Part shown: piece after piece, positions 1-34,794 of the stretch
How the letters are laid out: every line of letters starts with the position of its first letter
Numbering within the stretch: the first letter of the stretch is position 1
Virus record (IMG/VR): IMGVR_UViG_3300022538_000701
Coordinates: 1-34,794 of that record
Length of the DNA stretch: 34,794 nucleotides
DNA from: a virus
Direction: 5' to 3' (one strand)
Made by a program: the position numbers and the translations under genes
The notes under the pieces: model-generated
Database searches by the model: none
What the model saw: only the letters and a program-made list of their open reading frames with translations
Told to the model about the DNA's origin: nothing

Positions 1-132
1 TCCTTATATCTCTTTATTATATTTAATGTTTGGATTTTACAGACGAAGCCCAGCGTAGTCAATGAGAGGAGTTGGTGGTCTTATGCGGGCTATTATGTAA
101 AACTATTCATTACAACCACTGATTGGGACGCA
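1..132. other. left-end segment without a recognised gene
   Basis: This is the downstream end of the minus-strand gene series. I see no reading frame with a ribosome site and no clear hairpin followed by a T run. The sequence is AT-rich. It does not match the right end of the window beyond short similarity, so it gives no evidence that the molecule is circular. Confidence 0.4.
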
Positions 133-594
133 CTATATATGATATGTTAAGTTGGGATTTGGATTGGCACGCTTTAGCGCCTTTAGCCCCGGTATATTGC
201 CTTGTTGTGCCAGCTTGAAAGTCATTTCTTGCCCTTGCCGTTTTTTGCTGTCCTTCTCATAAAGTGCAAGTTGCTCTAGTGCGTTGCTGTAACCCCGCTT
301 GTATTTATCAAGCTCAGCCAGCAGTTCAGGCAATTGTTTGAGTGCGCTGAACGCTTTGATTATAAGGTCTATTGTCCCATCAAGCGAAAGTTCGCTAACC
401 GCTACCACCTTAATGCCCCTGCGCTTGGCAGGTCTAGGTTCTATCAAATTGCGCTTTTCAAAGTCGTGTCGCTTTTGTCGTACCCATTCCCGGCTGCAAC
501 CTACTTGCCCGGCTATCTCTTCATCAGTGGGTCGTTCGGGTTGCTGTAATAGTTCAAGTATTTGTTGTTCATCAAACTTTTTAGTGATTACCAT
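133..594 (-). CDS. HTH DNA-binding protein with coiled-coil region
   Basis: Predicted DNA-binding protein of 153 residues. Residues 6-52 form a helix-turn-helix: DEEIAGQVGCSREWVRQKR looks like positioning and recognition helices, followed by a wing-like basic stretch (EPRPAKRRGIKVV). Residues 75-120 are rich in Leu, Glu and Lys and could form a coiled coil for dimerisation. The ATG follows a good GGAGG ribosome site. It is the last gene of the minus-strand series, directly after the MmpS-like gene. A late regulator or a small-terminase-like role is possible, but the small terminase is better placed at 20433-20882. It is the only free-standing HTH protein recognised here. Confidence 0.7.
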   Translation of the reverse strand: MVITKKFDEQQILELLQQPERPTDEEIAGQVGCSREWVRQKRHDFEKRNLIEPRPAKRRGIKVVAVSELSLDGTIDLIIKAFSALKQLPELLAELDKYKRGYSNALEQLALYEKDSKKRQGQEMTFKLAQQGNIPGLKALKRANPNPNLTYHI

Positions 595-627
595 TCGTTT
601 CCTCCTTCGTTATGTCAAGTTTATCCT

Positions 628-1041
628 TTAGCGCCATTTCCACAATGAATCCGAAGCATTCGCAATTACATAAGCCCCACTGCTTGTCGAGCTTTTAATA
701 GCTTTACCATTAACATAAATCGTAACCCTTATCCAGCCAGACTCTCCACAATTTTGAGCAGAGATATAAACAAAATCACCAGTGAAATTCTCATATACAA
801 TTGTTTGCGGAAGCGGAACTTGACTATACTGTTCCACACCGCCGGTTGCGTTATTCAATGTTATATCTACGTTCCTAGCCGACCCTGTTAGCTCATATAC
901 AACAAGGGTAAGGGATGGTAGTGTTGGTTCTGGGGGTTCGGAAGGCTGTGGGGGGGTTAGTATAATGTACCCACAAGTTGCCAAAATAACACAGATACCA
1001 ATAATGATTATAGATACTCCGATTTTCTGAATTCTTCCCAT
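628..1041 (-). CDS. membrane-anchored MmpS-like surface protein
   Basis: A 137-residue exported or membrane-anchored protein. Residues 4-30 are a strongly hydrophobic helix after a short basic N-terminus. It ends in LATCGY, which resembles a lipobox except for Thr at position -1, so lipidation is uncertain. A Pro-rich spacer follows (residues 31-43). The remainder has the layout of the MmpS family: VVYELTG near the start, VPLPQ in the middle, VYISAQN, and IRVTIYVNGKAI near the end, predicting an immunoglobulin-like beta sandwich outside the cell. In actinobacteria MmpS proteins assist lipid and siderophore export. In a phage a role in host-surface modification or superinfection exclusion is only a guess. 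Confidence 0.6.
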   Translation of the reverse strand: MGRIQKIGVSIIIIGICVILATCGYIILTPPQPSEPPEPTLPSLTLVVYELTGSARNVDITLNNATGGVEQYSQVPLPQTIVYENFTGDFVYISAQNCGESGWIRVTIYVNGKAIKSSTSSGAYVIANASDSLWKWR

Positions 1042-1093
1042 TGCTTTCCCTTTTGATTCTATTACGCCCTAGCGGTAATTGCAAGCTACCGGC

Positions 1094-1246
1094 TTACTTT
1101 ATACCTTCTACCTGCCACTTTAATTTGCCTTTGCCACAGCCCAAGTCCAGTATGCTTTTTGCCCCCTTGTCCAGCTTTCTCCACACCAGCCACCAGTTGG
1201 TGAAGGGGATATAACCTCGCAGTCTATTCCGTATCCCTTTTAACAT
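1094..1246 (-). pseudogene. 50-codon SAM-methyltransferase N-terminal fragment
   Basis: A short reading frame starting with the ATG that overlaps the stop of the zinc-ribbon gene (TGATG). It encodes 50 residues, including WWLVWRKLDKGAKSILDLGC followed by GKGKL. ILDLGCGKG is the glycine-rich SAM-binding motif I of Rossmann methyltransferases. Everything after motif I is missing: the frame stops 11 residues later and I found no continuation in the other frames before the MmpS-like gene. It is therefore probably a truncated methyltransferase remnant. A short functional peptide cannot be excluded, because the start is translationally coupled. Confidence 0.5.
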
Positions 1247-1398
1247 CACTGCCTTATTCTCTCTGCCCCCCTCCTACCAACCCCATGTCTCCCTTTACAA
1301 TATTCACACATGAAATGCCTTCTGCCAGTGTCAGTCATCCCATAGTATAGTGCTTTTCTTCCGCAGAAATAGCATAAAATCCCCTTCTCCCGCTTCAT
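1246..1398 (-). CDS. 50-residue Cys4 zinc-ribbon protein
   Basis: A small gene with a strong ribosome site (GGAGAT) just before its ATG. The product has two knuckles, CYFC at residues 9-12 and CEYC at 31-34, separated by a short loop: a minimal zinc ribbon. The tail is Arg-rich (GRHGVGRRGAERIRQ), which suggests nucleic-acid binding. Its stop overlaps the start of the methyltransferase fragment by one base. The function is unknown. Start quality, coupling and the paired CxxC motifs support a real gene. Confidence 0.6.
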   Translation of the reverse strand: MKREKGILCYFCGRKALYYGMTDTGRRHFMCEYCKGRHGVGRRGAERIRQ

Positions 1399-1474
1399 TT
1401 TATCTCCTCGCAGTATTTGCCATCTCCTATCCCTTGCTATAAATCTACCACAGCTTGCATACCATGTGCAACCC

Positions 1475-1542
1475 AGCTAAAGCGTAGCTAGGGAGCAATA
1501 AACAAAGCTAGTCAGCCTGTAACTATCATAGCTAACTAGCTC
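1475..1542. repeat. cluster of AGCTA motifs in an intergenic region
   Basis: In the gap between the zinc-ribbon and DUF2284-like genes (1399-1620), the motif AGCTA recurs at 1475, 1486, 1506 and 1530, with a related AGCTC at 1538. Spacings are 11, 20 and 24 bases. The segment has no convincing gene. The clustering could be protein-binding sites ahead of the last genes, but no promoter elements are obvious and chance is possible. Confidence 0.35.
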
Positions 1543-1588
1543 GTCTGTTTGCTTCCATTTTCATCGTTTTTCTGGCAAATTCGGGCGT

Positions 1589-1604
1589 GTAACCCAAAGG
1601 TTAC
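1589..1604 (-). other. hairpin downstream of the DUF2284-like gene
   Basis: A perfect 6-bp inverted repeat, GTAACC and GGTTAC, around a four-base loop. It begins 17 bases past the stop of the 1621-2100 gene. No T run follows on the transcribed side, so it is a weak terminator candidate, and an RNA-processing hairpin is equally possible. Confidence 0.35.
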
Positions 1605-1620
1605 TCCCCTGAAATGATAG

Positions 1621-2100
1621 TTATTTACGCTTAGGATAGCAAACTAATGCAACCTTGAAAACTATGCTTTTGGGCTTTGTCTCAATTGGTAAGCCTAAAG
1701 CCCTAACAGTTCTAATCACATCAATCCCCATAGCCTCGGGGCACATTGTACTTACAGTCCCCCGCTTACTTAATAGACTTACTGATACAAGAACCTTCAA
1801 CTGCCTGTTTACTGTTGGTTGCCAATATAAAAGGCATCTGGCTTGACGCTCGCTCCAATGGGGATGCTTTTGCCACATCCGTTGCATGTGCTCCCTAAGG
1901 TCAAATTCTATGACTGCAAACCACATCTCCTTGTCCAAATCGGCGAAATCATAAATCAAAGGGGCTTTGGGTGGGCATGTGTTCCTTTTATTGTAGTTTG
2001 GGCATCCCTGCGGGTGGTCTGGATATGGCAACTTGCACCACTGACGGGTGCGTGGGTTTATGACTAGCTTGTCGTCGATGTTTAATATATGCGATTTCAT
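1621..2100 (-). CDS. DUF2284-like predicted metal-binding protein
   Basis: A 159-residue protein whose N-terminal third carries clustered cysteines: WCKLPYPDHPQGCPNYNKR and NTCPPKAP (Cys 22, 33, 42). Two more lie near the end (CPEAMGID and the terminal CYPKRK). The order Cys, CPNY, CPP and a later C-x2-GID resembles the DUF2284 family of predicted metal-binding proteins, possibly an Fe-S or zinc site. I infer the family from these motifs only, and the biochemical role is unknown. It follows a small zinc protein and precedes another, in a run of accessory late genes. Confidence 0.5.
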   Translation of the reverse strand: MKSHILNIDDKLVINPRTRQWCKLPYPDHPQGCPNYNKRNTCPPKAPLIYDFADLDKEMWFAVIEFDLREHMQRMWQKHPHWSERQARCLLYWQPTVNRQLKVLVSVSLLSKRGTVSTMCPEAMGIDVIRTVRALGLPIETKPKSIVFKVALVCYPKRK

Positions 2101-2102
2101 TT

Positions 2103-2342
2103 TTATACAACTATCAAATAAGGGGCTTCAACACCGTGCCCACAACAGGCTGATTTTAACCCCGGTATATGCCCCAAACAAGTATCGTATCCTTCTTTTG
2201 TTGGCAGTTCCCCACATCTTATGCACGGTCGCTCCTTTTCTATGCTACTTTTATCGTCGGAATATACCCACTGTTTGGTAAGTAGATTGTATTCTATCAG
2301 ATGCCCCCTTTGGTAGCTCGTTATTGTCGGCGATAACAGCAT
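2103..2342 (-). CDS. small Cys-rich phage protein with CxxC and CLGHIPG motifs
   Basis: 79 residues. The C-terminal half holds CIRCGELPTKEGYDTCLGHI and then KSACCGHGV, a pattern I recognise from small phage proteins of unknown function. The Cys and His residues (40, 43, 55, 58, 66, 67, 69) suggest one or two zinc sites. The ATG follows directly after the stop of the 26-residue membrane peptide, with GGGGGTG as the ribosome site. Confidence 0.65.
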   Translation of the reverse strand: MLLSPTITSYQRGHLIEYNLLTKQWVYSDDKSSIEKERPCIRCGELPTKEGYDTCLGHIPGLKSACCGHGVEAPYLIVV

Positions 2343-2343
2343 T

Positions 2344-2424
2344 TTAGCACCCCCACAAGCTTATTATTATCAAACCTACCATAATAGCTAAGATGGCAAT
2401 GCCTACTCCGAGCCAACTCGTCAT
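2344..2424 (-). CDS. 26-residue single-span membrane peptide
   Basis: The frame from the ATG at 2424 encodes 26 residues, almost all in one hydrophobic helix (LGVGIAILAIMVGLIIISLW). The ribosome site GGGGTGAT is formed by the end of the preceding gene. It sits within a cluster of small membrane proteins and could be a spanin, holin or antiholin component. There is no family assignment. Confidence 0.55.
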   Translation of the reverse strand: MTSWLGVGIAILAIMVGLIIISLWGC

Positions 2425-2428
2425 TTTA

Positions 2429-2620
2429 TCACCCCACAATCATAAGGGCGGTTTTATCTCCAATTCGGATTTCGTGTTTATTCATGCTCCTATCGAGATA
2501 TGTGATTACTTCCGCCCCGTCTTCCAAGCCCTCAATAATCATCCAATCTCGCTCTTCGCATACTTTGCGAAACTCCGATATTTCCGAGCGTGCGATTGAA
2601 CCTATAACATGAATTGACAT
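2429..2620 (-). CDS. hypothetical protein, 63 residues
   Basis: A compact soluble protein with alternating beta- and alpha-like segments (MSIHVIGSIARSEISEFRKV at the start). Charged helices lie in the middle. I do not recognise a family. Its start is coupled to the end of the coiled-coil membrane gene, with the GGGGG ribosome site overlapping that gene's stop. Confidence 0.55.
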   Translation of the reverse strand: MSIHVIGSIARSEISEFRKVCEERDWMIIEGLEDGAEVITYLDRSMNKHEIRIGDKTALMIVG

Positions 2621-2621
2621 T

Positions 2622-2936
2622 TCAGCCCCCCCACTGCTCCATTATTCTGAAAACCAAATAGACAAAACCCCCCAGCAGAGCGACGGTAAATGTGGCGACC
2701 AATATGAGACCCCATTTATAAGCGTCAATCTTGACATGGAGGGCTTTGTCTCGTAGCTCATTCTTTTCGGTCTCGTCCTTCATGTGTTCCTCAATGCCTG
2801 CCTTCAGCCGCCCGAACTTGGTGCTATAGTCCGTTATATGATTGGTGAGCAGGCGGTGGTAATCTTCAAGTATGCCGTCGTAGGCATCCAACCGCCCCTT
2901 GATGTCATCCAATGCCTTTTTGAGTTCAGCATCCAT
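2622..2936 (-). CDS. coiled-coil protein with C-terminal membrane span (XhlA-like)
   Basis: 104 residues. Residues 1-72 are charged and heptad-rich (LKKALDDIKGRLDAYDGILE), predicting a coiled coil. Residues 73-97 form one hydrophobic span (WGLILVATFTVALLGGFVYL), and the short C-terminus is WGG. This layout matches XhlA/hemolysin-type phage proteins that anchor to the cytoplasmic membrane in lysis cassettes. Neighbours on both sides are small membrane proteins. A lysis role is inferred from architecture and position only. Confidence 0.55.
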   Translation of the reverse strand: MDAELKKALDDIKGRLDAYDGILEDYHRLLTNHITDYSTKFGRLKAGIEEHMKDETEKNELRDKALHVKIDAYKWGLILVATFTVALLGGFVYLVFRIMEQWGG

Positions 2937-2938
2937 CT

Positions 2939-3052
2939 TTATTCCTCAATCCTCCGAATAAGCCAACAGATGAGCGCTACTGCTGATGCTCCGACACCGA
3001 TACCGATTAGCAGAGATAAGGGGGGAATTGCCCAAACTGGAATTTCAGCCAC
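2939..3052 (-). CDS. 37-residue single-span membrane peptide (GTG start)
   Basis: The frame starts with GTG at 3052 behind an AAAAGGAAT ribosome site and ends just before the XhlA-like gene. Residues 6-32 are one hydrophobic segment (PLSLLIGIGVGASAVALICW in the core), with a charged RRIEE tail. It overlaps the end of the two-span membrane gene by eight bases. Likely a lysis-cassette or membrane-modulating peptide. Confidence 0.5.
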   Translation of the reverse strand: MAEIPVWAIPPLSLLIGIGVGASAVALICWLIRRIEE

Positions 3053-3263
3053 TTTTATTCCTTTTCCTTTTGAAGTAATAATAAAATATAAGCCCCCAAC
3101 CGGCAATGGTTGCTTGGAGCACCCCCGGGGGCAGAACGAGGGCTTTTAATCCAACACCTACCCATATTAGAATAATAGCGCCTAGTGCAAGTATCGCTAG
3201 TAGGTCTCTAAATGTCTTAATTAACCAACAATGTCTTTTCAATTTCTGTAATTTCCTCGTCAT
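3045..3263 (-). CDS. small two-span membrane protein, holin candidate
   Basis: 72 residues from the ATG at 3263; a TTG one codon earlier is the only alternative. The N-terminus is basic. Spans lie near residues 20-42 (LLAILALGAIILIWVGVGLK) and 50-64 (IAGWGLIFYYYF), and the tail is strongly basic (KRKRNKSG). This is the layout of a class II holin. The start lies within the end of the preceding gene by 47 bases, and no endolysin is recognisable next to it. Confidence 0.5.
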   Translation of the reverse strand: MTRKLQKLKRHCWLIKTFRDLLAILALGAIILIWVGVGLKALVLPPGVLQATIAGWGLIFYYYFKRKRNKSG

Positions 3264-3594
3264 CAAGTGTATCCAAATCTACCCCCTGCAAATGCCCGAG
3301 GGGGTCTTGCTCCGGCTGCAACTCGTAGTGCCCGGTAACCCAGCCATCCTTATAAAATCTGAGATGAACCTGATGAATTGTATCGGTCAGCCTTCTGACA
3401 GTAAATATCTGCTTGCGGTATGTTGTGCTGCAATAGTTGTATTGGTAGCAATGAGGTATCAGCCTTGCATATAGTACCTGTGGCAACAATGGAGCGGGTA
3501 GCCTGAAAAGCCCAAACCGCTCTTCCATTGATTTGTAGCCGCCAAGCAGTATCCGTATCCGCCGAGTCAGTTTAATCAGCTTGAACAGCCACAT
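3217..3594 (-). CDS. hypothetical protein after the tail genes
   Basis: 125 residues with a basic, hydrophobic N-terminus (WLFKLIKLTRRIRILLGGYK) and an acidic C-terminus (DLDTLDDEEITEIEKTLL). I recognise no family. It begins right after the baseplate-like gene, so it may be a minor tail protein, although its position also borders the membrane-peptide cluster. Confidence 0.5.
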   Translation of the reverse strand: MWLFKLIKLTRRIRILLGGYKSMEERFGLFRLPAPLLPQVLYARLIPHCYQYNYCSTTYRKQIFTVRRLTDTIHQVHLRFYKDGWVTGHYELQPEQDPLGHLQGVDLDTLDDEEITEIEKTLLVN

Positions 3595-3597
3595 TGC

Positions 3598-4731
3598 TTA
3601 ACTCTCCTTCATCTCCAGCTTTTGTATCCGCCCCAGAAGCTCCACCAAATCGGGGCTGTAATCCCCAAATTCAATAAAGGCTTCTTCCACTTCTCCACCC
3701 ACCATTTTTAAGGTGATTAATTGTATGAGATAGTAATCATCTATATCACGAAGTTCGTTGACTATTCTAACCTTCTGCCCCACAACCAAACCTTCTTGAT
3801 TGATGGATGCCTTGCCTTTTATCTTGGCAAAGGCACTCTCAACAAGAACAGCGTCACCAACTAGGTTTGCCCATGCCACAGTATTTATGTTCTTATTAAC
3901 TACCTTGGCATCATACCATTGCTTTCCATATTTGGCATACGAGGCATCATCCTGACGGGTTACAATTATAGGCACTCCTTCGTCGGTCTCCCCTATCACA
4001 GTTACCCTATTGATAATCCTTGTCGCATCTTCGACAAACTGGAAGTTATAATACGGTATCTTGACGCTTGAAAATAGTTCATCCCACAACCCGAACGGGG
4101 CTTCTGTCGTGGATGGAGTAAAGTAATGTAACTTCTTTTGATAATCCAGATACCATTCTCTTCCATATAGGTTAGCCAACTGGTCAAGGGCTTCGTCTAG
4201 CAATATCCTTTCAAAGATAATAGAAGCCACCGTATTGTCGCCAGTAACATGGGTAGTAGTATCCACCTCAGACCAGTAGGTGACAAACAAATCATCTATT
4301 ATTTGCTGTTCCGTTTTGCTAGTATAGCTCTTATTTACCAGTATGGAGTGTAGAACTATGTTATAATCCTGCGCCGTGCAACGATAGAACCGTCTGATAC
4401 CCACCTTCTTGTGGTCAACCGTGGCAATGTAGCCGCCGAAGAAGTAGTCTAGCCACTTGCTGTCGCCGCCAAAAGCCACCACACCGGCGGACGCACAATT
4501 CTCCATTTCAGCAGGGGCTCTATTTATCTGAATCTCATCTTTCACTTGTGGGCGAGTATAACCGCCGAGCGCAACTATTTGGGCATTAGCCAGCGAAGGT
4601 GGCGACCATGTCTCTTCTGCTTCAATATCAAATACAACCGTTGATACCCTATTGGATAAGCGGCTCTCCAAACGGAAGCCTTGACTAAATAACGCTGTTA
4701 GTGCCTCGTTAATCTTGACTTCTATAATCAT
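3598..4731 (-). CDS. baseplate / tail hub-like protein
   Basis: 377 residues, beta-rich throughout. The central segment (about 110-260) is reminiscent of tail hub and siphovirus tail-associated proteins: YNIVLHSILVNKSYTSKTEQ then QIIDDLF, followed by LDQLANLYGREWYLDYQKKL and HYF, the latter typical of a domain binding around a tail hub. Residues 275-345 contain GKASINQEGLVVGQKVRIVN, as in baseplate wedge folds. It lies downstream of the tape measure and fibre genes, where such a protein is expected. No peptidase or lysozyme motif was seen. Assignment is by fold impression and order. Confidence 0.6.
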   Translation of the reverse strand: MIIEVKINEALTALFSQGFRLESRLSNRVSTVVFDIEAEETWSPPSLANAQIVALGGYTRPQVKDEIQINRAPAEMENCASAGVVAFGGDSKWLDYFFGGYIATVDHKKVGIRRFYRCTAQDYNIVLHSILVNKSYTSKTEQQIIDDLFVTYWSEVDTTTHVTGDNTVASIIFERILLDEALDQLANLYGREWYLDYQKKLHYFTPSTTEAPFGLWDELFSSVKIPYYNFQFVEDATRIINRVTVIGETDEGVPIIVTRQDDASYAKYGKQWYDAKVVNKNINTVAWANLVGDAVLVESAFAKIKGKASINQEGLVVGQKVRIVNELRDIDDYYLIQLITLKMVGGEVEEAFIEFGDYSPDLVELLGRIQKLEMKES

Positions 4732-5093
4732 AATTTCTTATGTATTCCCCAAATTACATTGTCAGTAGGTTTATAACAATCGGGGCAAATAATGCCCGTC
4801 TTTTGGATATCCTTTTCCCTTGTCCCGGCTATGACCTTAACTAAATCTTTTCCGAATTGTTTTTGGGCGGTGAGAACATCAAATACTTCTACGGCATCAT
4901 ACTCATCATCCTCAACTACAATTCCTTTCGCTCTTTTAGCCAAAGTAATTTTATTATGCTTCAATGCGATCAATATCTCCCTTAGTTCTTTGACTATCGT
5001 GTCAGGGGCTATTATGTAATCAGAATTGGAAGGGTCAGGATGTGGGATTTTCTTACCGCACCTAATACAGTTCATAATTCCGTTATATGTCAT
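4728..5093 (-). CDS. zinc-ribbon protein in the tail module
   Basis: 121 residues. An N-terminal knuckle CIRCGKK (Cys 9 and 12) and a C-terminal knuckle CPDCYK (about 101-104) enclose a helical, charged middle, so the two halves of a zinc ribbon are far apart in sequence. The ATG has a GAGGTG ribosome site. Its stop overlaps the baseplate gene by four bases. Function unknown. Confidence 0.55.
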   Translation of the reverse strand: MTYNGIMNCIRCGKKIPHPDPSNSDYIIAPDTIVKELREILIALKHNKITLAKRAKGIVVEDDEYDAVEVFDVLTAQKQFGKDLVKVIAGTREKDIQKTGIICPDCYKPTDNVIWGIHKKL

Positions 5094-5103
5094 CTTTTCA
5101 CCT

Positions 5104-6450
5104 CTAAGTTTTCATTAAGAAAGCAACATCATAGTATAGAGGACGAATGTCACTGATAGTGTCGTTTTCGCTTTCACTCTCGGGATTTTGTGCATCCACA
5201 ATATATTTAGCAGTTCCTGACCCCCCATCAAGCTCAGTTGGAATTGTATGAGTATGTCCACTAGTAGTTTTGCTGGTAGTACCTCCAGTAGCACCGGGGT
5301 TAGTAGCCGCAGTAGCCACACCTTCAACGAACCTAGCGAGTAGGTTAGGAGTTCCACCATTTCCATCACAGATAACCCAACTAGATGGGATATTGGCAAT
5401 TAAGCCGTGCCACATAACAATTATGCCTGCGGGGATTTTTGCTACAGTAGTCCACTTAACCCCTGCAGCGACACCTGAATCGGCTTCTAATGATTGTCCA
5501 TCAGAACCTACAGGTATTCTTACAGGAGTGGTGGAATAGCCCATCAAATCTCCCTTGGTAGTTAGCAAAAGTGTAAGCACCTCGGCAATTGTTAAGGCGG
5601 CTATTCCACCTGTAGCCTTTCTGCCAAGTATCCTTGAGGCAGCCACAGCCAATGCAGAAGGTGTATTATCGGTATCAGCTTTCAAGATGGTATTGGCATC
5701 AAAAAGAGCCTTCAATACGATGTTTGCGGTATCAACTAAAGTTGCATCTGAAATCTTGGCGTTCAAGTTCGCCAAAGTATCAACGGCGTGAGAAGCACTT
5801 CCAAGGGCGTGAGTTGCCCATTCGGGTCTATTCGCCCCCATCTTCAGAAGTAAGTTCGCTGCCCCCTTGGGCAACCTAGTAACAGTATTGGCATCTCTTA
5901 TTAAAAGGTCGCCGTCGGTGGTCAGGATTAGTTCCGGGCTGACATCATCTCGCTCAATGAAGCAATACAGCCAAGACCTATGATAATCGTAATAAACCGA
6001 CACAAAGTATTCGCCTTCGGCTATGTCCTTCCACCTGTAAGCCCCATCACCGCCATAGGCTACGCCAGTAGTAACCTCCGAGCCTTCCTGATGAGCACCA
6101 TCGGGTTCGTCATCATCTTGCTGCGGGCGGGTAATCGTTTCATCATTTATCTGTGTTGTCTGTGCATGCTCGGCTGGTGTCGTCGCCCGGTAACCCCGGA
6201 TAACATATAATTTATTAGTAGCGATGTGCCTGACAAACAGCAATTCGTTTTCAATCTTGATAATATCGCCGACGGCAAAATTACCGCCGTTGCTGACATT
6301 GAGTTCAATTGATGTGGCGGCAAGCGGGTTGTCCTGCACGGTATCACCGCTATCGGCATACGAAGCAAAGCCCACTATCTTCCAGAGCTTTGCCGTTGCC
6401 CCGTTCTGAGGCTTGCCGTTATAGATAAATGTGCCGTTTATTGTTCCCAT
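5104..6450 (-). CDS. tail fibre protein with tail-collar domain
   Basis: 448 residues. The N-terminal 170 residues form a beta-rich virion-attachment region (GTINGTFIYNGKPQNGATAK). The middle (200-340) is a low-complexity Ala/Thr/Leu shaft. The last 110 residues are a phage tail-collar domain, with IPAGIIVMW, WVICDGNGGTPNL, ARFVEGV, the GGTTSKTTSGHTHTIP stretch, and RPLYYDVAFLMK at the end. Such domains sit at fibre tips and contact the host surface. It ends just upstream of the zinc-ribbon and hub genes. Confidence 0.85.
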   Translation of the reverse strand: MGTINGTFIYNGKPQNGATAKLWKIVGFASYADSGDTVQDNPLAATSIELNVSNGGNFAVGDIIKIENELLFVRHIATNKLYVIRGYRATTPAEHAQTTQINDETITRPQQDDDEPDGAHQEGSEVTTGVAYGGDGAYRWKDIAEGEYFVSVYYDYHRSWLYCFIERDDVSPELILTTDGDLLIRDANTVTRLPKGAANLLLKMGANRPEWATHALGSASHAVDTLANLNAKISDATLVDTANIVLKALFDANTILKADTDNTPSALAVAASRILGRKATGGIAALTIAEVLTLLLTTKGDLMGYSTTPVRIPVGSDGQSLEADSGVAAGVKWTTVAKIPAGIIVMWHGLIANIPSSWVICDGNGGTPNLLARFVEGVATAATNPGATGGTTSKTTSGHTHTIPTELDGGSGTAKYIVDAQNPESESENDTISDIRPLYYDVAFLMKT

Positions 6451-6767
6451 TATGAACTCCCTCCATAGTGCTTAATATCTGCTTCCCTTTGGGCTTGGGC
6501 TATATCGTGGCGTTGTTGCGCAGGACTATAAACTTCTTCTGGAAAGTAGCTATAAGGCTTTCCTCTCAAGTTGCTTTTATAAATACTTTCCATCTCCTCA
6601 TCACTCAACAATGGCGGTTTATCTTTGGGTGGTTTGCGGTAGCCTTCTAGGACTTGGGTGATTTTCTCTATCGCTCTATCCGCATAAGGTTCTCTGGGGT
6701 AGTAAATGCCCTCCGTTACGGCCTCATTGATTATTTCTGCTATCTTCTCCTGTGCTTCTTTATCCAT
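6450..6767 (-). CDS. hypothetical protein in the tail module
   Basis: 105 residues, mostly helical and charged (MDKEAQEKIAEIINEAVTEG at the start), with a Pro/Lys-rich middle. No family recognised. The GGAGG ribosome site is good, and its stop overlaps the start of the fibre gene. It may be a tail accessory or fibre chaperone by position alone. Confidence 0.6.
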   Translation of the reverse strand: MDKEAQEKIAEIINEAVTEGIYYPREPYADRAIEKITQVLEGYRKPPKDKPPLLSDEEMESIYKSNLRGKPYSYFPEEVYSPAQQRHDIAQAQREADIKHYGGSS

Positions 6768-6891
6768 CTTCCACCTCCTTTAATGGTAATTGAAACCAAT
6801 GTCGGTCAAGCAATCTTTCTTCGTATTTGTGCTCCAACTCGCCGAACCTTATTTTTGCCGATATGGTCATTTTATAAACTTTAGAAGGCAT
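6760..6891 (-). CDS. 43-residue hypothetical protein
   Basis: A short frame whose ATG overlaps the stop of the tape-measure gene (TAATG) and whose last codons overlap the next gene by eight bases. The product is charged (MPSKVYKMTISAKIRFGELE at the start). It carries the ribosome site for the following gene in its coding sequence. It fills a gap that otherwise holds nothing, so I regard it as a probable gene of unknown role. Confidence 0.5.
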   Translation of the reverse strand: MPSKVYKMTISAKIRFGELEHKYEERLLDRHWFQLPLKEVEDG

Positions 6892-8552
6892 TACGTTGCT
6901 CCTTGTAATCCTACTTTCTCGGTTATTCGTTCCACTATAGTTCGTGTAACTTCCTCCCCATCAAGGTAGATATGTATAATGCTCTGAATTGGCGTCCTGC
7001 CCCCCGCAGGCAAAATTACTTCGTGCCTGTGTACCATCGCCAAGCCCGTCTCGGCAACGACGCCGCCGTATTGGAACTTAGGGACTTCGCCTCGTTCCCT
7101 TACATGTTTCCGCATTGCTTCAATCCTACCCGGAGTGCCCACTGACAATGCCCAAGCTTCTCCGTAATATGCTATAAGGGAAGCGGCTAAACCACCCGCC
7201 CGTGCCATGTCAGCGTGATACTCTATCATTGCCTGATTTAGTTCCCTTTGTGCATCGGCTTGTGCATCCACCGCCGCCACCAACTTTTCTTGTTCCTCCC
7301 GTTGTGCTTTTATCTGTTCAAAATATGCCCTTGTGGATTCCACAAGTTCCAATGTTATGCCCTGCTTCTTGTAGTGAGCCTCTATATCAGCATAAAGAGC
7401 TATTAGCGTCTTTTCGTACATTGCCAGCATAGCCTCATATCGGTTCTCCTCACTGGCCAGCAGCTTATCACGTTCGGCAAGCACAGTATTATAATATTCC
7501 GAAAGACCAACCTCTCTTTGTTTTAATTCTGTATATTCTCTAGTTAGCTTCGTCTGCCTTTGCAGCTGCGTGATGCCCCAATAAACCATGCCCAAACCGT
7601 AGGCTAAAGCAATAAGCGGGGCGTAGGCTGCCACTACCGTTGCGACAAATGGGATGAGGGAAGCTGTTACCATGTGAATGCCTGCTGCCAATGATGGTAA
7701 CATTATGAGAAGCATCCCCATCGGTATCAGCATTATACCGACCCCACTGCCCACGAGCACAATCTTTTCATATAAGCCGGGGATAGCTTCCGTCAGCTCA
7801 CGAATCTTCACAATAACTGAGGTAATTTTAGTTACCAAACCTGTAACGACTGGAACTAGAATCTCGGCAATATCGTATTTAAGCCCCGATATAGCCTCCC
7901 GCATGCGGTGCATAGCGTCGTTGAATTTGGCGGCTTTGTCGGCGGCCTCTTGGTCAAACACAATGCCCAGTTCATGAGCTTCCTTCCTGAGTGCCTCGAT
8001 ACCCTCTCTACCTTCTGCCAATAAAGGTAAAAGCTGTGTCCCGGCTCTTCCAAAGATATCTTGGGCGGTGGCTGTCTTTAGTGTTTGGTCTTCCAAATCG
8101 GCTATTGCCATGGCAATCCTCATAAACTGCTCTTCGGGTTTTAATGCTAGCAATTCCTCAGCGCTTAGACCTATACGGTCAAAAGTCCTTATGTAAGTCG
8201 CCATCCCCTCAGAGGCATCCACAATAGTTTTTGACATCTTCTTGGCTGCCTTATCCACAACACTAAGGTCTGCCCCACTTATTTCTAGGGCGTGCCTCAA
8301 TTCTGATAGCGCTTCGGTGGCAAAGCCTGTGCGGAGTGCCATCTTTTGAACCTCGTCCCCCGCTTTGGCAAAGTGCTTTATGCTCATACCAAGCACCCCG
8401 ACAATAGCGCTACCGGCAGCAACCATAGCCATACCCGCCATCCTAAACTGCTTGCTCATATCTTTGGTATTGCCTGAGACGTTCTTCAGGGTCTGGCTGG
8501 CCTCGTCTTTGGCCTTTATTAGAACCGCAATGTTAGCCTGTCCATTTGGCAT
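6891..8552 (-). CDS. tail tape measure protein
   Basis: 553 residues. The N-terminal 230 residues are helical with Ala/Lys/Gln-rich segments (KAKDEASQTLKNVSGNTKDM) and phage tape-measure signatures such as FGRAGTQLLPLLAEG. Residues 262-325 hold long hydrophobic helices (VLVGSGVGIMLIPMGMLLIM), expected for membrane insertion during DNA ejection. A coiled coil follows at 330-450, and the C-terminus includes FQYGGVVAETGLAMVHRHEV. It lies immediately after the frameshifted chaperone pair. The length predicts a rather short siphovirus tail. Confidence 0.9.
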   Translation of the reverse strand: MPNGQANIAVLIKAKDEASQTLKNVSGNTKDMSKQFRMAGMAMVAAGSAIVGVLGMSIKHFAKAGDEVQKMALRTGFATEALSELRHALEISGADLSVVDKAAKKMSKTIVDASEGMATYIRTFDRIGLSAEELLALKPEEQFMRIAMAIADLEDQTLKTATAQDIFGRAGTQLLPLLAEGREGIEALRKEAHELGIVFDQEAADKAAKFNDAMHRMREAISGLKYDIAEILVPVVTGLVTKITSVIVKIRELTEAIPGLYEKIVLVGSGVGIMLIPMGMLLIMLPSLAAGIHMVTASLIPFVATVVAAYAPLIALAYGLGMVYWGITQLQRQTKLTREYTELKQREVGLSEYYNTVLAERDKLLASEENRYEAMLAMYEKTLIALYADIEAHYKKQGITLELVESTRAYFEQIKAQREEQEKLVAAVDAQADAQRELNQAMIEYHADMARAGGLAASLIAYYGEAWALSVGTPGRIEAMRKHVRERGEVPKFQYGGVVAETGLAMVHRHEVILPAGGRTPIQSIIHIYLDGEEVTRTIVERITEKVGLQGAT

Positions 8553-8555
8553 TTG

Positions 8556-9139
8556 CTATTTCCTTCCGCTAAACTTCCTCTCCGTATTTATGTAGCGGAT
8601 AATATCGTAAACAACATCCGCCGGGCATTCCATCAGTTCTTGGTAGCTCCAACCCATTTCCTTCATCACCATATAATTCACATATCCTTTGGGGGCTATA
8701 TGGGGGCTAACGCTATCCTTGTCCTTTCCACAGGCCTCAAGAAAGGCGTAAACCTCCTCATCAAAGTCTACCCTTTTGGGGATTGATTCCTTTTGTTTAC
8801 TTCCCTAACTAACTTGTCAGCTACATCCGGGTCAAGCTGCCTAATGTTAGCCTCGGTTATTGGAGCTATTTTTCCGTGCTCATCAGGGAAGTTCCAACCC
8901 ACGATATTTATGCGGAGCAGGACAATCTTTGCCGATGCAACTTCCTCCTCCTCGGCAGCCCTCACTTCCAACTTGGCCACCTGCCCTTCTTTGGTCGGCT
9001 TAATTTCCTTTAGCGCCACCTTCACATAGTGGGCTTGAAGTTCCTCCCTATCACCGAAATTCATGCGATGTTTGATGTCCACCCAAAAGCCACCGCCCAT
9101 TTCGATTCGGTCAACTTTAAGGAAAACTATTGGTTGCAT
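8556..9139 (-). CDS. tail assembly chaperone GT (product of -1 frameshift)
   Basis: The frame after the G stop is open from 8556 up through the slippery site and has no start codon of its own. Reading slips by -1 at C CCA AAA, replacing the terminal Gly with Arg and adding 72 residues that run VDFDEEVYAFLEACGKDKDS at the start and end KFSGRK, giving 194 residues in all. This matches the G/GT arrangement of lambda-like and many siphovirus tails, with GT recruiting the tape measure protein. The next gene is the tape measure. The identification rests on the seven-base motif, the correct frame, and the position. Confidence 0.8.
8768..9139 (-). CDS. tail assembly chaperone G (short, unshifted form)
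   Basis: 123 residues. It starts at MQPIVFLK and ends at KRNQSPKG. The protein is acidic in its middle (AAEEEEVASAKI). Similar small proteins sit between the major tail protein and the tape measure in siphoviruses and act as assembly chaperones. Most ribosomes should make this form and a small fraction should shift to GT. The stop codon lies three bases beyond the slippery heptamer, as commonly seen. Confidence 0.75.
   Translation of the reverse strand: MQPIVFLKVDRIEMGGGFWVDIKHRMNFGDREELQAHYVKVALKEIKPTKEGQVAKLEVRAAEEEEVASAKIVLLRINIVGWNFPDEHGKIAPITEANIRQLDPDVADKLVREVNKRNQSPKG
8774..8780 (-). promoter_or_regulatory. programmed -1 frameshift slippery heptamer C CCA AAA
   Basis: On the coding strand the heptamer CCCAAAA lies in the register X XXY YYZ relative to the G frame (codons TCC CCA AAA GGG TAG). 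Slipping back one base continues into the 72-codon open frame. The heptamer obeys the canonical rule. I did not verify a downstream pseudoknot, although the following sequence is GC-mixed. Confidence 0.8.
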
Positions 9140-9156
9140 TGTCCTATTGTCCTCCT

Positions 9157-10137
9157 TTACGGTAATGTAGTTATAGCATTAGTAACCGCAACTTCAAAGA
9201 GCGTGGTGTAATTAGTACCCTGCTGGGTCGACATAACGACCTCCACTACATCTTCCCCGTCTCGCTCTGATAAGGTTGCAAAATCAGTGTAAATGCCACA
9301 GAAGTCAAGGGTAAGCTTCTTTTTGATAGCGTCTGATATAACGCTCCCTTCAATCTCTAACCTAATTAGGCGTAATGTCTTCCCATCAAACAGCAATCTC
9401 TCTACTTCAGCCCCGGCGTTGAAGGCAAATGTCATCCGTAACTCAATCCCTTTAATCCCCTCTCCGTAAACAGAAAAGATAATCAAGCCATCGCCATACC
9501 GCTTCGCATACAATCCAGTGTTGATACTATAGGAGGCGGAAATTATGGAACTCGACTTTTCAGTAGTGCCGATTGTGCCCGTTTCATCGTCAATATACAG
9601 CTTTACCTGTTGGAAGGGAATGGATTCAACGGTTGGGGGGTCTATACTAGGGGTAAAAGTTACAGGCGTCATCTGGCGTCCGAAGATTTCTGCCCGCATC
9701 CTCATCGCCTCGTTCATTGCCCCGCTAATCTCAATCGCTCTGGCGAGGCAATACTCGGTCTCCCAAGCCTGAACATCATCACCGTATTCAATGGTAAAGC
9801 TATCAAATGCCCCCACCGCTACCATCGCCGGGGTGAACGTCCACAGCTTGCCTGTGGTATCCACCTCGCTCGGGCTCACGCTGCCCAGAATGCCCATATG
9901 GAGCAGGTAGAGAATCTGCTCAAATGTGGCATCACCTTCGAACGTCAGCTCAGCTAAATCAGCGACCTTGACGGAGCGACTGAACTCAGCCATTGTTCCT
10001 CGCTCCTCTACTGGACGGTGGATGGTGGGGCTTGACTTCATCGTAAGCCCCCCAAGCAGGGCGGCTGTGGCCGGAACCGCCGTACCCTTGTCGGTCTCCT
10101 TTCCAATCTGAATCTTTCGTAACGCTTTTATACCCAT
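9157..10137 (-). CDS. major tail tube protein
   Basis: 326 residues, beta-rich, without export signal. It begins MGIKALRKIQIGKETDKGTA and has phage tail-tube features: GKETDKGTAVPATA near the start, a central WTFTP segment, and alternating strands (YSINTGLYAKRYGDGLII). It is placed between the neck genes and the tail chaperones, the expected location. It is longer than many tube proteins, so it may carry an extra surface domain. Good AAAGGAG ribosome site. Confidence 0.75.
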   Translation of the reverse strand: MGIKALRKIQIGKETDKGTAVPATAALLGGLTMKSSPTIHRPVEERGTMAEFSRSVKVADLAELTFEGDATFEQILYLLHMGILGSVSPSEVDTTGKLWTFTPAMVAVGAFDSFTIEYGDDVQAWETEYCLARAIEISGAMNEAMRMRAEIFGRQMTPVTFTPSIDPPTVESIPFQQVKLYIDDETGTIGTTEKSSSIISASYSINTGLYAKRYGDGLIIFSVYGEGIKGIELRMTFAFNAGAEVERLLFDGKTLRLIRLEIEGSVISDAIKKKLTLDFCGIYTDFATLSERDGEDVVEVVMSTQQGTNYTTLFEVAVTNAITTLP

Positions 10138-10152
10138 AATCTTCTCCTTTCC

Positions 10153-10614
10153 TTATGTATTCTCGTATTTACTGAAACTCGCTATTAGTCTGGCGTCGCT
10201 TAAAAACGTCCCTTCCCGCCCATACATGGGCGTAAAATCCACACGGTCAAAGGTAATAACATAACCCAAGACCGTGCGTGCTCTTATTAGCAACTCAATC
10301 ATTGCCCTTATGTACCTGTAGAGCTTCCTTCGCAACTGTGCCGTGTCTTGGTCGCCAACAAAGCAGATTATGGATAATGTGTGGCTCGCCTGCATCCAAC
10401 CAGCCCCCTCGCCGATTATAGCGGTTGTGTCGCCAAGCACAAAGACCGAAGGATACTCAGGAATTGATGGTTGTTCGGCTATGTACCAGCCTTTTATATC
10501 ATCAAGCGCAAAGTCACCATATTCGGCATCCAATATATCCAGCTTGGCGACTATATTGGTTTCCAAATAGCCCTTAACAGCGTCTATTGCCCCTTCAATC
10601 AGTGCCAATGTCAT
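10153..10614 (-). CDS. tail terminator / neck protein
   Basis: 153 residues of alternating helix and strand. The middle contains PSVFVLGDTTAIIGEGAGWM, and the C-terminal half has a long helix (AQLRRKLYRYIRAMIELLIR). This resembles siphovirus tail terminator proteins that cap the tail before head joining. Its start overlaps the stop of the virion-morphogenesis gene (ATGA), and the tail tube gene follows. Confidence 0.55.
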   Translation of the reverse strand: MTLALIEGAIDAVKGYLETNIVAKLDILDAEYGDFALDDIKGWYIAEQPSIPEYPSVFVLGDTTAIIGEGAGWMQASHTLSIICFVGDQDTAQLRRKLYRYIRAMIELLIRARTVLGYVITFDRVDFTPMYGREGTFLSDARLIASFSKYENT

Positions 10615-11096
10615 TGAAACCTCTTCCCCGCCTGCTTTACCAAGTAACGGTGTATAATCTTGTGCATCCTTGTCTTTTGTTCCTCAGGTAGCATAATAAT
10701 GGGGCGGGCTGGCATAATGCCAGTGCCCTCCTGATGGAAGCGGGCATAGGGTAACGTAGTTCCCACCTGCATTTCCAAGGGCTTTATTACCTCTATAGTA
10801 TGCCCGGTCTTGCCTGCCAATGATTCCTTTAGCGCCCCGGTGCGCACCAATATATCCAAGGGGAAGCCACCTCGCTCCTTGCGTTCGATTGTGGTGGATG
10901 CTAACGGCTGCCAGCCACCCGCCCCGTAATCGCCTTGGCTTTCAAACTGGCGTTGCTCGCTTTCATGGAAGTCCTTGACTATCTCCCTAAAAGCTGCGCT
11001 TAAATCCTTGACGTCCTCGGCAAACCTGCTGAAGCCCCGGCTTACCTGCTCGTCGCCCAGCACCTTAAAAGTTAGCATAGGCTTGCCTTCTGCCAT
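10611..11096 (-). CDS. virion morphogenesis / tail completion protein (Mu gpG-like)
   Basis: 161 residues from the ATG at 11096. A longer upstream extension in the same frame is only the antisense-like shadow of the preceding connector gene, since it is Arg-rich and lacks a ribosome site. The protein has the virion-morphogenesis pattern: ESQGDYGAGGWQPLASTTIE, then ILVRTGALKESL, then YARFHQEGTG and PARPIIMLPE. In Mu-like phages this family completes the tail or neck. It has an AAGGATAAGG ribosome site. Confidence 0.75.
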   Translation of the reverse strand: MAEGKPMLTFKVLGDEQVSRGFSRFAEDVKDLSAAFREIVKDFHESEQRQFESQGDYGAGGWQPLASTTIERKERGGFPLDILVRTGALKESLAGKTGHTIEVIKPLEMQVGTTLPYARFHQEGTGIMPARPIIMLPEEQKTRMHKIIHRYLVKQAGKRFQ

Positions 11097-11097
11097 T

Positions 11098-11523
11098 TTA
11101 GAATACCTTATCCTTCCCAAACTTGGGCTCAGATTCATCTGGATGTTCAGTAAAAAACGAGCGGGGGTCGCCCGTCTGCGCCGCCGCCGGCAAATCACCC
11201 GTTCGCAGGCGGTCAAGCATCTTGTTGTAAATGTTCCACAACCGTTGTCCGTGTGGTGTCGCCCCCATACCCAACGCCTCAGGGAACATACCCATCTCCG
11301 CCATAGCCGCAGCCCCATGTGCGTTAAGACCCTTTAAGAAGGCGACAAACTGGCTGGGGCTTGTAACAGGCACAGATATGCTACGCCCCATCAGTACAGT
11401 ATCTATCTCCGCAGCCACTTGGTCGATTATCGCCTCAACCTGTGTATTTGTAGGTGTGCTGCTAACATTGTAGGTACGCTTTGGGTTCAATGCCTGCACA
11501 TCGGTTATGGTACAATATGTCAC
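11098..11523 (-). CDS. head-tail connector (gp6-like)
   Basis: 141 residues. The start MTYCTITDVQALNPKRTYN and the helical continuation (VEAIIDQVAAEIDTVLMGRS) are typical of gp6/gp15-type head-tail connectors. It lies between the repeat protein and the virion-morphogenesis protein, in the neck region. The acidic C-terminus has a Pro/Glu/Asp tail before FGKDKVF. Confidence 0.6.
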   Translation of the reverse strand: MTYCTITDVQALNPKRTYNVSSTPTNTQVEAIIDQVAAEIDTVLMGRSISVPVTSPSQFVAFLKGLNAHGAAAMAEMGMFPEALGMGATPHGQRLWNIYNKMLDRLRTGDLPAAAQTGDPRSFFTEHPDESEPKFGKDKVF

Positions 11524-11783
11524 TATGCCACCTCAGGTTCTTTAATGACCACTTCCTTCTCGGGTTCTTTAATGGCCACTTCCTTCTCGGGTTCTTTAAT
11601 GGTCACTGCCTTCTTGGGCTTTCTAATGGCCATTCCTTCCTTGGGTTTTCTAATGGTCACATGTACGTCTTCTGATTGGGCTACCAAGGTCATTGCCGCT
11701 TCCTCAACGGATGCGCCCCTCAAAGCCTTGACATCCTTCCCATCCAACTCAAGTGTGCCCGTAACACTTACTTTGACTTTCAT
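11523..11783 (-). CDS. small protein with tandem 9-residue repeats
   Basis: 86 residues. The first 43 form a small alpha-beta domain (MKVKVSVTGTLELDGKDVKA). The rest consists of five nine-residue repeats beginning Ile-Lys/Arg-Lys/Glu-Pro, for example IRKPKKAVT and IKEPEKEVA. The first two units are basic and the last three acidic. It resembles a PEVK-like extended linker. Function unknown; it may be a head or neck component by position. Confidence 0.6.
   Translation of the reverse strand: MKVKVSVTGTLELDGKDVKALRGASVEEAAMTLVAQSEDVHVTIRKPKEGMAIRKPKKAVTIKEPEKEVAIKEPEKEVVIKEPEVA
11526..11654 (-). repeat. tandem 27-bp coding repeat
   Basis: Five in-frame units (the last truncated to seven codons) encode the repeats of residues 44-86. 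The units at 11526-11600 are nearly identical and the earlier ones diverged, a sign of recent expansion by slippage at the gene end. Copy number is likely to vary between relatives. Confidence 0.75.
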
Positions 11784-11793
11784 TTTGCCTCCT

Positions 11794-12006
11794 TTACAGC
11801 ATACTTGCTATTCTTACGCTTTCAATTTCTATAGGGTTGCCATCAATATAATCTATGCGATAGGTTTGACCTACCATAAACACCCAGTGGCCATCAAACG
11901 CTAATTTAGTGCCATCATCAAAATACAGGTTTGTAGTGCTAACCCTTGCCGTTCCACCCTCATATTTATAATGTACGGCTGTTATTATTTTAGTCATAGT
12001 CTCCAT
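11794..12006 (-). CDS. hypothetical protein, 70 residues
   Basis: A small beta-rich protein (STTNLYFDDGTKLAFDGHWV, then FMVGQTYRIDYIDG). I recognise no family. A second ATG three codons in is also possible as the start. It lies just downstream of the capsid gene and its hairpin, and could be a head accessory protein by position. Confidence 0.5.
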   Translation of the reverse strand: METMTKIITAVHYKYEGGTARVSTTNLYFDDGTKLAFDGHWVFMVGQTYRIDYIDGNPIEIESVRIASML

Positions 12007-12043
12007 TATTATCTACCCTCCTTCGCCTCAAAAACTCCTGTAT

Positions 12044-12071
12044 GGGGGGGAGGAAATTGTGCCTCCCCCCC
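12044..12071 (-). terminator. GC-rich hairpin after the major capsid gene
   Basis: A perfect 10-bp inverted repeat, GGGGGGGAGG and CCTCCCCCCC, with an eight-base loop. It begins 26 bases past the capsid stop codon. A short T-rich stretch follows on the minus strand but not a long T run. It could be a partial terminator or an RNA-stabilising hairpin that lowers expression of the genes after the capsid. Confidence 0.5.
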
Positions 12072-12097
12072 GTAGTAGCAGTTCTTCAGACCCGGCT

Positions 12098-13021
12098 TTA
12101 TCCGCTATCAACTATCTTGACAGCAGTGCGTGGGTCGCCGTAGCCAACTTCGAACCTGTCATCCACGCCATAGAGGAACGTCTTGTTCTTAAATACATGC
12201 TCCCCTTTGGGGTCATCAAGGGCTACAAACTCGGGCGCTTTCCTCAACTGAAGGATGATTGGATTTACCTCCGCCTTGGTACAAAGTACATACCAATCCA
12301 AGACCTCAGCATCAACCCAAGGAGTGCTGATAATTTGATTGGGACTGAAGTACCCCGCCTCAACACGTGGCACACCCGCCACACCGGGCAGCAGGGCGGA
12401 GCGGATTAGTATCTCCATGTCAGCGGAGCAGACAATGGTGTCGGGTACTAGGTTCATTGCCTTGCCCCGGTCATCCTTAAACTTACGCATCTGGGCTATG
12501 GCAGCACCCAAGGCGGTTCTGATTTCAGCCTCAGCTCCCGAATAAGCTCCAGTGATTATATTCTCAATAGTGTCACTGTCGCCAATTTCTCGGGTAGTGT
12601 CAAAAAATGCAGTGCCGTCATAGGCTTTAAGCGTAGCGCCGTCATCCAACTGACTGAACACCTTTTCGTTAAAGAACTTAATCGCCCGGCGAGCCAGTCC
12701 CTTAACACGGGGGCGGTACAGACCATACTTGTCATCCTCAACGGTATCACGGTCTACTTCAAGGGTCGCCTCGTAGTGCTTGTTGGTAAGCGAGTAGTCG
12801 TAGGCAGGCAGACCGTACAATTTCCTGTGGTCTTTCCACTCACTCATTACGGGTACTGCACCCAGCCAAGCGTAAGATTCCTTATCGGTTATGCTGGTAA
12901 ACAGGGTAGATATCAGCTTGTACAGCCCGTCGGACTTGTCAAAGTCGCCTAGTTCCTTGATGAAGATAGCACGAAAACCTGTCAAAAGTCCCGCTAATAG
13001 GTCGCTTGTTACAGCAGGCAT
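12098..13021 (-). CDS. major capsid protein (Mu gpT-like)
   Basis: 307 residues. It begins MPAVTSDLLAGLLTGFRAIF and then YKLISTLFTSITDKESYAWL, matching the Mu-like major head protein family gpT. The rest includes EATLEVDRDTVEDDKYGLYR and a capsid-type C-terminal region. The gene has a strong AAAGGAG ribosome site, and a stable hairpin follows it. It lies after the protease/scaffold and decoration genes, the standard order. Confidence 0.85.
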   Translation of the reverse strand: MPAVTSDLLAGLLTGFRAIFIKELGDFDKSDGLYKLISTLFTSITDKESYAWLGAVPVMSEWKDHRKLYGLPAYDYSLTNKHYEATLEVDRDTVEDDKYGLYRPRVKGLARRAIKFFNEKVFSQLDDGATLKAYDGTAFFDTTREIGDSDTIENIITGAYSGAEAEIRTALGAAIAQMRKFKDDRGKAMNLVPDTIVCSADMEILIRSALLPGVAGVPRVEAGYFSPNQIISTPWVDAEVLDWYVLCTKAEVNPIILQLRKAPEFVALDDPKGEHVFKNKTFLYGVDDRFEVGYGDPRTAVKIVDSG

Positions 13022-13058
13022 ATTCTACTCCTTTCATCTCGTTTTATTTTGTGGTAGC

Positions 13059-13904
13059 TCATGGTTGCATTACCCAGCCCAAAAGCTTCAGATAAAATGA
13101 TGCCGTCCCAGCGCCCGCCGTGGTTTGGAGTCTATATTCTATCTTATGGTCATCGTCAAACTCAACAATCGCTATGGACTCGTGCGCTAAACCGGCAACT
13201 TGTGCGGAATTTCGTACCGTCTGCCAATCATTGACCTCTTCGCCCTTCTTACGAAGGCCAAGAGTAGGCGTTGCGCCAGCATCGATGACATACGTCTCTA
13301 GGATAACAGCGATTGCGCCAACGGGGACTGTTATGAGGGTATCGATGTCCAAGTCAGTCCATGGTAGGTCGTTCCCGTTTAATATCTCTCGGAGAACGGC
13401 TGTTGAGCGCTGGAGCTTCAGATATTTGATGGCCGAGTCCAGATGCTCCTTGGCAACAGAATCATCGGCAATCTGCTCCCCAGTGATAGCATCTTTGGTA
13501 AGTCCTCGTTGTCCAATGTCGACCCAACCGGAAGCCGCACCAATGTATTCAACGAGAATACCAACGGCAACATAGTTGGTGCTTGTGTCATCTACCGTTT
13601 GGTCGTCCCTGACGTACATCATCTGACCGACCATTGGTTGAGTGATGTCTGTGCAGACCAATTGGTGAACGCCTTCGGTATAGACCCGACACCACAAGTC
13701 GCCGTCGCTACCTAAAGCATTGTCTTTCTTTTCGTAGGCGATGCCTGCGAACTTATAGCCGGCAGTATCGGCGGCAGGTACAAGGTAACCGTCCGCATCG
13801 AGGCAGACCAAAGCGCCTTTATAGATTGTCTCCCCCGCACTCACCGGGAATGACTGGAACCCGCTTTCCTTACGGGTAACTTCCTTGTCAGCAGTTAAAC
13901 TCAT
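13059..13904 (-). CDS. head decoration protein (DUF2190-like N-terminus)
   Basis: 281 residues. The N-terminal 120 residues contain SAGETIYKGALVCLDADGYL and a beta-barrel-like pattern typical of capsid decoration (DUF2190-type) proteins. A second beta-rich domain occupies about 165-281 (LITVPVGAIAVILETYVIDA), perhaps a surface-exposed domain. The start overlaps the end of the protease gene (ATGA), and the capsid gene follows. Confidence 0.6.
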   Translation of the reverse strand: MSLTADKEVTRKESGFQSFPVSAGETIYKGALVCLDADGYLVPAADTAGYKFAGIAYEKKDNALGSDGDLWCRVYTEGVHQLVCTDITQPMVGQMMYVRDDQTVDDTSTNYVAVGILVEYIGAASGWVDIGQRGLTKDAITGEQIADDSVAKEHLDSAIKYLKLQRSTAVLREILNGNDLPWTDLDIDTLITVPVGAIAVILETYVIDAGATPTLGLRKKGEEVNDWQTVRNSAQVAGLAHESIAIVEFDDDHKIEYRLQTTAGAGTASFYLKLLGWVMQP

Positions 13905-15988
13905 TTTGTTACAACAGCCTCCTTCGCTTTAATCATGTCCTCTTTTGGTATGTTGAGCTTTTCGGCAATACCGATTTCCACTTCGGTAAGCTGAATGTCG
14001 CCATCATCGCCTGTCTTGCCCTTTTCTTCAAGGGAAGGGGCAACCTTTTCAGCAGTCTCAACGAAGCTGATAAAGCCCTGACGGTCGTTCAAAGCATACT
14101 CCCTCGCCCATTGTTCCTGTTTGGGCAGGATTTTACCTGCGTCAATGGCGTCTTGAACAAGTTTGTTTGCCTCGGCGAGCGTTACCTTGCCTTCAGCCTC
14201 ATCTGTCCGCTTTTCGGCGGCGGCCAGCTTGCCTTGAAGCTCTTTGAGGTTTTTGGTGGATTCATCGGCACTGGTTTTAAGCGCCTTAATAGTCGCAACA
14301 AGGTCGGCGTCCTCAGCCAAGCCTAGAATCTCCCGCAGTTCTTTGTCCAACTGTTTGCCCTCCTTTAACATTTTTTGAACTTCGTTCCACTCTTCCTTAC
14401 TCGTATTAGGTAGCCCACTATACTCACCGACCCCCGCTTTTTGAGCGACAGCAATGAGCACCTTGTGAGCCTTTGCCTTCTCATCAGAGGCTAGGTTTGT
14501 CTTGGGCAATTGTACCAAAGCGTTCCGCAGATGTGGCAAGTCCGCCTTGCCGTCCTTGTCCTTATAGGGCAAATACCGTAAACTCCTCGGCATAGCCTTG
14601 CCTTCCTCATCCTTTTCCCCACCCGATTTTATGCAGGCAAAGGCATTATCGGGCAAATCATTGATATAAGCGGTTGTCCATTCCGCCAAACCCAGCCCTT
14701 TGTCACCACCTGTAATAACTGGGTCTGCGCTAGTACCTATTAAATCCACTTCTTTTTCACTCAGGCTCACCTCCACATATTGCTTTTCTACTTTAACCTC
14801 AAGGCTTTTGTCAAAAACTACAGCGTCATCCTCTATACTATAGGGTAACTTAAAAAGCTCACCCACTCGTTGCACAATACAATACTCATCATAAACGTCC
14901 ACGACCCATTGCCGATAAGCAAATTCAACCCCCGGCATGCCAAACTGTCTATCGTAGGCATCTCGCACCTTGCGTTCCCTGTCAGCGTAGCTTACCTCTT
15001 CAGCGCATACCACCAACCCTCCAAGGCTTTCGCTTAATACAACCGGTTCCATCCCTTCAATAAAGGGTCTGTTGGTAAGGGCAATCGCCAGCAATGTAGC
15101 GCCTATGCGCTTGCCTGTATCTTTATCAAGGTAGTTAAGGTGAAATTCAGGGCTAATAAATCTATACTCCCGTTTCCTTATCTCATCGGCGGCTTCGGCT
15201 GTCCATTCTACGTCAGCAAATAATTTGCCGTCGCCAATACTAAGGCCTTTAACCCAGCCGGCAGCAGGCGATTTAACCGGCGGTTCGGTAGCGCCTGACA
15301 TGTGCTCCCAATCAACGACCATTTCAGTGGGGGGCTTTGGATGGCGCTCATTAAAATTCTTTACCATACTATCAAGCATATCTTGGGTAACACGAAATTT
15401 GCCGTACTTGGAGCTATAAAAAGTGCCCACCCGTAATATCTGTATGGTACTGCAAGGGGGCTCATCTTCAGTCAAAGTAATAGTATCACAAACATAATAC
15501 AGACTGGCTAACTTGAACGCTTCCTTGAGTTCCTGAGATAAAGTCTCATCAAGTGCCTCGCCCTTTGGCAGATGCTTACCACCGAGCTCCAGAATTTGCC
15601 TAACTACCGCCTCATGGTCTGCCTGCACTTGTACCTTACGCCTACTGCCAAAACGTGCATCCACATACTCGGAATGTATCTTGTTGTGCAGGGCGTATGC
15701 CTTGGCTAAAGTATCTATATCACTTAAATCAATCATGCTTTTTGCCTCCTTAGTGGCAGGCTCAAATGTACCACCTTCCCCATCACAATGCTCCTTTGCC
15801 CTTGCCTCATCCCATACCCCTTTATCATACCTATACGCTTGTGTTGTAGTCGTCCGTTCGCCTTTAAGCCTACCGATTATAATTGATAGCTTGTCAGCCC
15901 CCTCGCCTTTTTCAATGCGTCTAAAGCTGGCTGTCTCAAACAGGCCGGGGGCTTTTATACGGCAACTATGTTCATTCGGATATGGCAT
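13901..15988 (-). CDS. multidomain Mu I-like prohead protease / scaffold
   Basis: 695 residues, long for a protease-scaffold. Residues 1-80 form an accessory domain (PNEHSCRIKAP, then FRYDKG-like segments and EHCDGEGG) often seen ahead of phage proteases. Residues 185-320 are the Mu-I-like protease core (EMVVDWEHMSGATEPPVKSP, AAGWVKGLSI, FISPEFHLNY, ALTNRPFIEGM). About 330-410 is a small beta-rich domain (EYCIVQRVGELFKLPYS). About 430-520 holds a further inserted domain (PDNAFACIKSGGEKDEEGKA, PRSLRYLPYKDKDG). About 530-650 is a coiled-coil scaffold. The protease is expected to cleave the scaffold and capsid during maturation. The domain borders are approximate. Confidence 0.75.
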   Translation of the reverse strand: MPYPNEHSCRIKAPGLFETASFRRIEKGEGADKLSIIIGRLKGERTTTTQAYRYDKGVWDEARAKEHCDGEGGTFEPATKEAKSMIDLSDIDTLAKAYALHNKIHSEYVDARFGSRRKVQVQADHEAVVRQILELGGKHLPKGEALDETLSQELKEAFKLASLYYVCDTITLTEDEPPCSTIQILRVGTFYSSKYGKFRVTQDMLDSMVKNFNERHPKPPTEMVVDWEHMSGATEPPVKSPAAGWVKGLSIGDGKLFADVEWTAEAADEIRKREYRFISPEFHLNYLDKDTGKRIGATLLAIALTNRPFIEGMEPVVLSESLGGLVVCAEEVSYADRERKVRDAYDRQFGMPGVEFAYRQWVVDVYDEYCIVQRVGELFKLPYSIEDDAVVFDKSLEVKVEKQYVEVSLSEKEVDLIGTSADPVITGGDKGLGLAEWTTAYINDLPDNAFACIKSGGEKDEEGKAMPRSLRYLPYKDKDGKADLPHLRNALVQLPKTNLASDEKAKAHKVLIAVAQKAGVGEYSGLPNTSKEEWNEVQKMLKEGKQLDKELREILGLAEDADLVATIKALKTSADESTKNLKELQGKLAAAEKRTDEAEGKVTLAEANKLVQDAIDAGKILPKQEQWAREYALNDRQGFISFVETAEKVAPSLEEKGKTGDDGDIQLTEVEIGIAEKLNIPKEDMIKAKEAVVTK

Positions 15989-15996
15989 TTTATTTT

Positions 15997-16005
15997 ATTA
16001 TAGCA
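15997..16005 (-). promoter_or_regulatory. extended -10 promoter candidate TGCTATAAT
   Basis: The minus strand carries TGCTATAAT, a perfect extended -10 element, a few bases ahead of the protease ATG at 15988. No good -35 sequence is present. Initiation there would give a very short or absent leader. The GGAGG site upstream lies about 17 bases from the ATG, too far for an optimal ribosome site. It could be a chance match in an AT-rich stretch. Confidence 0.35.
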
Positions 16006-16041
16006 CCTCCTTGCAAAATCATGCAAATATCGCTTATGCAA

Positions 16042-18078
16042 CTACGCAACGCTGGGGCGCTCCGATTTGTAAACATATACCCCGATACATCTACAGCGTT
16101 CCTCTCCTTCACAATGCTTGTACGGTGGGGCTACCTCATCCCAGTCGGCACTTGGATAGTCAAATTCCTTTCCATCTTGGTCAGCGCAAGCCCCGCAGGT
16201 ATTCTCATCAAGTATGGCACTGTAAACGACATGGTCAATCTGGTCGCCCATTTCCTTGGCTTGGTCTTGCCTCCCCAAGTTAAATGCATCGCTTACCGTA
16301 AACTTGGCTGTGGCTCGCAGTTCCTTATCTGATAGCTCAGTAAGCGCCGCAGTCAAAGCCCCCCTGTCAACTACGCCCACCTTGGCTTGATGTAGCGCCT
16401 GCCACGCCATTGCCGCCCTCAACTTGTTAGCCAAGATTAATGCTGTGGCTTTGGCACGTTGAATAAGGTAAGCCTTGCTCGCCTTTGAAGATGCTGGCTC
16501 AAGTCCAGTTGGCTCTTGTGCCTTGAGGCTGCCCGCCTGTCTTGTAAGTTCCTGCTTAACCTGTTCCTTACCATAATCATAAAGGTCAAGGAGCACATCT
16601 TGAAGCGCCGTCGCCATCTGCTTTTCGTAGGGTACGCCAATTTCTGATATATCCGTGTCGCCTTTTTCCAGCGCCCTTGCTACCATATTGACAAGGTCAT
16701 TAATCTGCTTTGTTTGTATTTGCTTGGCGGATTTAACAAGCCTATCCTCGGCACTATCAAGTTTGTCTTTTATATCCTTAAAGGCTACGTGCTTTTCTGC
16801 ACCTTGCAAGTACCTTGGGGGCTTCCATTCCTCAGCAAGCCTAAAACGTTCACTCGCCTTTACACCGGGGGCACGAATAGCGGGCAGGTGTAACCTGCGG
16901 CGTAGCTCAACCTCAATGTTACGGTCAGGCAGTATCAGCCCACCAGTTACCAAGTCGGCGATTGCCTTGCTGTACTTGGCAATATCATAGTACTCTAAAC
17001 CGCTTACAGCGAGCTTGGGATAAGCATCAACATCCCAATTATAATCAACCAACTGCCTAAGTGCATAACGATTAAAGGTATCACAGATATTCCTGCTTAC
17101 CGCTTGAAGCGCCATAAGGAAGAAACCCGATTGGTCTTGACTTAGTGCATAACTGCCATACTCGCCAGCGCCAAGGTTGATAAACTGGGCAAGGATGCTG
17201 CGAACAATCTGAAGGTCATGGTGCTCAATTGAACCCTTAATATCGTGCAACTGCCCGGCTACGCCCTTGAGGTCAAAGCTAATCTCATCAGGCAAAGCAA
17301 TATAGGCTCGTTCGTGGGCGTGCAGCTTTTCGCCTATGGCAGTAACCTTATCCTTGTCTTCCTTTGGGGTTGCAGAAGGGTACTTAAACACAGCCAAGCC
17401 CACACCGTGCCGTTCGGCGGCAATTCCATCAATGCGATATAGCTGGTCTTTGTAGTACCAATGTTTGTAAGCTGCCCGTAGTATTGACATACCTTGATAA
17501 TTGCTGCCCTCACGTGCATTGACAAATACAAGCAACTTTTCCACCGGAATGTCTATAAACTGATATTGGTCGTCTTTGAAAACTAACTGCTGGATACCCT
17601 GCAAGCCCCCCTCCTTATCAATCTTCCACCTGTGTAGTGTATTGGCTAACCTTGGGGCAAACTTGCGCCACTTATACTTGCCATCTTTCAGTTCCCACAC
17701 CTTTTCAAACATGCTAAAGCCAAAGGGTAACATCAACAGTATATGGCGCAGGAAGTCATCAAACGTAATGGTCATATCTTCAAATAGATTGTAACGAACA
17801 AACTCGGCTATTTGCTGGTCTTGTTTGCTGTCGCTGGCTGCTTCAACATCCCAATGAGCAGCCCGCAGGGGTAATTCGCAGGCGAGCAGAGCAGCCTTGA
17901 CTTGCCCGTCGCTGCGGCGCATCTTCTCATAAACCTTTATTGCCTTATCGCCCCTGAGGTCGGGGTTATACTCGGTCTCGGTAAGCTGCCCAGCAAAGAA
18001 AATCGTGCCAGTGCCACCAAGCTCAACAACGGATGGCTTTTTGGTTCTGCGTAGTCTAAATATGTCAGTAAGCTTCAT
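16042..18078 (-). CDS. portal protein (Mu gp29/DUF935-like) fused to MuF-type domain
   Basis: 678 residues. Residues 1-430 match the Mu-like portal family, with DKAIKVYEKMRRSDGQVKAA, then HWDVEA, PFGFSMFEKVWE, and QGMSILRAAYKHWYYKDQ. This ring lets DNA in and out of the capsid. The C-terminal part after a helical linker (about 590-678) looks like a MuF/SPP1 gp7 head morphogenesis domain, with AILDENTCGACADQDGKEFD and a second Cys/His cluster before RCRCIGVYVYKSE. Two genes that are separate in Mu are joined here. It lies directly after the large terminase gene. Confidence 0.85.
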   Translation of the reverse strand: MKLTDIFRLRRTKKPSVVELGGTGTIFFAGQLTETEYNPDLRGDKAIKVYEKMRRSDGQVKAALLACELPLRAAHWDVEAASDSKQDQQIAEFVRYNLFEDMTITFDDFLRHILLMLPFGFSMFEKVWELKDGKYKWRKFAPRLANTLHRWKIDKEGGLQGIQQLVFKDDQYQFIDIPVEKLLVFVNAREGSNYQGMSILRAAYKHWYYKDQLYRIDGIAAERHGVGLAVFKYPSATPKEDKDKVTAIGEKLHAHERAYIALPDEISFDLKGVAGQLHDIKGSIEHHDLQIVRSILAQFINLGAGEYGSYALSQDQSGFFLMALQAVSRNICDTFNRYALRQLVDYNWDVDAYPKLAVSGLEYYDIAKYSKAIADLVTGGLILPDRNIEVELRRRLHLPAIRAPGVKASERFRLAEEWKPPRYLQGAEKHVAFKDIKDKLDSAEDRLVKSAKQIQTKQINDLVNMVARALEKGDTDISEIGVPYEKQMATALQDVLLDLYDYGKEQVKQELTRQAGSLKAQEPTGLEPASSKASKAYLIQRAKATALILANKLRAAMAWQALHQAKVGVVDRGALTAALTELSDKELRATAKFTVSDAFNLGRQDQAKEMGDQIDHVVYSAILDENTCGACADQDGKEFDYPSADWDEVAPPYKHCEGEERCRCIGVYVYKSERPSVA

Positions 18079-18121
18079 AGGCTAACCTCCATTGTAGCAT
18101 AGTTGCGTTAGCGATGCAACC

Positions 18122-19600
18122 TTAAAACTCCTTCTCCCTTATACTTTCAAAGCCCGCAGGCTTTGCAGCAAACTCACCCTCACCCGGTACTTCTAATATA
18201 CCAAGCTGCCCTTTTATTGCCTCAGTCATCATCATCCCGGTGGCAATTACAATATCGTTCTTCCTTTTACCGTAATGGTCAATGCGCCAGCCCGCCGCAG
18301 TTTGCTTTATTATGGTATTGTGCAGTTCCTTCTCCAGCGCAGGCTCATGGTAAGTTCTTATCCTGTGGCTGCGGAGCATGTTGACGAACAACTGGCTTAG
18401 ATGTTGCAGCCCTGTTTGGAAGTTGAAAGGCACTATGTTATAGATACCCTTCAACCTTTGAATAACATACTCCAACTGCCAAGGGTCAACGACAAGTGTG
18501 CGTGCCTTAAATGTATTGGCGCACCATACCAAGTCCTCCTCAACCTCCCTAATAGGTACATGCTCTTCAGGCGTACCCTGCCATATCCGTATATTGTCAA
18601 GGTAGATGTTACCGTCGCTTGGTTCAAAGTGCCCCACTACCCTTGCCGTCCTATCCTCACTCAAGCCCAAGTCGGTTGCCACTATGTATTGAAGCAACCT
18701 ATCAGTGCGGGGGGTTATTTGCATGAGGAATGGTGTGCGGTGCATTGCCTCTATATCATCTCGGGTAATAAATCGGCTACCTGCGGTTACCCAACGGGCT
18801 TCGTGCAACCGGGCATACACATCGGGGGGCAACCTACTGCGCTGTGCGTCCAAATACTCTTTAGTAATCCAACTGGCTAGGTTCTTGTGCGACCACAACA
18901 TAAACATGTGGGGGTCTTTCCTGCCATGCTTTACTATCACCTCGGGGTCGCCAGTATCAATTATGGTATCACCCTCAAGTCCATCCGTGTAGAGTTCCCA
19001 CAATAACCCGTGCTGTTCATAACCGGCGTACGTCACAATAAATATCAACGGGTCTATACGGGTGGGAACAACGGTAAGTTCATCATAGAACCTGCGCTCA
19101 GTAAATGCCCACAGCTCATCAAATAAGGTAAGGTTAGGATTAAGCCCGGCGGCGGTTTCGTATTGGTGGGCAACGCAACGGGCAATTGAGCCTGTTGATT
19201 TAATTTCAATCATATCTTTAAGGCTAAGTGTATTCTGTTTGAGCACAGGATTAAGCCTTACCGCCTGCTTCATTTTGCTGTAAATAATCATGCTGGCTTG
19301 GTCTTTGGCGTTGGCGGCAACTATTACCTCACCGTAAGGCTCGCCCGCATACAGGATATAAATACCTATACCCGCACCAAAAGAGCTTTTACCGTTCTTT
19401 TTGGGGATACCTATAAGGACGATATTGTACTTACGCCTGCCTTTATCAGTCAGGTCATAGAATACAGGTTTTAATATCAAGTCTTTCTGCCACCACTCAA
19501 GCACAATAGGCCTGCGTGTTTCGGGCAAAAAATACTGGTCTTCAAGGAACACTATTGGGTCAACGGCGTATTGTGCTGCTAGTTCGTCGCTTATTGTCAC
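18122..19600 (-). CDS. terminase large subunit
   Basis: 492 residues, GTG start behind GGAGGAGG. The N-terminal ATPase has Walker A GIPKKNGKSS at 64-73 and Walker B LTLFDEL with Asp161 and Glu162. The C-terminal RNase H-fold nuclease shows three acidic positions: Asp310 (VATDLG), Asp372 (VVDPWQ) and Asp449 (KRKNDIV). It pumps DNA into the prohead and cuts concatemers. The small terminase gene lies upstream, with the Dam methylase between them, and the portal follows. Confidence 0.93.
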   Translation of the reverse strand: MTISDELAAQYAVDPIVFLEDQYFLPETRRPIVLEWWQKDLILKPVFYDLTDKGRRKYNIVLIGIPKKNGKSSFGAGIGIYILYAGEPYGEVIVAANAKDQASMIIYSKMKQAVRLNPVLKQNTLSLKDMIEIKSTGSIARCVAHQYETAAGLNPNLTLFDELWAFTERRFYDELTVVPTRIDPLIFIVTYAGYEQHGLLWELYTDGLEGDTIIDTGDPEVIVKHGRKDPHMFMLWSHKNLASWITKEYLDAQRSRLPPDVYARLHEARWVTAGSRFITRDDIEAMHRTPFLMQITPRTDRLLQYIVATDLGLSEDRTARVVGHFEPSDGNIYLDNIRIWQGTPEEHVPIREVEEDLVWCANTFKARTLVVDPWQLEYVIQRLKGIYNIVPFNFQTGLQHLSQLFVNMLRSHRIRTYHEPALEKELHNTIIKQTAAGWRIDHYGKRKNDIVIATGMMMTEAIKGQLGILEVPGEGEFAAKPAGFESIREKEF

Positions 19601-20433
19601 TTTCCTCCTCCATTCAGCTCATAATTTAACCAAACGCTTTCCGTCCTTTTTGGCAGATTACCGTGATTGTTACGGGCACAATAGCTATGATAATGAAAAT
19701 CAACTCTATGCCAGCCTGCCTGTTCAAGCGGCTTATATAAGTTATGATAATAGCCTGATAACATCACTTTGCCTTCAATCAAGAGTAATAAACTTATCAA
19801 TGCAAGATGGTCATCGTCCGACATTTCATACCTGTAGAGCGTCTTATGTGCCCTTGTACTTTTTATATAAGGCGGGTCAACATAGAAGAAAGTATCAGGA
19901 CTATCGTAGCGTTCAATACATAATCTAAAATCAACACAATCAATCTGTACGTTCTGTAAACGTTCCACAATCTCAGGTAAAAGATTGATTATTGATAACC
20001 ATTTTACAGATGCTATTATATGACCTTTCACACTTTTAATTGATTTAGAAAACTGCCAGCCAGCGCCATAAACACCACCAAATGCCTGACGATTAATAAC
20101 AAACCACTTACGTAATCGTTCCAGTTCATCTGGCTCATCCCGCCAACTAGTAAGGGCATCATAATACTCTGCCCTACTATAAGGTGTCAGTTTAACTAAA
20201 TCATAGAATTGCTGGAAGTGCTCAGGCTCACGTAACATTCTGAAGAACGATATAAGTGTTCGGTCAATATCGTTTATTATTTCCAGTGGTGTAGGCAATT
20301 TAGCAAATAATAAAGAAGCTCCCCCACAAAACGGTTCTACATATATCTGATGTGGCGGAACTAAAGGCAATAGCTTACTACAAAGGCGACCCTTACCACC
20401 TGCACGTAAAATAGGCGACCTTAATCTTGTCAC
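19597..20433 (-). CDS. DNA adenine methyltransferase (D12 class)
   Basis: 278 residues, GTG start. The N-terminal ILRAGGKGRL corresponds to the D12-class AGGK motif. PFCGGAS (35-40) is the SAM-binding motif and FYVDPPYIKS (about 184-192) contains the DPPY catalytic motif, so it should methylate adenine N6, typically in a short palindrome. It overlaps the terminase large subunit by four bases and is inserted between the two terminase genes. Methylation could protect phage DNA from restriction or mark packaging. The target sequence cannot be read from the gene. Confidence 0.88.
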   Translation of the reverse strand: MTRLRSPILRAGGKGRLCSKLLPLVPPHQIYVEPFCGGASLLFAKLPTPLEIINDIDRTLISFFRMLREPEHFQQFYDLVKLTPYSRAEYYDALTSWRDEPDELERLRKWFVINRQAFGGVYGAGWQFSKSIKSVKGHIIASVKWLSIINLLPEIVERLQNVQIDCVDFRLCIERYDSPDTFFYVDPPYIKSTRAHKTLYRYEMSDDDHLALISLLLLIEGKVMLSGYYHNLYKPLEQAGWHRVDFHYHSYCARNNHGNLPKRTESVWLNYELNGGGK

Positions 20434-20882
20434 TATGCCTCCTTCGCCCTTTGTATCTTGCTTGCTATATCCTCAACCTGCGCTATACCCTTGCCCAGCT
20501 TGACTCTGGCTTCGGGCGACAGCCCCATCTGGTCGCACAAGCGGCTGGCTACCTTGATGGCTGATAAGTACTGGGTAACTAGCGGGCTCACAGCGCCCCT
20601 TGATTTACCATCAGCGTCATCCTGAAATAAGCCATGCTCCGACAACCACCTACCCATAAGTTCTATCTGTGCCAGCACCCTAGCCAGCAGGTTGATGACT
20701 ATCTGGTCGGACGGCGCTATCGCTAGGCGCTGCCCGCTCACTATCTCTATTACTTGCTTACGCATGTCATCAGTTAAAGGGGCGAGCACAAACTTACTGT
20801 ATAGCCCGTGCTTGGGCGGACGCCCCGGCGGGCGCTTAGTGCCTGCGACCACTTGAAGTTGTTTGCCCTCTTTATTTGTCAC
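20433..20882 (-). CDS. terminase small subunit (P27-like)
   Basis: 149 residues, GTG start overlapping the preceding stop. The N-terminus is basic (TKRPPGRPPKHGLYSKF), compatible with DNA binding. The C-terminal half has the P27-family helical pattern with VSPLVTQYLSAIKVASRLCD followed by QMGLSPEARVKLG. Together with the large subunit it recognises DNA for packaging. Confidence 0.75.
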   Translation of the reverse strand: MTNKEGKQLQVVAGTKRPPGRPPKHGLYSKFVLAPLTDDMRKQVIEIVSGQRLAIAPSDQIVINLLARVLAQIELMGRWLSEHGLFQDDADGKSRGAVSPLVTQYLSAIKVASRLCDQMGLSPEARVKLGKGIAQVEDIASKIQRAKEA

Positions 20883-21403
20883 TGTATTATCCTCAAATTC
20901 AGTACCATATTATCCACTTGACGGTAAACTTCCCCCAAAGGAACATCCTTATCATTATTGATAGTGTAATTAAATGGGTAACGGTCGAGCGCCACTTCAT
21001 CATAGCTATCTAGAAGCAATAAAGGCAGGTCAGGGTACGCTTTTTCAATATAACCTAAACGTGCCTTATAGCTGGCATACATTCTAACCATCACGAAACC
21101 ATACTGCCTTAATATGTTGTATTCATTGGGGTAACGTACATCACTGATTACTATATCCTTGCCCGGTTTAATATCAGGCAACACGAACCTAATCCACACT
21201 TGAGGGTCAAACTCCCTCATAGTCTGCCCCACCTGTTGCAACAACCATCTGTCCTTTTCGTACTTGGCTCGGGGGAACAGCACAGCGCAGATTTCCTTTA
21301 GCTTGGCGGCGAATGATAACCCGGTAAAGTCATACTTGGCGACCAAGTACTTCGCCACTAGGCTCTTGCCCGATGCCATTTTACCTGAAATAGCTATACG
21401 CAT
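20879..21403 (-). CDS. deoxynucleoside monophosphate kinase-like protein
   Basis: 174 residues, P-loop at the start (ISGKMASGKSLVA, residues 5-17), followed by a FAAKLKEICA helix. VISDVRYPNEYNILRQYG (about 104-121) is characteristic of the dNMP kinase family, where it lies after the core. Such enzymes phosphorylate dNMPs for phage DNA synthesis. It is coupled to the small terminase gene. A kinase acting on a modified nucleotide is possible but unsupported by any pathway partner that I can identify. Confidence 0.75.
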   Translation of the reverse strand: MRIAISGKMASGKSLVAKYLVAKYDFTGLSFAAKLKEICAVLFPRAKYEKDRWLLQQVGQTMREFDPQVWIRFVLPDIKPGKDIVISDVRYPNEYNILRQYGFVMVRMYASYKARLGYIEKAYPDLPLLLLDSYDEVALDRYPFNYTINNDKDVPLGEVYRQVDNMVLNLRIIQ

Positions 21404-21404
21404 A

Positions 21405-21980
21405 TTAATCTTTCCTCTTTTTGATAGCTACCTTCTTCAGAATTACATAGAAACAATGACATTTCCTTGCTCTATGACGTTGCTGTGCTGGGTTACGTAT
21501 GCTCCTGTGCCTATGCTTGATAATAAAATCAAAGGGTAGAAAGCCGACATCGATTGCTGTATTAAGTAGCACAACATGATTCCACAAGCCCTTGCCTGCC
21601 ACTTCGTCTGAAATCTTGGCAATCACAAATCCCCCGGGTTTTAGTAAGCGCATAGCTTCCTCTAAAAAGGGGCGATGACCTTGTTGGGCAGTAGGCAAGT
21701 TATAAAAAGCGATAACTGATTGCCTTAAATCATCTACCTCTACTTTACGATAAATATGCGGTGGGTCATAAACAATCGCTTCAAACGATTCATTTGCGAA
21801 TGATGTATGCCTATTATCCATACCTGTCAAGAACCGAAAATCACTTTTGAACCAAAACCTACCTTTACCATAAGTGGCGTCTAAAATAAGCGGTTGCTCC
21901 TTCTTCAAATAAAACCGAACAAGCGCCGGTATGATACTAGCGTCTGACCCTGACATAATACTATCAATATATGTTACCAT
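21405..21980 (-). CDS. SAM-dependent DNA methyltransferase with DPPH motif
   Basis: 191 residues. LILDATYGKGRFW (31-43) is a SAM-binding motif I variant, and EAIVYDPPHIYRK (67-79) is a DPPH/DPPY-type catalytic motif. LLKPGGFVIAKISDEV fits motif V to VI. The C-terminus is basic, typical of DNA binding. The order (motif I before catalytic motif) is of the gamma type. DPPH is less common than NPPY or DPPY and may point to a cytosine N4 or adenine N6 target. Together with the D12 enzyme the phage has two methylases. Confidence 0.7.
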   Translation of the reverse strand: MVTYIDSIMSGSDASIIPALVRFYLKKEQPLILDATYGKGRFWFKSDFRFLTGMDNRHTSFANESFEAIVYDPPHIYRKVEVDDLRQSVIAFYNLPTAQQGHRPFLEEAMRLLKPGGFVIAKISDEVAGKGLWNHVVLLNTAIDVGFLPFDFIIKHRHRSIRNPAQQRHRARKCHCFYVILKKVAIKKRKD

Positions 21981-21989
21981 CGCCTTCCT

Positions 21990-23027
21990 TTACCCTATAT
22001 TCCAAAAGCAAATCGGGTCGTTTAATTCATCAATATGCTCACACATCCAACGATATGCCTTGCGGTCGTACCATTTATCGCAAGGGAATGAGCAGGGGTA
22101 ATTGTCTTCGGCATAGTATTCCCTATCGCCCAGCACAATATCAAAAGGTATTGCCTCAAATCCCGAGGGTAACAAGCTGGTAATACGGCGGCGGATAATT
22201 CTTTCGGGGTCTGATTTACTTTTACCCTCCTTTAGCTCCTTGCCCGTCATACCAATATACACCCCAACCACCCGGCAAGTGCCCTTAATCCCCACCAGCA
22301 AGCCAGCAAACATTGTGCCTGTGGCCACAACACAAATAATCGTTCCTGTCGTAAGCTCAAGGGGCAAACTTCTTGCCTCGCCTGCAACCGAAAGCAAAGA
22401 CTCGGTTAGCTGTCCGCCCATAGGCAATAAATAAACGTCCCTTTTTTGACATTCAATTCTGGCATTGTAATACATGGGATAGATACGGCTGGCGGGCACT
22501 TCTATCAATTCCGCCCCCGCCTCTTTTGCCTTTTGTTGGAAGTAAGGCACAGCGCCTCTTTCAGATTGCCGTGTGCCATAATAAACAGTGCACCTCAACC
22601 CCAAATCCCTGCAAAGCCCGGCAACACCCCAACCTATCCTGCTTGTCCTGCTATCAAGGACAGCGACATGCTTAATACCTCCGCTTATCATTTGCCGAAG
22701 ATGAACTTCAATGCCCCTCATTTTGGCGTTGCCACCCCCATACTTACCATTATTCCAAAGGTCATCTCGCTTTACATAGACCGTCCTATTAAACAACCTA
22801 TATTCCTCAACTGGCGTTCGCAGACGGTCGGGCGTGCCATTCCAATAGCTGCCAATAAACTGGGCGCAGGCGCAACGCCCACACAAGCGTTCCTGCGCAT
22901 AACCCAACTTTACTGCCCTGCTACCGGGGCGGGTGGGGAAGTAAATATCATCATACTTGTCGTCCTCGTTGGGCGGTGCTGTTTTACCGCACATTTCGCA
23001 GGGCTGTATTTCGTTATTATTTACCAA
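21990..23027 (-). CDS. zinc-finger PLP-dependent (fold type II) enzyme
   Basis: 345 residues, TTG start behind AAAGGGG. Residues 10-52 hold a zinc finger (CEMC at 10-13, CGRC at 49-52). The rest is a fold-type II PLP domain of the ACC deaminase/cysteine desulfhydrase kind. It has VYVKRDDLWNNGKYGGGNAK with the presumed PLP lysine K102, a serine/threonine-rich loop near VLDSRTSRIGWG, and a VATGTMFAGLLVG phosphate-binding loop. In other phages PLP enzymes join DNA-modification or nucleotide pathways, and it precedes a methyltransferase and a kinase. The substrate is unknown, and the base-modification idea is inference. Confidence 0.75.
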   Translation of the reverse strand: MVNNNEIQPCEMCGKTAPPNEDDKYDDIYFPTRPGSRAVKLGYAQERLCGRCACAQFIGSYWNGTPDRLRTPVEEYRLFNRTVYVKRDDLWNNGKYGGGNAKMRGIEVHLRQMISGGIKHVAVLDSRTSRIGWGVAGLCRDLGLRCTVYYGTRQSERGAVPYFQQKAKEAGAELIEVPASRIYPMYYNARIECQKRDVYLLPMGGQLTESLLSVAGEARSLPLELTTGTIICVVATGTMFAGLLVGIKGTCRVVGVYIGMTGKELKEGKSKSDPERIIRRRITSLLPSGFEAIPFDIVLGDREYYAEDNYPCSFPCDKWYDRKAYRWMCEHIDELNDPICFWNIG

Positions 23028-23227
23028 ATCATGCCCCTTTATAATCTCTTTATTTATCAGTATTTACCGAAAAACCAAAATCGTCCCGCCCCGTAAAAGG
23101 CGAGCCGCCGTCGTTTGGCAGGCACTCCGTTCACAATTTTTAGCTTGCCCCCGGCTATAATTATTCCAAAATTCAGGCTCATTACGCATAAGTTACACGC
23201 CCGACTGGGTATTCTTACTAGTACATA

Positions 23228-23305
23228 TGTGCTAATCCAGAGAGCCAGGGGTTATACCACCATGTACGGCGTACCACATATAATGTAAAACATTTGTGCT
23301 AATCC
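23228..23305 (-). promoter_or_regulatory. candidate regulated promoter with duplicated 11-bp sites
   Basis: In the 280-base gap ahead of the PLP gene (23028-23307), the motif TGTGCTAATCC occurs twice in direct orientation, at 23228-23238 and 23295-23305. Between them lies an extended -10-like element on the minus strand (TGGTATAAC, TATAAC at 23251-23256) and an 11-bp palindrome GTACGGCGTAC at 23264-23274. A leader of about 200 bases would follow. This is the layout of an operator-controlled promoter for the methylase-packaging operon. The -35 sequence is weak. Confidence 0.45.
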
Positions 23306-23307
23306 TA

Positions 23308-23538
23308 TCATCTCCTATTTTGATGCGCCAGAACAAACCACACTACACAACCTGCTATGTGAGCTATAAAGGATAACCATAAGCCCAACGTAACAAAAGC
23401 CATAGCAAAGACACAGAGTATGCTTCCGAACACAAGGCACGTGGACTTGGGCGGCGCACGCTTTGCTTTTATTGCAGGTATCAACGCCCCTGTAAGCCCA
23501 AAGCTACCCACCATTATTGCAACGTCTTGCCAAATCAT
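23308..23538 (-). CDS. small membrane protein
   Basis: 76 residues with three likely hydrophobic segments (near 5-22, 35-52 with CLVFGSILCVFAMAFVTLGL, and 55-70). A basic loop (AIKAKRAPPKST) lies between the first two. Start and upstream stop overlap (ATGA). Similar small phage membrane proteins are of unknown function. A second holin-like protein is possible, although it lies far from the lysis-like cluster. Confidence 0.55.
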   Translation of the reverse strand: MIWQDVAIMVGSFGLTGALIPAIKAKRAPPKSTCLVFGSILCVFAMAFVTLGLWLSFIAHIAGCVVWFVLAHQNRR

Positions 23539-24596
23539 TTGCCACCCCCCAGCCTTATAGGGAACACCTGCGCTATTCCCCTATCCGTAATACCCAACAT
23601 CAATTGCCCACAATCGCCCACACGCCCCAGCACTTCCCGGCTCCAGTCATCATCAGTGAGCAATGTGCCGTTGAACCAAGCCTCGCCCACGTTAAAGAAG
23701 TGGTGGAAGTGCCCGCCGGCTACATAATCAAAAGGATGGGGCATACTGTTATGCCATAAGTCTATCTTGGTCTTAATACCGTTGTAAGGTTTACCACCAC
23801 CAATAGAAAACTGGTCGCCATGTATCAACAACCAATTAGTCTTGCCTACCCTTGCATAGTTATACCAAGACGCAGTGGCTATATTAAACTGAACATTGCG
23901 CCACGCCATTCCCTTTGCCTCCCACGCCAGGTAAGCAACAGTATCCCAGTTCGCCGTTTTGCTGGGGGCAAACTTGCCCATTGAGCCATGATTGCCCCTC
24001 ACTGTTGAAATCAATACCTGTTCAAACATGCCCGCCAGTCGCCCGGTAAACAGCACCAATTGTGGCACGGCGATATTATAAACCTGTAGCAAAACATTGT
24101 GCTCAAGTTCCTCCAACGTTATATTCCTGCCGATTGATTCACCGACAACAATATCACCCAAGCCAAAGATATGCAGGCGCTTTACTGTGTACTTGAGACG
24201 CAACCAAGCAACAATCTCAGCTATCTGTTCAACCAGCAACGCCATACGCTCCCCCGCAACCTCAGCATCAAAGGAAGATGTCAGCCGCCCAAAATGCAAA
24301 TCGGATAGTTCAAGCACCAACTCCATCCACCTGCCCGTGCCCACGTGTGCAACTTTTGGTGGTACGAACAAAGCAGGAGGCAGCTCACGGCTAACCTCCA
24401 TGCAATAGTCACGCACTTGCCCCAATGCTAATTGTAGTTCACCCTTACGCTTGGGGCGGTGGATGCCAAGCTCAAAGCCCCACCTGTAAAGCGTACCGCT
24501 TGCTTTACCCCATATACGTTCTAGGTCTTTTATACTTAGATTGGGATCGGTAAACTGTTGTATAAACTTGGCTTTATTTTCAGCACTAAGATGCAA
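23535..24596 (-). CDS. HTH-fused calcineurin-like metallophosphoesterase
   Basis: 353 residues with a TTG start behind AAAGGAG. Residues 1-55 look like a helix-turn-helix (IKDLERIWGKASGTLYRWG). The rest has the full set of calcineurin-type metal ligands: DLH at 99-101, GD at 147-148, GNH at 201-203, HGD at 259-261 and GHFH at 295-298. The family includes Mre11/SbcD nucleases and phosphodiesterases, and phage members often occur near replication genes. It follows the replisome gene, so a role in DNA end processing is plausible. No partner ATPase (SbcC/Rad50-like) was seen. Confidence 0.8.
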   Translation of the reverse strand: MHLSAENKAKFIQQFTDPNLSIKDLERIWGKASGTLYRWGFELGIHRPKRKGELQLALGQVRDYCMEVSRELPPALFVPPKVAHVGTGRWMELVLELSDLHFGRLTSSFDAEVAGERMALLVEQIAEIVAWLRLKYTVKRLHIFGLGDIVVGESIGRNITLEELEHNVLLQVYNIAVPQLVLFTGRLAGMFEQVLISTVRGNHGSMGKFAPSKTANWDTVAYLAWEAKGMAWRNVQFNIATASWYNYARVGKTNWLLIHGDQFSIGGGKPYNGIKTKIDLWHNSMPHPFDYVAGGHFHHFFNVGEAWFNGTLLTDDDWSREVLGRVGDCGQLMLGITDRGIAQVFPIRLGGGK

Positions 24597-24756
24597 TTAA
24601 AAACTCCTTTGGCTTTCGTCCTTCTCTTCTACATTGCGGGCAGGCACAAACTATCCTTCCTTGTTGTGAATCATACCACCACCACGTTTCGTCGATATCA
24701 TTAGATGGTATTACTTTGTCGCAACAATCACAGCGTAGTTCCCCTATCCTTTCCAT
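24586..24756 (-). CDS. 56-residue zinc-ribbon protein
   Basis: A small gene with start at 24756. CDCC at residues 9-12 and CACPQC near 37-42 give a four-cysteine zinc site, with a Trp-rich middle (DETWWWYDS) and basic tail. Its end encodes the ribosome site of the following phosphoesterase and overlaps its TTG start by 11 bases, a sign of translational coupling. Function unknown. Confidence 0.6.
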   Translation of the reverse strand: MERIGELRCDCCDKVIPSNDIDETWWWYDSQQGRIVCACPQCRREGRKPKEFLIAS

Positions 24757-24758
24757 TC

Positions 24759-25016
24759 CTATTCCGTATGCCTCAACACAGTCCGCATTTTTTGCGTAGT
24801 GGCATGGTCAAACATGATACGAAAGACCGACCAATTTCCAAGGCCGCTTGCGCCACTTACTTGCTGATAAATCTCAACGAACAACTCACCATCACTATTA
24901 AGCCCCACAACAGCCTTAAAATCGCCCACTGGCGAAACATTAAAGCGCTGCCGATTTAGTATTTCCTCATTTATCTTTACAATCCTAATATCCTGTGAAC
25001 GTGGTTCTTGCATCAT
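24759..25016 (-). CDS. hypothetical protein behind the replisome gene
   Basis: 85 residues. Its ATG overlaps the stop of the replisome gene. It contains beta-strand-like stretches (NVSPVGDFKAVVGLNSDGEL) and no recognised motif. Tight coupling suggests expression together with the replisome, so a replication accessory role is possible. Confidence 0.55.
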   Translation of the reverse strand: MMQEPRSQDIRIVKINEEILNRQRFNVSPVGDFKAVVGLNSDGELFVEIYQQVSGASGLGNWSVFRIMFDHATTQKMRTVLRHTE

Positions 25017-28000
25017 ATTAACTCCCCCAAGTTGTTGCCTATTTTGTATTTTACCACAAGCGGCACAGGAAATGCAATGTCTTGCATGGCGGCTTGCAAC
25101 TTCGGCACTAACTCATCAAGCCTTGCCTCAGGTATGTCAAATATCAATTCATCGTGTATATTGATGGAAGGCGTCCATATTGCCCCCACCTTAGCGGTGG
25201 ATAACTTAAACAATTCGGCAGCCGTGCCAGCTATAGGGAAGTTGACCGCCTCACGAAAGCCTTCCTCCTTTATACGTCTCGTACCACTAAATACTTTGTA
25301 AATGTAGCGCCTACGACCAAAGTAATCCTCAACATAACCATCCCTCAAAACATCAGCCTTGGTGCGCCCTTGCCAGACCCCCAACCCCTGAAGCATGTCA
25401 TAATAATCCCGTATAATTTGCCTGCATTGCTCCAAACTTGGCGGGTTGCCCATACGTTCCAAATCAAACTCCCCCATAGGCGCATTTAAGTATGTATGCA
25501 AACCTTGAGCAGTACCTAGAAACATACTCAAATAATTGGCTGATTTGACCACATACCTATGCGAAGGTTCATGGTCGCCAAACAGTCTATCAGCCAGCCA
25601 ATTATGTATATCCATTTCCCTATCCTGATATGCCTTCATCAGTGCCTCATCACCTGTTACGGCGGCCATAGCCCTCATATCAATTTGACTGTAATCCATA
25701 CTGACCAGCTTACAGCCCGGACTCGCAATAAAGGGTCGCCGTGCCTCAAGCGTATGGGGCAGGTTTTGCAGGTTTGGCTCGCTTGATGAAAGTCTTGCTG
25801 TGGCGACACGAGCTTGACTAAAGGTGGAATGTATAATACCATTCTTATCAGTCAATTCAAGGCAGGCATCGGCATAGGTTGAAATCAGCTTGCTTAATTG
25901 ACGCCACCTCAAAATAATAGGTATAGCAGGATGGTCGTCCATAACTGAAGCCAGTATTTCCTTGCCCGTAGCATACTGTGTGGATTGTTCTGTTTTGGGC
26001 AACTTTATACCTTCTTTTACAAGCCATTCGCCAAGCTGTTTGGGGCTGCTTATTTGCTTTGGTATCAAACCATATTCATCCTCAAGTACAGCCTGCGCAG
26101 TTGCCCGTTGTTTATCAAGCCCCGCCCGCCAATCACGCACATACTCAAGGTCTACCCGTACGCCTTTCCTTTCCATATCAATCAGCACAGGCAGCAGGGG
26201 CTTTTCAATGTTCTCATATATCCAACGCTCACGGTCATCCGCCAGTTGCCACAAGTAGCCCCACAAGCGAACTGTGGTGTCGGTATCTTGGCAGCAATAC
26301 TTGGCTAACTTATCAAGCGATAACTCGGCGGTAATGGCACTGCAATCCTTGTGGTCGACATTCAATTCTTGCGTCTCCAGCACCTTTAAGTGTAAGTTTG
26401 GATAGCCCATGCAGTATGCCAGCAACATAGTATCATCAATCTCTTTGCCTTCCCATTTGTAGCCCTCACGTTCCAGTATTTGCAGGTCATATTTCGCATT
26501 ATGGAACAATAAATATCGCCATTCAGGGCAGTCATTAAGACAATCAACAATCTTCCCGTTGGGGTAAAAACAAGCCATGCCGGGGTGCAAGGAAATAGCG
26601 CCACCCAAAAGCCCCCCATAAAGCCCGGCTGTTTCAGTATCAATGCAGACAAAATCCTTTTCAAACGCCTCGGGGCTGAGTTCGCCGATGCTGTATTCGC
26701 CTTCTATTTCGCTTACAACAGGCAAGCCTTCAAAGCGCTCAAAATCTAGGGTCGCAGCGTTAGCGTAGAACGGGTTGCGCAAGCCCGCCGATGGATGATA
26801 CATAATGATATACGTTATATCGCCACGCCGAACCTTTTTGCCATGATAGCGTGCTATAGAGTAATCAGGCAATAAGGCGCTTACCGCCACATCGCCCAAT
26901 AAAAAGATACGCTTGGGTTTCAATCGTTCCACCTCCGCCTGTAACCTTGGCAAGCAACATTTAATAGCTTTGCTTGTAGGCTTACCAATCTTTTTGCCCT
27001 TCTTGGGTGGGTGGCATAAGCATGTATTGGTAACATAGCAATCAGCCTGCCTAAGATTTGCTATATCAAGCAATTCATCCAAGCGCCTACCGGCTCTGCC
27101 CACAAAGGGCGTGCCCGCTTTAGCTTCATCCTCACCCGGCGCTTCGCCCACGAGCATTATTCCCCCACCCCCCTCCACCCCATATCCCTCAACCCTTGGA
27201 CGTCCCTTTAATGGGCAATGCGCACAGTCTGCAAGCCCCATCTCAGCCACCCTATAATTTTTAATCTTAGATACTGTTACCCCTATTCCCCCCTCCCCCC
27301 CCGAGTTTGGGGGTTGACCAGCTAGGGGGGCAATAACAGCCCCTATGTGGTTATCTTCAAGGTGGGTATCGGTGGGTATCGGTTTTGCATCGGGTATGCC
27401 TCGTCCTGTAATGATTGCTTTTAGGTTGTCTATCCAATTTCGTATTTTCTGTTCTGTCTCCCCACTGGGGTATTGTTCACCTTTCAAATAGAAATTGATT
27501 GACCGTCTATCAATGCCTATTTCTTCGGCGCATTCGCTTTTAGTTTTGCCCAGCTTCCTAGCAAGTATTATCCCTTGGTCAAGCAAATCAGCTATAAACG
27601 GGCGACCCAAGCCTTCCCTTGTTTCCTTATCAAGTTCCCTCCAATCGGCAATAGCCGCCGTTCTTGTAATACCCTCATAGGCAATGCACCAATCGGCGAC
27701 ATCCCATGCCCTTGTCGTGCCTTCAAGCCTGCCGTAATACTTCTCCTCGGGCAACCCGGAGTAAAGCAGTTTGGTAGCGCAGAAGGCGGCAAGCATCTTG
27801 CCCAGCGTCCCTTTTGCCAGTTCAACCCCCCGCCCCGCACTCTCTCCGCTTGCCGTGTGGTGGAGAAAGATGACGGCGCAGTGCAATTCATCAACCATTT
27901 TGCTGGCAAGCTCCCTGACCTCATCCGCCTCTTCCTTGCTGTTGTAATCTTTGACAAAGGATTGGATGCTGTCCATTATCAGCACCTCGCTTTGTTCGGC

Positions 28001-29107
28001 GACCAAGGTATTCCACAGGCTTTCAACGCTCGGCTTATCCCACAACCTAACGTTGCGCCCGTCAAGAATAATTAGGCCGCCAGCCTCACCCAACGTCGTC
28101 TGCATTGCCTTTGCCTGTTTCGCAATGCTAGTGCCACGTTGTTCAAAGTTGATATAGGCTACCCGCTTTGCCTTTGGAACGGCGAGCACGCCCAGCACCG
28201 GTTTGCCTTGGCTCAGTGGGATAGCAAGTGATAAGCCCAGAGTGGTCTTGCCAATGCCTGACACACCTGAGATGATGGCTGTTGCGTTTTCACCACCCTC
28301 AAGAAATTGGTCAATGATTGCTTCAATATGCTCTTCCTCAATTTCATCGGTGAGCCGTATAATTGGCACTGACAAGCGCAGTTTTATTTCAGCCCAAATC
28401 TTCTCCGGCAGGCTAAATCCCATTGTTCTGCTATCGTCCAGCAGTTTGGTTAGTGTGCCCTTGGCGGGGCAGCCGAAGCAGTGAAATACGCCCTTTGCCG
28501 GGTTGATAAACAGGCTGGCATGTTCGTCGTTGTGGTAGGGGCAGTTCATTTTAATTTCGGCGCTGTGGAGACGTTCCCATTCTTTGTCATAGTTAAGATA
28601 CGTCTTCAGCCAACTTTCATAGGGAACAACAAAGGGTTCATCATACAGGGCTACCCATTCCCGTTGTGGTGTATCGGGTGCGATATCCAGCGCTTTGTCC
28701 CCGCCAATACCAAGCTCCCAAAATTCAGCGCCTAACAGTGGATTGTGTTCTTTAACTGCAAACGGTGCAACGTCCGCCCGCATTACCACATGAGAGCCTC
28801 TGGCGCTTTTGTGGATGCAGCAGCCTTCACCGAATGCGCCCGCCTGTTTTAAGGTCTTGAATACCTCAAGTGTATCGCAATCTATACTGAAAAGATTGTG
28901 GGATAGTACAAAAGCAAGCCCCCAAGGTTGCTGTTTAACGAACCACTCCTCATATTCCTTATCTGTGGGCAGTTGGGTTTGATACTTTGTCCACTCAATT
29001 AGGGGCTTCTTTGACTTTGCAATGGGTATTACAGCGCAATCCCATACATCAGTGTAGAATCGCACAAAATCCATACGTGTCCAACCTGTTGTATCAATCA
29101 ATCTCAT
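25013..29107 (-). CDS. single-chain replisome: Prim-Pol, zinc, helicase, HTH, UDG, exonuclease, PolA
   Basis: A 1364-residue protein. In order: Prim-Pol domain (about 10-170) with D76 and D78 (SIDCDT), H106 (RGSHV) and D141; CHC2-like zinc motif C189, H192, C210, C213; RecA/RepA-type ATPase with Walker A GVSGIGKTT at 281-289, Walker B LIMDS at 376-380 and H416/H417; HTH at about 519-563; Gly-rich linker; family 4 uracil-DNA glycosylase (622-795) with GEAPGEDE, PFVGRAG, HPS and Fe-S cysteines C628, C631, C698, C718; 3'-5' exonuclease with D823/E825, N870/D874 and Y937/D941; family A polymerase with motif A at 1138-1145, motif B at 1184-1198 and HDE at 1318-1320. All domains look intact, so one polypeptide could prime, unwind, copy, proofread and scan for uracil. 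The start has a weak AAGGA site. An iteron array lies directly upstream. SPO1-type phages have UDG-PolA and apicoplasts have primase-helicase-PolA fusions (from memory); this combination is unfamiliar to me. Confidence 0.93.
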   Translation of the reverse strand: MRLIDTTGWTRMDFVRFYTDVWDCAVIPIAKSKKPLIEWTKYQTQLPTDKEYEEWFVKQQPWGLAFVLSHNLFSIDCDTLEVFKTLKQAGAFGEGCCIHKSARGSHVVMRADVAPFAVKEHNPLLGAEFWELGIGGDKALDIAPDTPQREWVALYDEPFVVPYESWLKTYLNYDKEWERLHSAEIKMNCPYHNDEHASLFINPAKGVFHCFGCPAKGTLTKLLDDSRTMGFSLPEKIWAEIKLRLSVPIIRLTDEIEEEHIEAIIDQFLEGGENATAIISGVSGIGKTTLGLSLAIPLSQGKPVLGVLAVPKAKRVAYINFEQRGTSIAKQAKAMQTTLGEAGGLIILDGRNVRLWDKPSVESLWNTLVAEQSEVLIMDSIQSFVKDYNSKEEADEVRELASKMVDELHCAVIFLHHTASGESAGRGVELAKGTLGKMLAAFCATKLLYSGLPEEKYYGRLEGTTRAWDVADWCIAYEGITRTAAIADWRELDKETREGLGRPFIADLLDQGIILARKLGKTKSECAEEIGIDRRSINFYLKGEQYPSGETEQKIRNWIDNLKAIITGRGIPDAKPIPTDTHLEDNHIGAVIAPLAGQPPNSGGEGGIGVTVSKIKNYRVAEMGLADCAHCPLKGRPRVEGYGVEGGGGIMLVGEAPGEDEAKAGTPFVGRAGRRLDELLDIANLRQADCYVTNTCLCHPPKKGKKIGKPTSKAIKCCLPRLQAEVERLKPKRIFLLGDVAVSALLPDYSIARYHGKKVRRGDITYIIMYHPSAGLRNPFYANAATLDFERFEGLPVVSEIEGEYSIGELSPEAFEKDFVCIDTETAGLYGGLLGGAISLHPGMACFYPNGKIVDCLNDCPEWRYLLFHNAKYDLQILEREGYKWEGKEIDDTMLLAYCMGYPNLHLKVLETQELNVDHKDCSAITAELSLDKLAKYCCQDTDTTVRLWGYLWQLADDRERWIYENIEKPLLPVLIDMERKGVRVDLEYVRDWRAGLDKQRATAQAVLEDEYGLIPKQISSPKQLGEWLVKEGIKLPKTEQSTQYATGKEILASVMDDHPAIPIILRWRQLSKLISTYADACLELTDKNGIIHSTFSQARVATARLSSSEPNLQNLPHTLEARRPFIASPGCKLVSMDYSQIDMRAMAAVTGDEALMKAYQDREMDIHNWLADRLFGDHEPSHRYVVKSANYLSMFLGTAQGLHTYLNAPMGEFDLERMGNPPSLEQCRQIIRDYYDMLQGLGVWQGRTKADVLRDGYVEDYFGRRRYIYKVFSGTRRIKEEGFREAVNFPIAGTAAELFKLSTAKVGAIWTPSINIHDELIFDIPEARLDELVPKLQAAMQDIAFPVPLVVKYKIGNNLGELI
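27162..27302 (-). other. two G-rich tracts on the coding strand at the helicase-UDG junction
   Basis: On the coding strand, runs of G at 27280-27302 (8, 6 and 4 G in sequence) and at 27162-27181 (5, 6, 2 and 4 G) lie in the linker and early UDG segment (residues 603-610 and 643-649). They could form G-quadruplexes. The linker coding is low-complexity Gly-rich. This may mark a recent domain fusion or a pause site during translation or replication. Confidence 0.4.
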
Positions 29108-29142
29108 AGTGCCATAATCCTTAACTTTTTTAGTCTACGCCT

Positions 29143-29213
29143 GATTCACTACTTTTATAACCGGCGCAGGGATTCACTATTTTTTTAAGGTGCGCAGGGA
29201 TTCACTACTTTTA
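29143..29213. repeat. three 28-bp-spaced iterons upstream of the replisome gene
   Basis: GATTCACTA occurs at 29143-29151, 29171-29179 and 29199-29207, exactly 28 bases apart. The second and third extend to a longer unit that includes GCGCAGGGATTCACTA, and all are followed by T-rich sequence. Directly repeated units beside a replication gene are typical of iterons bound by an initiator. The gap 29108-29285 (178 bases) holds no gene. Confidence 0.75.
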
Positions 29214-29269
29214 GGCGGAACAAATCTCCATCAATGTAATCATTGACTTAATGATTTCATCCGCCTAAA
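29210..29269. other. nested inverted repeats, candidate replication origin
   Basis: TTTAGGCGGA (29210-29219) and TCCGCCTAAA (29260-29269) form a 10-bp inverted repeat. Inside it are TCAATG/CATTGA (29231-29236 and 29241-29246) and AATCAT/ATGATT (29238-29243 and 29251-29256). The interior is AT-rich. With the iterons beside it and a primase-helicase-polymerase gene downstream, it is the best origin candidate in the window; operator function is an alternative. Confidence 0.55.
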
Positions 29270-29285
29270 TTTCGATTGTAGTGCG

Positions 29286-29624
29286 CTACTTTATACTGTA
29301 GTAACGCCCCAGTTTGCCCTTTACCCTTATAATTTGAATGAGTACGGGTAAATACTGCTTGGCCATCTGCTTGAGGGCGTCGATTACAACCGTACCGCCA
29401 CAGGCGGTGGTGCATAGTTCATCCTTCCAATGGAACTGCATAACGGCGAACTCGCCGCCATACTGTTTGCTTGGCAGGATTACAAAATCCAGCAGTTCAA
29501 TTTCCTCGCCGAGTATGTCCTCGACACCTCCATCAAGCCGCCGTCCTTCAAGTTGCACGCCTACGCCTACGGTAACAAAATCAGTTAGCCTTTTCTTTGG
29601 TGTTACTTTTGGTGGTGGGCACAT
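29286..29624 (-). CDS. possible single-stranded DNA-binding protein
   Basis: 112 residues with strand-rich pattern, including ILGEEIELLDFVILPSKQYG, FAVMQFHWKD and a C-terminal VKGKLGRYYSIK. The strong AAAGGAGGT ribosome site suggests high expression. Its place just before the origin and replisome gene, after a nuclease and HNH-like gene, fits an OB-fold SSB. No acidic C-terminal tip of the bacterial SSB kind is present. The call is by position and fold impression. Confidence 0.45.
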   Translation of the reverse strand: MCPPPKVTPKKRLTDFVTVGVGVQLEGRRLDGGVEDILGEEIELLDFVILPSKQYGGEFAVMQFHWKDELCTTACGGTVVIDALKQMAKQYLPVLIQIIRVKGKLGRYYSIK

Positions 29625-29712
29625 TGTTATGACCTCCTTTCCTTAATTTTGATAGTCCCCAACCTCGTATTCGGCAGATATGTCTCAGTTTTCGTTCATC
29701 CGCTTTGTTCAT
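29581..29712 (-). CDS. 43-residue basic peptide, overlapping gene
   Basis: The ATG overlaps the stop of the HNH-like gene (ATGA) and the frame runs into the first 44 bases of the SSB-like gene. The product is basic (MNKADERKLRHICRIRGWGL). It fills the otherwise empty gap and its coding DNA contains the ribosome site of the next gene. It may be only a short coupling peptide. Confidence 0.4.
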   Translation of the reverse strand: MNKADERKLRHICRIRGWGLSKLRKGGHNNVPTTKSNTKEKAN

Positions 29713-29957
29713 TGTGCTTCGTATGTTACTATGACCCTTGCATCGGGCAAGCCCTGCCCGGCTCGTGCCAGCGCCAACAGGTTAGCCACCTTTTTGGGGT
29801 CGGCTAAAAGTTTCACCCGCCCCAACAGGGTAACTAAATAGTGGCATCCCCGGCATACGTCAACTTCGGGCGAGCCAGGTTGCCCCTGCCCAAGAACGTG
29901 ATGGGATTGAAAGTATTTTTTCTTAGCTTTGTTGCACACCCAACATCGTTTCATCAT
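29709..29957 (-). CDS. small HNH-like zinc protein
   Basis: 82 residues with CWVC at 5-8, a central HHVLGQGQPG segment (His 19, 20) and CRGC at 35-38. Two CxxC knuckles around His-His resemble the treble-clef finger of small HNH nucleases. The rest is helical. Only one catalytic HH pair is visible and no clear N residue, so nuclease activity is uncertain. It overlaps the RecB-like nuclease gene upstream. Confidence 0.55.
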   Translation of the reverse strand: MMKRCWVCNKAKKKYFQSHHVLGQGQPGSPEVDVCRGCHYLVTLLGRVKLLADPKKVANLLALARAGQGLPDARVIVTYEAQ

Positions 29958-30670
29958 AATCTATCCAATGTCAGCTTTTTGAAAATGCGGTCTAAGCTTC
30001 TACGTGGGTCTTTACTTTTGCGCAACCCGTAGACCATGCGCAGGTATCTAAATATCTCCAATTCGGTAAAAAGCCTATCATAGCGGGAATGTGTTAGCCT
30101 TCCATCCGTTTTGCTTAATTGGATAATATGGGCGTTGGCAATAGGCTGGTCGGGATTGTTCTCATTCCACATCGCCCAGTACGCAGCCAGTTGGTAAAGC
30201 ATTTCATCATAGACCGCCTTGCTGGTCTTAATATCAACTAACCATATCTCATCAAGGTTGTGCTCGTAAGCTATACAATCTATAGTACCACCACATTGCA
30301 TTGCTTCGCTCACAAGGCTATGCTCGACCTTTATTATTTCAAGTGCCTGTTGTTCCCACCACTGCTTGAAATTGGTGAATGCAACCTGGGCGATTTTAAT
30401 GCTGGAGGGTACGAAATCATCAAGTTTGGGGTCAATACCTTTAAGGTAACATTCCACGAGGTAGTGGGCAATTGTGCCTATATTAGCGGCTTTGTCGGTA
30501 ACTTTACGATAATCTTCACCATGCATCCCCAAATCCCACGCCCAATGTACAAGGGCGGGCTTGTTTAGCAATGATATTATGGTGGTCACACCCGGAACTA
30601 CCTGCCCTTGCTCATTTTTATACCGGATATGGGCTTTTGTGCTGCTTGTTGTTTCTTTAGTTATGGCCAT
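29954..30670 (-). CDS. PD-(D/E)XK nuclease (RecB/Cas4-like)
   Basis: 238 residues from the ATG at 30670 (an upstream in-frame TTG would add eight residues but lacks a better ribosome site). The nuclease core shows H69 (GTIAHYLVE), GGTID with D131, D146 and K148 (LVDIKTSK), and Q160 (YQLAAYW). This is the RecB/Cas4-type fold, normally an exonuclease used for recombination or DNA processing. No Cys cluster of the Cas4 Fe-S type was seen. Likely a partner of the replication module. Confidence 0.8.
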   Translation of the reverse strand: MAITKETTSSTKAHIRYKNEQGQVVPGVTTIISLLNKPALVHWAWDLGMHGEDYRKVTDKAANIGTIAHYLVECYLKGIDPKLDDFVPSSIKIAQVAFTNFKQWWEQQALEIIKVEHSLVSEAMQCGGTIDCIAYEHNLDEIWLVDIKTSKAVYDEMLYQLAAYWAMWNENNPDQPIANAHIIQLSKTDGRLTHSRYDRLFTELEIFRYLRMVYGLRKSKDPRRSLDRIFKKLTLDRL

Positions 30671-30828
30671 TTTATTCCCTTTCTCTTTCTCCAATGCTTC
30701 AAGCAGAGTCTCTTCTGATTTTTGCCAGTGCCTATCAACCCGCTAATCCCGTTGGTCTCACAGCAACAGTCACCACAGACAAGCTATTTGTTGTGGATTT
30801 TATTCCCTAGCTTTATTGTCTTGCTCAT
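30661..30828 (-). pseudogene. Cys-rich zinc-finger frame split by an in-frame TAG
   Basis: An ATG at 30828 (overlapping the stop of the 49-residue gene as ATGA) opens a frame that meets TAG at 30784-30786 after 14 codons. The same frame continues 40 more codons with CGDCCC and CLKHW, i.e. a C-x2-CCC...C-x3-H zinc-finger pattern, and ends with TAA inside the nuclease start. Either it is a nonsense-mutated gene, or the TAG is read through. The rest of the window uses TAG normally, so recoding across the genome is not supported. Confidence 0.4.
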
Positions 30829-30974
30829 CTAATCTTTCGCCTTGCCACCTGCACTCGAGACTTTGGTAGCACCAAACCAGTGCTTGGATGTAAAACGGTG
30901 GGTAGGCTTGGGCATATCTGATGAGTGTACCAGCCGTCATCTCGCTTTATTACCATTCTGCGCCTTATGCTCAT
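30825..30974 (-). CDS. 49-residue basic peptide
   Basis: Start ATG at 30974 follows an AAGGG ribosome site (eight bases away). The product is rich in Arg and Lys (SIRRRMVIKRDDGW at the start, ARRKIR at the end) with one Cys. It is coupled by ATGA to the interrupted zinc-finger frame. Nucleic-acid binding is plausible, but there is no family match. Confidence 0.5.
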   Translation of the reverse strand: MSIRRRMVIKRDDGWYTHQICPSLPTVLHPSTGLVLPKSRVQVARRKIR

Positions 30975-31032
30975 TGTTGTGCCCTTATTTTACCATGGTT
31001 GCATTACTTCATGCAAGTCCTATTTTTACTCA

Positions 31033-31413
31033 TCAAACATACCCCGGTGAAAATAACAGCTTTTCTTTGAGCGACGCTTTGTCAAGCCCCCTTCCTTTTA
31101 AGGCTTGCCATTCTTCGTACTCTTTAGGGCTAACCCTGAAATAGTACCCTCCGCATCCGTCTGAAATTAGCCTATTAAGTAACCATTCTACAATTTCCTT
31201 TAATAATAGTAACTCCCTTTCAGGCGACTTATGGTAGCCAAGTTCCTCTAGTTCTTGTATGTATAAGGAAGCATAAGCTAGTGAAGCCCTATAGGATTTA
31301 TCCAGCAATTCGGCTGGTACATTTTCAAGCCCTTCAAAATAATCCACCAAAGTAGGCAAAGTCCGTTCAAAATCCCTATCTGCTATCTTTTCTTGTGCTA
31401 CTTTATCTTTCAT
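31033..31413 (-). CDS. hypothetical protein of the early region
   Basis: 126 residues when started at the ATG at 31413, which sits six bases behind a full AAAGGAGG site; the in-frame ATG 18 bases earlier lies upstream of that site and is rejected. The product is helical and charged (EKIADRDFERTLPTLVDYFE). No motif recognised. Confidence 0.65.
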   Translation of the reverse strand: MKDKVAQEKIADRDFERTLPTLVDYFEGLENVPAELLDKSYRASLAYASLYIQELEELGYHKSPERELLLLKEIVEWLLNRLISDGCGGYYFRVSPKEYEEWQALKGRGLDKASLKEKLLFSPGYV

Positions 31414-31605
31414 AGTTCCTCCTTTGTACAACCCCCGGCAACACTGCCGGCTGCACCACCGTTAGCCGAGCCCGATTACGCTGCGGAAGCACACGGGAGG
31501 GGGAGAATAGTCTGGGCTGAAACCCCTTTTGTGCTGGGGCACGCCAGGGTAAAGACCCGTCCGCATTTCCCCTGTTACCGGGGGCTGACAAGCTGTATTT
31601 GGTTG
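31414..31605 (-). other. leader segment ahead of the 31033-31413 gene
   Basis: A 192-base stretch without a convincing gene. A 62-codon frame with a TTG start spans it, but it lacks a ribosome site. The stem CCGGCA-ACAC-TGCCGG at 31436-31451 lies just ahead of the next gene's ribosome site. An RNA leader is possible. Confidence 0.4.
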
Positions 31606-31782
31606 TTAAGTTGCTTTAAGTGCCACGCCCAAAGCGTGATAGGCAACAACGGCATCCAGCCTTGATAACCTAACCTGTCCACCCTGCCTATCACGGATTT
31701 GATACTTACCATTTACCGGGCGGGTATCGGGCAAGTTTGGGCGTGGTCGCCTCGCTGTATAGTAAAGTCCTATGCGTTCCAT
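31606..31782 (-). CDS. 58-residue hypothetical protein
   Basis: The ATG at 31782 overlaps the preceding stop (TGATG). The product starts MERIGLYYTARRPRPNLPDT and ends AYHALGVALKAT. It has a basic N-terminal half and a helical end. The coding DNA carries two nested long inverted repeats, so an RNA role for this segment is an alternative or additional possibility. Confidence 0.5.
   Translation of the reverse strand: MERIGLYYTARRPRPNLPDTRPVNGKYQIRDRQGGQVRLSRLDAVVAYHALGVALKAT
31623..31746. repeat. nested long inverted repeats inside a small gene
   Basis: Outer arms CCACGCCCAAA (31623-31633) and TTTGGGCGTGG (31736-31746) are an 11-bp perfect inverted repeat. Inner arms GTGATAGGCA (31636-31645) and TGCCTATCAC (31685-31694) form a 10-bp one, placed inside. 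Such nesting in about 120 bases of coding sequence is unlikely by chance and predicts a stable branched RNA or cruciform. Confidence 0.65.
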
Positions 31783-32084
31783 CATATGTCCTGTTGCTGT
31801 CCTATTGCAGCGACTTCGGCGCTCTCTTCAAGGGTCGGCGGTGTGTGCAGTGGTATTTCAGCCTTTCCTTTTTTGGTGCGCTTTTTACCCTCGGTCTTGC
31901 TTTTGGTCTCAACAGGTACATCCGGGGTAGCCGCAGGTTGCGCCGTCTCCAACGCTTCTAGGTACTGCTGAACGGCGGGCAGTAGTATATCCGCCCATTT
32001 CAGTTTTAGCTTGAGCCTCCGTTTATTTAGATTGTCCCACTCATCACGTGGAACTTGCGCCTGTAGCCAAGTCAAATCTGCCAT
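31782..32084 (-). CDS. hypothetical protein with RHH-like N-terminus
   Basis: 100 residues, ATG behind AAAGGAGG. Residues 1-50 (QVPRDEWDNLNKRRLKLKLK and then WADILLPAVQQYLEAL) resemble a ribbon-helix-helix or short HTH. The second half is a low-complexity Lys/Thr/Pro linker. It could be a DNA-binding protein. No family confirmed. Confidence 0.55.
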   Translation of the reverse strand: MADLTWLQAQVPRDEWDNLNKRRLKLKLKWADILLPAVQQYLEALETAQPAATPDVPVETKSKTEGKKRTKKGKAEIPLHTPPTLEESAEVAAIGQQQDI

Positions 32085-32416
32085 ATTGCCTCCTTTTGCT
32101 TTAATCGGGCTTTTAGTATTTCCCTTATGGGGATAGCCCGTAGCTTGCCAGATTGTACAAGCGGGGTAGGGTTAAGGAACTCTACCCATGTTGTCTCACG
32201 TTCAATCTTGACGTCTAAGTAGCGCCACGCTTTTATACAGTAACCACAAATATCGTGCCCTCGATAGCGGTTAAGCGGGCATATAAATCCACAGGCTTCG
32301 CATTTCTTAACTCTACCAGTTCCATACTCAATCCGAATTAGCTCACGCTTAGAGTTATAGACTTTGACATCGCTGTTATGGCCATCTTTTAGTAGTCCAT
32401 TTATTTGCCTTTTCAT
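32072..32416 (-). CDS. zinc-ribbon protein
   Basis: 114 residues. CEACGFICPLNRYRGHDICG followed by YC gives CxxC...CxxC (around residues 39-60), a zinc ribbon. The flanks are basic and helical (IREILKARLKQKEA). It overlaps the start of the RHH-like gene by 13 bases. Possibly a DNA- or RNA-binding early protein. Confidence 0.6.
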   Translation of the reverse strand: MKRQINGLLKDGHNSDVKVYNSKRELIRIEYGTGRVKKCEACGFICPLNRYRGHDICGYCIKAWRYLDVKIERETTWVEFLNPTPLVQSGKLRAIPIREILKARLKQKEAIWQI

Positions 32417-32719
32417 TTAACATTTTCCTTTTGGTCTATGCTTCTTCAGGAACTTAAGCATTTCCTCTAGTGAGGCAAAGTCCTGCTTTTGCTGACTGCC
32501 ATCCCCGTAGGGGTAGAAGACTCTCCAGAATTTGCCTCCCTTAAAATAACATAGGCTATACACAATCTTCTTGCCAAGTTCAACCAACAAGTGAGGAACA
32601 CCTTTGTAAGACCACCTAAAAGCCACATCCTTTGCAAAAGGTGTCACCTGTTCCTCTAGGTCTATGTATCTAGGTGGAGTTCGCTTCTCCCTATAGCTTC
32701 TCTTAAGTCTTGCTTCCAT
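32417..32719 (-). CDS. hypothetical protein of the early region
   Basis: 100 residues with an aromatic-rich middle (YFKGGKFWRVFYPYGDGSQQ) and a basic tail (FLKKHRPKGK). I recognise no family. It is directly followed by the zinc-ribbon gene. Confidence 0.5.
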   Translation of the reverse strand: MEARLKRSYREKRTPPRYIDLEEQVTPFAKDVAFRWSYKGVPHLLVELGKKIVYSLCYFKGGKFWRVFYPYGDGSQQKQDFASLEEMLKFLKKHRPKGKC

Positions 32720-32813
32720 TAAATAGCCTCCTTCTGTTCCATATTCTCCACCTTCGTCTGGCTAGGATACACTGCCTATAGCTGGGATATTGGTAGCGAC
32801 GAGGATACTTCAT
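32703..32813 (-). CDS. 36-residue Arg-rich peptide
   Basis: Start ATG at 32813 overlaps the stop of the Cys-rich gene (ATGA) and lies seven bases behind an AGGAGG site. The product has many arginines and aromatic residues (MKYPRRYQYPSYRQ, then RRRWRIWNRRRL). It overlaps the next gene by 17 bases. Likely a small nucleic-acid-binding or coupling peptide. Confidence 0.5.
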   Translation of the reverse strand: MKYPRRYQYPSYRQCILARRRWRIWNRRRLFNGSKT

Positions 32814-33010
32814 CTTCGCTTCCTCCTACGCTTAAACTGCCCACATATCACCCTGCACCAAGGAACTGTTACTATGGTAGGGAGCACCATACAATAACCA
32901 TAGCCACTGTCTATAGGCTTAAAATACTCGCAAAGTTCACAGCGTAGCCTCTCTTCCTCTTCTTCGCAGTTGCAATAGTCTGAGCACGCACAGTCAACTA
33001 AGTTGCTCAT
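32810..33010 (-). CDS. Cys-rich 66-residue protein
   Basis: Ten cysteines, with the pairs CACSDYCNC near the start, then CELC and later CRVICG, suggest one or two metal sites. A strongly basic C-terminus (KRRRKRR) suggests DNA or RNA binding. It directly follows the integrase gene. Confidence 0.55.
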   Translation of the reverse strand: MSNLVDCACSDYCNCEEEEERLRCELCEYFKPIDSGYGYCMVLPTIVTVPWCRVICGQFKRRRKRR

Positions 33011-33030
33011 TTCTTCCCCCTTGCCTGCAT

Positions 33031-34083
33031 TTATTCTTCGGGCGTGGCATCAATTACCTCACCTTCAATAGTACCTGGCTCCTGCGAACCTTGTGTCAAT
33101 AATGGCGTTAAACCTAACTGCTTGAGCGGGTCATGCTCTTCAAGTTCCCTGTGGAATTCCCCCAGTTGAACGTGCCTGTAAACATCAGCGGTAATGGCAA
33201 CGCTGGCGTGCCCCAGCATCTTGCTGATTACTTCTAGTTTAGCCCCGTGCTCAAGCGTCCGTGTGGCAAAGAAGTGCCTTAGTTGGTGTGGGTGTATATT
33301 CCGAATGCCCTCCTTTTTGCAGGCGAGCTTGAGCGCCTTTTGGAATCCACTCTGCCACCAATAGCCCATCTTAGTATTTGCCGGGAACAAGTAACGGCTG
33401 GTGGTGGGGTTGTTCGCCATGTACAATCGCAGTAAGCCTGCAACAAAGGCGTTGATGGGTATTGTACGTTCCTTGTTGCCCTTGCCCAATACCTTTACCT
33501 CAAGCCTTTTTATGCTTATATTGGGGCGCTGCAGGCTGGCGGCCTCTTCTATGCGCAACCCGGTATTAAGTAAAAGCATGAGCATCATCTTGAACTTTTG
33601 GTCGTCCCTGTACCTAAACAAGCGGTGGTTTATTATTGTCATAATTTCTTCATTGGTGGGGCAATCTATCTCCTTTTTAGCGCCTTTTACCAGCACCATA
33701 CCATTGCATGGGTTCGTGTTGCACAAGCCCTGGGCGTGCAAGTAGCCAAAGAATGATTTTAGCCCTTTTTGTTCGCTGTTTACCCGTGCCGCAGAAACCT
33801 CGTCAAGCCGCCGGGCAACGTAAGCCTGAATACTCAGGCTTGTTGGGCGGGGGTCTAGCCCTAAGTAATGCCTTACATCACTCACGTACATATCAATGGT
33901 GCGGGGGCTTTTGTTTGTGCCTTTGAGCCAAGCAACCCACAGGGGCACGTTGATGATTGGGTCGGGCAGTGGTGTATCTGTAACTATGATGCCGTCCCGT
34001 GCAGCAAGCTGGGCAACTAATTGCTCAGCTAGTTGCTTGTTATCGGGGGATAGTTGGTCAATTATTTGTGCTAAATCTTTCAT
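33031..34083 (-). CDS. tyrosine integrase
   Basis: 350 residues. The N-terminal arm and core-binding region (about 45-125, with KSPRTIDMYVSDVRHYLGLD) precede the catalytic domain. Catalytic residues are visible: R177 (NTGLRIEE), K204 (KGNKERTIP), H266 and R269 (HPHQLRH), H292 (MLGHAS) and Y302 (VYRHV). It should integrate or excise the phage at an attachment site. The last 30 residues are an acidic tail. The site itself was not identified, but inverted repeats lie further right. Confidence 0.93.
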   Translation of the reverse strand: MKDLAQIIDQLSPDNKQLAEQLVAQLAARDGIIVTDTPLPDPIINVPLWVAWLKGTNKSPRTIDMYVSDVRHYLGLDPRPTSLSIQAYVARRLDEVSAARVNSEQKGLKSFFGYLHAQGLCNTNPCNGMVLVKGAKKEIDCPTNEEIMTIINHRLFRYRDDQKFKMMLMLLLNTGLRIEEAASLQRPNISIKRLEVKVLGKGNKERTIPINAFVAGLLRLYMANNPTTSRYLFPANTKMGYWWQSGFQKALKLACKKEGIRNIHPHQLRHFFATRTLEHGAKLEVISKMLGHASVAITADVYRHVQLGEFHRELEEHDPLKQLGLTPLLTQGSQEPGTIEGEVIDATPEE

Positions 34084-34109
34084 TGCATCACCTCCTATTA
34101 TAATGCAAC

Positions 34110-34487
34110 CTAGTATTGTCTACAAAACTCAAGCACATCGGTCATTTCAGCCACGAACTCACGTTCTACTGATTTGCCATTTGCTTTGTACATTTCAAGT
34201 GCTTGCTCTAGTTCCCGATTTTTCCTATCAGCCTTAATAGTGTAATCTGCAAACGCAACCACAAACTCACGCAGGAAACCACGAATGCCTTGATTAGCAT
34301 AGCTGCCAGTAGCAGGGTGTAATCCAAAGTTTTCATCGCCTGTCTCCTCTAAGACTATCTTTCGCACAGCCAAGTAGCTTTTTTCCAGTTCCCACTGCTC
34401 CATCGCTGGCCACAAGCCAAACTTCCTCACATCTTCCAAGAATTGCGGCAGGTTGCCATCCAGCCGGCTTCTAATTGATTGTGCCAT
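34110..34487 (-). CDS. hypothetical protein, first gene of the early region
   Basis: 125 residues from the ATG at 34487, which follows AAAGGAGG; an upstream in-frame ATG at 34559 lies outside this site and is rejected. The product contains SIRSRLDGNLPQFLEDVRKF and LWPAMEQWELEKSYLAVRK, then a helical C-terminus. I recall similar phage proteins of unknown function. Its position before the integrase could suit a regulator. Confidence 0.55.
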   Translation of the reverse strand: MAQSIRSRLDGNLPQFLEDVRKFGLWPAMEQWELEKSYLAVRKIVLEETGDENFGLHPATGSYANQGIRGFLREFVVAFADYTIKADRKNRELEQALEMYKANGKSVEREFVAEMTDVLEFCRQY

Positions 34488-34581
34488 CGCTTCCCTCCTT
34501 TCTTTGTTTACTTTTAAGGTATCCCTACCTTCCCTATATGTAAATAGTCTTTTGGTCATATTATTATGTTACCTGCTAGTT

Positions 34582-34618
34582 AAAACAAAAAGCCCCTTCG
34601 CTTATGTTAAGCAAAAGG
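34582..34618 (-). terminator. rho-independent terminator
   Basis: On the minus strand CCTTTTGCTTAACATAAGCG followed by AAGG forms a 10-bp stem with one bulge and a three-base loop, then GGCTTTTTGTTTT. It would end transcripts coming from the right before the early genes start. If the molecule were circular, it would stop the late transcript. Confidence 0.7.
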
Positions 34619-34724
34619 ACTGTATCAGCTATGATTTCAGGGGCGTATAACGGTATATGTTATGTCAGATTAAATCATTCTTTGTATCTAGCTCTGGGCT
34701 GGCTACTCAACTACTTCCCTGCTA

Positions 34725-34779
34725 TACAGTAAAATGCTCTACTGTAAGAGAAGATAAGAATCTTAACTGTCCTTATCTT
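34725..34779. repeat. inverted repeats at the right end
   Basis: TACAGTA (34725-34731) and TACTGTA (34740-34746) form one pair. AAGATAAG (34751-34758) and CTTATCTT (34772-34779) form a second. The segment 34619-34794 has no gene. These could be operators or integrase-binding sites about 650 bases from the integrase gene. Function not shown. Confidence 0.4.
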
Positions 34780-34794
34780 GATTTCTCTTTATCA

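Follow-up and report, generated by a model that had tools for sequence, protein, structure and literature searches.

A phage gene joining primase, helicase, uracil-DNA glycosylase and DNA polymerase domains, with a candidate replication origin in its linker

In this study, we describe a phage gene (positions 25013..29107, minus strand; ATG at 29107, stop at 25013, 1364 codons) whose product carries, in order, an AEP/Prim-Pol domain, a CHC2 zinc ribbon, a RepA-type RecA helicase, an HTH, a linker, a family-4 uracil-DNA glycosylase (UDG), a 3'-5' exonuclease and a family-A polymerase (PolA). With moderate confidence, we read the locus as a one-chain replication machinery in which helically phased repeats in the linker would serve as the origin and which would have arisen by fusion of neighboring genes across it. 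The fuller version, in which initiator, primase, helicase, uracil surveillance and proofreading polymerase lie in one chain and the gene carries its own origin at the joint, is put forward more tentatively, since we judge it somewhat more likely to be wrong than right.

Results

The window, that is, the whole stretch of DNA that was analyzed, is the complete IMG/VR record IMGVR_UViG_3300022538_000701, a linear virus contig (34,794 bases). It encodes a portal, a large terminase, a tape measure and a head protease and has a tyrosine integrase gene at 33031-34083; this gene content points to a phage that is probably temperate and tailed. The C-terminus of the portal gene product (gene, 16042-18078; residues 600-674) matches the head maturation protease PHROG (phrog_595), and the strongest tandem repeat in the window, a 27-bp unit in 4.8 copies, lies at 11532-11660, where it overlaps an ORF near the structural genes. 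A nucleotide search of the left 25 kb of the window against phage records gave no match.

An earlier note on this DNA had described an uninterrupted gene of 1364 codons. The frame was borne out, on the minus strand, which that note had left unstated; the plus-strand frame of 25013-29107 is full of stops. The gene is real and is not an assembly chimera, a question that the earlier note had raised, because a phage from a different metagenome, L097 (IMGVR_UViG_3300035179_000023, 40,722 bp), has the same architecture in a single ORF of 1400 codons with no stop (L097:6030-10232). Its fused protein is 65% identical to that of the window over residues 3-1364, and it is the one further instance of this domain order that was found in metagenomic phages. 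A homopolymer at the joint and the existence of a split homologue, in phage L092, would fit an assembly or base-calling artifact at a G tract in a phage that truly has two genes; however, the same stop-free fusion in an independent record from another metagenome makes this explanation very improbable.

L092 (IMGVR_UViG_3300033064_004059, 35,247 bp), whose TerL is 66% identical to that of the window, carries primase-helicase-HTH (approximately 614 codons) and UDG-Pol (755 codons) as separate genes that lie approximately 740 bp apart, with a small gene between them. Identity to the window is 50% for UDG-Pol and approximately 34% for primase-helicase. Gene order is common to all three genomes along their length. 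The sister phages were reached via TerL (L092) and via pairwise protein alignment (L097); single-sequence scans of viral contigs gave no relative, and later viral-contig scans gave no member beyond the three phages. Two scans of genome contigs turned up no prophage copy; they returned ordinary cellular Pol I only, at no more than 37% identity and with no UDG, helicase or primase adjoining.

Two other genes are present in all three phages. One encodes a PLP enzyme of the threonine dehydratase type (PF00291; window 21990-23027, L092:7485-8522); it is 62-69% conserved, has a cysteine-rich N-terminal stretch and is unusual cargo for a small phage. The other, at 29286-29624 in the window, just upstream of the fused gene, encodes a 112-aa protein with no family match, perhaps one that binds single-stranded DNA or otherwise assists replication.

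In the N-terminal half, the AEP/Prim-Pol domain (residues 1-170; 28598..29107, minus strand) scores weakly in the window protein, for which Pfam made no Prim-Pol call. In L097, PF09250 was matched at 24.2 bits (cut-off, 22.8), and a three-sequence profile reached the primase-polymerase ORF904 of pRN1 (1rni; E 0.006). The residues expected of this family (DxD, sxH and a third acid) are invariant in the three phages: motif I is D76-x-D78 (28874..28882), motif II has H106 (28790..28792) and the motif III acid is E131 (28715-28717), all on the minus strand. D141 was considered as the third acid and rejected, since it is not conserved. Searches of the N-terminal half against phage and plasmid records gave partial, weak matches only, and the AlphaFold2 model of the N-terminal 569 residues was poor (pLDDT 42), giving no structural support for the AEP fold or for ring formation.

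The DnaG/CHC2-type zinc ribbon (residues 184-232, with C189, H192, C210 and C213; 28412..28558, minus strand) was matched by PF01807 at 1.5e-9, and its profile also matches the primases 2au3 and 1d0q. The RecA-fold helicase of the RepA/AAA_25 type (residues 262-419; 27851..28324, minus strand) was matched by PF13481 at 1e-18; it has Walker A at 281-289 and Walker B at D379, the structure best matched by profile is RSF1010 RepA (1g8y), and unwinding and hexamer formation are predicted. The HTH (residues 517-553; 27449..27559, minus strand) was matched by PF01381 (HTH_3) at 3e-4, under the cut-off. Pfam found no DUF927 in the window protein, which sets it apart from the PolA polyproteins of the Pyrovirus type.

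The family-4 UDG (residues 624-790; 26738..27238, minus strand) is assigned by Pfam, profile and conserved residues. The Pfam UDG match covers residues 649-783 (6e-29), TIGR00758 scores 114.4 bits, just below its cut-off of 125.3, and the best PDB match is Tth UDGa (1ui0). Motif A, GE(A/G)PG, and motif B, HPSxxLR, are present, as are the Fe-S cysteines (628, 631, 698 and 718) and the uracil-pocket residues E655, E661, F668, N694 and H771. The last five, which are kept in both fused proteins, correspond to E41, E47, F54, N80 and H155, which define the pocket of Tth UDGa (PMC5387724). The fused protein is predicted from these residues to act on uracil. Identity as a UdgX was rejected: the window has GEAPG and KKIGK, with Gly at the place of the His, where UdgX has GEQPG and a KRRIH loop with a cross-linking His (PMC10359453).

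In the split phage, the equivalents of E41, E47, N80 and H155 are N, T, F and D, the Fe-S cysteine positions are kept and the polymerase looks active; identity between this phage and the window is 37% for the UDG and 56% for Pol. Single changes at the pocket sites of Tth UDGa lower its efficiency by >40-fold to >1000-fold (PMC5387724), and both fused copies have Lys at the motif-3 position (Tth N89). These observations would suit a UDG that is a structural or uracil-sensing module, occupying the 5'-nuclease position of Pol I and serving no repair, with any excision incidental. We consider that reading unlikely, since all four of the residues lost in the split phage are intact in 14 of the 15 UDG-Pol proteins in the alignment, among them the two fused ones, and the N89A change alone causes only a moderate loss in Tth UDGa, with substantial activity left (PMC5387724). 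Because the split phage has lost four pocket residues, uracil excision is predicted to be dispensable in at least one relative.

The 3'-5' exonuclease (residues 819-960; 26228..26653, minus strand) has the DEDY-type residues D823, E825, D874, Y937 and D941 and a Pfam match over 865-954 (2e-7). The family-A polymerase (residues 961-1364; 25013..26227, minus strand) was matched by PF00476 (DNA_pol_A) over 999-1361 at 3e-75 and contains motifs A, B and C, with the catalytic residues R1105, D1138, R1184, K1188 and D1319, as in proofreading family-A polymerases. In all three phages, the position of E. coli F762 is Tyr (Tyr1192 in the window) and that of E710 is Asp; in the sequences compared, this pair is a mark of this small group. 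AlphaFold2 gave a confident Pol I fold for residues 601-1364 (pLDDT 86.6, pTM 0.85), with Z scores of 36-37 against Klenow structures; a structure search with this UDG-Pol model listed Pol I throughout, which is uninformative on the UDG part.

Overall, the domain list and order of the earlier note stood up to Pfam, homologue profiles and conserved residues, with Pfam matching the zinc ribbon, AAA_25, UDG, exonuclease and DNA_pol_A, and HTH_3 falling below its cut-off. Prim-Pol was subthreshold in the window protein and above cut-off in L097. The statement of the earlier note that the key residues of every domain are visible was correct apart from the motif-3 Asn of the UDG, which is Lys.

Protein conservation collapses between the HTH and the UDG, in the linker (residues 564-622; 27242..27418, minus strand), where the DNA carries an iteron-like array of three CCGAT cores (27361..27393, minus strand) that are spaced by 11 and 10 bp and overlap a 10-bp tandem repeat. 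The array in the window is short, with three cores only; CCGAT is the sole 5-mer, on either strand of the 34.8-kb window, with at least three copies at 10- to 11-bp spacing, and Markov shuffles of the window gave a mean of 0.2 such chains. The L097 linker has four CCGAT cores (spacing of 11, 11 and 10 bp). In L092, the gap between the two genes has six TGCCA cores at 10 to 12 bp and then a stretch that is strongly AT-rich; this genome has just one other such chain, of three copies, at 22307. When codons were shuffled synonymously, the pattern shared by both linkers was seen in 0 of 20,000 trials, and for each linker alone P was approximately 0.01. These are direct repeats in helical phase, as in iteron-type origins; in L092 they are intergenic, and in the two fused genes they fall within the linker-coding sequence. 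The regularity does not reflect a peptide repeat, since neither 10 nor 11 is divisible by 3, and a hairpin in the linker RNA was dropped as a candidate because the fold was not unusual (z 0.14).

In each of the three phages, the DNA past the repeats is AT-rich, always to the same side; as a possible unwinding region it is clear in the split phage, and in the window 30-bp stretches reach 77% AT. The candidate unwinding element of the window is the AT-rich word AGTATCTAAGATTAAAAAT (27257..27275, minus strand), 19 nt that are identical in L097. L092 has the AT-rich TATATATTTATAAATAATATCTAGATAC at the matching place, and TATCTAGAT in its AT-rich stretch resembles the 19-nt word. At the fusion joint, between the repeats and this word, is a tract of G8-A-G6-AATA-G4, a G-quadruplex-type motif (27280..27302, minus strand), in place of which L097 has a different G-rich tract. 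The GC skew of the window is monotonic and gave no origin signal.

Because the phased repeats share their place in all three phages, with AT-rich DNA past them that is clear in the split phage, we regard them as a candidate iteron origin that may have become trapped within the coding sequence of a replisome gene. Alternatively, the repeats could be operator or partition sites through which the HTH autoregulates, with the origin elsewhere, for example, at three 28-bp direct repeats (GATTCACTA...; 29143..29226, strand not applicable) directly upstream of the gene, which are themselves a candidate operator or second initiator site. The presence of these repeats, and the position of the split-phage array directly upstream of the UDG-Pol gene, would agree with such regulation; however, neither in the window nor in the split phage was a sigma-70-type promoter found close to the array, the array persists in coding sequence after fusion, where the operator of an old promoter would be unneeded, and nothing corresponding to the 28-bp repeats precedes the gene in L097 or L092. 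We therefore rate the operator reading as improbable, although it deserves some weight, and prefer the origin. Between the two fused phages, the repeat core is the same and the HTH recognition segment is similar, and both are different in the split phage; that they change together is no more than suggestive, over three genomes.

A search of viral contigs with UDG-Pol returned 80 loci, approximately 70 of which encode both UDG and PolA (approximately 60 in one ORF). Since a primase or helicase is fused in front of UDG-Pol in none of these loci, the fused state is probably derived, a direction that we infer from this distribution. The fused gene would have been created by in-frame joining of the adjacent primase-helicase-HTH and UDG-PolA genes across the origin-containing gap, and the split phage would have retained the unfused layout.

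It is quite possible, if on balance doubtful, that the old two proteins are still the working units, the full-length chain being a precursor or else one product of two; a separate UDG-PolA might arise from an internal start (GTG620/ATG623), slippage on the G tract or proteolysis in the linker. The longest G/C homopolymer in the window lies in the G8-A-G6 at the joint, the other frames meet stops just past the G tract, the linker is poorly conserved and the similar multienzyme protein Prex is described as a polyprotein that undergoes proteolytic processing (PMC7689252). However, the frame through the joint has been kept in two phages that are 35% divergent and have different G tracts, and, at the corresponding position, L097 lacks an ATG and Shine-Dalgarno signals are weak.

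Discussion

For the favored reading, a single working chain with an origin at its joint, we envisage the following mechanism, in which the enzyme activities, ring assembly, origin function and binding of the HTH to the repeats are all inferred. The HTH would bind the phased repeats in the linker-coding DNA of its own gene, and the RepA-type ring helicase would load on the AT-rich DNA beside these repeats. Primers made by the AEP domain and zinc ribbon would then be extended by the tethered exonuclease/PolA. Such helicases form rings, so that several polymerases may be tethered to one hexamer. The UDG, in the position that the 5'-nuclease has in Pol I, would recognize and probably excise template uracil.

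If this is true, the protein could assemble on its own coding DNA, and an origin locus would have turned into coding sequence with its repeats kept, a likely origin caught while turning protein coding. The protein would also be among the most compact replisomes known, with its 1364 residues combining primer synthesis, unwinding, DNA synthesis, proofreading and uracil surveillance at a fixed 1:1 stoichiometry, and a one-chain protein of this kind would be useful for single-molecule work and for isothermal amplification enzymes. The three phages form a natural experiment, in which the locus is split or fused and the UDG pocket is lost or kept. The multidomain architecture bears out part of the earlier description of a complete one-protein replisome with uracil removal built in; however, completeness and uracil removal were overstated, since the protein has no SSB, clamp, ligase or 5'-nuclease and the UDG active site is gone in the split relative.

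Phage lambda provides a precedent for an origin inside an initiator gene: ori lambda lies in the middle of the O gene, with its iterons within the initiator coding sequence (PMC3985674). Lambda O is, in contrast, a small initiator without enzyme domains, and its origin has four 19-bp iterons.

The individual parts of the protein have clear parallels. UDG-PolA alone is a common, routine phage fusion (PHROG 17), in which, as in the window, the UDG is N-terminal to exonuclease and PolA; the corresponding half of the window protein matches PHROG 17 at 3.5e-105, and the DNA polymerase I of PaBG is of this type (PMC7412058). Unlike the window protein, the phage UDG-PolA proteins (PHROG 17, PaBG and many IMG/VR contigs) lack an N-terminal AEP, zinc ribbon, helicase and HTH, and they are 24-30% identical to its UDG-Pol half, compared with 64% and 50% for the sister phages. 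Two viral contigs carry two complete UDG-PolA genes side by side (L014:3170-5419 and 5548-7872; L015:6001-8274 and 8403-10748); the UDG match of the first copy is the shorter one, and tandem replicative polymerases are unusual. AEP-helicase initiator-like proteins of phages and plasmids (PMC5862659), and pRN1 ORF904, share the AEP and helicase with the window but have neither UDG nor PolA.

Single proteins that combine primase, helicase and PolA, without UDG, are already known from Pyrovirus and Prex, and phiAsp2 Pas55 combines a primase-like part with PolA. The apicoplast Prex is, like the window protein, a multienzyme protein with PolA, and the window Pol matches the Prex Pol structures 7sxl and 5dku. 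Prex has a DnaG-type primase and a Twinkle-like helicase and is not known to have a UDG, and it is encoded by a nuclear gene and processed. The 1606-aa PolA polyprotein of Pyrovirus (TOSV OS3173) has a primase/helicase-like N-terminus followed by exonuclease and PolA (PMC7689252); its N-terminal part is of the DUF927/COG5519 type, for which the window protein gave no match, and no uracil glycosylase is mentioned for it (PMC7689252). In the Actinoplanes phage phiAsp2, Pas55 (1415 aa) likewise joins a primase-like N-terminus to PolA but differs in its DUF3854-type primase domain and in having no Walker A and no UDG or AEP match; its gene, pas55, at L186:23305-27552, is an independent primase-polymerase fusion.

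In the phage records, IMG/VR and papers searched, the full set of domains is not described for any protein. As judged from its domains, the architecture is that of a known class, the phage multienzyme PolA proteins, with a new domain combination.

Follow-up and report, generated by a model that had tools for sequence, protein, structure and literature searches.

A candidate replication origin within the linker-coding part of a replisome fusion gene in an IMG/VR virus record, and a repeat-and-hairpin element in the leader of that gene

In the origin of phage lambda, oriLambda, the iterons and an AT-rich tract lie within the central part of gene O, where extra iterons add codons to the gene (PMC7466680), and the Rep protein of the SaPI elements binds through its C-terminal domain to iterons located directly downstream of its own gene (PMC7581432). 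Plasmid iterons are generally in helical phase (PMC5043065). In iteron plasmids of the RK2, P1 and R6K type, direct repeats and an AT-rich tract lie beside the rep gene. The window analysed here is the whole of a 34.8-kb virus record (IMGVR_UViG_3300022538_000701), the long ORFs of which lie almost all on the − strand. From its comparison with two relatives, we consider it reasonably likely that the origin is situated inside the replisome gene, in the stretch encoding a linker, and that the element of repeats and a hairpin at 29143–29269, upstream of that gene, is a lineage-specific leader or control element.

The replisome gene (25013–29107, − strand) encodes a fusion of 1364 residues that, judged by its Pfam and PHROGs domains, looks like an all-in-one replisome. 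A CHC2 zinc ribbon (residues 184–232) and an AAA_25/KaiC helicase-type ATPase (262–430) are followed by an HTH_3 segment (517–553), a linker (about 567–612), a domain of the uracil-DNA glycosylase (UDG) superfamily (649–783), a 3'–5' exonuclease and a DNA polymerase A domain (999–1361); the N-terminus aligns with that of a relative that scores as Prim-Pol, a score obtained in the relative only. The HTH_3-like segment (27449–27559, − strand) falls slightly below the Pfam cut-off (E = 3.2e-4) and was matched in the window only, with no Pfam HTH match in the relatives, and the helicase/HTH half was modelled poorly (pLDDT 38), with low-confidence helices at residues 505–567; this segment would be the natural candidate for origin binding. 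Searches with the N-terminal half gave one weak zinc-ribbon match among phage records and no relative among the PLSDB plasmids. No lambda O family match was found for the protein in the domain search, which returned CHC2, AAA_25, HTH_3, UDG and PolA; it may therefore work like an O-type initiator, but is not one. Upstream, beyond a 178-bp gap (29108–29285), lies a 112-aa ORF (29286–29624, − strand) that both relatives share (59% and 44% identity). Its structure model shows a β-β-β-α-β-β order (pLDDT 61), which would suit, at low confidence, an OB-fold single-stranded DNA-binding protein; a fold search with the model gave no significant match.

The relatives were reached through the exonuclease (29954–30694) and a 678-aa protein (16042–18078) of the window, which led to IMGVR_UViG_3300035179_000023 (L002/L004, hereafter L002), the closer of the two, where the replisome gene is likewise fused (65% identity). 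Through a two-sequence alignment we next reached IMGVR_UViG_3300033064_004059 (L099), a more distant genome in which the protein is divided between a 613-aa Prim-Pol-type/helicase gene and a 755-aa UDG-PolA gene, two small ORFs lying between these genes. Two- and three-sequence alignments, when used in viral scans, returned L002 and L099 as the only full relatives; among the GTDB genomes, a first scan gave no relative and a second gave low-identity family A polymerases and no replisome relative. The comparison set thus consists of three genomes.

The probable location of the origin, as far as sequence comparison can place it, is at about 27.25–27.39 kb, inside the replisome gene and 1.8 kb from the element at 29.2 kb. 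In the linker-coding stretch that follows the HTH segment, the − strand reads CCGATGC, AAAA, CCGATAC, CCA and CCGATAC in succession (27366–27393), giving three proposed iterons that start at 27393, 27382 and 27372, with spacings of 11 and 10 bp and codon phases 2, 1 and 2. As neither spacing is divisible by 3, the units fall in different frames, and the repeat is one of DNA rather than of protein. The chance expectation of such a CCGATRC triple in the genome is 0.00, and the 5-mer chain of the window array taken alone was reached by 37 of 2000 synonymous shuffles. The linker of L002 carries four CCGATGY units spaced by 11, 11 and 10 bp, the 6-mer chain of which was reached by none of 2000 synonymous shuffles. 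The linker motif was recognized with the window and L002 both already in view. Between these two genomes the iteron columns are identical at 19 of 21 positions, as against 46% in the remaining linker (p = 9e-5), a figure that depends on the alignment; some of the conservation could also be at the protein level, since the linker is rich in Pro and Gly and the two proteins share D-A-x-P...D residues.

On the 3' side of the iterons lies the proposed unwinding tract (27250–27290, − strand), which holds AGTATCTAAGATTAAAAAT and has a 40-bp GC minimum of 0.30, within the lowest 1.3% of the genome. L002 matches the latter without change over 19 nt; identical runs of 19 nt occur in a few other places of the gene, so that the identity of the AT-rich tract is not special on its own account. 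In L099, where the gene is split, about six AGTGGCATA-type units occur at the junction of the helicase and PolA halves, in a true intergenic gap. These units, found by a tandem-repeat scan of the relatives at 8388–8453, are of the form (A)GTGGCAT(A), or TGGCATA-type, and lie about 11–12 bp apart. The 40-mer richest in AT within the 16.8-kb locus (GC 0.15 at 8483) comes immediately after them, an arrangement that, read from sequence, is typical of iteron origins. The phasing of the L099 units is looser (resultant 0.54) than that in the window and L002 (0.98–0.99). In all three genomes the arrays occupy one syntenic junction, where the helicase/HTH half meets the UDG-PolA half, and in all three the array comes before the AT-rich tract. 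The HTH is similar in the window and L002, which have similar iterons, and differs in L099.

That the linker repeats are instead a product of chance, or protein-level repeats of a low-complexity linker, with the origin elsewhere, is in our view rather unlikely. The linker is indeed repetitive and rich in Gly and Pro, and the window array is limited to three units, yet such an explanation is at odds with a 10–11-bp period that changes the reading frame, with the array that L099 has at this junction in non-coding DNA, with the outcome of the synonymous shuffles in L002 and with the CCGATRC arrays found independently at other initiator genes. The sequence-only reading had proposed an iteron-controlled replicon beside a Prim-Pol replisome; that general idea gains from the arrays at the syntenic junction of the three genomes, though the origin is probably at another place than the 29.14–29.27 kb given for it.

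In the favoured reading, with the origin in the linker, the HTH of the protein, encoded just upstream of the linker, would bind the CCGATRC iterons; this binding would open the AT-rich tract at 27250–27290, where the protein could load its own helicase, Prim-Pol primase and polymerase. With the polymerase gene joined on downstream in this lineage, the origin would come to lie within one reading frame. The step from the split genes of L099 to the fusion suggests, without proving it, that the fusion engulfed what was once an intergenic origin; the alternative direction is a fission followed by expansion of the gap. We tentatively propose, as a reading with a chance close to even, that the 4.1-kb gene is a nearly complete replicon, comprising primase, helicase-type ATPase, origin-binding HTH, UDG-like domain and polymerase, with its own origin in the linker codons, trapped there when the initiator-helicase and polymerase genes fused across an intergenic origin. 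If true, this would be a very small and self-contained phage replicon and an instance of the capture of an origin inside a gene by fusion.

The candidate at 27250–27393 shares with lambda-type origins the phased iterons within the coding sequence of an initiator and the AT-rich tract on one side of them. It differs in two respects: lambda O is small and relies on P to bring in host replication proteins, whereas the 1364-aa fusion described here brings a primase, a helicase-type ATPase and a polymerase of its own, and the lambda units are 19-bp inverted repeats, whereas here a 7-bp core recurs every 10–11 bp. The initiator helicases of the SaPI/SCCmec type, which carry a C-terminal DNA-binding domain, have short iterons immediately downstream (PMC7581432), and the candidate resembles them in this layout, the sub-threshold HTH_3 segment being a putative counterpart of that domain: the iterons of the window and L002 lie directly 3' of the helicase/DNA-binding part, and those of L099 follow after two small ORFs. 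Compared with the SaPI/SCCmec proteins, the ATPase is AAA_25/KaiC-like and the N-terminus is of the Prim-Pol type; moreover, the polymerase is fused downstream, so that the iterons are coding here, unlike in those elements.

Arrays of the same kind were sought across IMG/VR as three CCGATRC units at 10–11 bp and were found in 39 contigs, L002 among them, a raw count in which many contigs carry no assignment. In three contigs the array follows a primase-helicase or helicase ORF at a distance of 3, 7 and 63 bp (L194, L205 and L206, with Prim-Pol plus AAA_25, RepB primase/PriCT-2 plus AAA_25, and AAA_25, respectively), which is also the SaPI/SCCmec-type layout. In nine contigs it lies inside O-like or DnaD-like initiator genes; these 10–11-bp-period, CCGATRC-type arrays (L188, L192, L195, L202, L209, L210, L212, L215 and L217) belong to different phages and are likely to be unrecognized origins. 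The search thus met arrays of this kind in initiator genes that otherwise differ, and we count it as support for the linker origin, not as proof; that one motif is common to different types of initiator may in part be a selection effect of the search. If the favoured reading is true, helically phased, frame-shifting repeats 3' of the DNA-binding part of an initiator would offer a route to finding origins in uncultured phages. Five further contigs (L181, L199, L200, L211 and L207) carry CCGATAC arrays in gene-free gaps adjoining exonuclease genes of phrog_298, to which the exonuclease of the window also belongs.

The repeats and the hairpin that had drawn attention to 29143–29269 are real. Exact copies of GATTCACTA are present at 29143, 29171 and 29199, with spacings of 28 and 28 bp, as was claimed, within an array of 2.5 copies of a 28-bp unit with core GATTCACTAYTTTT (29143–29213; tandem-repeat score 107). 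Sixty first-order Markov genomes of equal size contained no equal-spaced 9-mer triple, the chance expectation of the gapped triple pattern is 0.00, and the sole other equal-spaced 9-mer triple in the window belongs to a coding repeat of 27 bp at 11.5 kb (11532–11660, 4.8 copies), which is in frame in an 86-aa ORF and hence a protein-level repeat. Next to the array, the described 10-bp inverted repeat is perfect (TTTAGGCGGA/TCCGCCTAAA at 29210–29219/29260–29269; 17 nt at 88% overall) and encloses a nested one with arms at 29234–29244/29250–29260. Pairing of CACTAC with GTAGTG, in which the third repeat meets 29278–29283, extends this core (29210–29269) to a nested hairpin at 29199–29283 (− strand), which starts about 16 nt past the stop codon of the 112-aa ORF. 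On the − (transcript) strand the stretch 29201–29300 ranks first in folding among 1736 windows of 100 nt (z −8.8), and on the + strand it folds less strongly (z −6.0). The exact equal spacing, the Markov genomes and the top fold score together show that the observation is right and not a matter of chance. Other strong folds on the transcript strand are found at 12041–12140 (z −6.1), 2481–2580 (z −6.5) and 5441–5540 (z −5.8).

That these 28-bp repeats and the AT-rich hairpin form an iteron origin, as first proposed, to which the HTH of the replisome protein would bind, now appears unlikely. As in iteron plasmids, direct repeats well beyond chance lie beside a rep-like gene with an AT-rich tract adjacent (40-bp GC minimum 0.275, within the lowest 0.6% of the genome), and it counts in favour of an origin that the array and hairpin are real, far from random and placed in the gene-free gap of 178 bp that immediately precedes an initiator-like gene. 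The array, however, has only three units, and their 28-bp spacing corresponds to 2.67 helical turns, so that successive units are 240 degrees apart (phases 0, 240 and 120 degrees), sit on three different faces of the helix and are not helically phased, in contrast to plasmid iterons (PMC5043065). Nor has the element been kept beside the replication gene in the relatives. In L099 the homologue of the 112-aa ORF stops 17 bp before the replisome gene, and L002 has at the equivalent site a gap of about 670 bp with unrelated sequence, another possible small gene, different folding and no repeats resembling those of the window. GATTCACTAYTTTT was found in the window alone among the loci examined, a tight pair of the repeat motif (GATTCACTANTTTT) was found in no other contig across IMG/VR, and the motif has no further sites in the genome beyond chance. 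The element is therefore, on present data, lineage-specific. Origins do change quickly between relatives, which counts in favour of an origin here; against it stand the absence of the element from both relatives, the unphased spacing, the lack of a tight motif pair in IMG/VR and the competing syntenic arrays in all three genomes, which together leave the case for 29.2 kb weak. A mobile-element origin of the element was also considered, and neither a second copy in the window and loci nor clear boundaries were found.

The gap had been called the only gene-free stretch between the replication genes; 24597–24758 (162 bp) and 30695–31032 (338 bp) are likewise without long same-strand ORFs. The predicted GC-skew extreme at 29.1–29.3 kb did not appear, the skew falling steadily through the window with no turning point, and it is uninformative for an origin because nearly all genes are on one strand. 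A single match to a DnaA box in the window lies at 8251, far from both arrays.

For the repeats in the leader, the favoured reading provides that they are probably sites for a putative regulator, possibly the replisome protein itself. No HTH-bearing phage repressor was recognizable among the small ORFs scanned, which leaves the 28-bp repeats without a named regulator. A version in which both arrays are used, the linker array as the origin and the 28-bp repeats as secondary sites of the replisome protein for autorepression or copy control, in the manner of incompatibility-type iterons, draws on the position of these repeats in the leader of the replisome gene. The leader of the rep gene is the usual place of autoregulation in iteron plasmids. 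CCGATRC and GATTCACTA have no evident common core, though, so that a single HTH would need two specificities, and we regard this version as very unlikely.

For the hairpin, the favoured reading holds that in the transcript it probably separates the expression of the 112-aa ORF from that of the replisome gene. It is possible, if doubtful, that 29143–29269 acts mainly as RNA, as an attenuator or as a processing or 3'-protecting hairpin, with the repeats forming part of the leader, a role that would be compatible with the linker origin. It agrees with a fold that is stronger on the transcript strand than on the other (z −8.8 and −6.0) and starts some 16 nt past a stop codon, and with the large hairpins at the L002 junction, which are of unrelated sequence; it would leave the 28-bp repeats unexplained, and neither a U-run nor an Rfam match was found for the hairpin, which, lacking the U-run, is no intrinsic terminator. 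In L002 three consecutive large hairpins extend from a 120-aa ORF to the replisome gene (6723–6990), their sequence unrelated to that of the window hairpin, and single 100-nt windows at this junction fold to only z −2.8. Rfam and tRNA scans found nothing, and a promoter and terminator scan gave one weak promoter match on the + strand and zero terminators, both within chance.

Two further features of the window were noted. One passage could form a G-quadruplex or merely reflect Gly codons, and a gene for a PLP-dependent enzyme (21990–23027), an unusual cargo, matches the phage threonine dehydratase family phrog_7093.
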